In this document: one piece after another, positions 1 through 64,000 of the stretch | Layout of the letters: each line of letters starts with the position of its first letter | Numbering within the stretch: the stretch's first letter is position 1 | Origin: Rhodoferax bucti | GTDB taxonomy: Bacteria; Pseudomonadota; Gammaproteobacteria; Burkholderiales; Burkholderiaceae_C | Length of the DNA stretch: 64,000 nucleotides | Direction of reading: 5' to 3' | Assembly: GCF_005876985.1 (NCBI RefSeq) | Contig: NZ_VAHD01000003.1 | Location: 248,001-312,000, forward strand | Program-made: the position numbers and the translations under genes | Notes under the pieces: generated by a model | Databases searched by the model: none | Seen by the model: the letters and a program-made list of their open reading frames with translations, nothing else | Told to the model about the DNA's origin: nothing

Positions 1-1181
1 ACGCGCGCTTCGACCGGCGCAGCTTGCTGGTTGTGGTGGTCGTCGCGATCGCGGTCGTTACCACGGCGGCCCTTGGGGCCTGCACGCCAGTTGCTGGAAC
101 GGCCAGCACCTGCGGTGGTGTCACCACGGGTCTTGAGTTCTTTCTTCTTGGCAGGATCGCCAGCCCAGCTGCTGGACAGCTTGGCGGACTTGACTTCCTT
201 GCCATTGCCTGCGGGCGCGCCAGCATTTCCGGCACCGGGTGCAGGTTTGCCAGGCTTGGCCACTGCGGAGCCGTTGGCAGGCTTGTGCAGCGTGCCCTTC
301 ATGGCGGCTTTGGCGTCGACAGCCGGCTTGGGCTCTTCGACCTTCTTGGGCGCAACCATGACCTTTTTAGGAGCCGCCATCATGGAGCGGATCGCAGCAG
401 CTTCCGCTTCCGCTTTGCGACGGCGTTCGCTCAGATCGGCTGCGCGCGCAGCCTCCTCAGCCGCTGCGGCTTTGGAAGCCTGGGCAGCGGCGGCGGCACG
501 CTCTTGCGCAGCGACTTTGGCAGCCGCTTCGCTGGCTTGTGCTGCGGCAGCAGCATCCACTGCCTGCACGGTAGGCACGGGCTCGGCTTTCGCTGGAGCT
601 TGCACTTGTGCAGCCGCCTGCTCTTGGGCCTTGCGAGCCGCAACAGCTTGGGCTTCGCGCTCGGCAGCCGCTGCTTGCTCAGCGGCGGCTTTGGCGCGGG
701 CTTCTTGCTCTTCGCGCTCACGGCGGCGCTGGGCCAACTCTTCTTCCTGGCGACGAATCAACTCAGCCTGACGGCTGGCTTCTTCTTCGCGACGCGCCAA
801 TTCCGCGTCTTCAATGACTTGGGCGGCATTGGCAGAGGCAACATCATGTTCCTCAACTTCGGTAGTGCCTTCCACGCCGTCATCACGGCGCACAAAGGTG
901 CGCTTCTTGCGGACTTCCACCTGAATGGTGCGGGCTTTGCCGGTGGCATCGGCCTGCTTGATTTCCGTGGTTTGCTTTTTCACCAGCGTGATCTTCTTGC
1001 GTTCAGGGCTGGCAGTGCCATGGCTGTTTTGCAAGAAATTCAACAAGCTGTGTTTATCCGCATCGGTCAGCACATCGCCCGCAGAGGCCTTGGGCACTCC
1101 GGCGGATTTCAGCTGTTCGAGCAGCGTATCGGTAGATTTTTTGAGTTCATTGGCAAACTCGGCAACGGTCGTACTGGACAT
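1..1181 (-). CDS. infB: Translation initiation factor IF-2 (5' part only)
   Basis: IF-2 is the GTPase that brings initiator tRNA to the 30S subunit. Only the first 393 or so codons are present; the gene runs off the left edge of the window. The frame opens at ATG 1181 with [16 protein letters not shown], the typical IF-2 N-terminal subdomain. A long charged stretch rich in Ala, Glu, Lys and Pro follows, as in other betaproteobacterial IF-2 proteins. The GTPase domain is not in the window. It lies 24 bases downstream of nusA in the rimP-nusA-infB operon. The long open frames on the opposite strand here are composition artefacts. Identification rests on the N-terminus and the operon position. 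Confidence 0.93.
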
Positions 1182-1205
1182 ATTCTGTGAAACCTTTCAT
1201 GACCG

Positions 1206-2702
1206 TTACTCTTGAGAAGCGCTGTCATTGGTAAACCAATGCTCACGCGCCTTCATGATCAGGGCCTTGGCCTCGTCCGCAGACTGGCCGGTAATATCTG
1301 TCAATTCGTCAACGGCAAGATCCGCCAGCTCATCGCGAGTGTGAACACCGCCATCTGCCAGTTTGCCGATCAATTCAGGGGTCAAACCCTCCAGGTCGCG
1401 CAAGTTCTGCGATACCTCTTCCACGCTCTCTTCGTGGGCAATTTCCATGGTCAACAACGCGTCTTTCGCACGGTTGCGCAGCTCATGCACGGTGTCTTCA
1501 TCGAAGGATTCGATTTCCAGCATTTCTTGCAGCGGCACATACGCAACTTCTTCCAGGCTGGTGAAGCCTTCGGCAATCAGGATGTCGGCGATTTCTTCGT
1601 CAACATCCAGCTTTTCCATGAACAGCTTGCGGCCGGAGTCGGTTTCGTTTGCCAGCTTCTGGGCAGACTCGGCGGCATCCATGATGTTGATCTTCCAGCC
1701 GGTCAACTCGGAGGCCAAACGCACGTTCTGACCACCGCGGCCAATAGCAATTGCGAGGTTTTCCTCATCGACCACCACATCCATGGCATGGCGCTCTTCG
1801 TCCACCACGATGGAGGTCACATTAGCCGGGGCCAACGCACCAATCACGAACTGGGCAGGATCTTCGCTCCACAGCACAATGTCCACGCGCTCGCCGGCCA
1901 GCTCATTGGTCACGCCGTTCACACGGGTGCCGCGCACGCCAACGCAGGTGCCAATAGGGTCCACACGGGAATCATGCGACACCACGGCAATCTTGGCGCG
2001 GGAGCCTGCATCACGGGCGCAGGATTTGATTTCGAGCAGGCCTTGCTCGATCTCAGGCACTTCTTGGCGGAACAGCTCCATCATGAATTCAGGCGCCGAA
2101 CGGGACAAAACAATCGGTGCGCCGCGCAAGGTCAGGTCCACTTCCATGATCATGGCGCGCACGCGGTCACCGGTACGCAAGTTTTCCTTGGGGATCATTT
2201 CGCTGCGGCGCAAACGACCTTCGACACGGCCGCTCTCCACAATGATGTCACCCTTGTCCATGCGCTTGACGGTTCCAACGAAAATCTTTTCGCCACGGGA
2301 CATGAAGTCGTTGAGCAGCATTTCGCGCTCTGCATCGCGAATCTTTTGCAAGATCACTTGCTTGGCCGCCATCGCACCAATTCGGCCGATAGGCACAGAC
2401 GCCACCGGCTCTTCGATGTACTCGTCCACTTCGATGTCGGCGATTTGCTCTTTGGCTTCAAACAGCAAGATTTCCTGGTCAGGCAGTTGCAAACCGGCCT
2501 CATCGGGCACCACGTGCCAGCGACGGAAGGTTTCGTAGTTGCCGCTGTCACGGTCCAGCGCGACACGGATGTCCACATCTCCCGCATACAACTTCTTGGT
2601 GGCCTGGGCCAGAGCAGCCTCCACGGCACCCAACACCACATCACGCTCCACGTTCTTCTCACGGGAAATTGCTTCAACCAGCATCAACAGTTCGCGATTC
2701 AT
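1206..2702 (-). CDS. nusA: Transcription termination/antitermination factor NusA
   Basis: NusA binds RNA polymerase and nascent RNA and controls pausing, termination and antitermination. The 498-residue protein has the expected order: N-terminal polymerase-binding domain ([18 protein letters not shown]), S1 domain, two KH domains ([11 protein letters not shown], then [13 protein letters not shown]) and two acidic C-terminal repeats. Its length matches E. coli NusA (495). An in-frame ATG lies 11 codons upstream, but the start at 2702 is preferred because AGGAG sits about 9 bases before it and it gives the family N-terminus. It is the middle gene of rimP-nusA-infB. Confidence 0.97.
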
Positions 2703-2765
2703 GCCATGACTCTCCTGAACACTCTTATCAACCAATACAAAAACGGATGGGAACGCAGCCGGGCC

Positions 2766-3365
2766 TCAAGCCTCGTCTGCCTGCCCTTGGCCGCCACGGC
2801 CTTTGAAACTCACAATGGGGGCCAAACGCGCATCACGCAGCTCATCGAAGGTAAAGCCCAAGGCCTGCAACGGCGGCGGCACGCGCTTCTTGCTCACTTT
2901 TTGGCCGGGCTTGACTTCGGGCGCATCGCTCCAAACGATTTGCCAGCCGGTGCTGCCGTCTGCAGCCGGCACGCGCTCCAGCGTGCCGCGGAATTTTTTA
3001 CGGTTGGCGCTGACTTGGCCGTTGGCCGCAGCGCCCATGGGGGCCTTCAAGGTAATGTCGATCACCTGACCGGCAAAGCGCTCGAAATCCTGCACATGGC
3101 GCAAGGGGCGGTCAATACCGGGGGAAGACACTTCCAGGCGCTTGTATTCGACGCCATCGACTTCCAGAGCGAATTGCAGCTGGCGCGTGACTTTTTCGCA
3201 GTCTTCCACATTAACGAACTGCTCAACAGCAGGCTGACCATCTACAGGCGCTACCCAGGGCAAATCAATCGTAATGCGCAGCAAGCCTCCGGCAGAGCGC
3301 TCGATCTCTACCAAGTCATATCCCAATCCTGCTACGGTTTGTGCAACGATGTCCTGTAATGCCAC
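2766..3365 (-). CDS. rimP: Ribosome maturation factor RimP
   Basis: RimP assists 30S subunit maturation. The product contains GYDLVEIERSAGGLLRITID and the RLEVSSPGIDRPL region, both characteristic of the family. I place the start at GTG 3365, giving VALQDIVAQTV and 199 residues, because family members begin at this point. An in-frame ATG at 3467 lies upstream of the leader hairpin and would add an unlikely 34-residue extension. Purine-rich AGGCAGG lies about 10 bases before the GTG. It is the first gene of rimP-nusA-infB. Confidence 0.93.
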   Translation of the reverse strand: MALQDIVAQTVAGLGYDLVEIERSAGGLLRITIDLPWVAPVDGQPAVEQFVNVEDCEKVTRQLQFALEVDGVEYKRLEVSSPGIDRPLRHVQDFERFAGQVIDITLKAPMGAAANGQVSANRKKFRGTLERVPAADGSTGWQIVWSDAPEVKPGQKVSKKRVPPPLQALGFTFDELRDARLAPIVSFKGRGGQGQADEA

Positions 3366-3408
3366 GTCTTTAAAGCCTGCCTGAAGTTCGAGTGAAAAAC
3401 GATCGACC

Positions 3409-3440
3409 AAAAAAAACGGGCGGTAATTACCCGCCCGTTT
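3409..3440 (-). terminator. Rho-independent terminator or attenuator before rimP
   Basis: A perfect 10-bp stem (3414-3423 with 3431-3440, AAACGGGCGG/CCGCCCGTTT) has a 7-base loop and, read on the minus strand, is followed by a run of eight U. It lies 60 bases past the yejF stop and 44 bases before the rimP start. It may end the yej transcript or act inside the rimP leader. A TACAAT sequence (3456-3461, minus) just upstream could be a -10 box, which would put the hairpin inside the leader RNA. Confidence 0.8.
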
Positions 3441-3499
3441 GGTCGTGAGCTTTGGATTGTACTCCAAAAGCGTGCCAAAGCCCTTGATTCTTAAGGAAA

Positions 3500-5101
3500 T
3501 TAGAGGCTCGCCGCCAGCAATTTGCGGGTGTAAGGGTGGCTGGGCGTGTTGAATACCGCATCCAGCTCGCCGGATTCCACAATTGCACCGGACTGCATGA
3601 CCAGCACGCGGTGCGCCATGGCCTTGACGACGGCCACATCATGGGTGATCAGCAAATAGGCCAAGCCACGCTCCTGTTGCAGGCGCTGCAACAGGAGCAG
3701 CACCTGCTGAGCCATGGTGACGTCCAGCGCGCTGGTGGGTTCATCCAGCACCAACACCGCCGGCTCCAGCACCAAGGCGCGAGCAATCGCCAGACGCTGC
3801 CGCTGCCCGCCGGAAAACTGGTGGGGATAGCGCTGCAGGATGCCGGGAAACTGGGCCTGCCCCATACCAACCACCTCCAACACCTGCACGACACGCTCTT
3901 GCCGCTCACCGCGGGACAAGGTGGGCATGTGCACATCCAAGCCCTCGCCCACCAACTCTTCCACCGTGAGCCGGGGCGACAGAGAAGAGAAAGGATCCTG
4001 AAACACCACCTGCACCTGCTTGCGCAAAGACAGGTCACTCGCTGCACGCCCAGACCAGGATGCACCGCCAACGCGAACCAGCCCATCGTGCCGCACCAAC
4101 CCCAGAGCAGCCAATGCCAGCGAGGATTTGCCGGATCCGGACTCTCCGACCACCCCTACAGTCTCTCCTCGGTGCAAGCGAAAGTCTGCACCCTGCACAG
4201 CCACAAAGCGTCCGCTGGAAAACCAGCCACGCAGCCCCGGTTGGGGAATGGGGTACTCGACCCGTACCCCCCGGGCTTCCAGCAGCACCGGAGCGCCCGG
4301 GGCCGGAGCGCGCACATCCCGCACCGGCAGGCTGTCCAGCAACTGGCGGGTGTAGGCGTGTTGAGGGCGGGCAAATACTTCTGCCACTGCGCCCTGCTCC
4401 ACGATCACGCCCTGCTCCATCACCGCCACGCGGTCCGCGAACTTGCGTACCAGATGCAGGTCATGCGTGATCAGCAGTACGGCCATGCCTTTGCGTCGCT
4501 GCAAATCCGTCAACAGATCGAGAATCTGCTGCCGCACACTCACATCCAGCGCCGTGGTGGGCTCGTCCGCCAGCAGCAGCTTGGGCGCACACGCCAGCGC
4601 CATGGCGATCATGGCCCGCTGGCGCTGACCGCCCGACAACTGGTGCGGATAGGCCTTGGCCCGACGCGCTGGATCGTCCATGCCCGTCTCCGCTATCAAA
4701 TCAATAGCTGCTTGCGCAAATTCAGCGGGCGCTAGGCCCAGTTTTTCTTCCAAAACTTCTGCAATCTGTGCGCCGATGGTGAACACCGGGTTCAGCGCCG
4801 TCATCGGCTCCTGGAACACCATGGCAATGTCCTGCCCACGGATGCCCCGCAGTTGCCGCTCTGGTGCCGCCAACAGATCGAGCGGCCCGGCGCTGGAGGC
4901 AAAGTCGGCCTTGCCGCTCAAATGCGCACCCTGGGCCAGGCCCAGCAAACTCAGCGCGGTGATGGTTTTACCGGAGCCAGACTCACCCACCAAGGCCAAC
5001 TTCTCGCCGGCCCGGATGTCAAAACTCACGCCATGCACCACCTCGCGCCCGGCAAATGCGACCCGCAAGCTCTCTACCGTTAAAAGCGTGGTCGGGTTCA
5101 T
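3500..5101 (-). CDS. yejF: Peptide ABC transporter, duplicated ATP-binding protein YejF
   Basis: This cytoplasmic ATPase of the YejABEF oligopeptide importer holds two ABC modules in one 533-residue chain. Module 1 has Walker A GESGSGKT, signature LSGGQRQRAMIAMAL and Walker B LLLADEPT. Module 2 has GESGSGKSSLALAALG, FSGGQRQRLAIARAL and LVLDEPTSALD. The start at 5101 gives MNPTTLLTVESLRVAF, and its ATG overlaps the yejE stop (ATGA). A family A repeat (4704-4738) lies in frame in module 1 and encodes LAPAEFAQAAIDLI, a helical stretch where insertion has been tolerated. Confidence 0.95.
   Translation of the reverse strand: MNPTTLLTVESLRVAFAGREVVHGVSFDIRAGEKLALVGESGSGKTITALSLLGLAQGAHLSGKADFASSAGPLDLLAAPERQLRGIRGQDIAMVFQEPMTALNPVFTIGAQIAEVLEEKLGLAPAEFAQAAIDLIAETGMDDPARRAKAYPHQLSGGQRQRAMIAMALACAPKLLLADEPTTALDVSVRQQILDLLTDLQRRKGMAVLLITHDLHLVRKFADRVAVMEQGVIVEQGAVAEVFARPQHAYTRQLLDSLPVRDVRAPAPGAPVLLEARGVRVEYPIPQPGLRGWFSSGRFVAVQGADFRLHRGETVGVVGESGSGKSSLALAALGLVRHDGLVRVGGASWSGRAASDLSLRKQVQVVFQDPFSSLSPRLTVEELVGEGLDVHMPTLSRGERQERVVQVLEVVGMGQAQFPGILQRYPHQFSGGQRQRLAIARALVLEPAVLVLDEPTSALDVTMAQQVLLLLQRLQQERGLAYLLITHDVAVVKAMAHRVLVMQSGAIVESGELDAVFNTPSHPYTRKLLAASL
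4704..4738 (+). repeat. Family A short interspersed repeat, copy 1 (inside yejF)
   Basis: The copy reads ATAGCTGCTTGCGCA, then a short spacer, then GCGGGCGCTAGGCC, closely matching the other family A copies in the window. It is inside yejF on the opposite coding strand and keeps the frame open. Confidence 0.8.
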
Positions 5102-6135
5102 GCGTCTTGCTTCCGGGGGTCCAGCGCGTCGCGCAAGGCATCGCCCATTTGCGTCAGCAGCAGCAATGTGATCACCAGCACGCCAAAGGTGGACAGCGAT
5201 ATCCACCACGCGTCGATATTGTTTTTTCCCTGTGACAGCAACTCCCCCAGAGACGGCGTGCCTGGTGGTACGCCGAGCCCCAGAAAATCCAGCGAGGTCA
5301 GCGCCAGGATGGCCCCGCTCATGCGAAAAGGCAAAAACGTAACCACTGGCGTCAGGCTGTTGGGCAAGATATGTCGCGTAATGATGACGCGGCTGGACAC
5401 CCCCAAGGCCCGCGCCGCCCGCACATAGTCCAACTGGCGGTTACGCAAAAACTCGGCCCGCACATAGTCCGACAGCCCCATCCAGCCAAACAGACTCAGC
5501 AACACCAGCAAGAGGCCCACGCTGGGTGCAAACAAGGCACTGAAAATGATCAACAGGTAGAGCTCCGGCATGGAGCTCCAGATTTCGATGAAGCGCTGGA
5601 AGACCAGATCCGTCTTTCCGCCAAAAAAGCCCTGCACTGCGCCGGTGGCGATGCCCAGGAGCACGCCGGTGGCCGTCAAGGCCAGCGCAAACAGCACACT
5701 GACACGGAAGCCGTAAATCAACTGCGCGAGCAAATCGCGACCGCGGTCATCAGTGCCCAGCCAATTCGCAGCACTCGGCGGCGCGGGGTTGGGGGCCGTG
5801 GCAAAGTAATTGAGCGTTTTGGACCCGTAGCGGTTGGGCGCAAACACCGCCCAGTTGCCAGGCTCTGCCAACTTTTGCTGAATGAAGGGGTCGAGGTAAT
5901 CCGTGGGGGTGGCGAAGTCGCCGCCAAACGTGGTCTCCGGGTAGTCGCGCAGCATGGGCCAGTAAGTGCTGCCTTGGTAGACCACGACCAGCGGTTTGTC
6001 GTTGGAGACCAACTCCGCTCCCAGGCTGATGAGCACCAGCACGCAAAAAATCAACAAGCTCGCAAAACCCACGCGGTTGCGGCGAAAGCGCCGCCAGGCG
6101 CGCAGGGCGGGACCGGGATTAGTCGAAGGTAACAC
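5098..6135 (-). CDS. yejE: Peptide ABC transporter permease YejE
   Basis: Inner-membrane permease of the YejABEF oligopeptide importer, 345 residues. A hydrophobic segment near residues 22-42 (VGFASLLIFCVLVLISLGAE) is followed by the large periplasmic loop typical of YejE and a BPD_transp_1 core. The EAA-type motif is seen around DYVRAARALGVSSRVIITRHILPN. The frame opens at GTG 6135 and overlaps the end of yejB by 17 bases; no ATG gives a sensible start. It is translationally coupled to yejF through ATGA. Confidence 0.93.
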   Translation of the reverse strand: MLPSTNPGPALRAWRRFRRNRVGFASLLIFCVLVLISLGAELVSNDKPLVVVYQGSTYWPMLRDYPETTFGGDFATPTDYLDPFIQQKLAEPGNWAVFAPNRYGSKTLNYFATAPNPAPPSAANWLGTDDRGRDLLAQLIYGFRVSVLFALALTATGVLLGIATGAVQGFFGGKTDLVFQRFIEIWSSMPELYLLIIFSALFAPSVGLLLVLLSLFGWMGLSDYVRAEFLRNRQLDYVRAARALGVSSRVIITRHILPNSLTPVVTFLPFRMSGAILALTSLDFLGLGVPPGTPSLGELLSQGKNNIDAWWISLSTFGVLVITLLLLTQMGDALRDALDPRKQDA

Positions 6136-7144
6136 GGGGGTCCACCCAGGCGTAACAGAGGTCAGACACCAGCTTGGTCACCAAGCCGATAAGGGTAAAG
6201 AGATACAAGGTGCCCATGACCACCGGGTAGTCGCGGCGGATCACACTCTCATAACTCAGCAAGCCGAGGCCATCCAGCGAAAACTGGGTTTCGATTAACA
6301 GGGAGCCCGTGAAAAACGCGCCGATAAACGCCGCCGGGAAACCGGTCACGATGGGAATCAGCGCATTGCGCATCACATGCTTCCAGAGCACCTTGCGCTC
6401 GGGCAGGCCTTTGGCGCGCGCAGTCAGCACATATTGCTTGCGGATTTCTTCGAGAAACGCATTTTTCGTCAACATCGCAATGGTGGCAAAGCTGCTCATC
6501 ACCATGGCGGTCACGGGCATGGCGATGTGCCAGAGGTAATCCGTCACTTTGGCGCCCCAGGACAAGCTCTCCCAGTTGGCAGACACCAGGCCCCGCAGCG
6601 GAAACCATTGCAACTGCCCGCCGAATACCACCAGCAACGCCACGCCCAGCACAAAACCCGGAATGGCAAAGCCCACCAGCACCAACACACTGGTGACCAT
6701 GTCAAACCGGCTACCCGCCCGCACGGCTTTGGCAATGCCCAGCGGTACGGCAATGCCGTAACTCAGGAAGAAGGTCCACAAGCCCAGACTCATGGACACG
6801 GGAAGCTTCTCCCAAATCAGCTCAGAGACTTTGCGGTTTTGGAAAAAGCTGGTGCCCAAATCAAACCGGGCAAACTGGGTGAGCATCTGCCAGAAGCGCT
6901 CGGGCGCCGGTTTGTCAAACCCGTACAAGGCCTTGGCCTGCTCCAGGCGCTTGGGGTCTACCCCTTGTGCGCCACGGTAGCTCATGCCGCCCTCTGCGCC
7001 GACACCGGCGCCCGCCTTGGCCTCCGCAAGGTATTGCTCCACCGGACCACCGGGCACAAACTGCACCACCACAAACGTGAGGAGCAACACGCCAAACAAA
7101 GTGGGCAGCATCAACAACAGCCGTTTGAACACATAGGCCATCAT
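6119..7144 (-). CDS. yejB: Peptide ABC transporter permease YejB
   Basis: Second inner-membrane permease of the YejABEF importer, 341 residues. It begins with a transmembrane segment (YVFKRLLLMLPTLFGVLLLT) and the VVQFVPGGP motif of DppB/OppB-type permeases. The EAA loop is around YVLTARAKGLPERKVLWKHVMRN. The start is one of two adjacent ATGs at 7144 and 7141, both overlapping the yejA stop. An in-frame start further upstream at 7156 would overlap yejA more and is less likely. Confidence 0.94.
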   Translation of the reverse strand: MMAYVFKRLLLMLPTLFGVLLLTFVVVQFVPGGPVEQYLAEAKAGAGVGAEGGMSYRGAQGVDPKRLEQAKALYGFDKPAPERFWQMLTQFARFDLGTSFFQNRKVSELIWEKLPVSMSLGLWTFFLSYGIAVPLGIAKAVRAGSRFDMVTSVLVLVGFAIPGFVLGVALLVVFGGQLQWFPLRGLVSANWESLSWGAKVTDYLWHIAMPVTAMVMSSFATIAMLTKNAFLEEIRKQYVLTARAKGLPERKVLWKHVMRNALIPIVTGFPAAFIGAFFTGSLLIETQFSLDGLGLLSYESVIRRDYPVVMGTLYLFTLIGLVTKLVSDLCYAWVDPRVTFD

Positions 7145-8940
7145 GGCTTGGCCCACCAGGTATCGATGGCCCAGCCCTCACCTTGAGCGTAGGGCGGCAT
7201 CTGCGCAGGCTTGTCCAAACGCCAGGCGTTGTAGGCAATGCGGTGGGTCGCGGCCGACCACTGGGGCACCAGCACATGGCTGTGGGCAATCACCCGGTCC
7301 AGGGCACGGCAAGCCGGCAACAGTGCGGCCTTGGACTTGGCACTCGTCATGTGCAGAATCAGGGCGTCCACCGCCGGGCTTTGGATGCCGCTGAAATTGC
7401 CGGACTCTTCCTGGCTGGCGGCCTTGCTGCCAAACAAATCCGCGAACTCCTGGCCGGGGTTCTGCGTGCCGGCATAGGCGATGGAGGTGATGTCGAACTC
7501 AAACTTTTGCAAACGCTGCTGGTAAAGCGCGAAGTCCACCGGGCGGAACTTGAGCGTGACCCCGATCTTCTCCAGATTGCGCGCCCACGGCGTGACCACG
7601 CGGGCGCCAGCCTCGTTGCTGTCCAGGTACTCCAGCTCAAACGCCTGCCCCTGTGCGTTGCGCAAGGCGCCGTCGCGGTAGGTCCAACCTGCCTCCTTCA
7701 GCAAGGCTTGCGCTCTGCGCAGGTTGTTGCGCAAAGAATCTTCGCCATCGGTGCGCGGTGGGCGCGCCATGGGTCCAAAAGCGGCCTCTGGCACTTTGCC
7801 CCGCCACGGATTCAGCAATGCCAACTCTTGCTCGGGCGGCACACCTGTGGCCTGGCAATCGGTGTTGCCAAACAGGCCTTGCACCCGCTGGTAGGCGCCA
7901 TAAAACATCTGGCGGTTCATCCACTCATAGTCCAGTGCCAGGCCCAGCGCTTGCCGCACCCGCACGTCTTGCAGCAAAGGTTTGCGGGTATTGAGCACAT
8001 AGCTCTGAAAACCGGTGGGCAGCCGGTGCTGAAACTCAGCCTTGATCAGCTCGCCACTGTCAAACTTGCGGCCAGTTACGCGGCGGGCCCAGTCTCCCGC
8101 TGAAAAAAAGCGCATCAGGTCGAACTCGCCGGCCTTCAGGGCCTCGAGGCGGGATGTGCTGTCTTTGTAGATTTTGACGGTGATGCGGTCGAAATTGGCC
8201 GTGCCACTGCGCACATTCAAATCGCGCGCCCAGTAGTCGGGGTTGCGCACATAGGTGATGTCTTTGCCGAAGTTCACCGGACCTAATTTGTAAGGCCCGC
8301 TCCCGATGGGGATGTCCATCACGATCTGGTCAAAAGGCTTGGGCTTGCCGCCCTCCTCGCCCCAACGGTGGCTGAACACCGGCAAGCCTCCCACGGTCAG
8401 TGGCAAGTCACGGTTGGGCTTGGCAAAGCGAAAGCGCACCGTGCGTGCATCCAACGCATCCGCACCCACCACGTCCTCCAGCATGCTGCGAAAGCCCGGG
8501 GCTGCCAGCGGGCCTTTGAGCATGTCGAAGCTGTGTTTGACATCGCGCGCCAGCACGGCATCTCCGTTGTGAAAACGGGCTTCCAGCCGCAACACAAAGG
8601 TGGCACTCAAGCCATCAGGGGCCACGCTCACCTCTTGGGCCAGCAAGCCGTAACCGGCCGCTGTCTCATCCAGCGCGCCAGCCAGCAAGCTATCGAACAT
8701 CAGGTTGCTGAGATAGGCTGGAGCCGAGCCCTTGACGGTGAACGGGTTGTACTTGTCAAAGGTGGAAACGCGCAGATTGCTCACCAGGCGCAACTCGCCG
8801 CCTTTGGGCGCTAGTGGATTCACATAACTGAAGTGGGCAAAGCCCGGTGGATATTGCAGGTCGCCCCAGAGGGCATAGCCATGCGCAGCCCACACGCTGC
8901 CCGCCATGAAACTCCCGAGTAATGCCACCCATTTCCGCAT
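7141..8940 (-). CDS. yejA: Periplasmic oligopeptide-binding protein YejA
   Basis: SBP_bac_5-type binding protein (599 residues) that delivers peptides to YejBEF; the E. coli homologue also imports microcin C. A Sec signal peptide (MRKWVALLGSFMAGSVWA) precedes HGYALWGDLQYPPGFAHFSY, a stretch typical of YejA. I chose ATG 8940 because it places the signal peptide at the N-terminus. It is the first gene of yejABEF and is divergent from fabI, with only 42 bases between the two starts, so the two promoters must be close together or overlap. Confidence 0.93.
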   Translation of the reverse strand: MRKWVALLGSFMAGSVWAAHGYALWGDLQYPPGFAHFSYVNPLAPKGGELRLVSNLRVSTFDKYNPFTVKGSAPAYLSNLMFDSLLAGALDETAAGYGLLAQEVSVAPDGLSATFVLRLEARFHNGDAVLARDVKHSFDMLKGPLAAPGFRSMLEDVVGADALDARTVRFRFAKPNRDLPLTVGGLPVFSHRWGEEGGKPKPFDQIVMDIPIGSGPYKLGPVNFGKDITYVRNPDYWARDLNVRSGTANFDRITVKIYKDSTSRLEALKAGEFDLMRFFSAGDWARRVTGRKFDSGELIKAEFQHRLPTGFQSYVLNTRKPLLQDVRVRQALGLALDYEWMNRQMFYGAYQRVQGLFGNTDCQATGVPPEQELALLNPWRGKVPEAAFGPMARPPRTDGEDSLRNNLRRAQALLKEAGWTYRDGALRNAQGQAFELEYLDSNEAGARVVTPWARNLEKIGVTLKFRPVDFALYQQRLQKFEFDITSIAYAGTQNPGQEFADLFGSKAASQEESGNFSGIQSPAVDALILHMTSAKSKAALLPACRALDRVIAHSHVLVPQWSAATHRIAYNAWRLDKPAQMPPYAQGEGWAIDTWWAKP

Positions 8941-8982
8941 GCGACAATTCTGCACTAGACCACGCATTTTTATGAGGACGAT

Positions 8983-9768
8983 ATGGGCTTTTTAGCAGGC
9001 AAGAAGTTGTTGATCACCGGAGTGTTGTCGAACCGCTCCATCGCCTACGGCATTGCCAAAGCGTGCAAAGAACAAGGCGCCGAACTGGCATTCAGCTACG
9101 TGGGCGAGCGCTTCAAAGAGCGCATCACCGAGTTCGCTGCAGACTTCGACTCCACACTGGTGTTTGACTGCGATGTGGGCAACGATGAGCAGATCGACCA
9201 GTTGTTCAAAAACCTGTCGGCCCACTGGCCCACGTTTGACGGTTTTGTGCACAGCATCGGCTTTGCCCCCCGTGAAGCGATTGCAGGCAACTTTCTGGAC
9301 GGCCTGACCCGCGAGAATTTCAAAATCGCACACGACATCAGTGCTTACAGCTTCCCCGCGATGGCCAAGGCTGCTTTACCCTACCTCTCGCCCAAGGCGG
9401 CACTGCTGACACTGTCATACTTGGGTGCCGAGCGCATCATCCCCAACTACAACACCATGGGCCTGGCCAAAGCCTCGCTGGAAGCCAGCGTACGCTACCT
9501 GGCCGAGGCAGTGGGCCCTCAAGGCATCCGTGTGAACGGCATCAGCGCAGGCCCGATCAAGACACTGGCAGCCAGCGGCATCAAGGACTTCAGCAAGCTG
9601 CTGAACATGGTGGCCGGCGCATCCCCCATCCGCCGCAATGTGACGATTGAAGACGTGGGCAATGTCGCGGCGTTCCTGCTGAGCGACTTGGCCGGCGGCG
9701 TGACAGCCGAGATCACCTACGTGGACGGCGGCTACAGCCAGACCATGGGCGTGACCGCAGAGGCTTAA
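8983..9768 (+). CDS. fabI: Enoyl-[acyl-carrier-protein] reductase (NADH) FabI
   Basis: FabI catalyses the last reductive step of type II fatty acid elongation. The 261-residue SDR-fold protein starts [20 protein letters not shown], the FabI-type dinucleotide site. It has the catalytic Tyr-x6-Lys as Y156 and K163, the same numbers as E. coli FabI. A GAGGA ribosome site precedes the ATG. It appears to be a single gene ending before a bidirectional terminator shared with the convergent decarboxylase. Confidence 0.97.
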
Positions 9769-9778
9769 GTACAAAAAA

Positions 9779-9815
9779 GGGCTCTAGCGCACGCAGAGTG
9801 TGCGCGAGCAGCTAT
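9779..9815 (-). repeat. Family A repeat, copy 2 (fabI-decarboxylase intergenic)
   Basis: Reverse-oriented copy: GGGCTCTAGCGCACG, a spacer, TGCGCGAGCAGCTAT, with flanking A-runs. It begins 11 bases after the fabI stop and abuts the bidirectional terminator. Confidence 0.75.
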
Positions 9816-9819
9816 CAAA

Positions 9820-9857
9820 AAAATAGCGCCGACAAAGTGATTTGCCGGCGCTATTTT
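9820..9857. terminator. Bidirectional terminator between fabI and the decarboxylase gene
   Basis: A perfect 12-bp stem (9820-9831 with 9846-9857, AAAATAGCGCCG/CGGCGCTATTTT) has a 14-base loop. An A-run lies on the left and a T-run on the right, so it can terminate transcripts from both convergent genes. Confidence 0.85.
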
Positions 9858-9886
9858 CATGAGGCCCTCCGGATTGGAGAGCACTC

Positions 9887-12157
9887 TCAGGCTTTCACGC
9901 AGTCGGCGTAGTAGCGCACCTTGCCGTCCTCGCCCACTTCGCTCACCAGGCCGTGCACATCGGTCTCGAAACCGGGGCACTGGGCATTGAACTCGCGGGA
10001 GAACTTCAGGTAGTCCACCACTTTCTTGTTGAACACTTCGCCGGGAATCAGCAAGGGAATGCCGGGCGGGTACGGTGTCACCATGCCCACTGATACGCGG
10101 CCTTCCAGATGGTCGATCTCCACGCGCTCGGTCTTACGCAGGGCAATGTGGGCGTAGGCATCGCTAGGCTTCATGGCAGGCACCAGATCGCTCAGGTACA
10201 CCTCGGTGGTCAGGCGCGCGATGTCGAACTTGGCGTACAGCTGGTGGATGTGCTGGCACAGGTCGGCCAGGCCCATCTTCTCGTAGCGTGGGTACTTCTG
10301 CACGAACTCGGGCAGCACACGCCACATGGGTTGGTTCTTGGCGTAATCGTCTTTGAACTGCTGCAACGCGGTCAACATGCTGTTCCAGCGGCCCTTGGTA
10401 ATGCCGATGGTGAACATGATGAAGAAACTGTACAGGCCCGTCTTCTCCACGACCACGCCATGCTCGGCCAGGAACTTGGTCACGATAGACGCAGGAATAC
10501 CCGTCTTGGCAAACTTGCCGTTCAGGTCCAAACCGGGTGTCACGATGGTGGACTTGATGGGGTCCAGCATGTTGAAGCCGTTGGCCAGCTTGCCGAAGCC
10601 GTGCCAGTTGGCCTTGGCAGTTTTGCTCTCGCCCTTGATGATCCAGTCGTTCGCGCGGCCAATGCCTTCTTCGGCCAACTTGTCCGGTCCCCAGACCTTG
10701 AACCACCAGTCGTCGCCATACTCTTCATCCACCTTGCGCATGGCGCGGCGGAAGTCCAGCGCCTCGGCAATGCTTTCTTCCACCAGCGCGGTGCCACCGG
10801 GGGGCTCCATCATGGCAGCCGCCACGTCGCAACTGGCAATGATGCTGTACTGCGGACTGGTGCTGGTGTGCATCAGGTAGGCCTCGTTGAACAGGTGCTT
10901 GTCCAGCTTGACGGTCTGCGAGTCCTGCACCAGCACATGGCTGGCCTGGCTGATACCGGCCAGCAACTTGTGGATGGACTGCGTGCTGTAGACCACAGCC
11001 TCTTTGGGGCGCGCGCGGTTCTTGCCCATGGCGTGGTAGGTGCCGTAGAACGGGTGGAAAGCCGCGTGCGGCAGCCAGGCCTCGTCAAAGTGGATGTTTT
11101 CCACATAGCCATCGAGCATGCTCTTGATGGTCTCGGTGTTGTAGAGAACACCGTCGTACGTGCTTTGCGTCAGCGTCAGGATGCGCGGCTTCACCTTCTT
11201 GGCATCTACCCCCTTGAGCAGCGGGTTGGCCTTGATCTTGGCCTGGATGGTGGCGGGCTCGAACTCGCTTTGCGGAATCGGGCCGATGATGCCGAAGTGG
11301 TTGCGCGTGGGCTTCAAGAACACGGGGATGGCCCCGGTCATGATGATGGCGTGCAGGTTGGATTTGTGGCAGTTGCGGTCCACGACCACGATGTCACCAG
11401 GTGCCACCGTGTGGTGCCACACCATCTTGTTGGAGGTGGAGGTGCCGTTGGTCACAAAGAAGCAGTGGTCGGCGTTGAAGATACGCGCCGCATTGCGTTC
11501 GGACGCACCAATCGCGCCGTTGTGGTCCAGCAGCTGGCCCAGCTCTTCCACGGCATTGCACACGTCGGCGCGCAACATGTTCTCGCCATAAAACTGGTGG
11601 TACATCTGGCCCACGGGGCTCTTCAAGAAGGCCACGCCACCGGAGTGACCGGGGCAGTGCCAGCTGTAGGAACCGTCTTCAGCATAGTCCAGCAGCGCCT
11701 TGAAAAATGGCGGCTGCACGCCTTCCAGGTAACCCTTGGCCTCGCGGATGATGTGGCGCGCCACGAACTCGGGCGTGTCTTCAAACATGTGAATGAAGCC
11801 ATGCAGCTCGCGCAGAATGTCGTTGGGGATGTGGCGACTGGTCTTGGTCTCGCCGTACACGTAAATGGGAACATCCAGATTCTTGCGGCGCACTTCTTCA
11901 ATGAAATGGCGCAGGTTCAACACCGCAGGGTCCAGGTCCGGGCCGGGGGTGAATTCCTCATCGTCAATGGACAGAATGAAGGCGCTGGCCCGGCTTTGCT
12001 GCTGGGCAAACTGGCTCAAATCGCCATAGCTGGTGACACCCAACACCTCAAAGCCCTCGGACTCAATGGCCTGCGCCAAGGCACGGATGCCCAAGCCTGA
12101 CGTGTTTTCCGAACGGAAATCTTCGTCAATGATGATGATGGGAAAGCGAAACTTCAT
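9887..12157 (-). CDS. Orn/Lys/Arg family basic amino acid decarboxylase
   Basis: A PLP-dependent fold type I decarboxylase of 756 residues with an N-terminal CheY-like wing domain (FRFPIIIIDEDFRSENTSG), a large PLP domain and a C-terminal domain. The PLP lysine is K397 in YSTQSIHKLL. The DEAWLPHAAFHPFYG and GPDLDP segments fit the inducible lysine/arginine/ornithine decarboxylase family. The start at 12157 gives MKFRFP; an in-frame start 13 codons upstream lacks family support. Products would be cadaverine, agmatine or putrescine, for acid resistance or polyamine supply. Sequence reading alone does not settle the substrate, so no symbol is given. Confidence 0.9.
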   Translation of the reverse strand: MKFRFPIIIIDEDFRSENTSGLGIRALAQAIESEGFEVLGVTSYGDLSQFAQQQSRASAFILSIDDEEFTPGPDLDPAVLNLRHFIEEVRRKNLDVPIYVYGETKTSRHIPNDILRELHGFIHMFEDTPEFVARHIIREAKGYLEGVQPPFFKALLDYAEDGSYSWHCPGHSGGVAFLKSPVGQMYHQFYGENMLRADVCNAVEELGQLLDHNGAIGASERNAARIFNADHCFFVTNGTSTSNKMVWHHTVAPGDIVVVDRNCHKSNLHAIIMTGAIPVFLKPTRNHFGIIGPIPQSEFEPATIQAKIKANPLLKGVDAKKVKPRILTLTQSTYDGVLYNTETIKSMLDGYVENIHFDEAWLPHAAFHPFYGTYHAMGKNRARPKEAVVYSTQSIHKLLAGISQASHVLVQDSQTVKLDKHLFNEAYLMHTSTSPQYSIIASCDVAAAMMEPPGGTALVEESIAEALDFRRAMRKVDEEYGDDWWFKVWGPDKLAEEGIGRANDWIIKGESKTAKANWHGFGKLANGFNMLDPIKSTIVTPGLDLNGKFAKTGIPASIVTKFLAEHGVVVEKTGLYSFFIMFTIGITKGRWNSMLTALQQFKDDYAKNQPMWRVLPEFVQKYPRYEKMGLADLCQHIHQLYAKFDIARLTTEVYLSDLVPAMKPSDAYAHIALRKTERVEIDHLEGRVSVGMVTPYPPGIPLLIPGEVFNKKVVDYLKFSREFNAQCPGFETDVHGLVSEVGEDGKVRYYADCVKA

Positions 12158-12293
12158 CGGATGGCTCCAGCGACAAGAGGGGGCTAAAAATGGCAAACAG
12201 GCGCGAAGTGTAAGGACTTATTGCGACAACGCCGTGGTGCGGTCATTCAATTGGCCCACAATGTGGCGTCATCAATACAACCGGAGTGCACCC

Positions 12294-12719
12294 ATGTCGG
12301 AACCCACCTTGTGGTGGCTTGTCACAGGCGGATTGGTCGCCCTTGAATTACTCACCGGCACTTTTTATTTGCTGATGCTGGCGCTGGGTGCTGTGGCGGC
12401 GGCCTTGGCAGCCCATGCGGGGGCTGGGCTCGCGGCACAGCTTGCTCTGGCTGCTCTCGTAGGCGGAGGCGCAGTGGTTGCTTGGCACTGGAAACGCATG
12501 CGTCGCAACCATGAGCTACCCGCGCAAGCGAATCCGAATGTCAACCTGGATATTGGCGAAACGGTGCAGGTCGCAGCCTGGGACACGAATGGCACGGCCA
12601 GCGTGCATTACCGGGGTGCCCACTGGACGGCCATCCACCGCGCGGGTGTTATCCCCGCGCCGGGCCCGCACCGGGTGGCAGAAATGGTGGGCAACCGCCT
12701 CTTGCTTGATAAAACTTGA
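12294..12719 (+). CDS. NfeD-family membrane protein
   Basis: A 141-residue protein with two to three N-terminal transmembrane helices (LWWLVTGGLVALELLTGTFY, LAAQLALAALVGGGAVVAW) and a C-terminal beta-rich domain (LDIGETVQVAAW...ASVHYRGAHWTAI), the OB-fold typical of short NfeD proteins. GGAG precedes the ATG by a short gap. It is 12 bases upstream of the SPFH gene. NfeD and SPFH proteins form membrane microdomain or quality-control complexes, so the two products are expected to work together. Confidence 0.88.
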   Translation: MSEPTLWWLVTGGLVALELLTGTFYLLMLALGAVAAALAAHAGAGLAAQLALAALVGGGAVVAWHWKRMRRNHELPAQANPNVNLDIGETVQVAAWDTNGTASVHYRGAHWTAIHRAGVIPAPGPHRVAEMVGNRLLLDKT

Positions 12720-12731
12720 ACAGGAACCCTT

Positions 12732-13640
12732 ATGGAAATCGCAATTATTCTTTTGGTCATCGCCGTCATCTTCATCACCCGCTCGGTGAAAGTGGTGCCC
12801 CAGCAGCACGCGTGGGTGATTGAGCGCTTGGGCAAATACCATGGCACCTTGACGCCGGGCTTGAACTTTTTGGTGCCCTTTGTAGACCGTGTGGCCTACA
12901 AGCATGTGCTGAAAGAAATTCCCCTGGATATCGCCAGCCAAGTCTGCATTACCAAAGACAACACCCAACTGCAGGTAGACGGCATCTTGTACTTCCAGGT
13001 GACAGATGCCATGCGGGCCAGCTATGGCTCCAGCAACTACATCGTGGCGATTTCTCAGCTGGCTCAAACGTCATTGCGCTCGGTCATCGGCAAGCTGGAG
13101 CTGGACAAAACATTCGAGGAGCGCGACATCATCAACGCGCAGGTCGTCGCAGCGATTGACGAGGCTGCACTGAACTGGGGCGTCAAGGTGCTGCGGTATG
13201 AAATCAAAGACCTGACACCGCCCAAAGAAATCTTGCACGCCATGCAAGCGCAAATTACTGCGGAGCGTGAAAAGCGCGCCCTGATTGCGGCCTCCGAAGG
13301 CCGGCGCCAAGAGCAAATTAACATTGCCACTGGCGAGCGCGAAGCCTACATCGCACGCTCCGAGGGCGAAAAACAAGCCGCCATCAACAGCGCACAAGGT
13401 GAAGCCGCATCCATCACCGCAGTGGCAGAAGCGACGGCCTCGGCCATCGAACGCATTGCCGCCGCCATCCGCCAACCCGGCGGCGAGCAAGCAGTGCAGT
13501 TGAAAGTGGCCGAGCGGGCAGTAGATGCCTACGGAAAGGTGGCAGCGGATGCCACCACCACCTTGATCATTCCGGGGAATATGAGCGAGGTGTCCGGCCT
13601 GATTGCGACCGCCATGAAAATGGTGCAATCCAGCAAGTAA
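12732..13640 (+). CDS. SPFH/band 7 (stomatin/QmcA-like) membrane protein
   Basis: A 302-residue protein with one N-terminal membrane anchor (IAIILLVIAVIFITRSV) and a stomatin-like SPFH domain (VPQQHAWVIERLGKYHGTLTPGLNFLVPF). A long Ala/Glu-rich helical region follows (AQITAEREKRALIAASEGRR, EAYIARSEGEKQAAINSAQG) that should oligomerise as a coiled coil. It matches QmcA/YbbK and HflC-related proteins that organise membrane domains and regulate FtsH-type proteolysis. It is co-directional with the NfeD gene and followed by a bidirectional terminator. Confidence 0.92.
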   Translation: MEIAIILLVIAVIFITRSVKVVPQQHAWVIERLGKYHGTLTPGLNFLVPFVDRVAYKHVLKEIPLDIASQVCITKDNTQLQVDGILYFQVTDAMRASYGSSNYIVAISQLAQTSLRSVIGKLELDKTFEERDIINAQVVAAIDEAALNWGVKVLRYEIKDLTPPKEILHAMQAQITAEREKRALIAASEGRRQEQINIATGEREAYIARSEGEKQAAINSAQGEAASITAVAEATASAIERIAAAIRQPGGEQAVQLKVAERAVDAYGKVAADATTTLIIPGNMSEVSGLIATAMKMVQSSK

Positions 13641-13692
13641 GCATTAGCAGCAGAATGGCTATCCATTCTGCGCCCCCCCGGAGCACCAAAGA

Positions 13693-13729
13693 AAAAACCC
13701 TTGTAACTCATTGAATTACAAGGGTTTTT
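13693..13729. terminator. Bidirectional terminator, SPFH gene / tRNA-Ser
   Basis: A perfect 14-bp stem (13693-13706 with 13716-13729, AAAAACCCTTGTAA/TTACAAGGGTTTTT) separates the plus-strand SPFH gene from the minus-strand tRNA-Ser. Confidence 0.85.
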
Positions 13730-13735
13730 CAGTTC

Positions 13736-13825
13736 TGGCGGAGCAGGCGGGATTCGAACCCGCGGTGGGTTTTACCCCACGCACGCTTTCCAGGCGTGTG
13801 ACTTAAACCGCTCATCCACCGCTCC
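13736..13825 (-). tRNA. tRNA-Ser(GGA)
   Basis: A 90-nt class II tRNA with encoded CCA. Read on the minus strand it begins GGAGCGGTGGATGAGC and has the anticodon stem-loop CACGCCTGGAAAGCGTG (anticodon GGA). A long variable arm (GTGGGGTAAAACCCAC) and the T-loop GGTTCGAATCC follow, and it ends GCTCCGCCA. It reads UCC/UCU serine codons. Confidence 0.97.
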
Positions 13826-13923
13826 AGAGCCTCGTATTCTAGTCCGTAAATTCAAGCATTCTTGGTTCGCACGAAACTTTTTAGAAAATTTCCACGCAGC
13901 CATAGGCAGATCTGCCGCAAAAC

Positions 13924-14244
13924 TCAGGGCTCGCGCTCCGATTGCGCCGATGTCACTGTGCTGGCCGCCATATCCCGCACCGTGTCCTCCAAATCTTCCA
14001 TCACCTTGGGTAACAAGGCATCCCATTGCGCCTGCAAGCTCTCTCGCAAGGCCGCTTGAAGGCGTTGCTCCAAGCCGGGTAACAAACGCTGGACAAGCGC
14101 CTCCACCAAGGCTTCATCCGGCGCGGCAGTGGATGCCGAGGCCGCCTCTGCCGGAGCGGATTCGGGCACTTCCAGCGCCACCGCAGGCTTAACTACCTCG
14201 GTCAAGGTGGGCAAAAAACGCGGTGTCGCTTTGGGTGCCTGCAT
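13924..14244 (-). CDS. DUF2486-like small protein downstream of holC
   Basis: A 106-residue protein of unknown function. A Pro/Ala-rich N-terminal half is followed by an amphipathic helix with repeated Leu and Gln (LVEALVQRLLPGLEQRLQAA) that suggests a coiled coil. The ATG at 14244 shares a base with the holC stop (TGATG), so translation is coupled. A small gene of this kind follows holC in many Burkholderiales, and I take it to be the DUF2486 family from position and composition. No catalytic motif is visible. Confidence 0.75.
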   Translation of the reverse strand: MQAPKATPRFLPTLTEVVKPAVALEVPESAPAEAASASTAAPDEALVEALVQRLLPGLEQRLQAALRESLQAQWDALLPKVMEDLEDTVRDMAASTVTSAQSEREP

Positions 14245-14678
14245 CAATCTGCCCCCTTGAGTTTCAGGTCGTGGCGCTGAATCGCGTAGCCCTGCTGCAC
14301 ATAGTGTTTCCAGCGGGTGCGGGCCAAAGCCCGATCTTCATCATCCACCGAGACGACCTCAATTACCCGCTCAAACTGCGTAAAAGCATCTGGCACCGTA
14401 GTGGTCAGATTCACCAGAACGCTGTGGCTCTGCAAAGCACTGTGTACACGCGAGGTCAAGACCACCGGGCACCGGGGCTGCGGCACGCCTCCGTCATCCA
14501 CGGCATGTACCAAAAAATCGGTGGGCGCCGTCGCCCACAAACTCGCGTCGAGGTATTGCACTTGTGCGGGCGCGGCCAACACGGTCAGGCGGGCGCCTCT
14601 GGCGACCGCCTTGCGGAGCAGCCGCCCCACATACTCCAGCTTGTTGGGCGCGCCGAAATGAAAGGCAACGTCTGTCAC
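14244..14678 (-). CDS. holC: DNA polymerase III chi subunit HolC
   Basis: Chi links the clamp loader to single-strand DNA-binding protein during replication. The 144-residue product begins VTDVAFHFGAPNKLEYVGRLLRKAV and matches the HolC family in length and in LFxHTV-like segments. It starts with GTG 14678, overlapping the pepA stop as GTGA. The pepA-holC-DUF2486 order is typical for this group and supports the call. Confidence 0.92.
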   Translation of the reverse strand: MTDVAFHFGAPNKLEYVGRLLRKAVARGARLTVLAAPAQVQYLDASLWATAPTDFLVHAVDDGGVPQPRCPVVLTSRVHSALQSHSVLVNLTTTVPDAFTQFERVIEVVSVDDEDRALARTRWKHYVQQGYAIQRHDLKLKGAD

Positions 14679-16120
14679 CGCCCTGCGACCCGACTCAACA
14701 AAAACTCCACCAGCAGGGGCACGGGGCGCCCGGTCGCGCCCTTGGCTGCGCCGCCTTTCCAGGCGGTACCCGCGATATCCAAGTGCGCCCAGTCGAACTT
14801 CTCGGTAAAACGCTGCAAAAATTTGGCAGCCGTAATGGCACCGCCCGCGCGGCCCGCCACGTTGGCGACATCAGCGAAATTGCTTTTGAGCCCGTCTGCG
14901 TAATCGTCATCCAAGGGCAGGCGCCAGCACAAGTCACCGCTGGCCTCACCCGCCTTGTACAAGGCATCGGCCAGCTCAGGTTTGCTAGTAAACAAACCGC
15001 TGCGCACGCCGCCCAAAGCGACCACGCAGGCCCCCGTCAAAGTGGCAATATCCACCACGGCGGCCGGCTTGAAACGTTCAGCGTAAGTCAGTGCGTCGCA
15101 CAACACCAAACGACCTTCCGCATCGGTGTTCAAAATTTCGATGGTTTGCCCGCTCATGCTGGTGACAACATCTCCAGGCTTCACGGCTTTGCCATTCAGC
15201 AAATTTTCGCAAGCGGGAATCAAACCCACCACGTTGATCGCCGGCTTCAACTCCGCCAAAGTGCGGAAAGTGCCCAGCACGCTCGCGGCACCGGACATAT
15301 CGAACTTCATCTCATCCATCTCTGCCGCAGGCTTGATGGAAATGCCACCGCTGTCAAAGGTGATGCCCTTGCCCACCAACACCACGGGCGGCTGCGCCTT
15401 GGGTGCGCCGGAATACTGCAACACAATAAACCGCAGCGGCTCATCTGAGCCCTGAGCCACAGCCATGAAGGAGCCCATGCCCAACTTGACGACCTCTTTG
15501 GGTCCGAGGATTTCGCATGTGACCTTGGCCGACTTGGCAATACTTTGCGCCGCTTGAGCCAGCAAGGTCGGCGTCGCGTAATTGGCCGGGCGATTCGCCC
15601 ACTCCTTAGCAAATTCCACGCCCGCAACGGTCGCAGCTCCGGTATCAAAAGAGCTTTTCACCTCAGAAGCATTGGTGGCCGCCACCAGTACTTTCTGCAG
15701 AGTCCGGGCCTCTGGCTTGGACTTGGTGTGGGTATACACATAGCTGGCTTCCGCCACCGCCAATGGCACCGCCCGCACAGCGTCTTCGTGGGCGGGTCCG
15801 GCAAACCCTACGATGGCCTTCTTGACGCTGCTCGCCTTGAGCGACGCAGCACATGCGGCGAGTGCTCCGCGAACGCCGCGCGCGTGCCCGTCTCCAACGC
15901 CTGCGAGCAGCACTTTCGGAGCGTTAGCCTGCACCGGCCGGTACAGCGACAGCACAGTGCCCGCCTTGGTTAAAAAATCGCCCTGCTTGAGCGTCTGCGC
16001 GATCAAGACAGACAACTCGTCTTTACCGGGCTTGAAATCTTGCGACACCAGCAAGATCAAAAGATCCGTTTTTTCATTAGCAAGGGCTACGAGATTCAGA
16101 GGCTTGAGTTCAAAGTTCAT
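14675..16120 (-). CDS. pepA: Leucyl aminopeptidase (cytosol aminopeptidase)
   Basis: A two-metal M17 aminopeptidase of 481 residues that removes N-terminal residues from peptides. An N-terminal macro-like domain is followed by the catalytic domain with GKGITFDSGGISIKPA, MKFDMSGAASVLG and the family signature NTDAEGRLVLCDAL. The start at 16120 gives MNFELKPLNLVALA. It heads pepA-holC-DUF2486 and is divergent from lptF with about 23 bases between the ATG codons, so each promoter probably extends into the neighbouring gene. Confidence 0.96.
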   Translation of the reverse strand: MNFELKPLNLVALANEKTDLLILLVSQDFKPGKDELSVLIAQTLKQGDFLTKAGTVLSLYRPVQANAPKVLLAGVGDGHARGVRGALAACAASLKASSVKKAIVGFAGPAHEDAVRAVPLAVAEASYVYTHTKSKPEARTLQKVLVAATNASEVKSSFDTGAATVAGVEFAKEWANRPANYATPTLLAQAAQSIAKSAKVTCEILGPKEVVKLGMGSFMAVAQGSDEPLRFIVLQYSGAPKAQPPVVLVGKGITFDSGGISIKPAAEMDEMKFDMSGAASVLGTFRTLAELKPAINVVGLIPACENLLNGKAVKPGDVVTSMSGQTIEILNTDAEGRLVLCDALTYAERFKPAAVVDIATLTGACVVALGGVRSGLFTSKPELADALYKAGEASGDLCWRLPLDDDYADGLKSNFADVANVAGRAGGAITAAKFLQRFTEKFDWAHLDIAGTAWKGGAAKGATGRPVPLLVEFLLSRVAGR

Positions 16121-16143
16121 AATTCACGCTTTCGTTGAACGCC

Positions 16144-17250
16144 ATGTTATTCCATTCCTCCATCCGCAAAGAGTTAGGCCGCAGTTTCGGCGCCACCTTG
16201 GTGGTGCTGGTCACGGTAGTTACCACCATGACCCTGTTGCGCACGCTGGGTGAGGCTTCCCGGGGCACGTTCAACCCTGCGGATGTGCTCATCATCATGG
16301 GCTACACCGTGCTGTCAGACATGCCCACCATTTTGTCGATGAGCCTGTTCATCTCGGTGCTCAGCGTGGTGACCCGTATGTACCGCGACAGCGAAATGGT
16401 GATCTGGTTCGGCAGCGGCAACGGCCTACTGTCGTTGGTGCGGCCTTTGCTGCGGTTTGCCTGGCCGGTGTTGGTGGTGGTGATGGCGCTGGCTTTTTTC
16501 ATTCTGCCGTGGTCGTTCAGCAAGATTGAAGACCTGCGCGACAAGTACGACAAACGGGGCGACATCGCCCGCATCGAGCCCGGCCAGTTCCAGGAATCCG
16601 CCAACGGCGACCGCGTTTTCTTCATTGAAAAAGACAGCAAAGGCCAACAGACCGGTAAAAACGTCTTTATCGCCACCAAAGAACAAGACAAAGAAACCAT
16701 CACGTCCGCCCACACCGGCACCGTGGAGGTCATGAATGACGACAAGTTTCTGGTGCTGCAAAACGGCCAGCGCCTGGAGCGTAAAGCGGATAAGGCGGAC
16801 CTCACCCTGAGCACGTTTGAGCGCTACGGCGCACGGGTAGGCGCTGACGATGCGTCTGCCAGAGACTACGCCCCCTCCAACGCCAAAACCACCTTGGACC
16901 TTTTGAAAGCACCTACCCCCCAGCACCAGGGCGAATTGTCCTGGCGTGCCGGGCTCACGTTGGCGGCCTTCAATTTGCTCTGGATCGGGCTGGCTGCGGC
17001 CGGAGCTAACCCGCGCGCCGGGCGCAGCAGCAACCTGATCTTTGCGTTCCTAGCCTTTGTGGTGTATTTCAACCTGCTGGTGCTGGGCAAAAGCTGGATT
17101 GATAACAGCAAAATGTCGCTGCTGCCCATGTTGCTGCAGTTGCATGGCGGGGTCTTCATCCTCAGCATGGTGTGGCTTGCCAAGCGCCACTTTCACTGGG
17201 CTATCCGCTGGCCCAAACGCCGCATGACCAGGGCCGGAGCTGCCACATGA
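16144..17250 (+). CDS. lptF: LPS export ABC transporter permease LptF
   Basis: One of the two inner-membrane permeases of the LptB2FG complex that extracts lipopolysaccharide and passes it to LptC/LptA. The 368-residue protein starts MLFHSSIRKELGRSFGATLV, as betaproteobacterial LptF does. It has three N-terminal helices, a periplasmic beta-jellyroll region around residues 130-260 and three C-terminal helices. ATG 16144 is preferred over an in-frame TTG three codons upstream. Its TGA overlaps the lptG ATG. Confidence 0.95.
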   Translation: MLFHSSIRKELGRSFGATLVVLVTVVTTMTLLRTLGEASRGTFNPADVLIIMGYTVLSDMPTILSMSLFISVLSVVTRMYRDSEMVIWFGSGNGLLSLVRPLLRFAWPVLVVVMALAFFILPWSFSKIEDLRDKYDKRGDIARIEPGQFQESANGDRVFFIEKDSKGQQTGKNVFIATKEQDKETITSAHTGTVEVMNDDKFLVLQNGQRLERKADKADLTLSTFERYGARVGADDASARDYAPSNAKTTLDLLKAPTPQHQGELSWRAGLTLAAFNLLWIGLAAAGANPRAGRSSNLIFAFLAFVVYFNLLVLGKSWIDNSKMSLLPMLLQLHGGVFILSMVWLAKRHFHWAIRWPKRRMTRAGAAT

Positions 17251-18353
17251 AAACGCTGCGCAAGCTGCTCTATGGGGAGGTGATCACGGCGGTCGCGCTC
17301 GTCACCTTGGGCTTTATGGCCTTGTTTTTCTTCTTCGACATTGTGGAAGAGCTGCAGTCGGTGAGCCGCATCAAGGCGTCTGGCTACCAAGTTCCCCAGG
17401 CCTTGATTTACGTGGCGCTGATGATTCCGGCCCACGTGTATGAGTTGTTTCCTATCACCGTGCTGATTGGCACCATTTTTGTGATGGCGCGGCTGGCCCG
17501 CAGCTCGGAGTTCACCATTTTGCGTACCAGCGGCCTGGGGCCCTGGCGGGCCTTGCGCACTTTGCTCGCGCTGGGGCTGGGGTTTGTGATGTTCACCTTT
17601 GCGGTGGGCGACTATGTAGCGCCGCTGGCGGACAAAACAGCGCAGCTCTTGAAGTCCCGCTTTCAGGGCAAGATCAGCGTGGGCAAAACGGGCGCATGGC
17701 TCAAAGAGAAGCAGGCCTACGGCAGCTATTCGGTCAATGTGGGCTCCCTCACCTCCGACGCGGCGCTCAAGGATGTGCGTATTTTTGAGTTCGACAACCA
17801 AGGCTACATCGTGTCCCTGACCGAAGCGGCCGGCGGCACGTTTGGCGAGGACGAGTCTTGGCAACTCCAAGATGTAACACGCACAGAATTCAGCGCTGGC
17901 AACCAGCAAGCCATCCGTGTGGAAAACGCCAAACTGGAAACCCTGCGCTGGCCCACCCTGATCAGCGCCGAGATGGTGGCCGCCGCTGTGCTGCGCCCCG
18001 AGCGGATGGGCACGATTGACCTGTTCCAGTACATCCGCCACCTCAACGCCAACGGCCAAAGCGCCCAGAAGTATGAAATCCAGTTCTGGAAAAAAGTGTT
18101 TTACCCCCTGAGCTGCCTGGTGATGGTGGTGCTGTCGCTGCCTTTTGCCTACCTGCACTTCCGCTCCGGCAGCATTGCGGGCTACACCTTTGGTGGCGTG
18201 ATGGCTGGCATCAGCTTTGTACTGCTCAATAACGTGCTCAATGACCTGGGCAACCTGCAAGGCTGGCAGCCGTGGATTACGGCGGCTTTGCCGGGCTTGA
18301 TTTATTCCTTTTTCTCACTCGCCGCCTTCACCTGGCTGGTACTCCGACGATGA
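17247..18353 (+). CDS. lptG: LPS export ABC transporter permease LptG
   Basis: Partner permease to LptF in the LptB2FG lipopolysaccharide exporter, 368 residues. It begins MKTLRKLLYGEVITAVALVTLGFM, followed by further transmembrane helices, a central periplasmic domain (KISVGKTGAWLKEKQAYGSY) and C-terminal helices ending SLAAFTWLVLRR. The ATG overlaps the lptF stop (ATGA). Its own TGA overlaps the chelatase ATG in the same way, so lptF-lptG-chelatase are translationally coupled. Confidence 0.95.
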   Translation: MKTLRKLLYGEVITAVALVTLGFMALFFFFDIVEELQSVSRIKASGYQVPQALIYVALMIPAHVYELFPITVLIGTIFVMARLARSSEFTILRTSGLGPWRALRTLLALGLGFVMFTFAVGDYVAPLADKTAQLLKSRFQGKISVGKTGAWLKEKQAYGSYSVNVGSLTSDAALKDVRIFEFDNQGYIVSLTEAAGGTFGEDESWQLQDVTRTEFSAGNQQAIRVENAKLETLRWPTLISAEMVAAAVLRPERMGTIDLFQYIRHLNANGQSAQKYEIQFWKKVFYPLSCLVMVVLSLPFAYLHFRSGSIAGYTFGGVMAGISFVLLNNVLNDLGNLQGWQPWITAALPGLIYSFFSLAAFTWLVLRR

Positions 18354-18730
18354 CAAGCAACACCCCCCGCAGCGCCATCGTGCTGTTCGCCCATGGTTCC
18401 CGCGACCCCTTGTGGCACAAACCCATGGAGGCGGTGGCCGAGCGCATTCGCCTGCAAAGCGCTGACGTGGAAGTGGCGTGCGCCTACCTCGAACTCAGCC
18501 AGCCCGATTTGCCAGATACCGTGGCACGCTTGGCAGCAGGTGGCGTGAACCACATCACCATCGTGCCCATGTTTTTGGGCGTAGGCCGCCATGCCCGGGA
18601 AGACTTGCCCGCGCTGGTGCTGCAGCTGCGCACGCAGTACCCAGCCGTGCAATTCCATCTGCAAGCGGCTGTGGGTGAGGATGCACGCCTCTTGGACATG
18701 CTGGCCGCTATCGCACTCAGCCCGGCCTGA
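18350..18730 (+). CDS. cbiX: Short CbiX/SirB-type sirohydrochlorin chelatase
   Basis: A 126-residue single-domain class II chelatase that should insert iron or cobalt into sirohydrochlorin. The metal-binding motif is in IVLFAHGSRDPLWHKP (His in AHGSRD), and the second conserved segment is HITIVPMFLGVGRHAREDLP (His in GRHAREDL). The length is that of CbiX-small, half of the two-domain CbiK/CbiX. The start overlaps the lptG stop. Siroheme is the cofactor of CysI, encoded further along, and cysB follows directly. A role in siroheme synthesis is therefore more likely than one in cobalamin. Confidence 0.85.
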   Translation: MTSNTPRSAIVLFAHGSRDPLWHKPMEAVAERIRLQSADVEVACAYLELSQPDLPDTVARLAAGGVNHITIVPMFLGVGRHAREDLPALVLQLRTQYPAVQFHLQAAVGEDARLLDMLAAIALSPA

Positions 18731-18746
18731 AAATGAGGCTCTGAGG

Positions 18747-18776
18747 CATAATGAATTCCATCTTTAGCTGGAATTC
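18747..18776 (+). promoter_or_regulatory. Candidate cysB promoter and operator palindrome
   Basis: A -10-like CATAAT (18747-18752) is followed at once by a perfect inverted repeat, GAATTCCA (18753-18760) and TGGAATTC (18769-18776), with an 8-base spacer. The repeat ends four bases before the cysB ATG and covers the expected transcription start and ribosome-binding region. It could be an autoregulatory operator or an RNA hairpin that hides the start. The palindrome is directly visible; its role is inferred. Confidence 0.5.
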
Positions 18777-18779
18777 GAT

Positions 18780-19745
18780 ATGAACCTCCACCAATTCCGC
18801 TTCGTCCAAGAAGCCGCGCGCCGCAACCTCAACCTCACCGAAGCGGCCAAGGCGTTGCACACCTCGCAGCCGGGTGTCTCGAAAGCCATCATCGAGCTGG
18901 AAGAGGAGCTGGGCATTGACATCTTTGCCCGTCACGGCAAGCGCCTCAAGCGCATCACCGAACCCGGCCAGCATGTGCTCAAAAGCATCGAGCTGATCCT
19001 ACGGGAGGTGAACAACCTCAAGCGCATCGGCGAGCAATACAGCTCGCAGGACAGCGGCACCCTGTCGATTGCCACCACCCACACCCAGGCGCGCTATGTG
19101 CTGCCTGAAAAAGTGGCTCAATTGCGCACCGCCTTCCCCAAGGTCAACGTCAGCCTGCACCAAGGCGCGCCCGACCAGGTAGCGCGCATGCTGATTGACG
19201 ATGTGGCGGAGATCGGTATTGCCACCGAGTCGCTGGCCAACTACACCGAGCTGGTCACCCTGCCCTGCTACGAATGGCAGCACGTGCTGGTGCTGCCGGT
19301 AGACCACCCGCTGGCGCAAAAAGAGCGCATCAGCTTGGAGGACGTGGCCGCCGAGCCACTCATCACTTACCACCCCTCCTTCACAGGGCGCACCCGCATC
19401 GACCAGGCATTTGCCGCGCGCAAGCTGGAGCCGCGCATTTCCCTCGAAGCCATTGACTCCGATGTGATCAAAACTTATGTGCGCCTGGGGCTGGGCATCG
19501 GCATCGCGGCCGAAATGGCGGTGACCGATGTGGTGGAAGACATGGAGAAAAATGGCGCTCGTGGCGGCCTGGTGGTACGCCCTGCCGGCTACCTGTTCGG
19601 CCAGAACGTGACCCGGGTAGCCTTCAAGCGCAGCGCGTATTTGCGCAATTTTGTATTCACCTTTGCTGAATTTTTGAGTAGCCGCTTGAACCGCGCCCTG
19701 ATCGCCAAGGCCATGGAAGGCCATGTCAACGACTATGAGTTGTGA
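18780..19745 (+). CDS. cysB: LysR-type regulator CysB
   Basis: A 321-residue LysR family activator with an N-terminal winged helix-turn-helix (MNLHQFRFVQEAARRNLNLT, then ALHTSQPGVSKAIIELEEEL) and a C-terminal effector domain. NLTEAAKALHTSQPGVSKAI and the length are typical of CysB/Cbl, which respond to O-acetylserine or sulfate status. It directly follows the sirohydrochlorin chelatase. Its most obvious targets in this window are the TSUP-cysI-DUF934-cysHDN genes at 45-51 kb. Cbl is the alternative identity; CysB fits better because no second paralogue is nearby. Confidence 0.88.
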   Translation: MNLHQFRFVQEAARRNLNLTEAAKALHTSQPGVSKAIIELEEELGIDIFARHGKRLKRITEPGQHVLKSIELILREVNNLKRIGEQYSSQDSGTLSIATTHTQARYVLPEKVAQLRTAFPKVNVSLHQGAPDQVARMLIDDVAEIGIATESLANYTELVTLPCYEWQHVLVLPVDHPLAQKERISLEDVAAEPLITYHPSFTGRTRIDQAFAARKLEPRISLEAIDSDVIKTYVRLGLGIGIAAEMAVTDVVEDMEKNGARGGLVVRPAGYLFGQNVTRVAFKRSAYLRNFVFTFAEFLSSRLNRALIAKAMEGHVNDYEL

Positions 19746-19820
19746 GCCCCCCGAAGCGGCTTCTAGCCGCTTCCCCCCTCAGGGGGGCGCCACCAGCGGC
19801 CCGGCAAAGCCGGTTCCGCG
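19745..19820. repeat. Family C GC-rich hairpin cluster, copy 1
   Basis: Directly after the cysB stop come three nested hairpins: GAAGCGGC/GCCGCTTC, CCCCCC/GGGGGG and CCGGC/GCCGG. The copy at 62881-62963 shares the same order of elements, so this is a mobile or amplified intergenic repeat rather than a simple terminator. It may still end the cysB transcript. Confidence 0.65.
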
Positions 19821-19863
19821 TTGGCACTGAACAAGACACTTCACTCCTGCACTGCGTGATTTC

Positions 19864-21024
19864 ATGACCACTGCTTTTACACCCTCGCTCACCAGCCGCC
19901 TGCCCAACGTAGGCACGACCATCTTTACCGTCATGTCGGCATTAGCCGCTGAGCACAAAGCGGTAAATCTCGGCCAAGGTTTTCCGGACTTTGCTTGCGA
20001 CCCCGCCTTGGTGAACGCTGTGACGGCTGCCATGCAAGCCGGGCACAACCAGTACCCGCCCATGGCGGGTGTGCCGGTGCTGCGACAGGCCGTGGCGACC
20101 AAAATTGAGGCGCTGCACGGCAAGACCTACCAACCCGACAGTGAAATCACCATCACCGCGGGTGCCACGCAGGCCATCATCACGGCCATTCTGGCCGTCG
20201 TACATCCGGGTGACGAAGTGATTGTGCTGGAGCCTTGCTACGACAGCTATGTACCCAACATTGAGCTGGCTGGCGGCGTCGTGGTGCGGGTGCCCCTGAC
20301 GCCCGGCACCTTCCGCCCCGACTTTGCCAAGATCAGCGCGGCCATCACGCCCAAAACGCGGGCGATCCTGATCAACACCCCACACAACCCCAGCGCCACC
20401 GTGTGGAGCCGGGCTGACATGCTGGCCCTGCAAGACCTGCTCGCCCCCACCAACATACTGCTCATCAGCGACGAGGTGTACGAGCACATGGTGTTTGACG
20501 GGCAGCAGCACGAGAGCGCATCGCGGTTTCCCGGCTTGGCAGCACGCGCGTTTGTGGTGTCCAGCTTTGGCAAAACCTTCCACGTGACCGGCTGGAAAGT
20601 GGGCACCGTGGCAGCGCCTGCCGCCTTGACCGCCGAATTCCGCAAGGTGCACCAGTTCAACGTATTCACCGTCAACACCCCGGTACAGCACGCCTTGGCA
20701 GCTTACCTGGCCGATCCCGCGCCCTACACCAACCTGCCCGCGTTCTACCAACGCAAGCGCGACCTGTTCCGCGCCGGGCTGGCCGGCACCCGCTTCAAGC
20801 TGCTGCCCAGCCAGGGCAGCTACTTCCAGTGCATCGATATTTCCGAGGTAAGCGACCTGAACGAAGCCGACTTCTGCCAATGGCTCACCCGCGAGGTGGG
20901 CGTAGCGGCCATCCCGCTGTCAGCGTTTTACGGCAATGGCTTTGACCAGCGCGTGGTGCGCTTTTGCTTTGCCAAGCAGGATGCCACCCTGCACTCCGCC
21001 CTGGAGCGCCTGAAAACCTTATAA
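19864..21024 (+). CDS. Methionine-type aminotransferase (YbdL-like)
   Basis: A PLP-dependent class I aminotransferase of 386 residues. It shows NLGQGFPDF near the N-terminus, INTPHNPSATVWS (substrate-binding Asn), LISDEVYEHMVF (Asp and Tyr for PLP) and SSFGKTFHVTGWKVG (PLP lysine). The NLGQGFPDF and SSFGKTFHVTGWK combination is that of YbdL/kynurenine-type transaminases acting on methionine and aromatic amino acids. It stands between a family C and a family A repeat, and no operon partner is obvious. Confidence 0.87.
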   Translation: MTTAFTPSLTSRLPNVGTTIFTVMSALAAEHKAVNLGQGFPDFACDPALVNAVTAAMQAGHNQYPPMAGVPVLRQAVATKIEALHGKTYQPDSEITITAGATQAIITAILAVVHPGDEVIVLEPCYDSYVPNIELAGGVVVRVPLTPGTFRPDFAKISAAITPKTRAILINTPHNPSATVWSRADMLALQDLLAPTNILLISDEVYEHMVFDGQQHESASRFPGLAARAFVVSSFGKTFHVTGWKVGTVAAPAALTAEFRKVHQFNVFTVNTPVQHALAAYLADPAPYTNLPAFYQRKRDLFRAGLAGTRFKLLPSQGSYFQCIDISEVSDLNEADFCQWLTREVGVAAIPLSAFYGNGFDQRVVRFCFAKQDATLHSALERLKTL

Positions 21025-21057
21025 GACCAGAAGGTCTGCCCATTCACTATCATTTTT

Positions 21058-21093
21058 ATAGCTACTTGCGCATATTCCACGAGCGCTAGAGGC
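21058..21093 (+). repeat. Family A repeat, copy 3 (upstream of the PQQ dehydrogenase)
   Basis: ATAGCTACTTGCGCATATT, then CCACGAGCGCTAGAGGC, ending nine bases before the next start codon. It occupies the position where the ribosome-binding site would be expected. Confidence 0.8.
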
Positions 21094-21102
21094 ATATTTC
21101 AT

Positions 21103-22260
21103 ATGATTTTCACCCTGTCCCTCCCAGCACGGCGCGCCTCAGTGGCGGTGGGCCTCGCGCTATGTACCTGGGGCGTGCAGGCTGATGCGTTGCGCACCGA
21201 GACGGTGGCAAGCGGCCTGGAGCACCCCTGGGCCCTGGCCTTTTTGCCGGACGGCCAGTTTCTGGTGACCGAGCGGCCGGGCCGCCTGCGGGTGGTGGAT
21301 GCACAAGGCCGCGTGGGGCCGCCCATCCGCGGTGTGCCTGCCGTGGATGCGCGGGGCCAAGGAGGCTTGCTGGATGTGCTGCTGGACAGCGACTTTGCGC
21401 GCAACCGGCAACTCTACCTCTGCTACGCCGAGCCGGGCGCGGGCGGCAACAGCACCGCCATGGCCCGCGCACGCCTGAGCGAAGACACCCGCAGCCTCAC
21501 CGATGTGCAAGTCATTTTCAGCCAACAGCCCAAGGTAGCGAGTAACGCCCATTTCGGCTGCCGCATCGCCGAGGGCCAACGCCAAGGAGCCTCGGACGGT
21601 AGCCTGTACCTTGCACTGGGCGAACGCTTCAGCCGCAAAGACGACGCCCAGCGCCTGGACAACCACCATGGCAAGATGATCCGCATCCACAAAGACGGCG
21701 GCGTACCTACCGACAACCCTTTTGCCGGCGCCAGCACTCGCCCCGCCGGAGCCCGGCCAGAGATATGGAGCTACGGCCACCGCAACCCGCAAGGCTTGGT
21801 GCAGGCACCCGATGGCACTCTGTGGGAAATCGAACATGGCCCCCAAGGTGGCGATGAAATCAACCTCCTGCAGGCCGGGCGCAACTATGGCTGGCCGGTG
21901 ATCACCTATGGGGAAAACTATGGCGGCGGCCCCATCGGCAGCGGCCTGACTGCGCAAGCGGGCATGGAGCAACCGCTGCACCACTGGACGCCCTCCATAG
22001 CCCCCTCGGGCATGGCCTTTGTCACCAGCGCCCGCTACGGCAAGGCATGGACGGGCAATCTGGTGGTGGGCTCCCTCAAATTCGGGTACCTGGCGCGCCT
22101 GGAGCTGAGTGCGCCGTTTGCCGGCACGATGCTGCGGGAAACCCGGCATCTGCAGTCCTTGGGCGAGCGGGTGCGCGATGTGCGCCAAGGCCCCGATGGC
22201 TGGCTGTACCTGCTCACCGACCAGGCACCCGGCCGCCTGCTGCGGGTGTTGCCGCGCTGA
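21103..22260 (+). CDS. PQQ-dependent aldose sugar dehydrogenase (YliI-like)
   Basis: A secreted six-bladed beta-propeller of the soluble glucose dehydrogenase/YliI family, 385 residues. A signal peptide with Arg-Arg and a hydrophobic core (RRASVAVGLALCTWGVQADA) leads into VASGLEHPWALAFLPDG. The PQQ/Ca-binding segments GHRNPQGLVQAPDGTLWEIE and HGPQGGDEINLLQAGRNYGW are characteristic. It oxidises aldoses in the periplasm. A family A repeat sits immediately before the start, and I see no strong ribosome-binding site. Confidence 0.9.
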   Translation: MIFTLSLPARRASVAVGLALCTWGVQADALRTETVASGLEHPWALAFLPDGQFLVTERPGRLRVVDAQGRVGPPIRGVPAVDARGQGGLLDVLLDSDFARNRQLYLCYAEPGAGGNSTAMARARLSEDTRSLTDVQVIFSQQPKVASNAHFGCRIAEGQRQGASDGSLYLALGERFSRKDDAQRLDNHHGKMIRIHKDGGVPTDNPFAGASTRPAGARPEIWSYGHRNPQGLVQAPDGTLWEIEHGPQGGDEINLLQAGRNYGWPVITYGENYGGGPIGSGLTAQAGMEQPLHHWTPSIAPSGMAFVTSARYGKAWTGNLVVGSLKFGYLARLELSAPFAGTMLRETRHLQSLGERVRDVRQGPDGWLYLLTDQAPGRLLRVLPR

Positions 22261-22368
22261 ACGGCGTCGGACGACGGTGTGCGGCGGTGAGCGGACGCTC
22301 CGGCACCACCGCCTTCACCGATTTGTCACTTGGCATGGTTGTAATCCGACCTTCGTTGGAGATAGACC

Positions 22369-22992
22369 ATGCAACTACTCAAAACCGACAAAGCACGGGC
22401 CGAATTGCAGGGTGGTAGCCGCACGCTGGGGCAGCGGGAGCGCACCATGCTCATCCTTGCCGATGGCAAAAACACCTTGCAGACGATCGACCACCTGTTC
22501 AACGGCCAAGCCCAGCAACTGGCCAGGCAGCTCATCGATACCGGCTACCTGGTCGGCCTGGACTTGAGCCGCCCCATCACGCTGCGCGAGCCGCTTGCAC
22601 CTGCGCGCCACGAGGTGCGTGCGCCCGCCAGCAGCCAGGAGGCCACGCGGAAAACGGAAGCCGGTAGCAAACTCAAACCACCCGCTGAGAGCGCGCCCAC
22701 GTTGACCGCGACGGTGGAGCCCGCGCCCCCCGTGGCCGCTGACAACTTCGAGGGCAAGCGCTCGCTGGCGACCACGCGCATGTTTTTGTTCGATATTTGC
22801 GAGCGCATGTTTGTGCGCCGCGACCCGGCGCGCGCCGAAGCGTTCCGCGAAGCACTGCGCAACGCCAAAGACCGCGAATCCATGCTGGCTGCAGCGCGCG
22901 ACATGATCAGCGCCGTGGAAGAAATTGCCGGCCACGAGCGGGCGGACTCCATCAGCGAGCGCATTGCCATGCTGCTACCGCCCGAGGGCTGA
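22369..22992 (+). CDS. Uncharacterised protein with N-terminal winged-helix-like region
   Basis: A 207-residue protein that I cannot assign. Residues 1-65 (RTLGQRERTMLILADGKNTL) look like the small alpha-helical domain found in some regulatory proteins of Burkholderiales. A Pro/Ala/Thr-rich linker covers about 80-125. A helical C-terminal part (FEGKRSLATTRMFLFDICER) ends in an amphipathic helix. GGAG stands seven bases before the ATG, so it is probably a real gene. It has no membrane segment or signal peptide. Its neighbours give no functional hint. Confidence 0.7.
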   Translation: MQLLKTDKARAELQGGSRTLGQRERTMLILADGKNTLQTIDHLFNGQAQQLARQLIDTGYLVGLDLSRPITLREPLAPARHEVRAPASSQEATRKTEAGSKLKPPAESAPTLTATVEPAPPVAADNFEGKRSLATTRMFLFDICERMFVRRDPARAEAFREALRNAKDRESMLAAARDMISAVEEIAGHERADSISERIAMLLPPEG

Positions 22993-23009
22993 GCTCTCAG
23001 GGAAGACAG

Positions 23010-26000
23010 CTAGCTCTGGATCTGCGCCCAGGCCTTGTCCAGCCGCTTCACACTCACCGGCTGGGGCGTGCGCAGCTCTTGGGCAAAGAAGCTGACGCGC
23101 AATTCTTCGAGCAACCAGCGGAACTCCTGCATGCGCTCATCGACCGCGCCTTTGCGCTCCGCCACCAGCCGCCAGTAGCGTTGCTCTTGCGGGCGCAGTT
23201 CGGTCAGGCGGGCAGCATCGCGGGCCGGGTCGGCACGGTATTTGTCCAGCCGCAGCGTGATGGCCTTGAGGTAGCGAGCCAGGTGTTGCAAGCGATCCCA
23301 GGGCGTGGCCTGCAAAAACTTCTTGGGAATCAGGCGGTTGATCTGCTGCTGGGCGTCACTCGTGGCATCCGGCGCGTTTTTGGTGTCCTTGATCTTGCGA
23401 GCAGCGGTGGCGTACTCCAGCAGGATCACACTCGCCATGCGGGCCACTTCGTTGGCGATCAGCGTCAGGCGCCCCCGCCCTTCTTCAATCCGCCGTTTGA
23501 AGGCGAATTCGTCGGTGGGCAGCGGGTCTAACAGGAAGGCTCGGTCCAGCGCCACCGCGATGATTTGCTCACGCAGCTCTTCCACGGTACCTCCGCCGCT
23601 TCCGTTGTCGGCCTTGCCCACGTTCATGTAGCTCACCGCCATTTTTTGCAGGTCCGGGATGTTCTTCTCGAGGTACTTGAGTGCGTCCTTGATCTGGATG
23701 GCAAACAGGCGGCGCAGGCCGGCGCGGTGTTTGGCGGCAGCTACTTCGGGTTCGTCAAACACTTCGACCGTGACCGAGTCTCCGGCATCTATGAGTGCTG
23801 GGAAGCCGATCAACGTTTGGCCGCCCTTGCGGATTTCCAGCAACTCGGGCAGCTCGCCGAAGGTCCAGGCGGTAAAGCGGCTATCGAGGATGCTTGGGGC
23901 GCTGTTTTTGGGCGTGTTGGCATTTGCTACGTTTTTTGTAGCTGCTTGCGCATTGTTGGCGGGCGCTGGGGCGCGGAATGACTGGGCGTTCTGCTCCGTG
24001 TCCTCCGACCGCTGCGCGGTCTCCCCCTTAACCTGCGCAGAACGCCCAGTCATCCCGCTTGCTCTAGCGCTGCTCTGTTCCTGGCTCGCAGTCTGGTTTT
24101 GGGCCAGCTTCAAGCTGGCTAGCGCTTGGAAGGCACCGCGGGCTTGGCTGCCGAGCTCGGCTTTCAATGCACCCAGGTTGCGGCCATGGCCCAACTGGCG
24201 GCCGTGTTCATCGACCACGCGGAAGTTCATGAAGAAGTGCGGGCTGAGCATGTCGACCTTGATGTCGGCTTTCACAATGTCCAGCGACGTGGCTTCCCGC
24301 ACCAGCTTGAGCACGGCTTCCACCAAGCCGCCAGTACCAAACTTCTCTGGCGCATTCAGGACTTCGGCGAACTTGGACGCAGTGTCGGGCAGCGGCACCA
24401 GGCGGCTGCGCGGGCGCTGGTGCAGGGTCTTCAGCAGGGCCTGCACCTTGTCCTTGAGCATGCCGGGCACCAACCATTCGCAGCGCTCGTCGTTCACCTG
24501 GTTCAGCACAAACAAGGGCACGGTCACGGTCAGGCCGTCGCGGGCATCGCCGGGTTCATGGAGGTAAGTTGCAGCACAGTCCACGCCACCCAAACGGATG
24601 GTTTTGGGGAACGACGCAGTCGTAATGCCTGCCGCCTCGTGGCGCATGAGCTCTTCGCGGGTCAGGCGAAGCAGCTTGCACGCATGAAGCTGGGTTGGCA
24701 GAGCGTTCTGCGCAGGTAAAGGAGGAGAGCCCGCAGGGCTCGGGGGACACGGAGCAGAGCGCTCTGCCAATCCAGCGCCCTCGTAGTACTGCGGCTTTTT
24801 GCTTTCCTCGCGGTACCAGCGCTCCAGGCTGTAGCCGCTGCACACATCGGCGGGCAATTGCTGGTCGTAAAAGGCGTAGATCAGCTCGTCATCTACCAGC
24901 ACGTCCTGGCGGCGGGCTTTGTGCTCCAGTTCTTCGACTTGTTTGATGAGCTTGTGATTGGCGGCCAGAAAGGGCAGCGTGGTTTCCCATTCTTTGCCGA
25001 CCAGCGCTTCACGGATGAAGATTTCCCGCGCGCCGGCCATGTCCACACGGCTGTAGTTCACGCGCCGGCCGCTGTAGACCACGATGCCGTAGAGCGTGGC
25101 CCGCTCCAGCGCCACGACCTCGGCGGCTTTCTTTTCCCAATGCGGGTCCAGCAGCTGTTTCTTGAGCAGATGGCCGCCTACTTGCTCTAGCCATTGGGGC
25201 TCTATGGCGGCGATGCCGCGGCCGAACAGGCGCGTGGTTTCCACTAGCTCGCTTGCGACGATCCATTTGCCCGGTTTTTTGGTCAGGTGGGCGCCGGGGT
25301 GGGCAAAAAACTTGATGCTGCGTGCGCCCAGATATTCACCGTTTTGGCCTTCTTCGAGCTTGCAGCCCACGTTGCCCAGCAGGCCGGACAGCATGGACAG
25401 GTGCAGCTGCTCATAGCTGGCGGGCTTGGTATTCAGGCGCCATTTGTGTTCGGCCACTACGGTGTGGAGTTGGGTGTAAATGTCTTTCCACTCGCGCACG
25501 CGGCGGATGTTGACGAAGTTTTGGCGCAGGAGTTGTTCGTATTGGCGGTTGCTTAACTTGTGCGTATTTGCGCTCGCTGGTAGTTGGGGGCGGCGCACGC
25601 TCTGCTCCGTGTCCCCCGCCCGCTGCGCGGGCTCCTCCTTGACCTGCGCAGAACGTGCGCCGCCCCCAACTCCCGGGGCGGCGGGTGAGGCGCCGCCACG
25701 TGCGTCGTGAATCCACTTCCATAGCTTCAGGTAGCCAGTGAACTCGCTCTTTTCATCGTCAAACTTTTGATGCGCTTGGTCCGCCTGTTGCTGGGCCTCC
25801 ATGGGTCGGTCACGGACGTCTTGCACGCTCAAGGCGCTGGCAATCACCAGCGCTTCGTCCAAGGCCTCGCGGCCACGGGCTTCCAGCAGCATGCGGCCTA
25901 CGCGCGGATCCAATGGGAGGCGGCTGAGTTCCTGGCCCAAAGGCGTCAGTTCATTCGCATCGTCCACGGCCCCCAACTCATTGAGCAGCTGGTAACCATC

Positions 26001-27326
26001 GGCAATGGCACGGCCGCTGGGGCGCTCCAAAAACGGGAAATCTTCCACGATGCCCAGATGCAGCGACTTCATGCGCAGGATGACGCCTGCCAGCGAGGAC
26101 CTCAATATTTCCGGGTCGGTAAAGCGCGGGCGACCGTCAAAGTCTTTTTGGTCGTACAGGCGTATGCAGATACCGTTGGCCACGCGCCCGCAACGGCCGG
26201 CGCGCTGGTTGGCTGCTGCCTGGCTGATGGGCTCTACCAGCAGCTGCTCCACTTTGCTGCGGAAACTGTAGCGCTTCACGCGTGCTGTACCTGCGTCAAT
26301 GACGTATCGGGTGCCTGGCACCGTAAGCGAGGTTTCCGCCACGTTGGTGGCCAGTACGATGCGACGGCCGGTGTGGCCGTCAAAAATGCGGTCCTGTTCC
26401 GCCGGGCTCAGGCGGGCAAACAGGGGCAGCACTTCGGCATTGCGCATGACCGGCTGGTGGCTCAAGTGTTTACGCAGGTGGTCGGCTGCCTCGCGGATTT
26501 CGCGCTCGCCGGGCAGAAAGACCAGGATGTCGCCTTGGTTATGCGGGTCGCGCCACAGCTCATCCACCCCATCGGCAATGGCGTTGTTCAGGTCGTACTC
26601 GCGGCTTTCTTCAAACGGGCGGTAGCGCTGCTCCACCGGGAACATGCGGCCGGACACAAAAATCACCGGCGCTGGCGTCAAAGGCCCCCAGGCTCCGCCG
26701 CTTTGCGGGTCGCTGCCCCCCGAGGGGGCGTCGCCCGGCTTGGGGCGGCCCAGCGCCGGTCGGCTCGCAAAATGATCCGCAAAGCGCTGCGCATCGATCG
26801 TGGCCGAGGTGACGATGATCTTCAGGTCCGGGCGGCGCGGCAGGATCTGGCGCAGGTAACCCAGTAAGAAGTCGATGTTGAGCGAGCGCTCATGCGCCTC
26901 GTCGATGATGATGGTGTCGTAGGCGTTGAGTAGCGGGTCGGTCTGCGTCTCGGCCAGCAAAATACCGTCCGTCATCAGCTTGACCGAAGCGTCTTTGCCC
27001 AGCCGGTCGTTAAAGCGCACCTTGTAGCCCACTACATCGCCCAGTGGCGTTTTCAGCTCTTCGGCAATGCGCTTGGCCACGCTGCTGGCCGCAATGCGGC
27101 GGGGCTGGGTGTGGCCGATGAGCTTGCCGCGCTGGCCCGCCGGGTAATTCAACTTGCCGCGGCCCATGGCGAGCGCGATTTTGGGCAGCTGGGTGGTCTT
27201 GCCCGAGCCGGTTTCCCCGCAGACGATGACCACTTGGTGCGCCGCAATGGCGTCCATGATTTCGTCGCGTTTGCCCGACACCGGGAGCGACTCTGGGAAT
27301 TCGATTTGCAAGGGGCTGGCAGTCAA
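23010..27326 (-). CDS. hrpA: ATP-dependent RNA helicase HrpA, with repeat insertions
   Basis: A DEAH-box helicase of 1438 residues, about 140 longer than E. coli HrpA. Walker A is GETGSGKTTQLPK (near residue 37), the DEAH box is IIIDEAHERSLN, motif III is ATIDAQRF, and motif VI is QRAGRCGR. The C-terminal DUF3418 region follows. The start is TTG 27326: a stop lies just upstream, and the first ATG (residue 24) would cut into conserved sequence. The extra length comes from in-frame repeats at residues about 188-211, 552-582, 852-879, 1091-1118 and 1119-1130. The first lies between motif III and the conserved VSGRMFPVE. The frame is intact and the gene is probably functional. Confidence 0.93.
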   Translation of the reverse strand: MTASPLQIEFPESLPVSGKRDEIMDAIAAHQVVIVCGETGSGKTTQLPKIALAMGRGKLNYPAGQRGKLIGHTQPRRIAASSVAKRIAEELKTPLGDVVGYKVRFNDRLGKDASVKLMTDGILLAETQTDPLLNAYDTIIIDEAHERSLNIDFLLGYLRQILPRRPDLKIIVTSATIDAQRFADHFASRPALGRPKPGDAPSGGSDPQSGGAWGPLTPAPVIFVSGRMFPVEQRYRPFEESREYDLNNAIADGVDELWRDPHNQGDILVFLPGEREIREAADHLRKHLSHQPVMRNAEVLPLFARLSPAEQDRIFDGHTGRRIVLATNVAETSLTVPGTRYVIDAGTARVKRYSFRSKVEQLLVEPISQAAANQRAGRCGRVANGICIRLYDQKDFDGRPRFTDPEILRSSLAGVILRMKSLHLGIVEDFPFLERPSGRAIADGYQLLNELGAVDDANELTPLGQELSRLPLDPRVGRMLLEARGREALDEALVIASALSVQDVRDRPMEAQQQADQAHQKFDDEKSEFTGYLKLWKWIHDARGGASPAAPGVGGGARSAQVKEEPAQRAGDTEQSVRRPQLPASANTHKLSNRQYEQLLRQNFVNIRRVREWKDIYTQLHTVVAEHKWRLNTKPASYEQLHLSMLSGLLGNVGCKLEEGQNGEYLGARSIKFFAHPGAHLTKKPGKWIVASELVETTRLFGRGIAAIEPQWLEQVGGHLLKKQLLDPHWEKKAAEVVALERATLYGIVVYSGRRVNYSRVDMAGAREIFIREALVGKEWETTLPFLAANHKLIKQVEELEHKARRQDVLVDDELIYAFYDQQLPADVCSGYSLERWYREESKKPQYYEGAGLAERSAPCPPSPAGSPPLPAQNALPTQLHACKLLRLTREELMRHEAAGITTASFPKTIRLGGVDCAATYLHEPGDARDGLTVTVPLFVLNQVNDERCEWLVPGMLKDKVQALLKTLHQRPRSRLVPLPDTASKFAEVLNAPEKFGTGGLVEAVLKLVREATSLDIVKADIKVDMLSPHFFMNFRVVDEHGRQLGHGRNLGALKAELGSQARGAFQALASLKLAQNQTASQEQSSARASGMTGRSAQVKGETAQRSEDTEQNAQSFRAPAPANNAQAATKNVANANTPKNSAPSILDSRFTAWTFGELPELLEIRKGGQTLIGFPALIDAGDSVTVEVFDEPEVAAAKHRAGLRRLFAIQIKDALKYLEKNIPDLQKMAVSYMNVGKADNGSGGGTVEELREQIIAVALDRAFLLDPLPTDEFAFKRRIEEGRGRLTLIANEVARMASVILLEYATAARKIKDTKNAPDATSDAQQQINRLIPKKFLQATPWDRLQHLARYLKAITLRLDKYRADPARDAARLTELRPQEQRYWRLVAERKGAVDERMQEFRWLLEELRVSFFAQELRTPQPVSVKRLDKAWAQIQS
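23938..23972 (+). repeat. Family A repeat, copy 4 (inside hrpA)
   Basis: GTAGCTGCTTGCGCA followed by GGCGGGCGCTGGGGC, a slightly degenerate family A copy. On the hrpA strand it encodes APANNAQAATK in a low-complexity linker and abuts family B copy 1. Confidence 0.7.
23975..24056 (+). repeat. Family B element, copy 1 (inside hrpA)
   Basis: A 44-nt core (23994-24037) is flanked by 19-bp inverted arms, 23975-23993 and 24038-24056, matching at 18 of 19 positions. The arm sequence contains GACTGGGCGTTCTG. The core includes a small inner palindrome, GACCGC/GCGGTC. On the hrpA strand it encodes RSAQVKGETAQRSEDTEQ in frame. Confidence 0.85.
24692..24773 (-). repeat. Family B element, copy 2, inverted (inside hrpA)
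   Basis: The same 44-nt core in the opposite orientation (24711-24754) lies between arms 24692-24710 and 24755-24773 that match at 17 of 19 positions. The arm sequence contains TTGGCAGAGCG, different from copies 1 and 3. Read through in hrpA it gives ERSAPCPPSPAGSPPLPAQN, still without a stop. Confidence 0.85.
25582..25671 (+). repeat. Family B element, copy 3 (inside hrpA)
   Basis: The 44-nt core (25605-25648) lies between 23-bp arms 25582-25604 and 25649-25671 that match at 22 of 23 positions. The arm contains GTTGGGGGCGGCGCACG, specific to this copy. On the hrpA strand it encodes RSAQVKEEPAQRAGDTEQ, nearly the same peptide as copy 1. Confidence 0.85.
26696..26763. repeat. Family C-related GC-rich hairpin inside the hrpA core
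   Basis: Contains GCCCCCCGAGGGGGC and GGGGCGGCCCAGCGCCGG, related to the GC hairpin clusters at 19745 and 62881. It encodes an inserted segment (GRPKPGDAPSGGSDPQSGG) between the DHFASR and VSGRMFPVE parts of the helicase, where E. coli HrpA has no such insertion. Confidence 0.6.
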
Positions 27327-27398
27327 GGCGTGGTCTTCGTAGAGAATTGCGGATTATCCCAGTCCTGACAAACCCTTACCGGCCTCCCCCGCCCCTCA

Positions 27399-28748
27399 AT
27401 GACTTCTGTCTTCAACTTCACCTTTGTGCCCTGGTTCCGTTCGGTTGCGCCGTACATCCACAAGTTCCGCAACCAGACCTTTGTGGTGGGCATTGCCGGT
27501 GAAGCAATTGCGGCGGGCAAGCTGCCGCACTTGGCCCAGGACCTGGCCATGATCCAGAGCATGGGCGTGAAGATTGTGCTGGTGCACGGCTTCCGGCCGC
27601 AGGTCAATGAGCAGCTATTGGCCAAGGGCCACACCCCCAAATACAGCCACGGTATCCGCATCACCGACGAAGTGGCGCTGGACTGCGCGCAAGAGGCTGC
27701 CGGCCAGCTGCGTTACGAAATTGAGGCCGCTTTCAGCCAAGGGCTGCCCAACACGCCCATGGCGGACTCCACGGTACGGGTGATTTCGGGCAACTTCATC
27801 ACCGCGCGCCCGGTGGGCATTGTGGATGGCGTGGACTTCCAGCACAGCGGTCTGGTGCGCAAGGTGGACATTGCCGGCATCACCAAAACCCTGGACATGG
27901 GCGCCATGGTGCTACTGTCCCCTTTCGGTTTTTCACCCACCGGCGAGGCCTTCAACCTGACCATGGAAGAAGTGGCGACCAGTGTGGCCACAGCCCTGCA
28001 GGCGGACAAGCTGATCTTTTTGACCGAGGTGCCCGGCATCCGCATGGACCCAACGCAGCCCGCCAGTGAAGACAACCCGATTGACACCGAGCTGCCGCTG
28101 GCTGCGGCTGAAAAACTGCTCAAGGAGCTACCAGCAGCCAACCAACCCACCGACGTTGCGTTCTACCTGCAGCACTGTGTCAAGGCGTGCAAAAACGGCG
28201 TGGAGCGCAGCCACATCATCCCGTTTGCGGTGGATGGCGCGATCCTGCTGGAGGTGTATGTGCACGACGGTATCGGCACCATGGTGGTGGACGAAAAGCT
28301 CGAAGAGCTGCGTGAAGCCACCGAGGAAGACGTGGGCGGCATCCTGCAACTGATTGAGCCCTTTGAGAAAGATGGCACGCTGGTCAAGCGCAGCCGCACC
28401 GAAATCGAGCGGGACGCCGGCAACTACACCATCATCGAGCACGACGGCGTCATCTTTGCCTGCGCAGCGCTCTACCCCTACCCGGAAGCCAAAACGGCCG
28501 AAATGGCAGCCCTCACCGTGTCACCCGATGTGCAAGGCCAGGGCGACGGCGAGCGCGTATTGAAGCGCGTGGAGCAACGCGCCAAGGCAGCCGGGCTGGA
28601 CAGCATTTTTGTGCTGACCACACGGACCATGCACTGGTTCATCAAGCGCGGTTTTGTGCAGGTGGACCCGGACTGGCTGCCGGAAGCCCGCAAGCGCAAA
28701 TACAACTGGGACCGCAAGAGTCAAGTGCTGGTCAAGAAGCTGAGCTGA
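27399..28748 (+). CDS. argA: Amino-acid N-acetyltransferase (N-acetylglutamate synthase)
   Basis: ArgA makes N-acetylglutamate, the first step of arginine synthesis. The 449-residue protein has an N-terminal amino-acid-kinase-like domain (FVVGIAGEAIAAGKLPHLAQ) that usually binds arginine as feedback inhibitor. The C-terminal GNAT domain has the acetyl-CoA loop in VSPDVQGQGDGERVLKRVE. The length equals classical two-domain ArgA (about 443). It is divergent from hrpA and convergent with dsbB. The substitution of Asp for the usual Gly/Arg in QGQGDGERVL is a small oddity in the CoA loop. Confidence 0.95.
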   Translation: MTSVFNFTFVPWFRSVAPYIHKFRNQTFVVGIAGEAIAAGKLPHLAQDLAMIQSMGVKIVLVHGFRPQVNEQLLAKGHTPKYSHGIRITDEVALDCAQEAAGQLRYEIEAAFSQGLPNTPMADSTVRVISGNFITARPVGIVDGVDFQHSGLVRKVDIAGITKTLDMGAMVLLSPFGFSPTGEAFNLTMEEVATSVATALQADKLIFLTEVPGIRMDPTQPASEDNPIDTELPLAAAEKLLKELPAANQPTDVAFYLQHCVKACKNGVERSHIIPFAVDGAILLEVYVHDGIGTMVVDEKLEELREATEEDVGGILQLIEPFEKDGTLVKRSRTEIERDAGNYTIIEHDGVIFACAALYPYPEAKTAEMAALTVSPDVQGQGDGERVLKRVEQRAKAAGLDSIFVLTTRTMHWFIKRGFVQVDPDWLPEARKRKYNWDRKSQVLVKKLS

Positions 28749-28766
28749 GGGCGTCTGGGCTCATTG

Positions 28767-28786
28767 CCGGCCGCTAGCGCGGCCGG
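28767..28786. terminator. GC-rich hairpin between convergent argA and dsbB
   Basis: A perfect 8-bp stem CCGGCCGC/GCGGCCGG with a TAGC loop lies between the two convergent stops. There is no U-tract on either side, so intrinsic termination is uncertain; it could be a repeat remnant. Confidence 0.4.
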
Positions 28787-28795
28787 ATTCCCGAG

Positions 28796-29287
28796 TCAGC
28801 GCATGCGGGCGCTGCGCCAGACCATGAGGCTGCCAAACACGGCAAAGGCACTGAAGCACACGAAGGACCAATTGGCAATCGTGCCGCCCAGGAAGGTCCA
28901 ATCCACCTTGCTGCAGTCGCCCCCACCCCGGAAGATCATGGGCAATGCGCGCTTGAGGGGGAAGGTTTCGATCATGCCGTAGAGGTCACGGCCACAGGAC
29001 ACTACTTCGGGCGGGTACCACTGCAACCAACTCTGGCGGGCCGCCACATAAGCACCAGCAACGGCGAGTACAACCATGAGAGCCCCACCTGTGATATGCA
29101 AGCCTTTTCGGCTGCTAGCGCCCGTCAACGCTGCGCAAGCAGCTACCAAAATGAGAGCATATCGCTGCACGATGCACATGGGGCATGGCTCCAGGCCGAC
29201 CACATGTTGCAGATATAGACCAAACACCAGCATGGCCACACAGGCCAGTGCCACCATCCCGAACGCGCGGCGGGGCGCGTTGTCCAT
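28796..29287 (-). CDS. dsbB: Disulfide bond formation protein B
   Basis: An inner-membrane quinone reductase that reoxidises DsbA, 163 residues with four transmembrane helices. The first redox pair is C35-P-M-C38 in the first periplasmic loop (GLEPCPMCIVQRY). The second pair is in VVSCGRDL and GGGDCSKVDW. The start at 29287 gives MDNAPRRAFGMVALACV; upstream in-frame starts would add a non-membrane extension. A family A repeat (29111-29147) lies in frame and encodes LVAACAALTGASS, part of a transmembrane helix and the next loop. Insertion there has evidently been tolerated. Confidence 0.93.
   Translation of the reverse strand: MDNAPRRAFGMVALACVAMLVFGLYLQHVVGLEPCPMCIVQRYALILVAACAALTGASSRKGLHITGGALMVVLAVAGAYVAARQSWLQWYPPEVVSCGRDLYGMIETFPLKRALPMIFRGGGDCSKVDWTFLGGTIANWSFVCFSAFAVFGSLMVWRSARMR
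29111..29147 (-). repeat. Family A repeat, copy 5 (inside dsbB)
   Basis: Reverse copy: GGCTGCTAGCGCCCG, spacer, CTGCGCAAGCAGCTAC. On the dsbB strand it reads GTAGCTGCTTGCGCAG...CGGGCGCTAGCAGCC and encodes part of a membrane helix. Confidence 0.8.
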
Positions 29288-29465
29288 CCAGCTGAAAACC
29301 AAATTCAAAATTGTGTCCTTGTGGGTTGAGCCCAGCCCGCTGCGGGCACGGGCCTTGTACATTTTGGTGCCATCTTAGGCGCTGAAGTTCCCGCAATCGC
29401 CGTGGGTGAGTTCAAAGCGAATAAGATTCGGCCTTTCGTTTTCACACCATCGATGAGGTTTCCCC

Positions 29466-29738
29466 ATGGCACGCACCGTTAACTGTATCAAGCTGGGCAA
29501 AGAGGCTGAAGGCCTGGATTTTGCGCCCTACCCCGGTGAGCTGGGCAAACGCATCTGGGAAAGCGTGAGCAAAGAAGCCTGGGCGGCCTGGCTCAAGCAC
29601 CAGACCATGCTGGTCAATGAAAACCGCCTGAACTTGGCCGATGCCCGCGCTCGCCAGTACCTTGCCCGCCAAATGGAAAACCACTTTTTCGGCGACGGTG
29701 CCGACGCTGCACAAGGCTACGTTCCCCCCAGCGCCTGA
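29466..29738 (+). CDS. yggX: YggX-family Fe(2+)-trafficking / oxidative damage protection protein
   Basis: A 90-residue protein beginning [24 protein letters not shown], the diagnostic YggX N-terminus with its conserved Cys7. It continues with [20 protein letters not shown] and a [13 protein letters not shown] tail. YggX protects iron-sulfur clusters from superoxide and may carry Fe(II). The frame is complete and of usual length (about 90). The following mnmC begins at or before its stop codon. Confidence 0.95.
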
Positions 29739-29739
29739 G

Positions 29740-31482
29740 GTGCAAGCACCCGCGGAGCTCACCGCATGGGCCGGCCAGCGGGCATGGACCGTGCTGGACA
29801 CCCGGTTCGACGCAGGCCAGCGCTTCATGGCCGTGTGGCAGACCTGGCGCAATGACCCACAGCGCCCCACCCTGCTGCATTACGTGGGTCACATTACCGA
29901 AACCGATTACGCGCACGCCTTCAGCACCACTGCGCCAGCCCACGCGCCGAGCGCGGACGAGGCCATGCACTACGCCGTCCTGCACGCGGCAGCGGCACAA
30001 CGCGCACCCGGCATTCACCGCTTGCTGCTGAGCGAAGGGCAGGTCTCGCTCACACTGTGCATTGGCGAGAGCAGCTCTTTTTTAAGCGACCACCGCTTGT
30101 ATGCGAACACGGTGTGGTTCGAGGCGCAAGACCGCCTCTGGGACAAATGGAGCGCCCGCGCCCTGGCCCGCGTATGCGCCCGCGGCGCAAGCCTTGTCGC
30201 ACAGCTCCCGCCCGGCCCCCATGCGCAGTGGCTGGGGGAAGCGGGCTTTGTCAACGTACAGGTTAATGCCAGGGGCACAAGGCTGCGGGCGACCTTCGAC
30301 CCGGCATGGTCTTTGGGGGCCAAGGAGCCGCCAGTGCCTCTTGACCCGGGGCGTACACCGCACTGCTGCGTGGTGGGAGCGGGCTTGTCCGGGGCCAGTG
30401 TGGCCTATGCCTTGGCACGCCGAGGTTGGCGAGTGACGGTGTTGGAGCGTGCTGCCCGCGCCGCCGCCGGCGCCTCCGGCTTGCCGGTGGGTTTGGTGGT
30501 ACCCCACATTTCTGCAGACGACAGCCCGCGCTCACGCCTCTCGCGCGTGGGGGCACGTTTGATGCTGCAACACGCTGCGAGCTTGCTAACCGAGGGCGAA
30601 CAATGGGGGTTGAGCGGTGTGCACGAGCACCGCATGGGGGATGGCCCCGACCGCATGCATACCCAGGCGGGATGGGTGAAACCCCGCGCGCTGATTGAGG
30701 CATGGCTCGCTCACGAGCGCATTACCGTGCGCCACCATGCAGAGGTGCACCAAATCACCCGCGATGGCGACACCTGGGCGCTGACCGACGCTGCAGGCGT
30801 GACCTTGGCCGCAGCAGACACAGTCGTATTCGCGCAGGCCTATGGCGTGCGCGCCCTGCTAAACGCAGAAACCCTGGCGCCGCACCGCGCCACCACTTTG
30901 CCCTTGACCCTGGGCGACCTCCAAGCGGTACACGGCACGGCCACCCTGGGAAATGCGCCCGAGGGGGCTGCAGGGCCTGCCTGGGCTATGCCCCATAACG
31001 GGCACGGCTGCTTCATCCCCATGCCGGACTCCGGCGCGGGTATGGGGTGGCTGGCTGGCTCCAGTTTTGAGCCGGATGCGGAACCCACGGCTGCTTCGCT
31101 CCAAGCACACCACTTGGCACCGGTTGGTGCCCAACACGCCGGCAACTTGCAGCGGCTGGAGCAGCTTTTGCCCGAGGCCGCCCATGCGCTAGCACCACAG
31201 TTTCAGGCGGGCACCGTGCAAAGCTGGTCCGGCACACGCTGCGTTACGCACGACCGCCTGCCACTGGCCGGGCCGGTAGACGCAGAGGGGCGCAATGGCT
31301 TGTGGATGCATGCCGGCATGGGTGCGCGGGGTTTGACGTTTTCTGCCCTCGGGGCCGAGTTGATTGCAGCACGCCTGTGCCATGAGCCGTGGCCTGTGGA
31401 AACCAGCCTGGCACGGTCCATGGATGCCCAGCGCCTGCGCAAGCGCCGCACGTTGCGGGAAGCAGAGTCAGACAGCAATTAG
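29740..31482 (+). CDS. mnmC: MnmC-like tRNA modification protein, FAD domain with shortened methyltransferase domain
   Basis: MnmC completes mnm5s2U at tRNA wobble positions. Its C-terminal FAD oxidase removes carboxymethyl and its N-terminal domain methylates with SAM. Here the FAD domain is well preserved: CCVVGAGLSGASVAYALARR, GASGLPVGLVVPHIS, GMGARGLTFSALGAEL. The N-terminal part is short and lacks the SAM motif: where the family has LETGFGLGNNFL this has LDTRFDAGQRFMAVW. GTG 29740, one base after the yggX stop, is the chosen start (580 residues). An in-frame ATG at 29641 would overlap yggX by 98 bases. The oxidase step is likely active and methyl transfer doubtful. Confidence 0.82.
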   Translation: MQAPAELTAWAGQRAWTVLDTRFDAGQRFMAVWQTWRNDPQRPTLLHYVGHITETDYAHAFSTTAPAHAPSADEAMHYAVLHAAAAQRAPGIHRLLLSEGQVSLTLCIGESSSFLSDHRLYANTVWFEAQDRLWDKWSARALARVCARGASLVAQLPPGPHAQWLGEAGFVNVQVNARGTRLRATFDPAWSLGAKEPPVPLDPGRTPHCCVVGAGLSGASVAYALARRGWRVTVLERAARAAAGASGLPVGLVVPHISADDSPRSRLSRVGARLMLQHAASLLTEGEQWGLSGVHEHRMGDGPDRMHTQAGWVKPRALIEAWLAHERITVRHHAEVHQITRDGDTWALTDAAGVTLAAADTVVFAQAYGVRALLNAETLAPHRATTLPLTLGDLQAVHGTATLGNAPEGAAGPAWAMPHNGHGCFIPMPDSGAGMGWLAGSSFEPDAEPTAASLQAHHLAPVGAQHAGNLQRLEQLLPEAAHALAPQFQAGTVQSWSGTRCVTHDRLPLAGPVDAEGRNGLWMHAGMGARGLTFSALGAELIAARLCHEPWPVETSLARSMDAQRLRKRRTLREAESDSN

Positions 31483-31515
31483 CGTGGTGCCCGCGAGAGC
31501 CACGCATGTAACGCA

Positions 31516-32256
31516 CTAGACCCGCTGCAATGCCGCAATCACCTGCTGGGGGTTGAAAGGCACCTCCAGCAAGGCGGCACAGCCCATGCTCTCCGACAAA
31601 CGCTGGGCCCGGAAATCCGGGGCGGGCATCACGCCCAGCACGGTGTCGGGCGGGGACGGCAAATCCTGCAAATACTTGGCATGGCGCCACGGGTCTTGGG
31701 TCGCCGGGTCTACGTAGACCACGGCCAAGGCGTAGTCGCGGGCGGCCAGTTTGTCGCTACATTGCGCCAGAGTTTGCACTTCATCCACCAACAGCACACC
31801 CGCCAGCGACAAACGGGCGCGCAGGTAATACGCACTCTCCAGCGGAATACCCACCAGCAATGCAGTGCGCAGCCCGGGTGGCGATGTGAGCGCAGCCGGC
31901 GAGGTGTCGGCAAACAAGTCGATGTCCACCTCCGGGTGGCTGGCAAAGAGCTCGTCCAGCATCTGCACCATACCCGCCCAATCTACCGGCCGCTGCACCG
32001 CCCGCCAGGCTCCCAAAGGGGCGGAGTCACCCACTGCAATCATCTTCAAATGCGGGTTGAACCCGGGCGAGACCAAGTCCAGCCCGGCCTCGTAGCTGTC
32101 CACATCGATCACCGCCACGTTGGGGGATGCCGCGTCGTCCGGCGTCCACAGCACATAGTTCGGCCCGTCGGGGCGGGAGACGCGGAAAATGGTGTTCAGC
32201 GAGTGCCGCTCGGCATCGCTAAAACCCACCACTTTGACCCATACCGTGATTGCCAT
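31516..32256 (-). CDS. Uncharacterised protein with two receiver-like alpha/beta segments
   Basis: A 246-residue soluble protein. Two halves each look like Rossmann/receiver-type alpha/beta folds: residues about 1-110 (NVAVIDVDSYEAGLDL, HLKMIAVGDSAPLGAW) and 125-246 (ALLVGIPLESAYYLRARLSL, YALAVVYVDPATQDPWRHAK). The usual receiver acidic triad and phosphorylated Asp are not clearly present, so phosphotransfer cannot be claimed. It lies between mnmC and the nucleoside transporter genes and is convergent with mnmC. It may be a degenerate response-regulator-like sensor; function unknown. Confidence 0.65.
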   Translation of the reverse strand: MAITVWVKVVGFSDAERHSLNTIFRVSRPDGPNYVLWTPDDAASPNVAVIDVDSYEAGLDLVSPGFNPHLKMIAVGDSAPLGAWRAVQRPVDWAGMVQMLDELFASHPEVDIDLFADTSPAALTSPPGLRTALLVGIPLESAYYLRARLSLAGVLLVDEVQTLAQCSDKLAARDYALAVVYVDPATQDPWRHAKYLQDLPSPPDTVLGVMPAPDFRAQRLSESMGCAALLEVPFNPQQVIAALQRV

Positions 32257-32280
32257 GTGAACCGTGAAACCTGTAGGGCC

Positions 32281-33249
32281 TCAACGCTCCTTGGAGTAAG
32301 GGCGACCGAGCGCCTGGGGAGCCACGGCCTTGCCGATAAAGCCGGCCAGCAACACCACCGTCAGCACATAAGGCAGCGCTTGGATGAACTGCACCGGCAC
32401 CTCACCAAAGCCGCTGATCTGCACGCCCTGCAAACGGATAGCCGCCGCGTCCAGGAAGCCGAAGAGCAAACAGGCCCACAAGGCGCCGACCGGATGCCAG
32501 CGACCAAAAATCAAAGCGGCCAGCGCCATAAAGCCACGGCCGGCCGTCATATTGGCTGAAAAATTGGCACTTTGCGCGAGCACCAAGTAGCCACCCGCGA
32601 GGCCACACAACACGCCGTTGATGGTCAAAGCGGCATAACGCAAGCCCGTAACCGAGACCCCGGCGGCATCCACCATCTGCGGGTTCTCGCCCACCGCCCG
32701 CAAGCGCAGACCAAAGCGGGTGCGAAAGAGCAACCACCAGGACGCCGGCACCAGCGCGAGGGCGAGGTACACCAAAGCGTTATGGCTTAGCAAGCCCTCC
32801 CCCACGACACGCCCGACCAGCGGAATACTGCTCATCGCGTCCTGCAGACCAGGAAACAGGGCCTTGATACGCACCTCTGTTGTCACCGGCGGCGTTTGCC
32901 CGCCCTGGGCGAACCAGGCGATGCCCAGCACCACCGTCATACCCGCCGCGATGATGTTGATGGCCACACCCGAGACCACCTGATCGCCCTTATGGCTGAC
33001 ACAGGCCAACCCGTGCATCCAAGACAAGGCCACCGCCACCAGCACACCGAGACACAAGGCGAGCGTCGTGGATTGGTAGGCTGCCCCGGCCGCGCCAGCT
33101 GCGAATGCGGCAAACAGCATCTTGCCCTCCAGACCGATATCCACCACGCCGGAGCGCTCAGAAAATAAGCCCGCCAGCGCACACAAAATCAAGGGGGTGG
33201 ATACCCGCAAGGTAGAGGCCAGCATGGCTGCGAACAAGGCTTCATCCAT
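32281..33249 (-). CDS. Nucleoside-type ABC transporter permease (second permease)
   Basis: A 322-residue inner-membrane permease of the BPD_transp_2 family (NupQ/YufQ-like). About eight to ten hydrophobic segments are visible, with the family motif SERSGVVDIGLEGKMLFAAF near the N-terminus, a hallmark of nucleoside importers. Its start overlaps the preceding permease gene by 8 bases. It is the last gene of binding protein - ATPase - permease - permease. The adjacent psu genes and nucleoside hydrolase support nucleosides, possibly pseudouridine, as substrate. Confidence 0.88.
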   Translation of the reverse strand: MDEALFAAMLASTLRVSTPLILCALAGLFSERSGVVDIGLEGKMLFAAFAAGAAGAAYQSTTLALCLGVLVAVALSWMHGLACVSHKGDQVVSGVAINIIAAGMTVVLGIAWFAQGGQTPPVTTEVRIKALFPGLQDAMSSIPLVGRVVGEGLLSHNALVYLALALVPASWWLLFRTRFGLRLRAVGENPQMVDAAGVSVTGLRYAALTINGVLCGLAGGYLVLAQSANFSANMTAGRGFMALAALIFGRWHPVGALWACLLFGFLDAAAIRLQGVQISGFGEVPVQFIQALPYVLTVVLLAGFIGKAVAPQALGRPYSKER

Positions 33250-34360
33250 GTTGCACCCCCGACTTCAAGCCCCACGACAGCACACGGGCCAAAAGCGGTG
33301 CAATCACGTACACCATGGCGCCCGAAAACAACACGATAAAGCCCTGCAACATCACCACCATCTCCCGGCTGAAACCTGGTACCTCAAACGCCACCTCCGC
33401 ACCGCCCTGGAAAAGGGCGCCAAACAGCACGCTGGCAACAATAATGCCTACCGGGTGATTGCGCCCCATGAGTGCCACGGCAATACCGGTAAAGCCCGCG
33501 CCGCTCACAAACTCCAGCAGCAGCTTGCCGTTGACACCGGCGATTTCATTCATACCCACCATACCCGCCAAGGCGCCCGAAATGGCCATGGCGATCACAA
33601 TCTGATGGCGCACATTGATGCCTGCATACTCTGCGGCGCTCTGGCTGGAGCCCACCGCACGCAAGCGGTATCCAGCCCGCGTGCGCCACAAAAACAAGTA
33701 GACCGCCAGTGACGCCAGGAGCGCCAACAGCACACTCAGGTTCAGGGGGGAAGCATCCCACTCCACCCCCAGCGAGGCCAATACTTCATGCACGCCCGGT
33801 AACTTGGCAGACGCAGCGAAGGCCGCACTTTCCACGGACATAGACCCGGCCGGACGCAGCACGTTCACCAACAAATACACCAGCAAACTGCTGGCGATGA
33901 AATTGAACATGATGGTCGTAATCACCACATGGCTGCCCCGGTAGGCTTGCAAATAGGCCGGCACCGCAGCCCAAGCGGCACCGAACAAAGCCCCACTCAA
34001 CAACATCAAAGGCAACATAGCCCATGCCGGCAGGCTGTGGGACAACCACAAGGCCATCAAGCCAGTGCCCAGACCACCCAAAATGGCTTGCCCTTCTCCA
34101 CCGATGTTGAACAGTCCGCCATGAAAGGCAACAGCCACCGCCAACCCAGTAAAGATAAAAGTGGTGGCGTAGTACAGCGTATAGCTGATGCCCCGCTGGC
34201 TGCCAAAGGCCCCTTGAACGAGTACAGAGAGCACCTCGGCCGGATCTTGCCCCACAAGGGCTACCACGCCGGCCGCTGCGAGTAAGGCCACCGCCAGGCA
34301 GACCACGGGCAACAGCACTAGGTCGGCCCATCGTGGCAAGGAGTAACTGGTGGCGCTCAT
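33242..34360 (-). CDS. Nucleoside-type ABC transporter permease (first permease)
   Basis: A 372-residue BPD_transp_2 permease of the NupP/YufP type. It has an N-terminal hydrophobic segment (LVLLPVVCLAVALLAAAGVV), then TLYYATTFIFTGLAVAVAFH followed by GGLFNIGGEGQ, the motif shared by BMP-associated permeases. The ATG overlaps the ATPase stop by 4 bases, so translation is coupled. It should form the channel as a heterodimer with the product of the next gene. Confidence 0.88.
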   Translation of the reverse strand: MSATSYSLPRWADLVLLPVVCLAVALLAAAGVVALVGQDPAEVLSVLVQGAFGSQRGISYTLYYATTFIFTGLAVAVAFHGGLFNIGGEGQAILGGLGTGLMALWLSHSLPAWAMLPLMLLSGALFGAAWAAVPAYLQAYRGSHVVITTIMFNFIASSLLVYLLVNVLRPAGSMSVESAAFAASAKLPGVHEVLASLGVEWDASPLNLSVLLALLASLAVYLFLWRTRAGYRLRAVGSSQSAAEYAGINVRHQIVIAMAISGALAGMVGMNEIAGVNGKLLLEFVSGAGFTGIAVALMGRNHPVGIIVASVLFGALFQGGAEVAFEVPGFSREMVVMLQGFIVLFSGAMVYVIAPLLARVLSWGLKSGVQHG

Positions 34361-35937
34361 TGCGGGCCTCCCGTCATCAAAAGGCCAATACCTGCTTCGG
34401 TGCAGTCTTCAATGGCCAACTCACCGGTTACACGCCCTTGGTTCATCACAATCACCCGATCTGAGAGTGCCAAAATTTCATCCAATTCGCTGGATACCAC
34501 CAGCACCGCACAACCTGCATCGCGCATGGCCCGGAGCTGGGAGTAAATGAATTCAATCGCGCCAATGTCCACCCCCCGGGTAGGCTGCCCCACCAGCAGC
34601 ACCTTGGGCGCCTGCCCCAACTCGCGCGCCAGCACCAGCTTTTGCTGATTGCCGCCCGAAAACTTGCTGCTCTTAAGCTCAGGATCACGTGGGCGCACGT
34701 CAAAACGCTCCATCAACGCCGCTGTCGCTTGGCGCATACCGCGGTGCGACATCCAGCCTGCGCGAGAGTAGGCGGGCAAATTGTCGTAGCCCAACACTGC
34801 GGATTCCCAGGCCACAAAATCCATCACCATCGCGCGGGCGTGGCGGTCTTCAGGTACATGCGCCAAGCCCAGTTCACGGGCCTTTTGCGGGTCCAACCAC
34901 ACCGGGGCCGCAAAGCTTGCAGAGCCCAGGCGCAGGGTCCCAGAGTCTGGAGTAAGCAATCCGGACAAGACATCCAGCAACTCGCTTTGTCCGTTACCGG
35001 AGACACCCGCCACACCCACGATCTCGCCAGCGCTCAAATCCAGGTTCAATCCATGCAGGCGCACGACCTGCAAGGCGTCTTTCACGACCACATCACGCAC
35101 CGACAACAGGGTATCGCCTGCCCTGAGCACCTCGCCTTCGATGCGGCCCATGTGCACCTTGCGGCCCACCATGGCTTCGGCCAAACCTTCCACCGAGGCT
35201 TGCGCAATCGGCAATTCCTGCACTACCCGGCCACCGCGCATGACGGTAACGTGGTCACACAAGCCCATGACTTCTTTGAGCTTGTGGGTAATCAACAAAA
35301 TCGTCGTCCCCTGGCCGCGCAGCACCCGCAGCACCTTGAACAGGTGCTCGGTTTCCTGGGGAGTCAGCACCGCAGTGGGTTCATCCAAAATCAAAATTTT
35401 GGCGCCACGGTACAAGGCTTTGAGAATTTCGAGGCGCTGGCGGTCGCCAACCGGCAAGTCGCTGACCAGCGCGTCCAGCTGCACTTGCAGACCCGTGGCC
35501 TGCATGAGCGTATCCAGCTTGGCGCGCACCCGGGCATCCGCCTTGTGCAACAGCCAGTGCGGCTCGGCACCCAGCATCACATTTTCCAGCGCCGTCAAGG
35601 TGTCGACCAGCATAAAGTGCTGGTGCACCATGCCAATGCCTTGCGCAATCGCATCATCTGCATTGCGAATCATGACCCGCTGGCCTTGCACCTCAATCAC
35701 GCCACTGTCGGCTTGGTAGAAGCCATACAGAATGGACATCAAGGTACTTTTACCCGCACCGTTTTCTCCCACGATACCGTGCACCGTACCGGCGGCGACG
35801 CGCAAATCCACCTCTGCATTGGCGGCCACTGCGCCGAAGCGCTTATGGATACCTTGCATATAAATCGCCGGGGGGGGCGTGGTTCGCGGTGTTGTGCTCT
35901 CTGAACTCAAATCCTGCTCCTCAAGGGGCTCTTGCAT
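34357..35937 (-). CDS. Nucleoside-type ABC transporter, duplicated ATP-binding protein
   Basis: A 526-residue double ABC ATPase of the RbsA/NupO (YufO) type. Module 1 has GENGAGKSTLMSILYG and LILDEPTAVLTPQE with signature region LPVGDRQRLEILKAL. Module 2 has GVSGNGQSELLDVLSGL, a degenerate Walker A usual in the second half of this family, and FSGGNQQKLVLARELG. ATG 35937 gives MQEPLEEQDL; ATG 35862 (MQGIHKRFGAV) is a possible alternative. A terminator-like hairpin separates it from the binding-protein gene, which would lower its expression. Confidence 0.88.
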   Translation of the reverse strand: MQEPLEEQDLSSESTTPRTTPPPAIYMQGIHKRFGAVAANAEVDLRVAAGTVHGIVGENGAGKSTLMSILYGFYQADSGVIEVQGQRVMIRNADDAIAQGIGMVHQHFMLVDTLTALENVMLGAEPHWLLHKADARVRAKLDTLMQATGLQVQLDALVSDLPVGDRQRLEILKALYRGAKILILDEPTAVLTPQETEHLFKVLRVLRGQGTTILLITHKLKEVMGLCDHVTVMRGGRVVQELPIAQASVEGLAEAMVGRKVHMGRIEGEVLRAGDTLLSVRDVVVKDALQVVRLHGLNLDLSAGEIVGVAGVSGNGQSELLDVLSGLLTPDSGTLRLGSASFAAPVWLDPQKARELGLAHVPEDRHARAMVMDFVAWESAVLGYDNLPAYSRAGWMSHRGMRQATAALMERFDVRPRDPELKSSKFSGGNQQKLVLARELGQAPKVLLVGQPTRGVDIGAIEFIYSQLRAMRDAGCAVLVVSSELDEILALSDRVIVMNQGRVTGELAIEDCTEAGIGLLMTGGPQ

Positions 35938-35942
35938 TGAAG

Positions 35943-35981
35943 CGAAAAGCCCACGGTACGTATCAGCACCGCGGGCTTTCA
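35943..35981 (-). terminator. Intercistronic terminator-like hairpin in the BMP transporter operon
   Basis: Read on the minus strand, AAAGCCCGCGGT (35968-35979) pairs with ACCGTGGGCTTTT (35945-35957) with one mismatch and a 10-base loop, ending in UUUU. It lies between the binding-protein stop and the ATPase start. Partial termination here would leave more binding protein than transporter. Confidence 0.6.
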
Positions 35982-36038
35982 AACCAAGCTGGACCAACGC
36001 TCAGCGACACGCAGGCCGCTGAACATCTATCCGTTGGA

Positions 36039-37022
36039 TTACAGTTTGCAGGCGTTGTCTGCCATGAAATCTGCGACCTTGATCTTGCCGCTGATGATGT
36101 CAGCCTTGGCAGCTTCCACCTTCTTTTTGATATCAGGAGTGATCAACTTGGCGTTGTTGGCATCCACTGCGTAATCCACGCCGCCTTCTTTCAAGCCCAA
36201 CACGGTCAAGCCTGCTTTGTGGCCCTTGGCCACGTTGTACACCGCAGTATCCACACGCTTGAGCATAGAGGTAAGCATCGTGCCTGGCTGCAGATGGTTC
36301 TGGTTGCTGTCCACACCGATGGCCAGCTTGCCGCTGTCCTTGGCGGCTTGGTACACGCCGATACCGGTGCCGCCGGCGGCGGCAAACACCACGTCCACAC
36401 CTTGGGAGAACTGGGCCTTGGCCAACTCGCCGCCGCGTGCGGGGTCGTTCCAAGCTGCACCGGTGGTACCAGTCATGTTGCCCACAACCTCCGCCTTGGG
36501 GTTGGCGAACAGGGCACCCTGCTTGTAGCCGCATTCAAACTTGCGAATCAAGGGAATATCCATGCCGCCCACAAAGCCGACTTTGCCGGACTTGCTAGAC
36601 AAGGCTGCAATCGTGCCCACCAGGAAGCTGCCTTCCTGCTCTTTGAACACCACGGACTGCACGTTCGGCAGGTCTACAACCATGTCGATGATGGCGAATT
36701 GCAGCTTGGGGAATTCCTTGGCCACTTTTTCAATGCTGGAAGCCTGGCCGAAACCGATACCGATGATGGGGCTGGCACCACGCTCTGCCATGCGGCGGAT
36801 AGCCTGCTCGCGCTGGGATTCGTTGGTGATTTCGAACGACAGGTATTTCTTGCCGGTTTCTTTCTTCCACTTTTCGATACCGTTGTAGGCCGCTTCGTTG
36901 AAAGACTTGTCGAACTTGCCGCCCATATCGAACACCACGGCAGGGTCTGCCGCGATAGCCTGGAAGCTTGCAGCCAAGGTAGCGGCCAACAGTGTCATGC
37001 GCACAGGAGATTTCACGTTCAT
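36039..37022 (-). CDS. BMP-family nucleoside-binding protein
   Basis: A periplasmic substrate-binding protein of the BMP/PnrA family, 327 residues. A Sec signal peptide (RMTLLAATLAASFQAIAADP) precedes VVFDMGGKFDKSFNEAAYNG, the purine-nucleoside-receptor signature (Asp-Lys-Ser-Phe-Asn). It also has GFVGGMDIPLIRKFECGYKQ. There is no lipobox Cys, unlike Gram-positive homologues. It is the first gene of the importer and is followed by a hairpin. Genes for pseudouridine and nucleoside breakdown lie next to it. Confidence 0.9.
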   Translation of the reverse strand: MNVKSPVRMTLLAATLAASFQAIAADPAVVFDMGGKFDKSFNEAAYNGIEKWKKETGKKYLSFEITNESQREQAIRRMAERGASPIIGIGFGQASSIEKVAKEFPKLQFAIIDMVVDLPNVQSVVFKEQEGSFLVGTIAALSSKSGKVGFVGGMDIPLIRKFECGYKQGALFANPKAEVVGNMTGTTGAAWNDPARGGELAKAQFSQGVDVVFAAAGGTGIGVYQAAKDSGKLAIGVDSNQNHLQPGTMLTSMLKRVDTAVYNVAKGHKAGLTVLGLKEGGVDYAVDANNAKLITPDIKKKVEAAKADIISGKIKVADFMADNACKL

Positions 37023-37233
37023 AGTTTCTCTCAGTTCTTAATCAAGTTAAAAAAATCAGTTTGACCAACCATCCGGCGGCACGAATGCCGCCTTTTCTTA
37101 CCCATTTGCTGCTTACCGCAGACAACGCCACACTGTAGTTCAAGAATCACAGTGGGTCCCAGTGTCCGCATCAGGGCTTCTCCGTATATAACTCAGTGCT
37201 TATACACGCCCTAACCCGCATCAAATACGTACT
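37023..37233 (-). promoter_or_regulatory. Leader and promoter region of the BMP transporter operon
   Basis: A 211-base gap between the binding-protein start and the end of psuG. It contains a 6-bp inverted repeat, CACTGT (37131-37136) with ACAGTG (37149-37154), and AT-rich stretches near 37185-37205 that could hold -10 boxes. No gene is visible. A promoter here is inferred from the transporter operon starting immediately downstream. Confidence 0.35.
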
Positions 37234-38169
37234 TCAAGCCGCCGTGCGGCGCGCGTCCAGCAAAGACTGACCAATTGCGCTGGCAAGTCGGGCATTGTTC
37301 AGCACCAATTGGATGTTGGACGCCAAACTATCCCCGCCCGTCAACTCACACACCCTTGCAAGCAAGAAAGGCGTGGACTCTTTTCCGCCCACGCCTTGGG
37401 CCTTAGCCTCCGCCAGGGCTTGTTCAATCGCGGTATCAATGGCATCACGCGGCATGGCAAATTCAGGAGGGATGGGGTTTGCAATTACCATGCCACCGTC
37501 CAAGCCCATGCTCCACTTCGCATGCAACACCCGGGCGATCTCGGCGGGGGTGTCCAAGCGGTAATCCACATGGAACGCACTGTCGCGCGTAAAGAAAGCA
37601 GGCAAGGCCGACGTCTGGTAGCCCACCACTGGCACGCCATGGGTTTCGAGGTACTCCAGGGTCAGGCGTAAATCCAGAATGGACTTGGCACCTGCACAAA
37701 CCACCGCCACGGGGGTGCGCGCCAGCTCCTGCAGGTCGGCAGACACATCAAAGCTCTCCTGCGCACCGCGGTGTACGCCCCCGATGCCACCGGTCGCGAA
37801 TACGCGAATGCCCGCCATCGCGGCAATGATCATGGTGGACGCTACCGTGGTAGCACCCGTCGCACCAGCGGCCACGATGAACGGAACATCGCGCCGGCTT
37901 ACCTTGACCACCTCTCGGCCACTGCGACCCAATTGCTCAATGTCTGCCACCGACAAACCGGCTTTCAAACGCCCATTCACAATCGCAATCGTGGCTGGCA
38001 CGGCACCATGCGCGCGCACCTCAGCCTCCACCTGCAGTGCCGTTTGCACATTCTGCGGATACGGCATGCCGTGCGAAATAATGGTGGACTCCAGCGCCAC
38101 CACGGGCAAGCCGTTATCCAAGGCATGGCGCACTTCCGGTGCGATATCGAGATAGGGATTCAGGGTCAT
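37234..38169 (-). CDS. psuG: Pseudouridine-5'-phosphate glycosidase
   Basis: PsuG splits pseudouridine 5'-phosphate into uracil and ribose 5-phosphate. The 311-residue protein has VALESTIISHGMPYPQNVQT, the KVSRRDVPFIVAAGATGATT segment, and ATGGIGGVHRGAQESFDVSA, all characteristic. ATG 38169 gives MTLNPYLDIAPEVRHAL and overlaps the psuK stop by 4 bases. PsuK makes its substrate, so the pair is a complete pseudouridine degradation route. Confidence 0.95.
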   Translation of the reverse strand: MTLNPYLDIAPEVRHALDNGLPVVALESTIISHGMPYPQNVQTALQVEAEVRAHGAVPATIAIVNGRLKAGLSVADIEQLGRSGREVVKVSRRDVPFIVAAGATGATTVASTMIIAAMAGIRVFATGGIGGVHRGAQESFDVSADLQELARTPVAVVCAGAKSILDLRLTLEYLETHGVPVVGYQTSALPAFFTRDSAFHVDYRLDTPAEIARVLHAKWSMGLDGGMVIANPIPPEFAMPRDAIDTAIEQALAEAKAQGVGGKESTPFLLARVCELTGGDSLASNIQLVLNNARLASAIGQSLLDARRTAA

Positions 38170-39107
38170 GCTGTTGCGCTCATGTGTTGCCGCACTGCGG
38201 CGTCTGTCAATTCCGGAGAGTTGGCGAATGTACTTGAAAGTGTGATCTCCGCGCAGGCTACGCCGTAATCTATCGCCCCTTCCATACTCCAGCCCCGCCA
38301 CACCGAGGCCACCACGCCTGCCAGCAAAGCGTCGCCCGCTCCGGTGCTGCTCACCACCGGGACACTGCGAGAGGTGCGAAACCGGGGCGCAGCGCCCTGT
38401 TGCCCCCAAGCCAAGCCTGCAGCCCCATGGCTGATGATGACTTTAGCTACTCCTTGGTCCATAAAATGCTGCACCGCCGCCTCACACTGAGCTGGCGTGT
38501 CCAGTGGCAAACCGCTCAGGGCGGCTGCTTCCAGGTGGTTGAGCTTGAGCAGATGAATGCGCGCAAGACTGCCGGCGATACGCATGCACTTGGCGACGGA
38601 CACTCCATCGACCACCACGGTGCGCCCCAAGCCCAGCAAATAATGCAGCGTAGGCTCCGGCAAATTGCAATCCAGCAGCAGCCAGGCACTCGCTGCACCG
38701 AGCGCAGGCGATTGCTCGCACATTACGGGCGTCAATCGCTGCAAGATGCCCATATCGTTGACCGCCATGGCCACTTCACCATCCGGTTGGTGCATGGCCA
38801 GGTAGGTCGCAGTGCGCTCTCCGGGCAAAGTGAACACCGAGGCAACGCCCACCCCTGCAAGCGCAGTGGTGGTGAGCAACTGGCTGCCAAAGGCATCGTC
38901 GCCCACCACCGAGAGCAACTCCACCGCTACACCAAGACGCGCCAGGTTCTCCGCGATATTGCGTCCCACGCCGCCAGCGGAATAGTGAATGGTGCCCGGC
39001 GTGGAGTCCCCCGCAGTCATGGCGCTGCGGGCCTTGGCACTGATGTCCATATTGGCGCCTCCCACCACGGTGATGGAACGAAAGACATCAGACAAGGCAG
39101 AGTTCAT
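38166..39107 (-). CDS. psuK: Pseudouridine kinase (PfkB family)
   Basis: PsuK phosphorylates pseudouridine at the 5' position. It is a 313-residue PfkB carbohydrate kinase with VVGGANMDISAKA near the N-terminus, YSAGGVGRNIAENLARLG, and the second PfkB signature SSTGAGDALLAGVVA with the catalytic Asp. GGANMDI and coupling to psuG favour pseudouridine over ribose or adenosine. It is divergent from the ribokinase gene with 83 bases between starts. Confidence 0.9.
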   Translation of the reverse strand: MNSALSDVFRSITVVGGANMDISAKARSAMTAGDSTPGTIHYSAGGVGRNIAENLARLGVAVELLSVVGDDAFGSQLLTTTALAGVGVASVFTLPGERTATYLAMHQPDGEVAMAVNDMGILQRLTPVMCEQSPALGAASAWLLLDCNLPEPTLHYLLGLGRTVVVDGVSVAKCMRIAGSLARIHLLKLNHLEAAALSGLPLDTPAQCEAAVQHFMDQGVAKVIISHGAAGLAWGQQGAAPRFRTSRSVPVVSSTGAGDALLAGVVASVWRGWSMEGAIDYGVACAEITLSSTFANSPELTDAAVRQHMSATA

Positions 39108-39190
39108 GGGGGGTCTATATCGATGGACTTATTCAGCACCCGCGAAATCAGCGTCAAAATAAGCGGTTTCGCAATCAGGGAGTGCTGTTG

Positions 39191-40123
39191 ATGATACTTG
39201 TGGCTGGCTCTGCCAATCTGGACTTTGTGGTCCGCGCCCATCACATTCCCGCCCCGGGTGAAACCGTGCTGGGGCGCGACTTCAAGACCTTTCCCGGAGG
39301 CAAAGGAGCGAACCAGGCAGTCGCCAGCGCACGTGCTGGCGGCGCGGCCACTCACATGCTGCTGGGGCTGGGTGATGATGCATTTGCCACGCCCCTTGAA
39401 CACTCTTTGCAATCTGCTGGCGTCCACCTACACATTGTGCGAACGCCAGAGCACCCGACCGGCACAGCGTTCATTTGCGTGTCTGACGACGCAGAAAATG
39501 CCATCACCGTAGCACCGGGTGCCAACGCAGAGCTGCGTCCGGAGCACCTGCCCGCTTTGACAGGCTTTACCCACCTGCTACTGCAGCTGGAAACGCCTCT
39601 GGACACCGTTGCCGCCTATGCCAATGCAGCCCGCGCCCAAGGCGTGCAGGTGGTGTTGAACGCCGCACCCGCCCGCGCATTACCTGCTGAATTGCTGGCC
39701 CACGTGGATGTGCTGATCGTGAACGAAGGAGAACTAGCCGTGGTTTCGGGCCACGATGGCAGCATTGCCGAGTGTCTGGCCCGCCTGGCAGTCCCTACCG
39801 TGGTGGTCACCTTGGGGCACCGGGGCAGCTGCGCGCGCCACAACGGTGCACTCACGCTGCAGAGCGCCTTTCCCATCACCCCGGTGGACACGACCGGGGC
39901 GGGAGACACCTTTTGCGGCAGCTTGGTAGCGGCCCTCAGCCACGGCCAAGACTTGGCGCAGGCATTGCGCTTTGCGAGTGCGTCCAGCTCCATCGCATGC
40001 ACGCGTTGGGGCGCCCAATCCAGCATTCCCGACACCGCAGAAGTCCAAGCCCTGCTAACAACCACACCCCTGACGCATCCTGAAGCCGAGCAAGTCTTGC
40101 GCGCTTACTGCGGCTTGCGCTGA
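39191..40123 (+). CDS. rbsK: Ribokinase
   Basis: A PfkB family kinase of 310 residues that phosphorylates ribose at C5. It has AGSANLDFVVRAHHIPAPGE, FPGGKGANQAVASARAGG (first signature) and DTTGAGDTFCGSLVAAL (second signature with catalytic Asp). ATG 39191 follows AGGGAG at 8 bases, so the in-frame GTG at 39182 is unlikely. The nucleoside hydrolase downstream releases free ribose, which this enzyme would use. Confidence 0.9.
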   Translation: MILVAGSANLDFVVRAHHIPAPGETVLGRDFKTFPGGKGANQAVASARAGGAATHMLLGLGDDAFATPLEHSLQSAGVHLHIVRTPEHPTGTAFICVSDDAENAITVAPGANAELRPEHLPALTGFTHLLLQLETPLDTVAAYANAARAQGVQVVLNAAPARALPAELLAHVDVLIVNEGELAVVSGHDGSIAECLARLAVPTVVVTLGHRGSCARHNGALTLQSAFPITPVDTTGAGDTFCGSLVAALSHGQDLAQALRFASASSSIACTRWGAQSSIPDTAEVQALLTTTPLTHPEAEQVLRAYCGLR

Positions 40124-40158
40124 CCCGTTTTACTTCTTTTTTTGTAGCGAGATACACC

Positions 40159-41157
40159 ATGAGCACCAACACCTCTGCACACACCGTACGCAAAGTAATT
40201 TACGACACCGACCCTGGTGTTGATGACGCAATGGCGCTGTATTACGCGCTGGCACACCCCGGCATCGATGTAGTGGGCATCACCACCACCTTCGGCAACG
40301 TCACCGTGGAGCAAGCAGCTACCAATGGCCTGTACCTGACCGAGATTGCCGGCAGAAAAATCCCCGTCACCCTCGGCGTCAAGACCCCTTGGCTCAAGGC
40401 GCCCGGCACACCTCCTGACTTCATCCACGGTGGCGACGGCTTGGGCAACCTGCCCTCCCGCGTGGCAACCACCAGTGTGCTGGACCCCCGCCCGTCCGCG
40501 CAGTTCATTGTGGACATGGCCCGCGCCCACCCCGGTGAAATCACCCTGGTCGCTGTTGGCCCCTTGGGCAACCTCGCCACCGCGCTGAAGCTGGAGCCCA
40601 AGCTGCCCCAGTTGCTGCAAGAAGTCATCATCATGGGCGGCACCATCGTGGAGCCCGGTAACGTGTCCCCCGTGGCGGAAGCCAATATCTGGAACGACCC
40701 GCACTCCGCCGACTTTGTTTTCACTGCCGGCTGGAAGCTCACCATGGTGGGCCTGGATGTCACCCATCAGCTGATCGTGCCCTTGGCCCTGTTCAAAAAA
40801 GTGGCAGACCACCATAAGCACGTCGCTACCGACACTCTGCACCACGCCGTGAGCTTCTACGCGGACTTCTACAGCGGCATCTACCCGCATGTGGCCAAAA
40901 TCCACGGCTGCTTCGGACACGACGTGCTGGCCTTTGTGGCGCTCACCAACCCCGAACTGTTTGAAATCCAGACCGGCCGAATCCGCGTGGCGACGGAAGG
41001 CCCCGCCAACGGCCAGACCATGATGCGCCGCAAGGACATCTTCTACCCCCAACCCGGTTGGGGCGATGAGGTGCCCGACACCCACGCCTGCTTGCAGCTC
41101 AAGGCCGATGAGGCTTTGCAGCTGATTGAATCCACCCTGATGTCCAACTGGCTGTAA
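40159..41157 (+). CDS. Inosine/uridine-preferring nucleoside hydrolase
   Basis: A Ca-dependent N-ribohydrolase of 332 residues that cleaves nucleosides to base and ribose. The metal-binding motif YDTDPGVDDAMALYYAL is near residues 15-31. VVGITTTFGNVTVEQAATNG and IIMGGTIVEPGNVSPVAEAN (with the later Asn/Asp ligands) are typical. It lies 35 bases after ribokinase. Base preference (purine, pyrimidine or both) cannot be read from sequence alone. Confidence 0.92.
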   Translation: MSTNTSAHTVRKVIYDTDPGVDDAMALYYALAHPGIDVVGITTTFGNVTVEQAATNGLYLTEIAGRKIPVTLGVKTPWLKAPGTPPDFIHGGDGLGNLPSRVATTSVLDPRPSAQFIVDMARAHPGEITLVAVGPLGNLATALKLEPKLPQLLQEVIIMGGTIVEPGNVSPVAEANIWNDPHSADFVFTAGWKLTMVGLDVTHQLIVPLALFKKVADHHKHVATDTLHHAVSFYADFYSGIYPHVAKIHGCFGHDVLAFVALTNPELFEIQTGRIRVATEGPANGQTMMRRKDIFYPQPGWGDEVPDTHACLQLKADEALQLIESTLMSNWL

Positions 41158-41195
41158 ACGCCTTCTCAACCGATCTGATTGCGCGAGAAACTGTC

Positions 41196-42041
41196 ATGCA
41201 CTTACCCGTCGTTGACTTCAGCAGCCCTACCGCTCCACAAGAGTTTTGCAAAAGCCTGCATGAAACTGGCTTCGGCGTCCTAAAAAACCATCCCTTGAGC
41301 CAGGAACTGGTGGAAAGCATTTATGCCGAATGGCTGGGCTTTTTCAAAACCGAGGCCAAGGCAAAGTACCCCAACGACCCGGTCAAGCATGACGGTTATT
41401 TCTCGCCCAGCGTGTCAGAAACGGCCAAGAACTTCACCAAAAAGGATTTGAAAGAGTTCTTTCATATCTACCCCTGGGGCCGCTACCCCGCAGAGGTGAG
41501 TGATGCTGCCCAACACTACTACGCCGAAGGCGCCAGCCTGGCCGCCACGCTTCTGAACTGGGTAGAAGAAAACTCACCGGCAGAGGTGAAGGCACGGTAT
41601 TCCATGCCCCTGCCTGCCATGATTGAGGGCAGCGACCACACCCTGCTCCGCGTGCTGCATTACCCGCCCCTGCGTGGCGATGAAGAGCCCGGCGCCGTGC
41701 GCGCCGCAGCCCATGGCGACATCAACCTGCTAACTATCCTGCCCGCTGCTACCGAACCCGGCCTGCAGGTCTTGGGCAAGGACCAGGCTTGGCACGATGT
41801 GCCCTGTGACTTTGGTCTTCTGATCGTCAACATCGGCGACATGCTGGCCGAAGCCTCCGGCGGCTACTACCCCAGCACCGTGCACCGGGTGCTCAACCCC
41901 ACAGGTGCGGGCGCGACCAAATCCCGTATTTCTCTGCCCCTGTTTTTACATCCGCGCCGCGAAGTGGTGCTCTCGGAGCGCTACACCGTGGAAAAGTATT
42001 TCAATGAGCGCATGGAAGAGTTGCGCGGTAAAAAATACTGA
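41196..42041 (+). CDS. Isopenicillin N synthase-like 2-oxoglutarate/Fe(II)-type oxygenase
   Basis: A 281-residue protein with the DIOX_N and 2OG-FeII_Oxy architecture: LPVVDFSS...FCKSLHETGFGVLKNH at the N-terminus, then iron ligands His and Asp in AAHGDINLLTIL and the distal His in STVHRVLNP, with the co-substrate Arg in KSRISLPLFLH. It lies 38 bases after the nucleoside hydrolase on the same strand. It may oxidise a modified base or nucleoside, but that role is an inference from context. Members of this family include plant-hormone, antibiotic and thymine hydroxylases. Confidence 0.85.
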   Translation: MHLPVVDFSSPTAPQEFCKSLHETGFGVLKNHPLSQELVESIYAEWLGFFKTEAKAKYPNDPVKHDGYFSPSVSETAKNFTKKDLKEFFHIYPWGRYPAEVSDAAQHYYAEGASLAATLLNWVEENSPAEVKARYSMPLPAMIEGSDHTLLRVLHYPPLRGDEEPGAVRAAAHGDINLLTILPAATEPGLQVLGKDQAWHDVPCDFGLLIVNIGDMLAEASGGYYPSTVHRVLNPTGAGATKSRISLPLFLHPRREVVLSERYTVEKYFNERMEELRGKKY

Positions 42042-42047
42042 ACGTAC

Positions 42048-43463
42048 TCACAAAAGCTCTCCAGGCTTGCGCGATGCTTCGCGCGGGAAGCGCAGGGTAA
42101 ATCGCGTTCCCTGCCCAGGGCTGGAGCGGACCTCGATCGTTCCGCCGAGCACCATCACCATGATGTTTTGGGACACAGAGAGCCCCAGCCCGGAGCCGCC
42201 TTGGCCCAACCGGGTGGTGAAAAACGGATCGAAGATGTGCGCTTGCACTTCTTCGCTCATGCCGAGTCCATCGTCCTCCACAGCCATGTGCACCCGATCG
42301 TCCTCGGCATGGGCGGTGATGCGAATCGTGCCACCACCCCGGTCCGCAAACCCATGGATGACCGCGTTTTGCACCAGATTCACCAGCACCTGGCCGAGGG
42401 GGCCGGGGTAGCTGTTGCACCGTATGCCACTAGGTATCTCCAATACGATCTGGATCCCAGCATGTTTGAAGCTGGGGCGCAAGGCGTTCACGTTATCCTC
42501 CACCAGCGGCAGCACCTCAAACTCACGGCGCTGCTCCGACGTTTGATCGACCGCCACCTGCTTGAAGCTGGTGATCAGCGTGGCAGCCCGCTCACAGGAG
42601 CGCACCACCAGGTCATTCATCGCCTCGGTGTTCTTTAAAAACTCCGTCAACGCTGATTTGCGCAACTCCCCGCGCTCCACACTCTGTTGCAACTGGCGCG
42701 CGGCATGTCCCAGCGACGAGGAAGTAGTTAGTGCATTGCCAATCGGCGTATTCAACTCATGCGCCACACCGGCCACCAAGGCGCCCAAGGATGCCAGTTT
42801 CTCTTGCTGCACCAGGTGCTCGCGGGTCTGGTTCAAGCGCTTGATGGCCTGCTGCAACTCCTGATTCCGCAAGGCCGCTTCATCCAGAGCCAGGTTTTTG
42901 GTGCTCTCAAACATATTGCCGTAGGTGAACAAAAGCACGATGTGCCCGAGCACACAGGTCAGTGCAAAAAACACCGAGAAACGCACGTCCACTTGCTGGG
43001 GCGAGTGCACGCCCAGATGCGCCATGTACGCAAATCCCGCCACACAAACCATGGGCAAGGCCAGCCACCACCAGATATCGCGCGCCAAACCCAGCAACAA
43101 AATGGCCGCCAAGGGCACCAGCGCAAACCAAGGCAGCACCGGCGAATAGAGACCGCCCGAATAAAACGTGCTGCCAAAAACCGCCACGAAACAATTCACG
43201 AACAAAAAAGCCTGTGCGCCCCACGCACCATTGCCATGACGCCGCAGGTACACGCCGTTCACCAGCAGCAACAAAGCGTTGCCCGCCATGATGATGGCGC
43301 CGGGAGTGAAGCCGATGTACCAGCTCACCAGGCAATAAAACAACGAAAAAACAGCCACTACGGTGTTGAAGCGCACCAGCAAAACGCGACGATTCAGCAG
43401 CACCCCGTCGGGTGTCACCGGGATCAACGACGCTGCTGATGTTTCGTGGCCGCCCACAGGCAT
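42048..43463 (-). CDS. Membrane-bound sensor histidine kinase
   Basis: A 471-residue two-component kinase. The first 190 or so residues hold five to six transmembrane helices (VVAVFSLFYCLVSWYIGFTP, PWFALVPLAAILLLGLARDI). A coiled-coil linker follows, then HisKA with phosphorylated H235 in GVAHELNTPIGN. The HATPase domain has N-box LVNLVQNAVIHGF, DDGLGMSEEV and the G2 box GGSGLGLSVSQNIM. No response regulator gene lies next to it, so its partner is elsewhere or it is an orphan. It is convergent with the oxygenase gene, 6 bases away. Confidence 0.92.
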   Translation of the reverse strand: MPVGGHETSAASLIPVTPDGVLLNRRVLLVRFNTVVAVFSLFYCLVSWYIGFTPGAIIMAGNALLLLVNGVYLRRHGNGAWGAQAFLFVNCFVAVFGSTFYSGGLYSPVLPWFALVPLAAILLLGLARDIWWWLALPMVCVAGFAYMAHLGVHSPQQVDVRFSVFFALTCVLGHIVLLFTYGNMFESTKNLALDEAALRNQELQQAIKRLNQTREHLVQQEKLASLGALVAGVAHELNTPIGNALTTSSSLGHAARQLQQSVERGELRKSALTEFLKNTEAMNDLVVRSCERAATLITSFKQVAVDQTSEQRREFEVLPLVEDNVNALRPSFKHAGIQIVLEIPSGIRCNSYPGPLGQVLVNLVQNAVIHGFADRGGGTIRITAHAEDDRVHMAVEDDGLGMSEEVQAHIFDPFFTTRLGQGGSGLGLSVSQNIMVMVLGGTIEVRSSPGQGTRFTLRFPREASRKPGELL

Positions 43464-43466
43464 GAA

Positions 43467-45182
43467 CTAGGCTCCTGAAAAAGTCCGGCGAATGTCACGC
43501 ACCACATTAGACGCCACTAGCGCCATAAAGTCCCACCAACGGAAGGGGGCCAGCCAAACTGGGTGTTGCATGGCCCAAATTTCACAGCGCTTCGCCTTGC
43601 TACGGCTCACCCGCAAGATGCCATTGACCGCGCGACGTGCCGCCTCGTTAGCCCCCTCCATCGTGGCCAGATCGGTATACGTCTGCACATAGTCGCTGGC
43701 CAAAAACAGATTCGGCACCTTGGTGACTGTGGTAGGCCGGATCTTCCACGTATTCACCTGGTTGACGAGCAAGGGCTCCAGGTTGAACACCTTGTGCAAC
43801 TTCTCTTGCTCCATACCAGTCAAACCCGCCAGCATCGATTCTGTGAAATGGATGTCCACCGGCACGATGCTGCTGTCCAAGTAGTAGGCCTCCAGCATGT
43901 CGTCCCGCAACACCTCGTGCCCGTCCACATTCAGCTCCTGCTGCAACTGCGCCCACACCTCCGCCTTGATTTCTTCGGGCGTGCAATCGCGAGCCGCTTT
44001 GCGGTTGAAATCGCCGGGCGTCTCCCAGTCTGAAATGTCCACAGATAGCACACACACCACCTTGCCATTGCCCCGGTCGCGCAAGTCATAGAAGGGCCAG
44101 AACTGCTTTTGCGAGATGCTGGTGAGCGCCCAATTGCTGTCCGAAAAAATGGTGTGCCCCCGGTGCATGTCCAACTCGGTGTTCAGGTAAAACTGGATAC
44201 CGTTCATCCACTCCACATTCGGCGCGAGCTTGATGATGTTCTGCAAGCCCGGGTCCAGCGCCAGCAAAGCGGGACTCACCAACGATGCGGCACGCTCCAC
44301 AGGCACCGCCAGCACATAGTAGTCACCCCGCGCAGTGTGGTTTGCCGCAGCGGCATCGGTGTAGCGCACGCCGGCAATCTTGCCCGCATCCACCTGCAAT
44401 TCCGTCACGGTGGCGCCATGGGTATAGCGTACGCCCCGGGCTTTCAGATGCGCAATCCAGGGCGTGAGCCATGCCTCATTGGTGGGGGCATTGAGCACCC
44501 GGTCCGTGTGCTGGCTGCTTGCATCCATCATCAAGTAAATGAGCTGCAAAAAGATGGCGCCTCCGGTGCGCGTGCTGGCCGTGTGGGCTTTGCACGCGAC
44601 CAGGCTGCGGGTTAAACCGCCTGCCAGCAAACGCTGGTAGGCGGGACTGCGGTGCTCCGCCCCGGTGAAGTCCCACCAGCTGATGCCGTCGTACTCCTGG
44701 TCAAAGCGCGCTTTGCAACTGGTCATCAACCGCCATACACGGCCCGAGAAGTACGCGATATCGTCGTCACTCAGCTCCTCGCTCATTTCCTGAAAGCCCT
44801 TGAAAAAAGCCGTCAACGCTTTCAAGGACTTGGGAAAGTTCACCGGCACGGTGATCGGCTGGTCACCCGCCTGCGCAATCATCACGCTCTCGGTGCTCAC
44901 CAGGTTGTCAAACACCGAGCCCCGGTCAGTGGGAATGCGTCGCATCGTGTCGGTAATGTGGGCATAAAACCCCGGGAAAAAGCGGAACCCGTGTTCACCG
45001 GGCAAATAGCGGTTGGGGTCGATCTGGTTGGAGCCCGGCACGTCCACGCTGCGCGCTTTGCCGCCTACATAGTCGGGATTGCGCTCCAGCACCTCCACCT
45101 CAAAACCCCGCTCCACCAATTCGTGGGCAGCGCTCATGCCTGCGACACCACCGCCGATGACGACGACCTTTTTTGTTGCCAT
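43467..45182 (-). CDS. FAD-dependent oxidoreductase, amine oxidase/phytoene desaturase-like
   Basis: A 571-residue flavoprotein with an N-terminal dinucleotide-binding motif, KKVVVIGGGVAGMSAAHELV, then EVLERNPDYVGGKARSVDV and GEHGFRFFPGFYAHI, typical of the NAD(P)-binding Rossmann-like desaturase/amine oxidase group. The C-terminal FAD motif is LFLASDYVQTYTDLATMEGA. ATG 45182 gives MATKKVVVIG. The family includes carotenoid and squalene desaturases and protoporphyrinogen oxidase; no carotenoid genes are nearby, so the substrate is unknown. It ends 4 bases before the kinase start and is probably co-transcribed with it. Confidence 0.85.
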   Translation of the reverse strand: MATKKVVVIGGGVAGMSAAHELVERGFEVEVLERNPDYVGGKARSVDVPGSNQIDPNRYLPGEHGFRFFPGFYAHITDTMRRIPTDRGSVFDNLVSTESVMIAQAGDQPITVPVNFPKSLKALTAFFKGFQEMSEELSDDDIAYFSGRVWRLMTSCKARFDQEYDGISWWDFTGAEHRSPAYQRLLAGGLTRSLVACKAHTASTRTGGAIFLQLIYLMMDASSQHTDRVLNAPTNEAWLTPWIAHLKARGVRYTHGATVTELQVDAGKIAGVRYTDAAAANHTARGDYYVLAVPVERAASLVSPALLALDPGLQNIIKLAPNVEWMNGIQFYLNTELDMHRGHTIFSDSNWALTSISQKQFWPFYDLRDRGNGKVVCVLSVDISDWETPGDFNRKAARDCTPEEIKAEVWAQLQQELNVDGHEVLRDDMLEAYYLDSSIVPVDIHFTESMLAGLTGMEQEKLHKVFNLEPLLVNQVNTWKIRPTTVTKVPNLFLASDYVQTYTDLATMEGANEAARRAVNGILRVSRSKAKRCEIWAMQHPVWLAPFRWWDFMALVASNVVRDIRRTFSGA

Positions 45183-45350
45183 GGTCCAACGCCTCCCTGT
45201 AAACGGGGCGACTCCGCGCCCAAGAACGATGCGTTGCCACTGTACCAACGCCAGCTTCATGATTCCACCGTTTTCTATATTCTCAAAAAGAATACCTGCA
45301 TAGCGAAAAAATATTTTTCAATATATAGCTGAAGCTCTACAGTCGCCCCC
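45183..45350. promoter_or_regulatory. AT-rich divergent promoter region between the FAD enzyme and TSUP genes
   Basis: A 168-base intergenic region, markedly AT-rich between 45270 and 45335. It contains an inverted repeat ATTCT(CAAAA)AGAAT at 45279-45293 and GAAAAAATATTTTTC near 45305-45319. Both divergent transcripts must start here. The sites have the AT-rich dyad form expected for a LysR regulator such as CysB, but no specific match can be claimed. Confidence 0.45.
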
Positions 45351-46142
45351 ATGCAAGATTTGGCGTACGTATTAGCAGGCTTTTTTGTGGGCTCCATCGT
45401 GGGGCTGACCGGTGTGGGGGGCGGGTCGCTGATGACGCCGATCCTGATCTTCTTTTTCGGGGTCAAGCCCTACATGGCGGTGGGCACCGACCTGTTGTTC
45501 GCGGCCTTCACCAAAATGGGCGGCACCATCAAGCTGGCGCGCTCGCGCCACATTGACTGGCCGGTCGTATTGAACCTGTCCGCAGGCAGCATTCCTGCAG
45601 CCCTGCTGACCCTGTATGTACTGCACACCTTGGGCGCCACCAGCGCGGAAGTGCAAAAACTCATGACCAGCACACTGGGTATCGCGTTGCTGCTCACTGC
45701 CGCCGCCACGCTATACAAGGCCTTGCGCGGCAAAACCGGCCCCAAAACCATTGCCGCCGGCCATGAGGCTCAGGCTGCCAAGCCCCGCCACTGGAGCCTG
45801 CCGCTGCTATTCGGCGCACTCATCGGCACGCTGGTTACACTCACCTCCGTCGGCGCGGGGGCCATCGGCGTCACGGTGTTGATGCTGCTCTACCCCCTGC
45901 TGCCCCTGCCGCGCATTGTGGCGGCGGACATTGCCTACGCAGTGCCGTTGACCTTGGTGGCGGGCATGGGCCACGCGTCGCTCGGTTCGGTGGACTGGCC
46001 CATGTTGGCCAAGCTGCTGGCCGGCTCGCTGCCCGGTATCTGGGTGGGCTCGCACCTGATGTTCAAAACCCCGGAGCGGGTCATCCGCTCCCTGTTGTCA
46101 TTGCTGCTGGCCTATGCCGGTTTGAAACTCATCGCTTTCTGA
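45351..46142 (+). CDS. TSUP-family permease (TauE/SafE type)
   Basis: A 263-residue membrane protein with about eight helices, starting MQDLAYVLAGFFVGSIVGLT. It contains the family motif GVGGGSLMTPILIFFFGVKP and its second-half counterpart TSVGAGAIGVTVLMLLYPLL. TSUP proteins move sulfite, sulfonates or sulfate-related anions. It lies 19 bases before cysI on the same strand, so sulfate uptake or sulfite handling for assimilation is likely. Direction and substrate remain unproven. Confidence 0.87.
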   Translation: MQDLAYVLAGFFVGSIVGLTGVGGGSLMTPILIFFFGVKPYMAVGTDLLFAAFTKMGGTIKLARSRHIDWPVVLNLSAGSIPAALLTLYVLHTLGATSAEVQKLMTSTLGIALLLTAAATLYKALRGKTGPKTIAAGHEAQAAKPRHWSLPLLFGALIGTLVTLTSVGAGAIGVTVLMLLYPLLPLPRIVAADIAYAVPLTLVAGMGHASLGSVDWPMLAKLLAGSLPGIWVGSHLMFKTPERVIRSLLSLLLAYAGLKLIAF

Positions 46143-46161
46143 TTTTTGTTGCTATCCGTCT

Positions 46162-47979
46162 ATGTACCAATACACCGAATTTGACCGCCAGTTCATCCGC
46201 GCCCGCGCGGCCCAGCATCGCGACCAACTGGAGCGCAATCAAGCCGGCACGCTGAGCGACGACGAGTTCCGCCCCCTGCGCCTGCAAAACGGCTGGTACA
46301 TCCAGCGCTACGCGCCCATGCTGCGTGTGGCCGTGCCGTATGGCGAACTATCCACCGCCCAGTTGCGCGTGCTGGCCCGTATTGCCCGCGAGTACGACCA
46401 CCCCAGCAAAGAGGTGTTCGACAAAGCCATCGGCACCCAGGCCACCTGGGGCACTACCCACTTGCCGGTAGGCTACGGCCACTTCACCACCCGCCAGAAC
46501 GTGCAGTTCAACTGGATTCCTCTGTCTAAGAGCGCGGATGTGATGGACCTGCTGGCCACCGTGAACATGCACGGCATCCAGACCAGCGGCAACTGCATCC
46601 GCAACATCACCAGTGACGAGCGTGCCGGTATCGCCCCCGACGAGATCGCCGACCCCCGCCCGTTTGCCGAAATCATGCGCCAGTGGAGCACGCTGCACCC
46701 TGAGTTCGCCTTCTTGCCCCGCAAATTCAAGATAGCCATTACCGGTGCGACCGAAGACCGCGCTGCGGTGCGCTGGCACGACGTGGGCCTGCACCTCATC
46801 AAGAACGAAGCGGGGGAATTGGGCTTCCGCGTGTTTGTGGGCGGCGGCATGGGCCGCACCCCGGTGATCAGCACCGAAATCCGCGCCTTCCTGCCCTGGA
46901 ACCAGATCATGAATTACCTGGAGGCGGTGGTGCGTGTGTACAACCGCTGGGGCCGCCGCGACAACCTGTACAAGGCCCGCATCAAGATTCTGGTGAAGGC
47001 CGAAGGCCAGCGCTATATCGACGAGGTGGAAGCCGAGTACGAGCAAATCATCACCCGCGACGGCGCGCCGCACACCATCAGCCAGGCCGAGCTGGACCGG
47101 GTTACGGCATGTTTTGTGCCGCCAGCGCTTGCAGAACGTGCGCAAGGCGCTACCAAAACAGTAGCAATTCCCGCCGAGCGTCAAAAAGATTACGACCGCT
47201 GGCTGCAGCAAAACGTGGCCCCTCACCAGAACCCGGCCCTGCGCGCTGTGACGCTGTCTTACAAGCGCCTGGGCCAAGCGCCTGGCGACGCCGATGCCGA
47301 CCAGCTCGACACCGCAGCGGACTTGGCTGACGAATTCAGCGCTGGTGAAGTGCGCGTGACGCACGACCAGAACCTGCTGCTGCCTTGGGTGCGCGCTGAA
47401 GACCTGCCGGCCCTGTGGGTGGCTGCCAGCCACGCCGGCCTGGCCCGCAGCAATGTGCGCCTGCTGACCGACATGATCGCCTGCCCCGGCGGCGACTTCT
47501 GCGCGCTGGCCAATGCCCGCTCCATCCCGATTGCCGCCAGCATCACCGAGCGCTACCAGGACATGGACGAACTGCACGACCTGGGCGAAATCGACTTGCA
47601 CATCAGCGGTTGCATCAACTCCTGCGGCCACCACCACAGCGGCCATATCGGCATCCTGGGCGTGGATAAAGACGGCAAGGAGTGGTACCAGGTGTCCCTG
47701 GGCGGCTCGGACGGCTCGGCCCTGAGTGGCGATGCGGTGCCCGGCAAGGTGGTGGGCCCGTCCTTCACCGCGTTGGAAGTGCCTGGCGTCATTGAAGCCG
47801 TGCTGGACGCCTTCCGCCAGAACCGCCAAGGCCGCGAGACCTTTATCGACACGCTCAAGCGCGTGGGCTTTGACGCCTTCAAGACCGCCGCCAACAGCGC
47901 CCGCCTGGCGGACAAGCACGAAGAGCTGCACGCCTTGCCCAAGTCCGCCGGCTATGCCAAAGACGCGCAAGAAGCCTGA
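46162..47979 (+). CDS. cysI: Assimilatory sulfite reductase hemoprotein (nitrite/sulfite reductase family)
   Basis: A 605-residue siroheme-[4Fe-4S] enzyme reducing sulfite to sulfide. N-terminal ferredoxin-like half: YIQRYAPMLRVAVPYGELST; substrate-binding Arg/Lys region TTRQNVQFNWI. The cluster-siroheme cysteines fall in the CPGGDFCALANARSIPIAAS and HISGCINSCGHHHSGHIGIL segments. The next genes are DUF934 and cysHDN. No cysJ flavoprotein is in the window, so electrons probably come from ferredoxin; fdxA and a ferredoxin reductase gene lie 3.6 kb downstream. The very close similarity between sulfite and nitrite enzymes is resolved by context. Confidence 0.92.
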   Translation: MYQYTEFDRQFIRARAAQHRDQLERNQAGTLSDDEFRPLRLQNGWYIQRYAPMLRVAVPYGELSTAQLRVLARIAREYDHPSKEVFDKAIGTQATWGTTHLPVGYGHFTTRQNVQFNWIPLSKSADVMDLLATVNMHGIQTSGNCIRNITSDERAGIAPDEIADPRPFAEIMRQWSTLHPEFAFLPRKFKIAITGATEDRAAVRWHDVGLHLIKNEAGELGFRVFVGGGMGRTPVISTEIRAFLPWNQIMNYLEAVVRVYNRWGRRDNLYKARIKILVKAEGQRYIDEVEAEYEQIITRDGAPHTISQAELDRVTACFVPPALAERAQGATKTVAIPAERQKDYDRWLQQNVAPHQNPALRAVTLSYKRLGQAPGDADADQLDTAADLADEFSAGEVRVTHDQNLLLPWVRAEDLPALWVAASHAGLARSNVRLLTDMIACPGGDFCALANARSIPIAASITERYQDMDELHDLGEIDLHISGCINSCGHHHSGHIGILGVDKDGKEWYQVSLGGSDGSALSGDAVPGKVVGPSFTALEVPGVIEAVLDAFRQNRQGRETFIDTLKRVGFDAFKTAANSARLADKHEELHALPKSAGYAKDAQEA

Positions 47980-48007
47980 AGCCCGGACGCAGAAAGAGAG
48001 AATTACT

Positions 48008-48421
48008 ATGAAATTGATAGCTGCTTCCGCACATTCCACGGGCGCTGAAGGCCAAAAAGTCATTGAACTGGCCAACACCGAAGACCCCCGCGCACTCGAT
48101 CTGGCCGGCGTGACCCGCATCGACCTGAACTTCCCCAAGTTCACCGACGGCCGCGCGTACAGCCAGGCCTTTTTGCTGCGCCGCCGCCTGGGCTTCACCG
48201 GCGAGCTGCGTGCTACTGGTGACGTGCTGATCGACCAGCTGGTGCAAATGGAACGCACAGGTTTTGACGTGGCCGTGCTGCGCGCCGACCAGAACATCGA
48301 CTTCGCACAGCGCCAGTTCGACCGTTATCGCGGTTTCTACCAAGGCGACGCAGTCACTGTGAAGCCTCACTTCGCCCGCGAGGGCGATTCCGTTGCGGCC
48401 CGTGAAGGAGAGGCGGCATGA
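48008..48421 (+). CDS. DUF934 protein of the sulfate assimilation operon
   Basis: A 137-residue protein that consistently accompanies cysI and cysH in betaproteobacteria and pseudomonads; its biochemical role is not established. The conserved part is DLAGVTRIDLNFPKFTDGRA, YSQAFLLRRRLGFTGELRAT and GDVLIDQLVQMERTGFDVAV. AGAGAG precedes ATG 48008. The first 15 or so residues (MKLIAASAHSTGAEGQK) come from a family A repeat, so the N-terminus is probably dispensable. It overlaps cysH by 4 bases. It may help sulfite reductase or electron supply. Confidence 0.88.
   Translation: MKLIAASAHSTGAEGQKVIELANTEDPRALDLAGVTRIDLNFPKFTDGRAYSQAFLLRRRLGFTGELRATGDVLIDQLVQMERTGFDVAVLRADQNIDFAQRQFDRYRGFYQGDAVTVKPHFAREGDSVAAREGEAA
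48017..48053 (+). repeat. Family A repeat, copy 6 (5' end of the DUF934 gene)
   Basis: ATAGCTGCTTCCGCACATT, then CCACGGGCGCTGAAGGCC, beginning nine bases inside the gene. It encodes IAASAHSTGAEGQ, nearly the same peptide as the cysN copy. Confidence 0.8.
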
Positions 48422-49218
48422 GCGCGGAAACATCCAGCTTAGGCAACCGTTTTGCGGTGCAAGTGCAGTCCGCAGGCAGCGCCATGACCCGCAACGCCGA
48501 AGCCAGCGGCGAATACATCATCAAGCTGGCCGAAGCCCAAGGTGTGCTCGCCCAAGCCGCAGCGCAATATGCGGGTGCGGATGGTGATGCAGCCACCGTC
48601 ACCCAAGCTTCCAGCCTCGGCGCCGAAGACGTGGTCATCAGCCACCTGATTAACAGCCTGAAGTTGGACATCGGCATCTTCGTGCTCGAGACCGGCGCCC
48701 TGCACAAGGAAACTTTGGACCTGCTGGAGCGCTTCAAGGCGTCCAGCCGCGCCACCGTCACGGTGTACCAGCCGGTGAATGAATCCGTGGTGCAGTTTGT
48801 GGACCGCGAAGGCAAGGACGCGATGTATAAAAGCATTGCCCTGCGCAAAGCCTGCTGCGGCATCCGCAAGATGGAACCACTGGAACGCGCGCTTAAGGGT
48901 AAAGACGCCTGGATCACCGGCCTGCGCCGCGAGCAATCCGGCGCCCGCGCTGAGGTGCCCTTGGCAGACAGCAGCGAGAAGCGCGTGAAGATCAACCCCT
49001 TGGCTAACTGGACCTGGGGCGATGTCTGGCACTACATCCAAACCAACAAGCTGGACTACAACCCGCTGCACGACCAGTTTTTCCCTAGCATTGGCTGCGA
49101 GCCTTGCACCCGCGCCATCAGCCTGGGCGAGGACTTCCGCTCCGGCCGCTGGTGGTGGGAAGACGAAGCCGCCAAAGAGTGCGGCCTGCACGTGAAACAT
49201 GAAGAAGCCAAAGCATGA
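48418..49218 (+). CDS. cysH: Adenylylsulfate (APS) reductase, CysH family
   Basis: CysH reduces activated sulfate to sulfite with thioredoxin. The 266-residue protein has the two cysteine pairs C146-C147 (KACCGIRK) and C227-x2-C230 (GCEPCTRA) that bind a [4Fe-4S] cluster, which marks enzymes using APS directly rather than PAPS. This agrees with the absence of an APS kinase (cysC) in the operon. The ATG overlaps the DUF934 stop and its own TGA overlaps the cysD ATG. The usual ECGLH motif is present near the C-terminus (AKECGLHVK). Confidence 0.95.
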   Translation: MSAETSSLGNRFAVQVQSAGSAMTRNAEASGEYIIKLAEAQGVLAQAAAQYAGADGDAATVTQASSLGAEDVVISHLINSLKLDIGIFVLETGALHKETLDLLERFKASSRATVTVYQPVNESVVQFVDREGKDAMYKSIALRKACCGIRKMEPLERALKGKDAWITGLRREQSGARAEVPLADSSEKRVKINPLANWTWGDVWHYIQTNKLDYNPLHDQFFPSIGCEPCTRAISLGEDFRSGRWWWEDEAAKECGLHVKHEEAKA

Positions 49219-50147
49219 ACGCCATGACTGAACCCACCCATTTCGACCGACTCTCCAACCAGCATCTCGATGCACTGGAAGAAGAAACCATCTTCATCCT
49301 GCGTGAGGTGGCCGCGGCGTTTGAGCGCCCCGCCCTGCTGTTCTCAGGCGGCAAGGATTCGCTGGTGATGCTCAAGTGCGCAGAGAAGGCCTTTGGCGTC
49401 GGCCGCATCCCCTACCCCCTGCTGATGATCGACACCGGCCACAACTTCCATGAAGTGACCGACTTCCGCGATTTTCGCGCCAAGGAACTGGGTGCCGAGT
49501 TGATCGTGCGCAGCGTCGAGGACTCCATGGCCCGCGGCACCGTGCGCCTGGCCCACCCCGGCGAGAGCCGCAATGTGCACCAGTCCGTTACCTTGCTGGA
49601 AGCCATCGACGAATTCCGTTTTGACGCCCTGATTGGTGGCGCACGCCGCGATGAGGAAAAAGCCCGCGCCAAGGAGCGCATCTTTTCCCACCGCGACAGC
49701 TTCGGCCAGTGGCAACCCAAGGCCCAGCGCCCCGAGTTGTGGACGCTGTTCAACACCCGCCTGCAGCCCGGCGAGCACTTCCGCGTGTTCCCCATCAGCA
49801 ACTGGACGGAGCTGGACGTGTGGCAGTACATCGAGCGCGAAAAAATCGCCCTGCCTTCGCTGTACTACACCCACAAGCGGGATGTGGTCGAGCGCAAGGG
49901 ACTGCTGGTTCCCGTGACGGAGCTGACGCCACCGAAGGAAGGCGAAACCGTCGAGAGCCGCGACGTGCGTTTCCGCACCGTGGGCGACATCACCTGCACC
50001 TGCCCGGTGGAGAGCCTGGCCGCCACCGCAGCCGACATCGTGATCGAAACGCTGGCCGCTGACGTGAGCGAGCGCGGCGCCACCCGCATGGACGACAAGA
50101 CTTCTGAGGCTTCCATGGAGAAGCGCAAAAAGGACGGATACTTCTGA
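49215..50147 (+). CDS. cysD: Sulfate adenylyltransferase subunit 2
   Basis: The ATP-sulfurylase catalytic subunit (PP-loop fold) that makes APS from sulfate and ATP, 310 residues. The PP-loop SGGKDSLVMLKCAEKAF, LLMIDTGHNFHEVTDFRD and GGARRDEEKARAKERIFSHR are characteristic. It ends with RRMDDKTSEASMEKRKKDGYF-type sequence found at the CysD C-terminus. It overlaps cysH at its start, and its TGA shares one base with the cysN ATG (TGATG). Confidence 0.97.
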   Translation: MNAMTEPTHFDRLSNQHLDALEEETIFILREVAAAFERPALLFSGGKDSLVMLKCAEKAFGVGRIPYPLLMIDTGHNFHEVTDFRDFRAKELGAELIVRSVEDSMARGTVRLAHPGESRNVHQSVTLLEAIDEFRFDALIGGARRDEEKARAKERIFSHRDSFGQWQPKAQRPELWTLFNTRLQPGEHFRVFPISNWTELDVWQYIEREKIALPSLYYTHKRDVVERKGLLVPVTELTPPKEGETVESRDVRFRTVGDITCTCPVESLAATAADIVIETLAADVSERGATRMDDKTSEASMEKRKKDGYF

Positions 50148-51520
50148 TGACCGCTATGAATACGATAGCTGCTCCCGCAAATTCCACGGGCGCTAGCAGC
50201 CAAAATGACACTTCATCCGCCCTGCGCTTCATCACCTGCGGCAGCGTGGACGATGGCAAGAGCACCTTGATCGGCCGCCTGTTGGTGGACAGCAAGGCGG
50301 TGCTGCAAGACCAGCTGGCCAACGTTTCCAAGAGCGGCGAAGCTGACTTGGCTCTGTTCACCGATGGCCTCTCCGCTGAGCGCGAGCAAGGTATCACCAT
50401 CGACGTGGCCTACCGCTACTTCGCCACCCCCACGCGCAAGTTCATCATTGGTGACGCACCCGGCCACGAGCAGTACACCCGCAACATGGTCACTGCTGCC
50501 AGCAGCGCGCATGCCGCTGTTGTGCTGGTGGACGCCACCAAACTGAAGTGGAATGTGGACGGCCTGGTGGACCTGCTGCCCCAGACCCGCCGCCACAGCC
50601 TGCTGGTCAACCTGCTACGCGTGCCCGGCATCATCTTTGCCGTGAACAAGCTCGACGCCTTGGGCGATGACGCCGCGGCTGCGTTCGCCAAGATCAGCGC
50701 GGCGCTGCAAGCCTTTGCAAAGCAAGCCGGCATTGCCGTGACAGCCACCATCCCCATGTCCGCCCTCAAGGGCCACAACGTGGTGGAAGCCACGCCCGGC
50801 TGGTGCGGCTACCAAGGCCCTAGCCTGTTGGCCTTGTTAGAAACACTGCCTGTCACCGCAGCCGAGACCGATGTGCCCTTCGCCTTCCCGGTGCAATGGG
50901 TAGAAAAGTTCCACAACTCTGCCGACACTACCCAAGGCCGCCGCGTGTTCTGGGGCCGTGTGGCCACTGGCACCGTGCAGGTGGGCGACACCATCAGCAT
51001 CCACCCCAGCGGCCAGACCGCGGTGGTGGCACAGGTTGTGAACCACGCCCGCGTGCCCGGCAGCATTGCCGCAGGCCACGGCGCCGGCATCACGCTGGAC
51101 CGCGAAGTGGATGTGTCCCGTGGCGACTGGCTGCTGGCGCAAGTCACGCCTGCAGCAGACCCGGACGACGAGTTTGCGGATACCCCCAAGCCCCGCGCTT
51201 TTGCCGAAGCCACCCGCGAAATCAAGGCCACTGTGGCCTGGATGGACGATGAGCCTCTGGTTGCCGGTCGCGTCTACCTGGCCCTGCATGGCCACCGCTG
51301 GATCAAAGCCAAGGTCAAGCGCATCGTGCACAGCTTGGACATCAACACCCTGCAGGAACACGACGCCACCGAGATTGCGCCCAACGCCATCGGCCATATT
51401 GAGCTCACGCTGCAGGAGGCAATTACCGCGGTTCCCTACGCGCAAAGCCGTGTGCTGGGCTCGCTGATTCTGGTGGACACTGCTACCCACAAGACCTCCG
51501 GTGCCCTGCTGCTGAATTGA
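50147..51520 (+). CDS. cysN: Sulfate adenylyltransferase subunit 1 (GTPase)
   Basis: The GTPase subunit that drives sulfate activation with CysD, 457 residues. G1 is GSVDDGKSTLIGRLL, G2/G3 region EREQGITIDVAYRYF and DAPGHEQYTRNMVTAA, G4 NKLD. It ends without an APS kinase domain, so it is CysN rather than the CysNC fusion. Residues 3-18 derive from a family A repeat (NTIAAPANSTGASSQN), an unusual extension before the first GTPase strand. A second ATG at 50156 would remove three residues. It is followed by a hairpin and fdxA. Confidence 0.95.
   Translation: MTAMNTIAAPANSTGASSQNDTSSALRFITCGSVDDGKSTLIGRLLVDSKAVLQDQLANVSKSGEADLALFTDGLSAEREQGITIDVAYRYFATPTRKFIIGDAPGHEQYTRNMVTAASSAHAAVVLVDATKLKWNVDGLVDLLPQTRRHSLLVNLLRVPGIIFAVNKLDALGDDAAAAFAKISAALQAFAKQAGIAVTATIPMSALKGHNVVEATPGWCGYQGPSLLALLETLPVTAAETDVPFAFPVQWVEKFHNSADTTQGRRVFWGRVATGTVQVGDTISIHPSGQTAVVAQVVNHARVPGSIAAGHGAGITLDREVDVSRGDWLLAQVTPAADPDDEFADTPKPRAFAEATREIKATVAWMDDEPLVAGRVYLALHGHRWIKAKVKRIVHSLDINTLQEHDATEIAPNAIGHIELTLQEAITAVPYAQSRVLGSLILVDTATHKTSGALLLN
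50165..50200 (+). repeat. Family A repeat, copy 7 (5' end of cysN)
   Basis: ATAGCTGCTCCCGCAAATT, then CCACGGGCGCTAGCAGC. It lies just inside cysN and encodes IAAPANSTGASS, matching the DUF934 copy in frame and in position relative to the start codon. Confidence 0.8.
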
Positions 51521-51534
51521 CCCAGCGCAAAGGA

Positions 51535-51558
51535 GATGCCCTCGTGACCGGGGGCATC
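51535..51558 (+). terminator. Stem-loop after cysN
   Basis: GATGCCC (51535-51541) pairs perfectly with GGGCATC (51552-51558) around a 10-base loop, starting 15 bases after the cysN stop. It has no U-tract, so it may stabilise the cys mRNA or reduce read-through into fdxA rather than act as a full terminator. Confidence 0.45.
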
Positions 51559-51627
51559 CGCGAAAACCAATAAAATCATGGGCTTGGCAAATTGTTGCCC
51601 GCCCACCCACTTACTGCCCGAACCAAC

Positions 51628-51957
51628 ATGACACACATCGTCACCGAAGCCTGTATCAAGTGCAAATACACCGACTGCGTGGACGTGTGCCCCGTGGATT
51701 GCTTCCGCGAAGGCCCCAATTTCTTGACGATCGACCCCGATGAGTGCATCGACTGCGCCGTCTGCATTCCCGAGTGCCCAGCCAACGCGATCTACGCGGA
51801 AGAAGACGCGCCCAAAGACCAGCAACACATGATTGCCTTGAACGCAGAACTCGCCCGCCTGCCCGGCTGGAAGAGCATCACCAAGCGCAAGGCACCTCTG
51901 CCGGACGCTGACGACTGGAAAGACAAAACCGGCAAGCTGTCGCAGCTGATCCGCTGA
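51628..51957 (+). CDS. fdxA: Ferredoxin FdxA, 7Fe type
   Basis: A 109-residue [3Fe-4S][4Fe-4S] ferredoxin. It starts [20 protein letters not shown], continues [12 protein letters not shown], and has the second cluster motif [17 protein letters not shown]. The usual C-terminal extension of the Azotobacter-type protein is present ([20 protein letters not shown]). ATG 51628 is chosen because it gives the family N-terminus. It lies between the sulfate assimilation genes and a ferredoxin reductase gene, so it may carry electrons to CysI. Confidence 0.95.
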
Positions 51958-51970
51958 TCACTCGGTCGGC

Positions 51971-53044
51971 ATGGCTGCCCCTCTGATTGAAGCCGATGCC
52001 GTCGTCATCGGGGCGGGGCCGGTAGGCCTGTTCCAGGTGTTCCAACTGGGCCTGCACGAAGTGCAGGCCCATGTCATTGATGCCCTGCCTTATGCAGGCG
52101 GCCAATGCATGGAGCTGTACCCCGACAAGCCCATCTACGACATCCCTGGCACACCGGTCACCACCGGGCGCGGCCTCACCCAAAGTCTGCTGCAGCAGAT
52201 TGCGCCTTTTCAGGCGCAAATGCATTTTTCCCAATTGGTGGAATCCGTCACTCGCCTGGAAGATGGTCGCTTGCAGCTCACCACGAACGCCGGCACCACC
52301 TTCATCACCAAGGCGCTGTTTGTAGCCGCTGGCGTGGGAGCATTTGTTCCCCGTAAACCGGCCGTCCCCGAGCTCGAAGCCTTTGAAGGCCGGCAGGTGC
52401 ATTACCCGCATGACGCAGCGTTGACGGATGGCAGTTTGCATGGCGCACATGTGGTCGTGTTGGGTGGTGATGAATCTGCCGTTGTAGCGGCTCTGGAGGC
52501 AGCGCTGCCCGCCAACCCAGCACATCGACCTGCCAGCGTGACGTTGGTTCATCGCAGGGACGCATTCACTGGGGAACCCGCCACCCTTGAACGCCTGAAT
52601 GCCGCGCGCGCAGCAGGCGGCATTCAGGTGCTCGCGGCACAGATCACGGGCTGCGAAGTCGAAGGCTCACGCTTGCATGCCTTGCGGGTGCTGACTGCAG
52701 AGGGCCTTGAGACCTCCATCGCTGCAGACCATGTGCTGGTACGGCTGGGTGTGTCACCGAAGATGGGGCCCATTGCCGAATGGGGTTGGACCCTGGAACG
52801 CAAGCAGGTTCCGGTAAGCACAGAGACCTTTCAAAGCGAGATCCCGAGAATTTTTGCAGTCGGCGACATAAATTTTTATCCGGGAAAGCAAAAATTGATT
52901 TTGAGCGGCTTTCATGAGGCTACACTAGCGGCCTTCGCAGCGATGGTCTTTATTTCTCCCGAGAAAAAAGTCCTCTTGCAGTACACCACCACGAGCCCGC
53001 GTTTGCATCAGCTCCTCGGTGTTGAAACCCAAGAAAAAAGTTAG
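51971..53044 (+). CDS. Ferredoxin-NADP reductase, thioredoxin-reductase-like type 2
   Basis: A 357-residue FAD/NAD(P) oxidoreductase. FAD site: ADAVVIGAGPVGLFQVFQLG, then DALPYAGGQCMELYPDKPIY. NAD(P) site: AHVVVLGGDESAVVAALEAA and VTLVHRRDAFTGE. FAD C-terminal motif: IPRIFAVGDINFYPGKQKLI, then LSGFHEATLAAFAAM. There is no redox-active CxxC, which separates it from thioredoxin reductase and fits type 2 FNR. It lies 13 bases after fdxA, so the two probably form an NADPH to ferredoxin pathway. Confidence 0.9.
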   Translation: MAAPLIEADAVVIGAGPVGLFQVFQLGLHEVQAHVIDALPYAGGQCMELYPDKPIYDIPGTPVTTGRGLTQSLLQQIAPFQAQMHFSQLVESVTRLEDGRLQLTTNAGTTFITKALFVAAGVGAFVPRKPAVPELEAFEGRQVHYPHDAALTDGSLHGAHVVVLGGDESAVVAALEAALPANPAHRPASVTLVHRRDAFTGEPATLERLNAARAAGGIQVLAAQITGCEVEGSRLHALRVLTAEGLETSIAADHVLVRLGVSPKMGPIAEWGWTLERKQVPVSTETFQSEIPRIFAVGDINFYPGKQKLILSGFHEATLAAFAAMVFISPEKKVLLQYTTTSPRLHQLLGVETQEKS

Positions 53045-53061
53045 CGTGAAATTCAAAAATT

Positions 53062-53100
53062 TAGCGTGTTTTCAAAATCACTTAAAAAACACGCTATAAT
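53062..53100 (+). promoter_or_regulatory. tRNA-Asn promoter with overlapping palindrome
   Basis: A consensus -10 TATAAT at 53095-53100 lies 13 bases before the tRNA, with a weak AT-rich -35 (TTCAAA near 53071) at an 18-base spacing. An 11-bp inverted repeat, TAGCGTGTTTT (53062-53072) with AAAACACGCTA (53086-53096), overlaps both elements. The same TTAGCGTG occurs once more at 53041-53048, overlapping the end of the reductase gene. Confidence 0.65.
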
Positions 53101-53112
53101 TTGAGGCTTCAT

Positions 53113-53188
53113 TCCTCAATAGCTCAGTTGGTAGAGCGCCGGACTGTTAATCCGTAGGTCCCTGGTTCGAGCCCAGGTTGAGGAGCCA
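53113..53188 (+). tRNA. tRNA-Asn(GTT)
   Basis: A 76-nt tRNA with encoded CCA. It begins TCCTCAATAGCTCAGTTGG, has anticodon loop CTGTTAA (anticodon GTT), the T-loop GGTTCGAGC and ends GAGGAGCCA. The acceptor stem TCCTCAA/TTGAGGA pairs completely. Confidence 0.97.
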
Positions 53189-53210
53189 AATTAACCCGCA
53201 AGGGTACTTA

Positions 53211-53243
53211 AAAACCCCGCTGCGAACGCAGTGGGGTTTTTTC
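53211..53243 (+). terminator. Rho-independent terminator after tRNA-Asn
   Basis: AACCCCGCTGCG pairs with CGCAGTGGGGTT (one G-U) around an AA loop and is followed by TTTTTTCTTTT. It ends the tRNA transcript before the J-domain gene. Confidence 0.88.
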
Positions 53244-53266
53244 TTTTACGGCAGGATAGTTGCTGC

Positions 53267-53542
53267 ATGAAAGATCACTACACCAGTCTCGGATTGAACA
53301 GCGCAGCCACCCTGGCTGATATCAAAAAAGCCTTCCGGCAAAAGGCCGCGCAGTTCCACCCGGACCGTAACCCAGACCCGAATGCCGCGCTGTACTTCCG
53401 CGAAGTGCAAGAGGCCTACGATGTGCTGTCGGACACCGACAAACGCCAGGCCTATGACGACAATCGCCGGCGTGGCCTGCTCGACAGCCCCATCGATACC
53501 GCGCGCGACATCTGGTCCTCCTATTTCTCCCGCATTCTTTGA
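53267..53542 (+). CDS. Small J-domain protein
   Basis: A 91-residue protein that is little more than a DnaJ J-domain: [35 protein letters not shown] with the catalytic HPD tripeptide, and [20 protein letters not shown]. There is no Gly/Phe region or zinc-binding repeat, so it resembles a dedicated co-chaperone that directs an Hsp70 (DnaK) to one client. AGGA stands about 11 bases before ATG 53267. Three uncharacterised genes follow on the same strand at short distances and may encode the client or partners. Confidence 0.9.
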
Positions 53543-53556
53543 ACTGGCAACTCCCC

Positions 53557-54108
53557 ATGAGCCTCTCCCCCTTCTTTCACCACCTGCGCAGCGCCTACCA
53601 AGCCGAGCTGGATGATCTGGCCTCGGACTCTGAAGGCACCAACGTCCTGCCAAAGAAACTGGCAGAGCGCCGCAAAGAGCTCAGCTTCCTGATGAGCATG
53701 TTGGAACTCAGCCCGGAGATGGTGGCCGTGGTGTTCCACCAGGGCTTCCGCTTCAAGCGCACCAGCGTGATGGAAGACTTGGTGCGCCAAGAGTCTGAAG
53801 ACCTGCCTGAGTGGGAGGCCTTGTCGGATTCAGTGGACTTGATGCCCTGGGCTCAAAACCTCGCGCAACAAGTCTTGCAACAACCCGCAGGCCCCTGGTT
53901 CATGAGCGTGGCTGCGGCCTTGGAGTACTTGCTGACCAAGCCGGATGCCCGGTTCGCGCATGCCGAGGAGTCTGACGACGACGAAGATGACCGTGACGAC
54001 ATCGAGCGCGACCCCGAAGGCATGGATGAAGACGAGCGCCAGAGCCGCGTGAGCGAAGAAGAAGGCGCCGCCTGGATGGTTGAGCAAGGCTTCGACCACA
54101 AAGACTGA
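53557..54108 (+). CDS. Uncharacterised acidic protein, J-domain operon gene 2
   Basis: A 183-residue protein not matched to any family I know. It starts at ATG 53557 (MSLSPFFHHLRSAYQAELDD), 14 bases after the J-domain gene. The first 130 residues are mixed helical. Residues about 140-165 are almost entirely acidic (EESDDDEDDRDDIERD) and it ends EEEGAAWMVEQGFDHKD. No signal peptide or membrane segment is seen. An in-frame TTG at 53539 is the only alternative start. Confidence 0.75.
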   Translation: MSLSPFFHHLRSAYQAELDDLASDSEGTNVLPKKLAERRKELSFLMSMLELSPEMVAVVFHQGFRFKRTSVMEDLVRQESEDLPEWEALSDSVDLMPWAQNLAQQVLQQPAGPWFMSVAAALEYLLTKPDARFAHAEESDDDEDDRDDIERDPEGMDEDERQSRVSEEEGAAWMVEQGFDHKD

Positions 54109-54139
54109 TCCCCCACTTGTCACCCAGAGAGAACACCCC

Positions 54140-54889
54140 ATGAGCCAACTTGCCCTGATTGAGAAAACCCAGGCCCTGATCGCTGCGGGCGATATCGTCG
54201 GTGCCGAATCGGTGTTGACCGAACTGGCGGATGCAGAGGGCGACGGCGCCTTGATGGTGGTGCTGGAGCAGTTGCCGCCCAAAGATATTCTGGCCGTGAT
54301 CCGCGAGTACGACGACTCCAAAGAGTCCATCGTCAACCTGTTGATCACGCCCCAGCAATTCGCCCACGCGGTGGTGATTGAAAAGCAATACAAAGACCTG
54401 ACCCGCACCCATCTGCGGGGCATGATGAACTCGGTGATCTTCCGGGAAGACGCAGACCCCATTGAGTTTCTGACCGCCATTGGTGATCTGGAAGGGGGCA
54501 GCGAGGCACTGGCCGACTACTTCACCGAAAAATGGAGCCGGATAGAAGCCTTCGCCCGCAGTGGCACTTTTGACACCGTGGAAGATGACGGAGAAATCTT
54601 GTCAGAACAAGCTCTGTACCAATCGGCCTATGTACGCCCCCGGGTGGACTTGGACGAAGTGGCAGACCAGGACTGGATGCAAATGGCATGGTTGCTGCGT
54701 CATGAACTGCCCGACTTGTTCATCGAGATGCTGATCGTGCTGCGCGCCAAAGCACGGGCCTTCGACCTGGGCCTGGATGACGACGAAGTCGTCGAGGAAG
54801 AAGACGACGGTAAAGTGGAAACTGGCGATACCGATCGCGGCAAAGCCACCCCCGCCGCGCGGGACGACGACGAAGAATCTGCCATCTAA
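54140..54889 (+). CDS. Uncharacterised acidic-tailed protein, J-domain operon gene 3
   Basis: A 249-residue helical protein of unknown function. It starts MSQLALIEKTQALIAAGDIV at ATG 54140, with GAGAGA upstream, 31 bases after gene 2. Repeating amphipathic helices fill residues 1-200, for example LEQLPPKDILAVIREYDDSK and LLRHELPDLFIEMLIVLRAK. The C-terminus is highly acidic (DDDEVVEEEDDGKVET, RDDDEESAI), as in gene 2. The shared acidic tails suggest that the products act in one complex or bind a common basic surface. Confidence 0.75.
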   Translation: MSQLALIEKTQALIAAGDIVGAESVLTELADAEGDGALMVVLEQLPPKDILAVIREYDDSKESIVNLLITPQQFAHAVVIEKQYKDLTRTHLRGMMNSVIFREDADPIEFLTAIGDLEGGSEALADYFTEKWSRIEAFARSGTFDTVEDDGEILSEQALYQSAYVRPRVDLDEVADQDWMQMAWLLRHELPDLFIEMLIVLRAKARAFDLGLDDDEVVEEEDDGKVETGDTDRGKATPAARDDDEESAI

Positions 54890-54905
54890 CCCTCGCGCCT
54901 CCGCC

Positions 54906-56123
54906 ATGTCAACAGCCCCCCAAGCGATTTCCCTGTTCGACGACCGTCCTTTTTTTGAAAAGGCGTTGGCGTATGGCGTGCAACACGGCTTGATCAGCCA
55001 GGAAAAACTGGAAGCCATTGCGGCCGATGCCCCCAAAGGCATGGTGCAGATTGCGCGCTACTTTGGTACCGAGTTCCTGCGACCCGAACTGGAGCTGGCC
55101 AGGGACCGCATCGTCAACCTCGTAAGCCTGCATCTGGCACACACCACTCAGGGCGACCTGTACAAAGCGGCAGAGCTCTTGCGTGACCACAGCTTCCTGT
55201 CTCGCTCCAAGGCAGGCTCCGACATGCTCAAAGCCTTGATCACCATGCCACAGACCACCCATTTCGGCATGAATGAACGCAGCGGCTTTCGGGATGAGCA
55301 CATTCCCCTCTTGGCGAAGTGGAGCCTGCGCCCACTGACAGAGTACCAGGCCGAGCTGACCATACGCAGCCGGACGGCCGCGGTGGTGGACGCTGCCGTA
55401 TGGATGGCCGCCCGCCTGGGCATGGACGTCGATGACCTGGAAGAGGCAGGCAAAGATGCGGAAGCGGTGCTTCGCACCGCCCTGCTGGCCATCGCCTGCA
55501 AGCGCACCACCCTGCCGGACTGGGCCACGTTTGAAAAAATGATTGCAGCGCTGCGTAAGCGTTATCTCACCAAGCCCGGCAAGTTGCCGCTGACATGGCC
55601 CTCAGACCTGCCCGGCGAATGGATCGGCGTGATGGAGTCCGTGCGTGAGTCCGTATGGGCCGATGCGCCCAAGTGGCTGGAATCCGAGCTTCCCGCACGC
55701 AAATTGTTTGACCAGACGCCGGCCTTCATGGGTCGCTATTTCTGGGTGGAAGACGTAGTCAGCGAAGTGGAGCAGTTCGACAAAGCTGTTTCCAAAGCCT
55801 GGGCCAAAGCCACCGGTGGCAATGACGACGAGAGCTCTTTGCTCACGCTGTTTCTCTGCATGGCTGCAGGCAGCCCTGCCAAAACCGTGCTGACAGAAAA
55901 AACGGCAGCCAGCCTCGTCAAAAAAATCCGCAAGTCAGGCTTGGACGCTGGACGGCCTGTGCAGTTCATCGAAGCGAACGCCCCCGCAGAGCACGCAGAC
56001 GACTACGCCAGCCTGTGGAGCAACTTTGTGGAAGACGCTGTAGCGACCTTGACCAGCGACCACGACTACACATTCAACGATGCTGTCGCGCTCCTGCGCC
56101 GCGAATGCAACATCAAAAGCTGA
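54906..56123 (+). CDS. Uncharacterised protein, J-domain operon gene 4
   Basis: A 405-residue protein of unknown function, 16 bases after gene 3. ATG 54906 gives MSTAPQAISLFDDRPFFEKA. It is largely alpha-helical and contains YFGTEFLRPELELARDRIVN, HLAHTTQGDLYKAAELLRDH, DAAVWMAARLGMDVDDLEEA and a C-terminal DYTFNDAVALLRRECNIKS. No catalytic motif, membrane helix or signal is evident. Together with the J-domain protein and genes 2 and 3 it forms a four-gene unit. Confidence 0.78.
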   Translation: MSTAPQAISLFDDRPFFEKALAYGVQHGLISQEKLEAIAADAPKGMVQIARYFGTEFLRPELELARDRIVNLVSLHLAHTTQGDLYKAAELLRDHSFLSRSKAGSDMLKALITMPQTTHFGMNERSGFRDEHIPLLAKWSLRPLTEYQAELTIRSRTAAVVDAAVWMAARLGMDVDDLEEAGKDAEAVLRTALLAIACKRTTLPDWATFEKMIAALRKRYLTKPGKLPLTWPSDLPGEWIGVMESVRESVWADAPKWLESELPARKLFDQTPAFMGRYFWVEDVVSEVEQFDKAVSKAWAKATGGNDDESSLLTLFLCMAAGSPAKTVLTEKTAASLVKKIRKSGLDAGRPVQFIEANAPAEHADDYASLWSNFVEDAVATLTSDHDYTFNDAVALLRRECNIKS

Positions 56124-56164
56124 GTACGTCAAATCAGAATTGGCAGGCGAATAGCCACCATTTT

Positions 56165-56192
56165 TTGTAAATTACGCGAAATCAGGTAAAAT
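56165..56192 (+). promoter_or_regulatory. Promoter of the riboswitch-controlled peptidase gene
   Basis: -35 TTGTAA (56165-56170), a 16-base spacer, and -10 TAAAAT (56187-56192). It stands about 20 bases before the riboswitch aptamer, the expected place for a transcript that starts just ahead of it. Confidence 0.55.
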
Positions 56193-56209
56193 TGTGAAAA
56201 CGAATTTGG

Positions 56210-56310
56210 CGGCACTCGCCAGATTTATGGGTAAACCCGTTGAAAGACGGGGACACAAAGCCACCGACCTACAGCAGCAATGCCATGGTAGCGGGGCCGC
56301 CGATGGATAC
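56210..56310 (+). ncRNA. GEMM-I (cyclic di-GMP-I class) riboswitch aptamer
   Basis: The sequence follows the class I c-di-GMP aptamer: GGGTAAACC, then the hairpin CCGTTGAAAGACGG with a GAAA tetraloop. GGACACAAAGCCACCGACCTA comes next, a variable arm, and GGTAGCGGGGCCGCCGATGG, close to GGTAGCGGGGTTACCGATGG of the Vibrio Vc2 RNA. The GAAA loop and the CCTA/GGTAGC region would form the known tetraloop-receptor contact. The expression platform probably acts on the ribosome site GGAG (56360-56363), which a nearby CTCC (56346-56349) could mask. Some GEMM-I members bind cAMP-GMP instead. Confidence 0.85.
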
Positions 56311-56371
56311 GTGTGCATGTCTGCCGTCCATTGAACGTTGTGGCCCTCCCCTATTGACCGGAGCTTTCGCC

Positions 56372-58567
56372 ATGACGACCTTGCATTCGCACCCCAGCAC
56401 CATGAACCCTGAACCGGGATTCTGGCTGCGTACAGCTGCGGCTCTGCTGTCGGCCATGGCATTGCTAAGCGCCTGTGGCGGCGGCTCCAACTCTGCAGAC
56501 CAAGTTGCCTCTGGCACCGTGACGCTGCAAATGGACATTCCCACACTGCCAAGTGGTGTCGCAGAGCAGGTGGCCGCGCCCTTCTCCCAATCGGTACCCA
56601 GCCCCGATTCGGAACCGGTGTTCACGCCCATGGCAACCGGGACCACTACGGCCACGTACACACCGGCACAAATCCGTGCGGCCTATAGCTTGCCCGATCT
56701 CCCTGCCAGCGGAACCACGGTGACGGCCGCGAAAGCAGCCCAAATGGGTGCGGGCCAAACGATCTACATCGTCGACGCGTACCACAACCCCAACACGATT
56801 GCAGAGCTAGCTGCGTTCAATCAGAAGTTTGCGCTGCCTGCCTGCGCTACTAAAGTCATAGCACCTACCGCAGCGCTGCCGCTGGCTGCAGCATCCAATA
56901 CTGCATGCGAGGTTTCCGTGGTTTACAACACGGCAGCGGGTGGCATGACTGCCACAACACCTGCATACAACTCCGGCTGGGCCACCGAAATCTCTCTCGA
57001 CGTTCAGTGGGCCCATGCGACAGCACCTCTGGCGCGCATTATTTTGATTGAGGCAGCAGACGCCTCCCTGAACAGCTTGTTGGGCGCCATCAAGCTCGCC
57101 AACTCCATGGGCCCTGGCATCGTCTCCATGAGCTTTGGCGCGGCAGAGGGAAGCTGGACAGCGTCTGTGGACTCGGTATTCACCGCCCCAAAAATGACTT
57201 ACCTCGCGGCAACAGGTGACTCTGGCATGGCGGTTTCCTGGCCTTCCGTTTCGCCCAATGTCTTGGCCGTGGGTGGAACCACCTTGAGCTACTCCGGCCC
57301 CGGCACCAAGTCGGAAGTCAGCTGGTCGGGCACAGGTGGTGGCATCAGCGCTTATTCCGCCACGCCCAGCTACCAGTCCAACGCGGTCCCCGGCATGGGC
57401 TTCACCAGCCGCCGCGTTGTTGCGGACGTCGCCTTCAATGCCGACCCCGCCACCGGTCAATACACCGCCATCATGGCCCCCGGTAGCACAACGGTGAGCT
57501 GGTTAAGCGTAGGAGGTACCAGCCTCTCCACCCCCCAATGGGCCGGCCTGATTGCTATTGCCAATGCGAACCGCGCGCTGGCCTCCAAAGCGGCCTTAGG
57601 CTTACCCCACACCGCCTTGTACGGCCAGTTGGCCACAGTGCCGGGTACTTATGCCAGCACATTTACCGACATCACCCGCGGCAGCCATGGCACCTGTGCC
57701 ACCTGTACCGCTAAAGTCGGCTACGACCAGCTCGCCGGATTGGGAACTCCCAATGCCACGAATCTGCTGAACAGTCTGGCAGGCACTAACGCCAGTGCAG
57801 CGCCTACAGTGCCCTCCGCCGCAGTCAGTGGCACCGTGGGGACTGCCTTGTCTTTCACCGTGTCAGTCAACGCCTCCAACCCGTTGACCTACACACTCAC
57901 AGGTGCACCAGCCGGCATGACCATCAACAGTGCAGGTGTGGTCACATGGCCGACCCCTCTGGCCGGTCAATACAGCCCCGTCGTCACCGCCAAAGACACT
58001 GCGACCGGTCTCACGGGGCAGGGCACGTACAGCGTGACCATCTCTGCCCCCAAAGCCCCCACACTGACGGCGACCAATATCATCGGCCGCCCTGGCGTAG
58101 CGCTCTCGTTTGCAGCCACGGCCGTATCAGCCAACCCGGTGACGTACTCGATTGCCGGAGCCCCCGCCGGCATGACGATCAACAGCACAGGCGTGGTGAA
58201 TTGGGCTTCTCCGGTACTCGGCACCTACTCGGTAACCGTGTCCGCCAAGGACAGCAAAACAGGATTGACGGGGACAGCCGTTTACTCCGTCAAAATTGCC
58301 AATGCAGGCCCGGTGATCACAGCTGCAGCCATCACAGGCACCGCAGGCAAAGCGCTGAGCAGCAGTATCAACATTAGCGATACCAGTGCGACGTCGTTTT
58401 ACATCTCCATCTCTGGCGTGCCGCTGGGCATGACCTTCTCTCTGAGTGGCATGAACGTGATTGCCAATTGGGCCAAACCGGTTGCCGGCACCTACAGCCT
58501 GAAGGTGGTCGTGACCAACAACAATGGCTTGAGCAGCCAAGCCACCATTCCGGTCACGATCAAGTAA
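56372..58567 (+). CDS. Sedolisin-like (S53) secreted lipoprotein with Ig-like repeats
   Basis: A 731-residue exported protein. GGAG eight bases ahead supports ATG 56372. A signal sequence with lipobox (AAALLSAMALLSACGGGSN) suggests a lipid-anchored form. The peptidase domain has the S53 Glu-x3-Asp pair E206 and D210 (EISLDVQW), the catalytic S384 in GGTSLSTPQWAG, and the calcium segment FTDITRGSHG...GYDQLAGLGTPNATN. Three tandem He_PIG-type Ig-like repeats follow from about residue 475 (TYTLTGAPAGMTINSAGVVT, TYSIAGAPAGMTINSTGVVN, then a more divergent third). A riboswitch precedes it, so expression should depend on a cyclic dinucleotide. Confidence 0.88.
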   Translation: MTTLHSHPSTMNPEPGFWLRTAAALLSAMALLSACGGGSNSADQVASGTVTLQMDIPTLPSGVAEQVAAPFSQSVPSPDSEPVFTPMATGTTTATYTPAQIRAAYSLPDLPASGTTVTAAKAAQMGAGQTIYIVDAYHNPNTIAELAAFNQKFALPACATKVIAPTAALPLAAASNTACEVSVVYNTAAGGMTATTPAYNSGWATEISLDVQWAHATAPLARIILIEAADASLNSLLGAIKLANSMGPGIVSMSFGAAEGSWTASVDSVFTAPKMTYLAATGDSGMAVSWPSVSPNVLAVGGTTLSYSGPGTKSEVSWSGTGGGISAYSATPSYQSNAVPGMGFTSRRVVADVAFNADPATGQYTAIMAPGSTTVSWLSVGGTSLSTPQWAGLIAIANANRALASKAALGLPHTALYGQLATVPGTYASTFTDITRGSHGTCATCTAKVGYDQLAGLGTPNATNLLNSLAGTNASAAPTVPSAAVSGTVGTALSFTVSVNASNPLTYTLTGAPAGMTINSAGVVTWPTPLAGQYSPVVTAKDTATGLTGQGTYSVTISAPKAPTLTATNIIGRPGVALSFAATAVSANPVTYSIAGAPAGMTINSTGVVNWASPVLGTYSVTVSAKDSKTGLTGTAVYSVKIANAGPVITAAAITGTAGKALSSSINISDTSATSFYISISGVPLGMTFSLSGMNVIANWAKPVAGTYSLKVVVTNNNGLSSQATIPVTIK

Positions 58568-58603
58568 GGGAAATTGCTACGGGTGCATGTGCCCGTAGCC
58601 CAT

Positions 58604-59751
<1,148 letters not shown>

Positions 59752-59779
59752 TCAGTGCGTAGCTCAGCAACTCAGTCGT

Positions 59780-60664
59780 TCAGGTATCGGAAGGCACCTG
59801 CAAGCCGTAGCAGCGTATGGCATTGCCGGACCAAAACGCCTCTTGCTCGGGCATGGTGAGGCGGGTTTTGGCCCACTTCTGCACCAATCCATGCACCACG
59901 TCATACGGCGCCGCCAGTTGGCACACCGGCCAGTCTGAGCCGAACATCAATCGGTTGGGGCCAAATGCCTCCAGTGCATGGTCAAAGCATGTCCAGATCA
60001 CTTTGCTGTCCACGGGCCCCAGGCCACCAGAGTGCGCCCAATCCGTCTCTGTGACCAAGCCGGACAATTTGCACACCACATGCGGCAAGGTCGCAAGACT
60101 TCGGATGCTGCTCAACCATCGGGATGGGACCTCCGGATTGGCCAGCCAGTCTCGGATACAAGGCTTGCCCAAATGATCCAACACCAGCCAATGCGCATCA
60201 TGCTGCGCGCAAAAAGAGGCGACTCCGGGCAACTGGTGATCGAACACGAGCACGTCATACACCAAACCCGCTTTTTGCACGGCGCGCAAACCCGCCGAGT
60301 TATGCGGATTGGTGAGCCAGGCCGTGACATCCGGCTCGTCCTGGAGGATGTGGCGAATCCCTCGCATTGCCGGGTGAGAGCCCCAGCGCTCCAGCTGCTG
60401 CGCCAGATCAGGCGCCGCCAAATCAGCCCACCCCACCACACCCAGCACTTCGGGGTACTTGTCCGCGACCTTCAATAAAAAGTCTGTTTCCTCCACCTGC
60501 GTGCGCGCCTGCACCGCCACCACACCATCGACACCGGCAGCGCGCATGGCGTTCTCGCAATCAACCGGCATGCAGTCCTTTTGCAACTCCGGCATGGCGT
60601 CACTGATCCAGGGAAACTCGTCGGCCCGGTAGCGCCAGTAGTGCTGGTGGGTGTCGATCTTCAT
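59780..60664 (-). CDS. L-fuconolactonase (amidohydrolase, COG3618)
   Basis: A 294-residue metal-dependent hydrolase that opens L-fucono-1,5-lactone to L-fuconate. The HxH motif is in MKIDTHQHYWRYRADEFPW. RGIRHILQDEP, WLVLDHLGKPCIRDW and RLMFGSDWPVCQLAAPY with the metal-binding Asp follow. Its start overlaps the fuconate dehydratase stop by 4 bases. The order with dehydratase, SDR and FAH hydrolase is that of non-phosphorylative fucose pathways. Confidence 0.88.
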   Translation of the reverse strand: MKIDTHQHYWRYRADEFPWISDAMPELQKDCMPVDCENAMRAAGVDGVVAVQARTQVEETDFLLKVADKYPEVLGVVGWADLAAPDLAQQLERWGSHPAMRGIRHILQDEPDVTAWLTNPHNSAGLRAVQKAGLVYDVLVFDHQLPGVASFCAQHDAHWLVLDHLGKPCIRDWLANPEVPSRWLSSIRSLATLPHVVCKLSGLVTETDWAHSGGLGPVDSKVIWTCFDHALEAFGPNRLMFGSDWPVCQLAAPYDVVHGLVQKWAKTRLTMPEQEAFWSGNAIRCYGLQVPSDT

Positions 60665-61953
60665 GCGGCCAGGGCCTTGGGTTTGAAGGTGTACTGCGCG
60701 ATGGATTCTGGCTTCATCTCAATCGAGAATCCCGGTGCCTTGGGTGGCATATAGGCTGCATTTTCAATCACGCATGGCTCCTTGAAGTGCTCATGCAAAT
60801 GGTCCACAAACTCGATCACACGCCCCTCACGGGTACCGGCAATGCACAGGTAATCGATCATGGAGAGGTGCTGCACATACTCGCACAGACCCACACCACC
60901 CGCGTGCGGGCACACGGGCAAGTGATACTTGGCAGCCATCAGCATCACGGCCAAAATTTCATTCACCCCGCCCAAGCGACAGGAATCAATTTGCACCACA
61001 TCAATGGCCCCGCGCATGATGAGCTGCTTGAAGATGATGCGGTTCTGGCACATCTCGCCGGTGGCCACCTTCACGGGGTGCACGCCCTCGCGGATCACAC
61101 GATGACCCTCAATGTCGTCCGGGCTGGTGGGCTCCTCAATGAACCACGGCTTGGCAAAGGCCAGCTCGCGCACCCATTCCACCGCCTGATTTACCTCCCA
61201 CACCTGGTTGGCATCAATCATCAAATGCCGCTCCGGCCCCAGCACCTCGCGGGCAATGCGCAGGCGGCGGATATCGTCCGCTTTGTCGCGTCCCACCTTG
61301 AGCTTGATGTGGTTGAAGCCCGCATCGGTGGCCTCTTTGCACAAGCGGCGCAACTTGTCGTCGTCATAGCCCAGCCAGCCAGCCGACGTGGTGTAACAGG
61401 GGTAGCCCTCGCGGCGCAAGGTTTCCATGCGCTCTGTTTTGCCCGCCGCGCGCTCACGCAACAAGGCCAACGCCTCCTCGGGCGTGATGCAGTCGGTGAT
61501 GTAGCGGAAATCAATCAGCTTCACCAACTCTTCCGGGCTCATGCGGGCCACCAACTCCCACACCGGCACGCCTTCGAGCTTGGCCCACAAGTCCCACACC
61601 GCGTTGACCACGGCACCGGTTGCCAAATGAATGGCACCCTTGTCCGGGCCGATCCAGCGCAGCTGGCTGTCCGAGGTGATGAAGCGCCAGAAGCGCCCCA
61701 TGTCGGCGGCTACCCAGTCCATGTCCAGCCCAACCACCAAATGGCGCATGGCCTCAATCGCGGCGCAGCAAATTTCGTTGCCGCGCCCGATGGTGAAGGT
61801 CAAGCCGTGGCCCTCAACACCCGGACGGTCAGTTTCCAGGATGACATAGGCGGCGGAGTAGTCCGGATCGGGGTTCATCGCATCCGAACCGTCCAAATGT
61901 TGGGACGTAGGAAAGCGCACGTCTACGACGCGCATGCCAGTGACTTGGGTCAT
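60661..61953 (-). CDS. fucD: L-fuconate dehydratase (enolase superfamily)
   Basis: An enolase-superfamily dehydratase of 430 residues converting L-fuconate to 2-keto-3-deoxy-L-fuconate. Lys-x-Lys base HIKLKVGRDK, metal ligands in LMIDANQVW, WFIEEPTSPDD and VATGEMCQNR, and the general acid/base His in VCPHAGGVG. The N-terminal capping domain contains DVRFPTSQHLDGSDAMNPDP, typical of FucD. The start is ATG 61953 (MTQVTGMRVVDVRFPTS), directly after the FAH hydrolase stop. Confidence 0.93.
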   Translation of the reverse strand: MTQVTGMRVVDVRFPTSQHLDGSDAMNPDPDYSAAYVILETDRPGVEGHGLTFTIGRGNEICCAAIEAMRHLVVGLDMDWVAADMGRFWRFITSDSQLRWIGPDKGAIHLATGAVVNAVWDLWAKLEGVPVWELVARMSPEELVKLIDFRYITDCITPEEALALLRERAAGKTERMETLRREGYPCYTTSAGWLGYDDDKLRRLCKEATDAGFNHIKLKVGRDKADDIRRLRIAREVLGPERHLMIDANQVWEVNQAVEWVRELAFAKPWFIEEPTSPDDIEGHRVIREGVHPVKVATGEMCQNRIIFKQLIMRGAIDVVQIDSCRLGGVNEILAVMLMAAKYHLPVCPHAGGVGLCEYVQHLSMIDYLCIAGTREGRVIEFVDHLHEHFKEPCVIENAAYMPPKAPGFSIEMKPESIAQYTFKPKALAA

Positions 61954-61954
61954 A

Positions 61955-62809
61955 TCAGGCCTGTTTGGTTGTCTGTGTTTGGGTGCCCAGGCCCTCAATG
62001 CCCAGGTGAATGGTTTGCCCGGCGCGCAGGTAAACCGGAGGCTTTTGGCCCATGCCGACGCCAGGCGGCGTGCCGGTGGAGATCACGTCCCCCGGCTGCA
62101 AGCTCATGAAGCGGCTCAAGTAAGAAATCAAAAATTGGACGCCGTACACCATGGTCGAGGTGCTTCCGTTTTGATAGCGCTTACCGTCTACGTCCAGCCA
62201 CATCTTGAGCGCTTGGGGATCAGGCACCTCATCGGCAGTCACTAGCCAAGGGCCAGTGGGGCCAAAGGTATCGCAGCCCTTGCCCTTGTCCCAGGTACCA
62301 CTGCGGTCGAGTTGGTATTCGCGCTCGGAGACATCATTCACCACGCAATAGCCGGCCACATGGGACAGCGCATCCGCCTCCTCGATGTAGCGACCACCTT
62401 TGCCGATGACCACACCGAGCTCCACTTCCCAGTCGGTTTTAACCGAGCCTCGGGGAATCTCCACCGCATCATCCGGCCCGACGATGGCGCTGGTCCATTT
62501 GTTGAACACTACCGGCTCCGGTGGCACCTGCATGCCGCTCTCAGCCGCATGGTCGGAGTAGTTCAAACCGATGCAGATGAACTTGCCCACGTTGCCTACA
62601 CAGGCACCCAGGCGCAAATCTTTTTGAGGAATACCCGCCACCAGAGGCAGGCTGTCGATGTTCACGCCACGCAGACGCGCCAGGCTTTCGGGCAGCAGTG
62701 CGGCGCCGGCTACATCGGGGATCACGCCGGAAAGGTCGCGCACGCGGCCCTGACCATCCAATACACCGGGCTTTTCCTGGCCTGGCAATCCGTAGCGTAA
62801 AAGTTTCAC
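61955..62809 (-). CDS. FAH-family hydrolase (2,4-diketo-3-deoxy-L-fuconate hydrolase candidate)
   Basis: A fumarylacetoacetate hydrolase-fold enzyme of 284 residues. Conserved GLNYSDHAAESG, then metal ligands in DWEVELGVVIGKGGRY and FCVVNDVSERE-like sequence (YCVVNDVSEREYQ), and the final ISTGTPPGVGMGQKP. In the fucose pathway such enzymes cleave 2,4-diketo-3-deoxy-L-fuconate to pyruvate and L-lactate. The family also includes catabolic enzymes with other substrates, so the role is assigned from the operon. Confidence 0.87.
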   Translation of the reverse strand: MKLLRYGLPGQEKPGVLDGQGRVRDLSGVIPDVAGAALLPESLARLRGVNIDSLPLVAGIPQKDLRLGACVGNVGKFICIGLNYSDHAAESGMQVPPEPVVFNKWTSAIVGPDDAVEIPRGSVKTDWEVELGVVIGKGGRYIEEADALSHVAGYCVVNDVSEREYQLDRSGTWDKGKGCDTFGPTGPWLVTADEVPDPQALKMWLDVDGKRYQNGSTSTMVYGVQFLISYLSRFMSLQPGDVISTGTPPGVGMGQKPPVYLRAGQTIHLGIEGLGTQTQTTKQA

Positions 62810-62880
62810 AGTCTTTCCTTTTCAATCAACAAAATCAGGCAGCTGTACCCGCCTCTCTTCAATCCAGAGCACCCGTGGAA

Positions 62881-62963
62881 CTGGCTCTGCCAGGCCGCCG
62901 GGTGCACCCCCCTCCCGCCGCAGGCGAGAGAGGGGGGAGCGGCGCAGCCGCTCGGGGGGGTGC
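62881..62963. repeat. Family C GC-rich hairpin cluster, copy 2
   Basis: Between the binding-protein stop and the FAH gene. Read on the minus strand it has CCCCCCGAGCGGCTGCGCCG, a run of C matched by GGGGGG, and CACCCGGCGGCCTGGCAGAG. This is the same element order as at 19745, with an extra CTCGCCTGCGGCGGGA in the middle. It may also weaken transcription from the binding protein into the enzymes. Confidence 0.6.
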
Positions 62964-62969
62964 TTTCAA

Positions 62970-63914
62970 TCAGTCATAAAGAACTGCCGCAATCTTGGCG
63001 TCCTTCATGTTGGTCTTGTCGTAATAGTAAAAACCGGTGTCGATGATTTTGGGCAACTTCTCACCCTTCAAAGCCTTCACAGCCGCTTCCACCGTCTTGT
63101 AGCCAATGCCCACAGGGTTTTGGGTGATAGCGCCGGCAATCGTGCCGTCGTTGATCATGTCCTTCTGCGCCTTGCCGGAGTCAAAGCCGATGATGACCAC
63201 ACCACTCTTCTTGGCTTCTTTCAAGCCCTTGCCGGCGCCGATGGCAGAACCTTCGTTAGTGCCGAAGATGCCTTTGAGCTTGGGGTAGGCCTGTGTCAGT
63301 GTCTTGGCAATTTCAGCCGACTTCAGGTGGTCACCGCCACCGTACTGGATGTCCACCACCTTGATTTTGGGGTACTTGGCCTTGATCTGGTCCACGAAGC
63401 CGTCGCGGCGGCCAGTGCCGGTAGTGCTGGTCTGGTCGTGCCCGATGACGGCCACTTCACCCTCACCACCAATTTTTTCGGCCATCTTGTCGGCGGCCAA
63501 CGCAGCTGCCGCTTTGCTGTCGGTCTGCGCAGTAGTCAACACAATGTCACTGTCCACACCGGAGTCAAACGCAATCACGGGAATCTTGGCGGCCTGGGCT
63601 TTTTTGAGCAAAGGGATGGCAGCCTTGCTATCGAGCGCGGCAAAGCCAATCGCAGCAGGCTTCTTGGCCAATGCGGCAGACAGCATGTCGATCTGTTTGT
63701 CCACTTGCTGTTCGGTTTCGGGACCTTCAAAAGTCACCTTGACCTTGTAGTCCTTGGCAGCCTGGTCTGCACCTTGTTTTACGGCTTGCCAAAACTGGTG
63801 CTGGAAGCCTTTGGAAATCAGGGGAATATAGATTTCCTGGGCGGTAGCGAAGCTGGAAAAGCCAGCCAGTGCGAGGCCGGCAGTCAGTGCCAGCAATTGA
63901 CGTTTTGCATTCAT
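62970..63914 (-). CDS. Sugar ABC transporter periplasmic binding protein (RbsB-like)
   Basis: A 314-residue type I periplasmic binding protein of the ribose/galactose family. A signal peptide (MNAKRQLLALTAGLALAGFS, cleaving near ATAQE) precedes YIPLISKGFQHQFWQAVKQG. VIAFDSGVDSDIVLTTAQTD, GTGRRDGFVDQIKAKYP and FGTNEGSAIGAGKGLKEA are typical. AGGAGA precedes ATG 63914. It stands upstream of the fucose catabolic genes, so it probably binds L-fucose or a related sugar. The permease and ATPase should lie beyond the right edge. Confidence 0.9.
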   Translation of the reverse strand: MNAKRQLLALTAGLALAGFSSFATAQEIYIPLISKGFQHQFWQAVKQGADQAAKDYKVKVTFEGPETEQQVDKQIDMLSAALAKKPAAIGFAALDSKAAIPLLKKAQAAKIPVIAFDSGVDSDIVLTTAQTDSKAAAALAADKMAEKIGGEGEVAVIGHDQTSTTGTGRRDGFVDQIKAKYPKIKVVDIQYGGGDHLKSAEIAKTLTQAYPKLKGIFGTNEGSAIGAGKGLKEAKKSGVVIIGFDSGKAQKDMINDGTIAGAITQNPVGIGYKTVEAAVKALKGEKLPKIIDTGFYYYDKTNMKDAKIAAVLYD

Positions 63915-64000
63915 GGTTTGTCTCCTGATGGATAGGTTTGTTGCTCTCAAAGGAATCACGAAAAGCTCAAAGTGAAGGTGGCGTATGCGGCGGCCTGGTC

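Follow-up and report, generated by a model that had tools for sequence, protein, structure and literature searches.

Three near-palindromic stretches lie within one gene of the window, the 64,000-nt stretch of Rhodoferax bucti DNA that was analysed. Each has a 44-nt core of similar sequence between two inverted arms, and the arms look different in each copy. Do these arms belong to the element or to its host, and what keeps them paired? The original prediction of three 44-nt cores in hrpA, the middle one inverted, was reproduced at the positions listed here, and the open reading frame around them matches the HrpA family.

23010..27326, minus strand: host open reading frame, HrpA-type RNA helicase of 1438 aa (TIGR01967, DEAH_box_HrpA, above cut-off), which reads through all three copies
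23973..23993, plus strand: copy 1, left outer arm with the CTG base; pairs with 24038-24058 (20/21)
23994..24037, plus strand: copy 1, core of 44 nt, pyrimidine strand; the purine strand is the minus strand, the sense strand of hrpA
24007..24021, plus strand: copy 1, inner hairpin GACCGC-TGC-GCGGTC; pairing counted over 28 copies
24038..24058, plus strand: copy 1, right outer arm
24691..24710, minus strand: copy 2 (inverted), outer arm; pairs with 24755-24774 (18/20)
24711..24754, minus strand: copy 2, core of 44 nt; the purine strand is the plus strand, antisense to hrpA
24727..24741, minus strand: copy 2, inner hairpin; the plus strand reads GAGCCC-GCA-GGGCTC
24755..24774, minus strand: copy 2, second outer arm
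25579..25604, plus strand: copy 3, left outer arm with the CTG base; pairs with 25649-25674 (24/26)
25605..25648, plus strand: copy 3, core of 44 nt
25618..25632, plus strand: copy 3, inner hairpin GCCCGC-TGC-GCGGGC
25649..25674, plus strand: copy 3, right outer arm

The near-perfect inverted arms were also recovered, with pairing of 20/21, 18/20 and 24/26 once the CTG/CAG base was included. Inside the core there is an inner hairpin, which had been overlooked at first. Its stem differs among the three copies and its pairing is retained. The window elements fold at z = -7.3 to -9.3 in five folds with 200 shuffles each (three folds on one strand and two also on the opposite strand). On the purine strand, the main type of the element is arm-CTGCGCAGGTNAAGGRGGAG-[hairpin]-CGGRGGACACGGAGCAG-arm.

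Other repeats were seen in and around hrpA. A second dispersed repeat, CTATnnn..ATAGCTGCTTGCGCA..GGGCGCTAG, occurs in the window at 4693-4749, 21047-21103, 23927-23983, 48006-48062 and 50154-50210, together with inverted copies. One of these repeats adjoins copy 1 in hrpA, and similar short stretches are abundant in related genomes. A G+C-rich repeat-like stretch, GCTTTGCGGGTCGCTGCCCCCCGAGGGGGC...TTGGGGCGGCC, lies in hrpA at about 26680-26750 of the window, with similar stretches near loci L361 and L436. At the place of copy 3, L187 and L190 have the core flipped. Other palindromic families are present there in L196, L197, L203, L204 and L206 and in L201, L205 and L208, with a core GACGAAATTGAGC..GACGAGGAGCC and also AATTGGGGTCAGAGCCC..GGGATCCGACCCCAATT. 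Since different palindromic families occupy this place in other species, the hrpA linker is a hotspot shared by several hairpin repeats. The place of copy 2 has two very unlike element-free forms, one of 70 nt and one of 34 nt (L204 and L207 versus L184, L186 and L189). The two forms suggest that lineages may have exchanged segments of hrpA.

To see how far the family extends, the genome and its relatives were searched with the core, as had been suggested originally. The family is genome-wide and is present across related Comamonadaceae. The element is about 90-100 bp long and occurs in about 25-50 copies in many genomes of one Comamonadaceae group, including inside genes. In R. bucti itself, the core matches exactly at 10 places and covariance model R1 detects 27 copies; weaker R1 matches in this genome were the opposite strands of the same copies, one other hairpin family and one further place. 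The other hairpin family, GGCGACGATTTGGAGC-hairpin-GAGGAGCCC (L265, 1501-1581), is alike in architecture. In the genus of the window, 65 of the 80 sampled genomes have the element, with up to at least 51 copies per genome, 51 being the largest number of candidates scored in any one genome. A strict pattern was positive in 8 of 200 sampled genomes at family level, and strict filters gave matches in at least 7 of 300 genomes at order level, the own genome included, from three families. The purine strand of nine order-level loci, those from two other families included, retains the loop (A/G)GTNAAGGAGGAG / GGRGGACAYG. When named genomes were scanned with the exact core, at least 116 stretches matched. 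By record title, the matches listed come from Rhodoferax, Hydrogenophaga, Curvibacter, Hylemonella, Ideonella, Roseateles, Aquabacterium and others.

A second subtype has the core GYTCGTG and other loop-closing bases, and often lies beside the main type (L260-L264, L325, L326, L344, L365, L383, L398 and L437). Some copies from other families of the order appear nearer to this subtype. Plasmid and phage collections gave no match with a 54-nt query. In the viral collection, IMGVR_UViG_3300024949_000020 (L438, 7367-7416) has a core near the edge of the fetched stretch.

To determine whose the arms are, we compared 119 full-arm copies, drawn from the listed named-genome matches and overlapping slightly with the six-genome set described below (at least two stretches from AP026970.1). 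The 20-nt 5′ arm has a mean pairwise identity of 0.539, compared with 0.322 (sd 0.0012) in within-arm shuffles. The arm consensus is near GGAGNCTGGGCGGCAGAGCGTT, with G at stem positions 3, 5, 7, 11, 14 and 15 in 92 to 116 of the 119 copies. The earlier statement that the outer arms are unrelated between copies thus holds by eye for the three copies of the window, but not over the 119 copies, which share a consensus. The arm ends are variable across these copies, a feature that was checked against the fixed terminal inverted repeats of the MITE type.

Element-free orthologous sites were compared to find an original arm. At six loci (20 comparisons, two of which used segments longer than 600 nt with a misplaced anchor), the best match to an 18-nt arm was 8-12/18 and never exceeded the 95th percentile of the background. 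The cleanest empty site is an fdhD-type locus, empty in four genomes and filled in two, where the FdhD family match is below cut-off (E 1e-31 to 1e-33). No target duplication is evident there by eye, and the flanks at this site have diverged. The filled versions of L347 and L255 hold extra flanking sequence beyond the element. The L232 site, empty in genome G219, contains a contiguous GATGGCTGG resembling the left arm, which could be the original sequence or a deletion scar.

The arm consensus across genera and the six empty sites, with no arm above background, indicate that the arms are part of the element rather than copies of host DNA. The original prediction offered the opposite model, in which a 44-nt core inserts and leaves an inverted duplicate of one adjacent flank. 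The locally unrelated arms of the three window copies would fit this model, and at the L232 site of G219 one arm could be original; against the shared consensus and the six empty sites, however, we consider it very improbable indeed. Host-flank copying as a general rule was rejected on the same two results.

The alternative raised at the outset, that a long outer stem is kept by compensatory change, fared better. Among 28 copies, both sides had changed in 24 of the 27 outer and in 4 of the 6 inner pairs, and the covariation score was 0.517 compared with 0.146 in 500 shuffles. To follow the same process in orthologues, we collected 113 regions from five related genomes and grouped 167 candidate copies of six genomes by their flanks. 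In total, 151 candidates fall into 40 orthologous groups, and no group has two members from one genome. Locus L370 yielded no candidate copy. One false hit (L434, 185-228) is among the 167 and is still counted in the grouping, rate, homogenisation and gene-context figures; it was removed (score limit 4) before the group-wise wobble test. Both arms had changed at 392 of 3,924 stem positions (10.0%), compared with 3.1% if changes were independent, or 3.2 times the expectation, which again supports compensatory change. Watson-Crick pairing was retained in 296 of these 392 double changes.

Rates were then compared over the aligned flanks, 27 core positions (three of them variable in the consensus) and 36 arm positions. 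In same-orientation orthologues (218 pairs, which are not independent), flanks, core and arms differ by 10.5%, 2.2% and 17.6%, respectively. In vertically inherited copies the core therefore changes at about one fifth of the rate of the aligned flanks. This figure may exaggerate the conservation, since the core itself served to find the copies, so that decayed cores are under-sampled, and since flank divergence comes from aligned parts only. Group by group, the core lags behind the flanks in all 40, whereas the arms outpace the flanks in only 25 of 40. In the 31 groups of copies not called in-gene, the values are 9.7%, 1.5% and 13.6%. Since the core is slow in these copies as well, protein coding does not explain its conservation. 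Gene conversion between copies is not supported as a cause either. Identity in the first core half is 0.70 among orthologues and 0.37 among non-orthologues, both within one genome and between genomes, so there is no genome-specific homogenisation.

The core is found in both orientations in 7 of the 40 groups. The clearest case is group 28, in which the arms are nearly identical; the arms of groups 6 and 10 differ greatly, so a separate insertion is possible there. Arms that invert with the core and arms that stay with the flank gave 382 and 402 mismatches, and the two alternatives are not separable. These flips, and several orthologues with many concerted arm changes, are what template switching predicts. 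They bear on the reading that the element is a purely selfish old palindrome with no host function, in which quasi-palindrome repair copies one arm onto the other. The arms, which on average diverge faster than the aligned flanks (17.6% versus 10.5%, in 25 of 40 groups), also agree with that reading. However, it leaves unexplained both the slow core in all 40 groups of old copies and the strand-specific wobble excess described below, and we judge it distinctly improbable. Repair of the arms might nevertheless operate together with selection.

Mismatches in the arms are not symmetrical between strands. When read on the purine strand, the ratio of G·T to A·C mismatches is 39:7 in in-gene sense copies, 6:0 in in-gene antisense copies, 64:9 in tandem sense copies and 47:7 in tandem antisense copies; a tie (7:7) occurs only in four copies of unknown context. 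Such mismatches occur in 47 groups or singletons, of which 43 have more G·T, 2 have more A·C and 2 have equal numbers. The G·T fraction is 0.86 compared with 0.61 (sd 0.012) after column shuffling, a baseline which means that part of the wobble excess is compositional. Among the listed named-genome matches the ratio is 141:21, and the bias reverses beyond the stem (positions 20-24). The G·T sites face G-C (180) and A-T (99) in orthologues, which argues against one-way cytosine deamination, and pure deamination is not supported as the source of the excess. The asymmetry is of the kind that selection on a folded purine strand would leave. By itself, it does not choose RNA over single-stranded DNA.

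Gene context was called with a codon-usage heuristic trained on the window. Tandem contexts include 45 sense and 39 antisense copies, whereas the in-gene copies are 36 sense and 6 antisense (7 groups or singletons sense-only, 2 antisense-only and 3 mixed). The orientation to genes is thus not fixed, which is awkward for a structure that acts in cis in mRNA and leaves room for single-stranded DNA. According to this alternative, the purine strand would fold when the duplex opens during replication, DNA uptake or transfer, and a DNA-binding protein or nicking transposase would recognise the fold. The wobble asymmetry, which tracks the strand of the core and not that of the gene, agrees with it, as does the lack of an orientation rule relative to tandem genes. 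Some triloops, including GCA and GAA, belong to a class that is very stable in DNA. Of the inner loops, GCA (49 copies) and GAA (25) are in this class, while AAA (43) and AAC (17) are outside it. Against single-stranded DNA stand the lean of in-gene copies towards purine-sense (36/42 copies; 7 versus 2 groups) and the lack of replication-strand bias in four genomes, whose origins were guesses based on skew or on where the contig begins. Nor is there an association between the element and Y1 transposase genes: Y1_Tnp matched in 73 of 80 genus genomes, drafts included, that is, in 60 of 65 genomes with copies (5 carriers had no match) and in 13 of 15 without. Selection on single-stranded DNA is possible, with the odds against it.

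The transposase result also bears on REP and REPIN sequences, which are short palindromic units mobilised by RAYT (Y1) transposases. The present element is likewise a short palindromic unit and forms 23 close pairs at 8 distinct sites in five relatives, with the pyrimidine-core copy first in 21 of the 23. These pairs often consist of one main copy and one GYTCGTG-subtype copy; the genes on either side share one strand for 17 of the pairs and converge for the other 6. Unlike REP and REPIN, its units are about 98 nt long, have a large conserved internal loop and include copies inside genes. Mobilisation by RAYT was rejected, as Y1_Tnp is not associated with the element among the 80 genus genomes.

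We next considered what the in-gene copies encode. The heuristic called 42 of the 167 candidates in-gene with an open frame. Most of them encode AQVKEEPAKRAGDTEQ or near variants, and the peptide has the form (S/F)AQVKEEPA(K/Q/T)RAGDTEQ or near variants. The AQVKEEP-type purine-sense frame is open in 35 of the 42 copies, alone in 26 and with a second frame in 9. Of the remaining copies, 1 has only another purine-sense frame and 6 are pyrimidine-sense.

Rickettsia palindromic elements (RPE) are described, in the parts of the sources used here, as being about 100-150 bp long, as lying between genes and in frame in unrelated genes, and as having a recurrent peptide and predicted stem-loops (PMC2229807, PMC10969869). 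The present element is like them in kind, as a palindrome that occupies intergenic DNA and also lies in frame inside genes, and it likewise has one preferred reading frame with a recurrent peptide (35/42). In comparison with RPE as described in these sources, its arms covary and differ in nearly every copy. By the same description, it also differs in its conserved two-sided internal loop, the wobble excess on one strand and the flips of the core. Coding palindromes of Nematomorpha mitochondria likewise retain paired arms within protein-coding genes, but the abstract describes no dispersed family with a common core, which the present element has (PMC6649704).

Rfam gave no match at the gathering score for window positions 22000-28000 and 12 loci, and matches below the cut-off were nearly all to microRNA hairpin models. 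In the open-access literature, outside which most subscription journals lie, one candidate description was found, the Beta-proteobacterial repeat element (BRE, Hot et al. 2011). The portions of PMC2864571 and PMC2800124 that were used contain no matching repeat. BRE is given in the part of PMC3110155 used here as about 90 bp (full-length Bordetella copies 75-91 bp) with a mean G+C of 69%, usually intergenic with some copies in coding sequences, and hosted by Polaromonas JS666 (29), Delftia (13), Rhodoferax ferrireducens (4) and Bordetella. Size, G+C, Comamonadaceae hosts and some coding-sequence copies agree with the present element when compared by this description. However, some BRE loci hold tandem copies with few or no bases between them, which is not seen here, and in the text "hairpin" is absent and "palindromic" occurs only in a reference title (PMC3110155). 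Identity with BRE is unlikely, and it can hold together with the explanation we prefer. If the two are the same, the repeat is already known, and its structure and selection are not described in that part of PMC3110155.

In summary, the element is a real, widespread, structured dispersed palindrome, its arms are element-borne and coevolve, and the loop is its conserved part. We put at roughly 55% the probability that it is a dispersed, protein-coding, RPE-like palindrome, with selection likely acting on the folding of its purine strand, probably in RNA form. The fold would combine a long stem with a small inner hairpin and an internal loop that is conserved and rich in purines. Selection would keep the fold rather than the arm sequence, so that the arms would diverge by compensatory change, and the loop would bind a host factor. 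The whole unit would have spread together with its arms, inserted by some mobiliser. Within genes, the unit would be tolerated in frame as a hydrophilic linker, as for Rickettsia palindromic elements. Inversion between the arms, by recombination or template switching, would account for the core flips.

The sequence AAGGAGG is complementary to the 3′ end of 16S rRNA. Because the loop contains AAGGAGG, a ribosome or a translation-linked partner is one candidate for the host factor. A more far-reaching reading, less likely than not, is an uncatalogued structured RNA motif whose stems covary freely around the purine internal loop AGGTNAAGGAGGAG/GGRGGACAYG, copied as a mobile palindrome to 25-50 sites per genome. 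Between genes it would function whichever way it points, inside genes it would do so in frame, and selection would keep it across families of Burkholderiales; its AAGGAGG loop would capture a dedicated RNA-binding protein or ribosomes.

Palindromes scattered through bacterial genomes are commonly regarded as selfish DNA. In this element, the vertically inherited copies combine a slow loop with coevolving stems and a wobble specific to one strand, which are the marks of a folded single strand under selection. With dozens of sites per genome, the element makes the old question of whether such repeats act directly testable. Its copies also offer a naturally preserved view of hairpin arms and inverted cores as they evolve at their sites.
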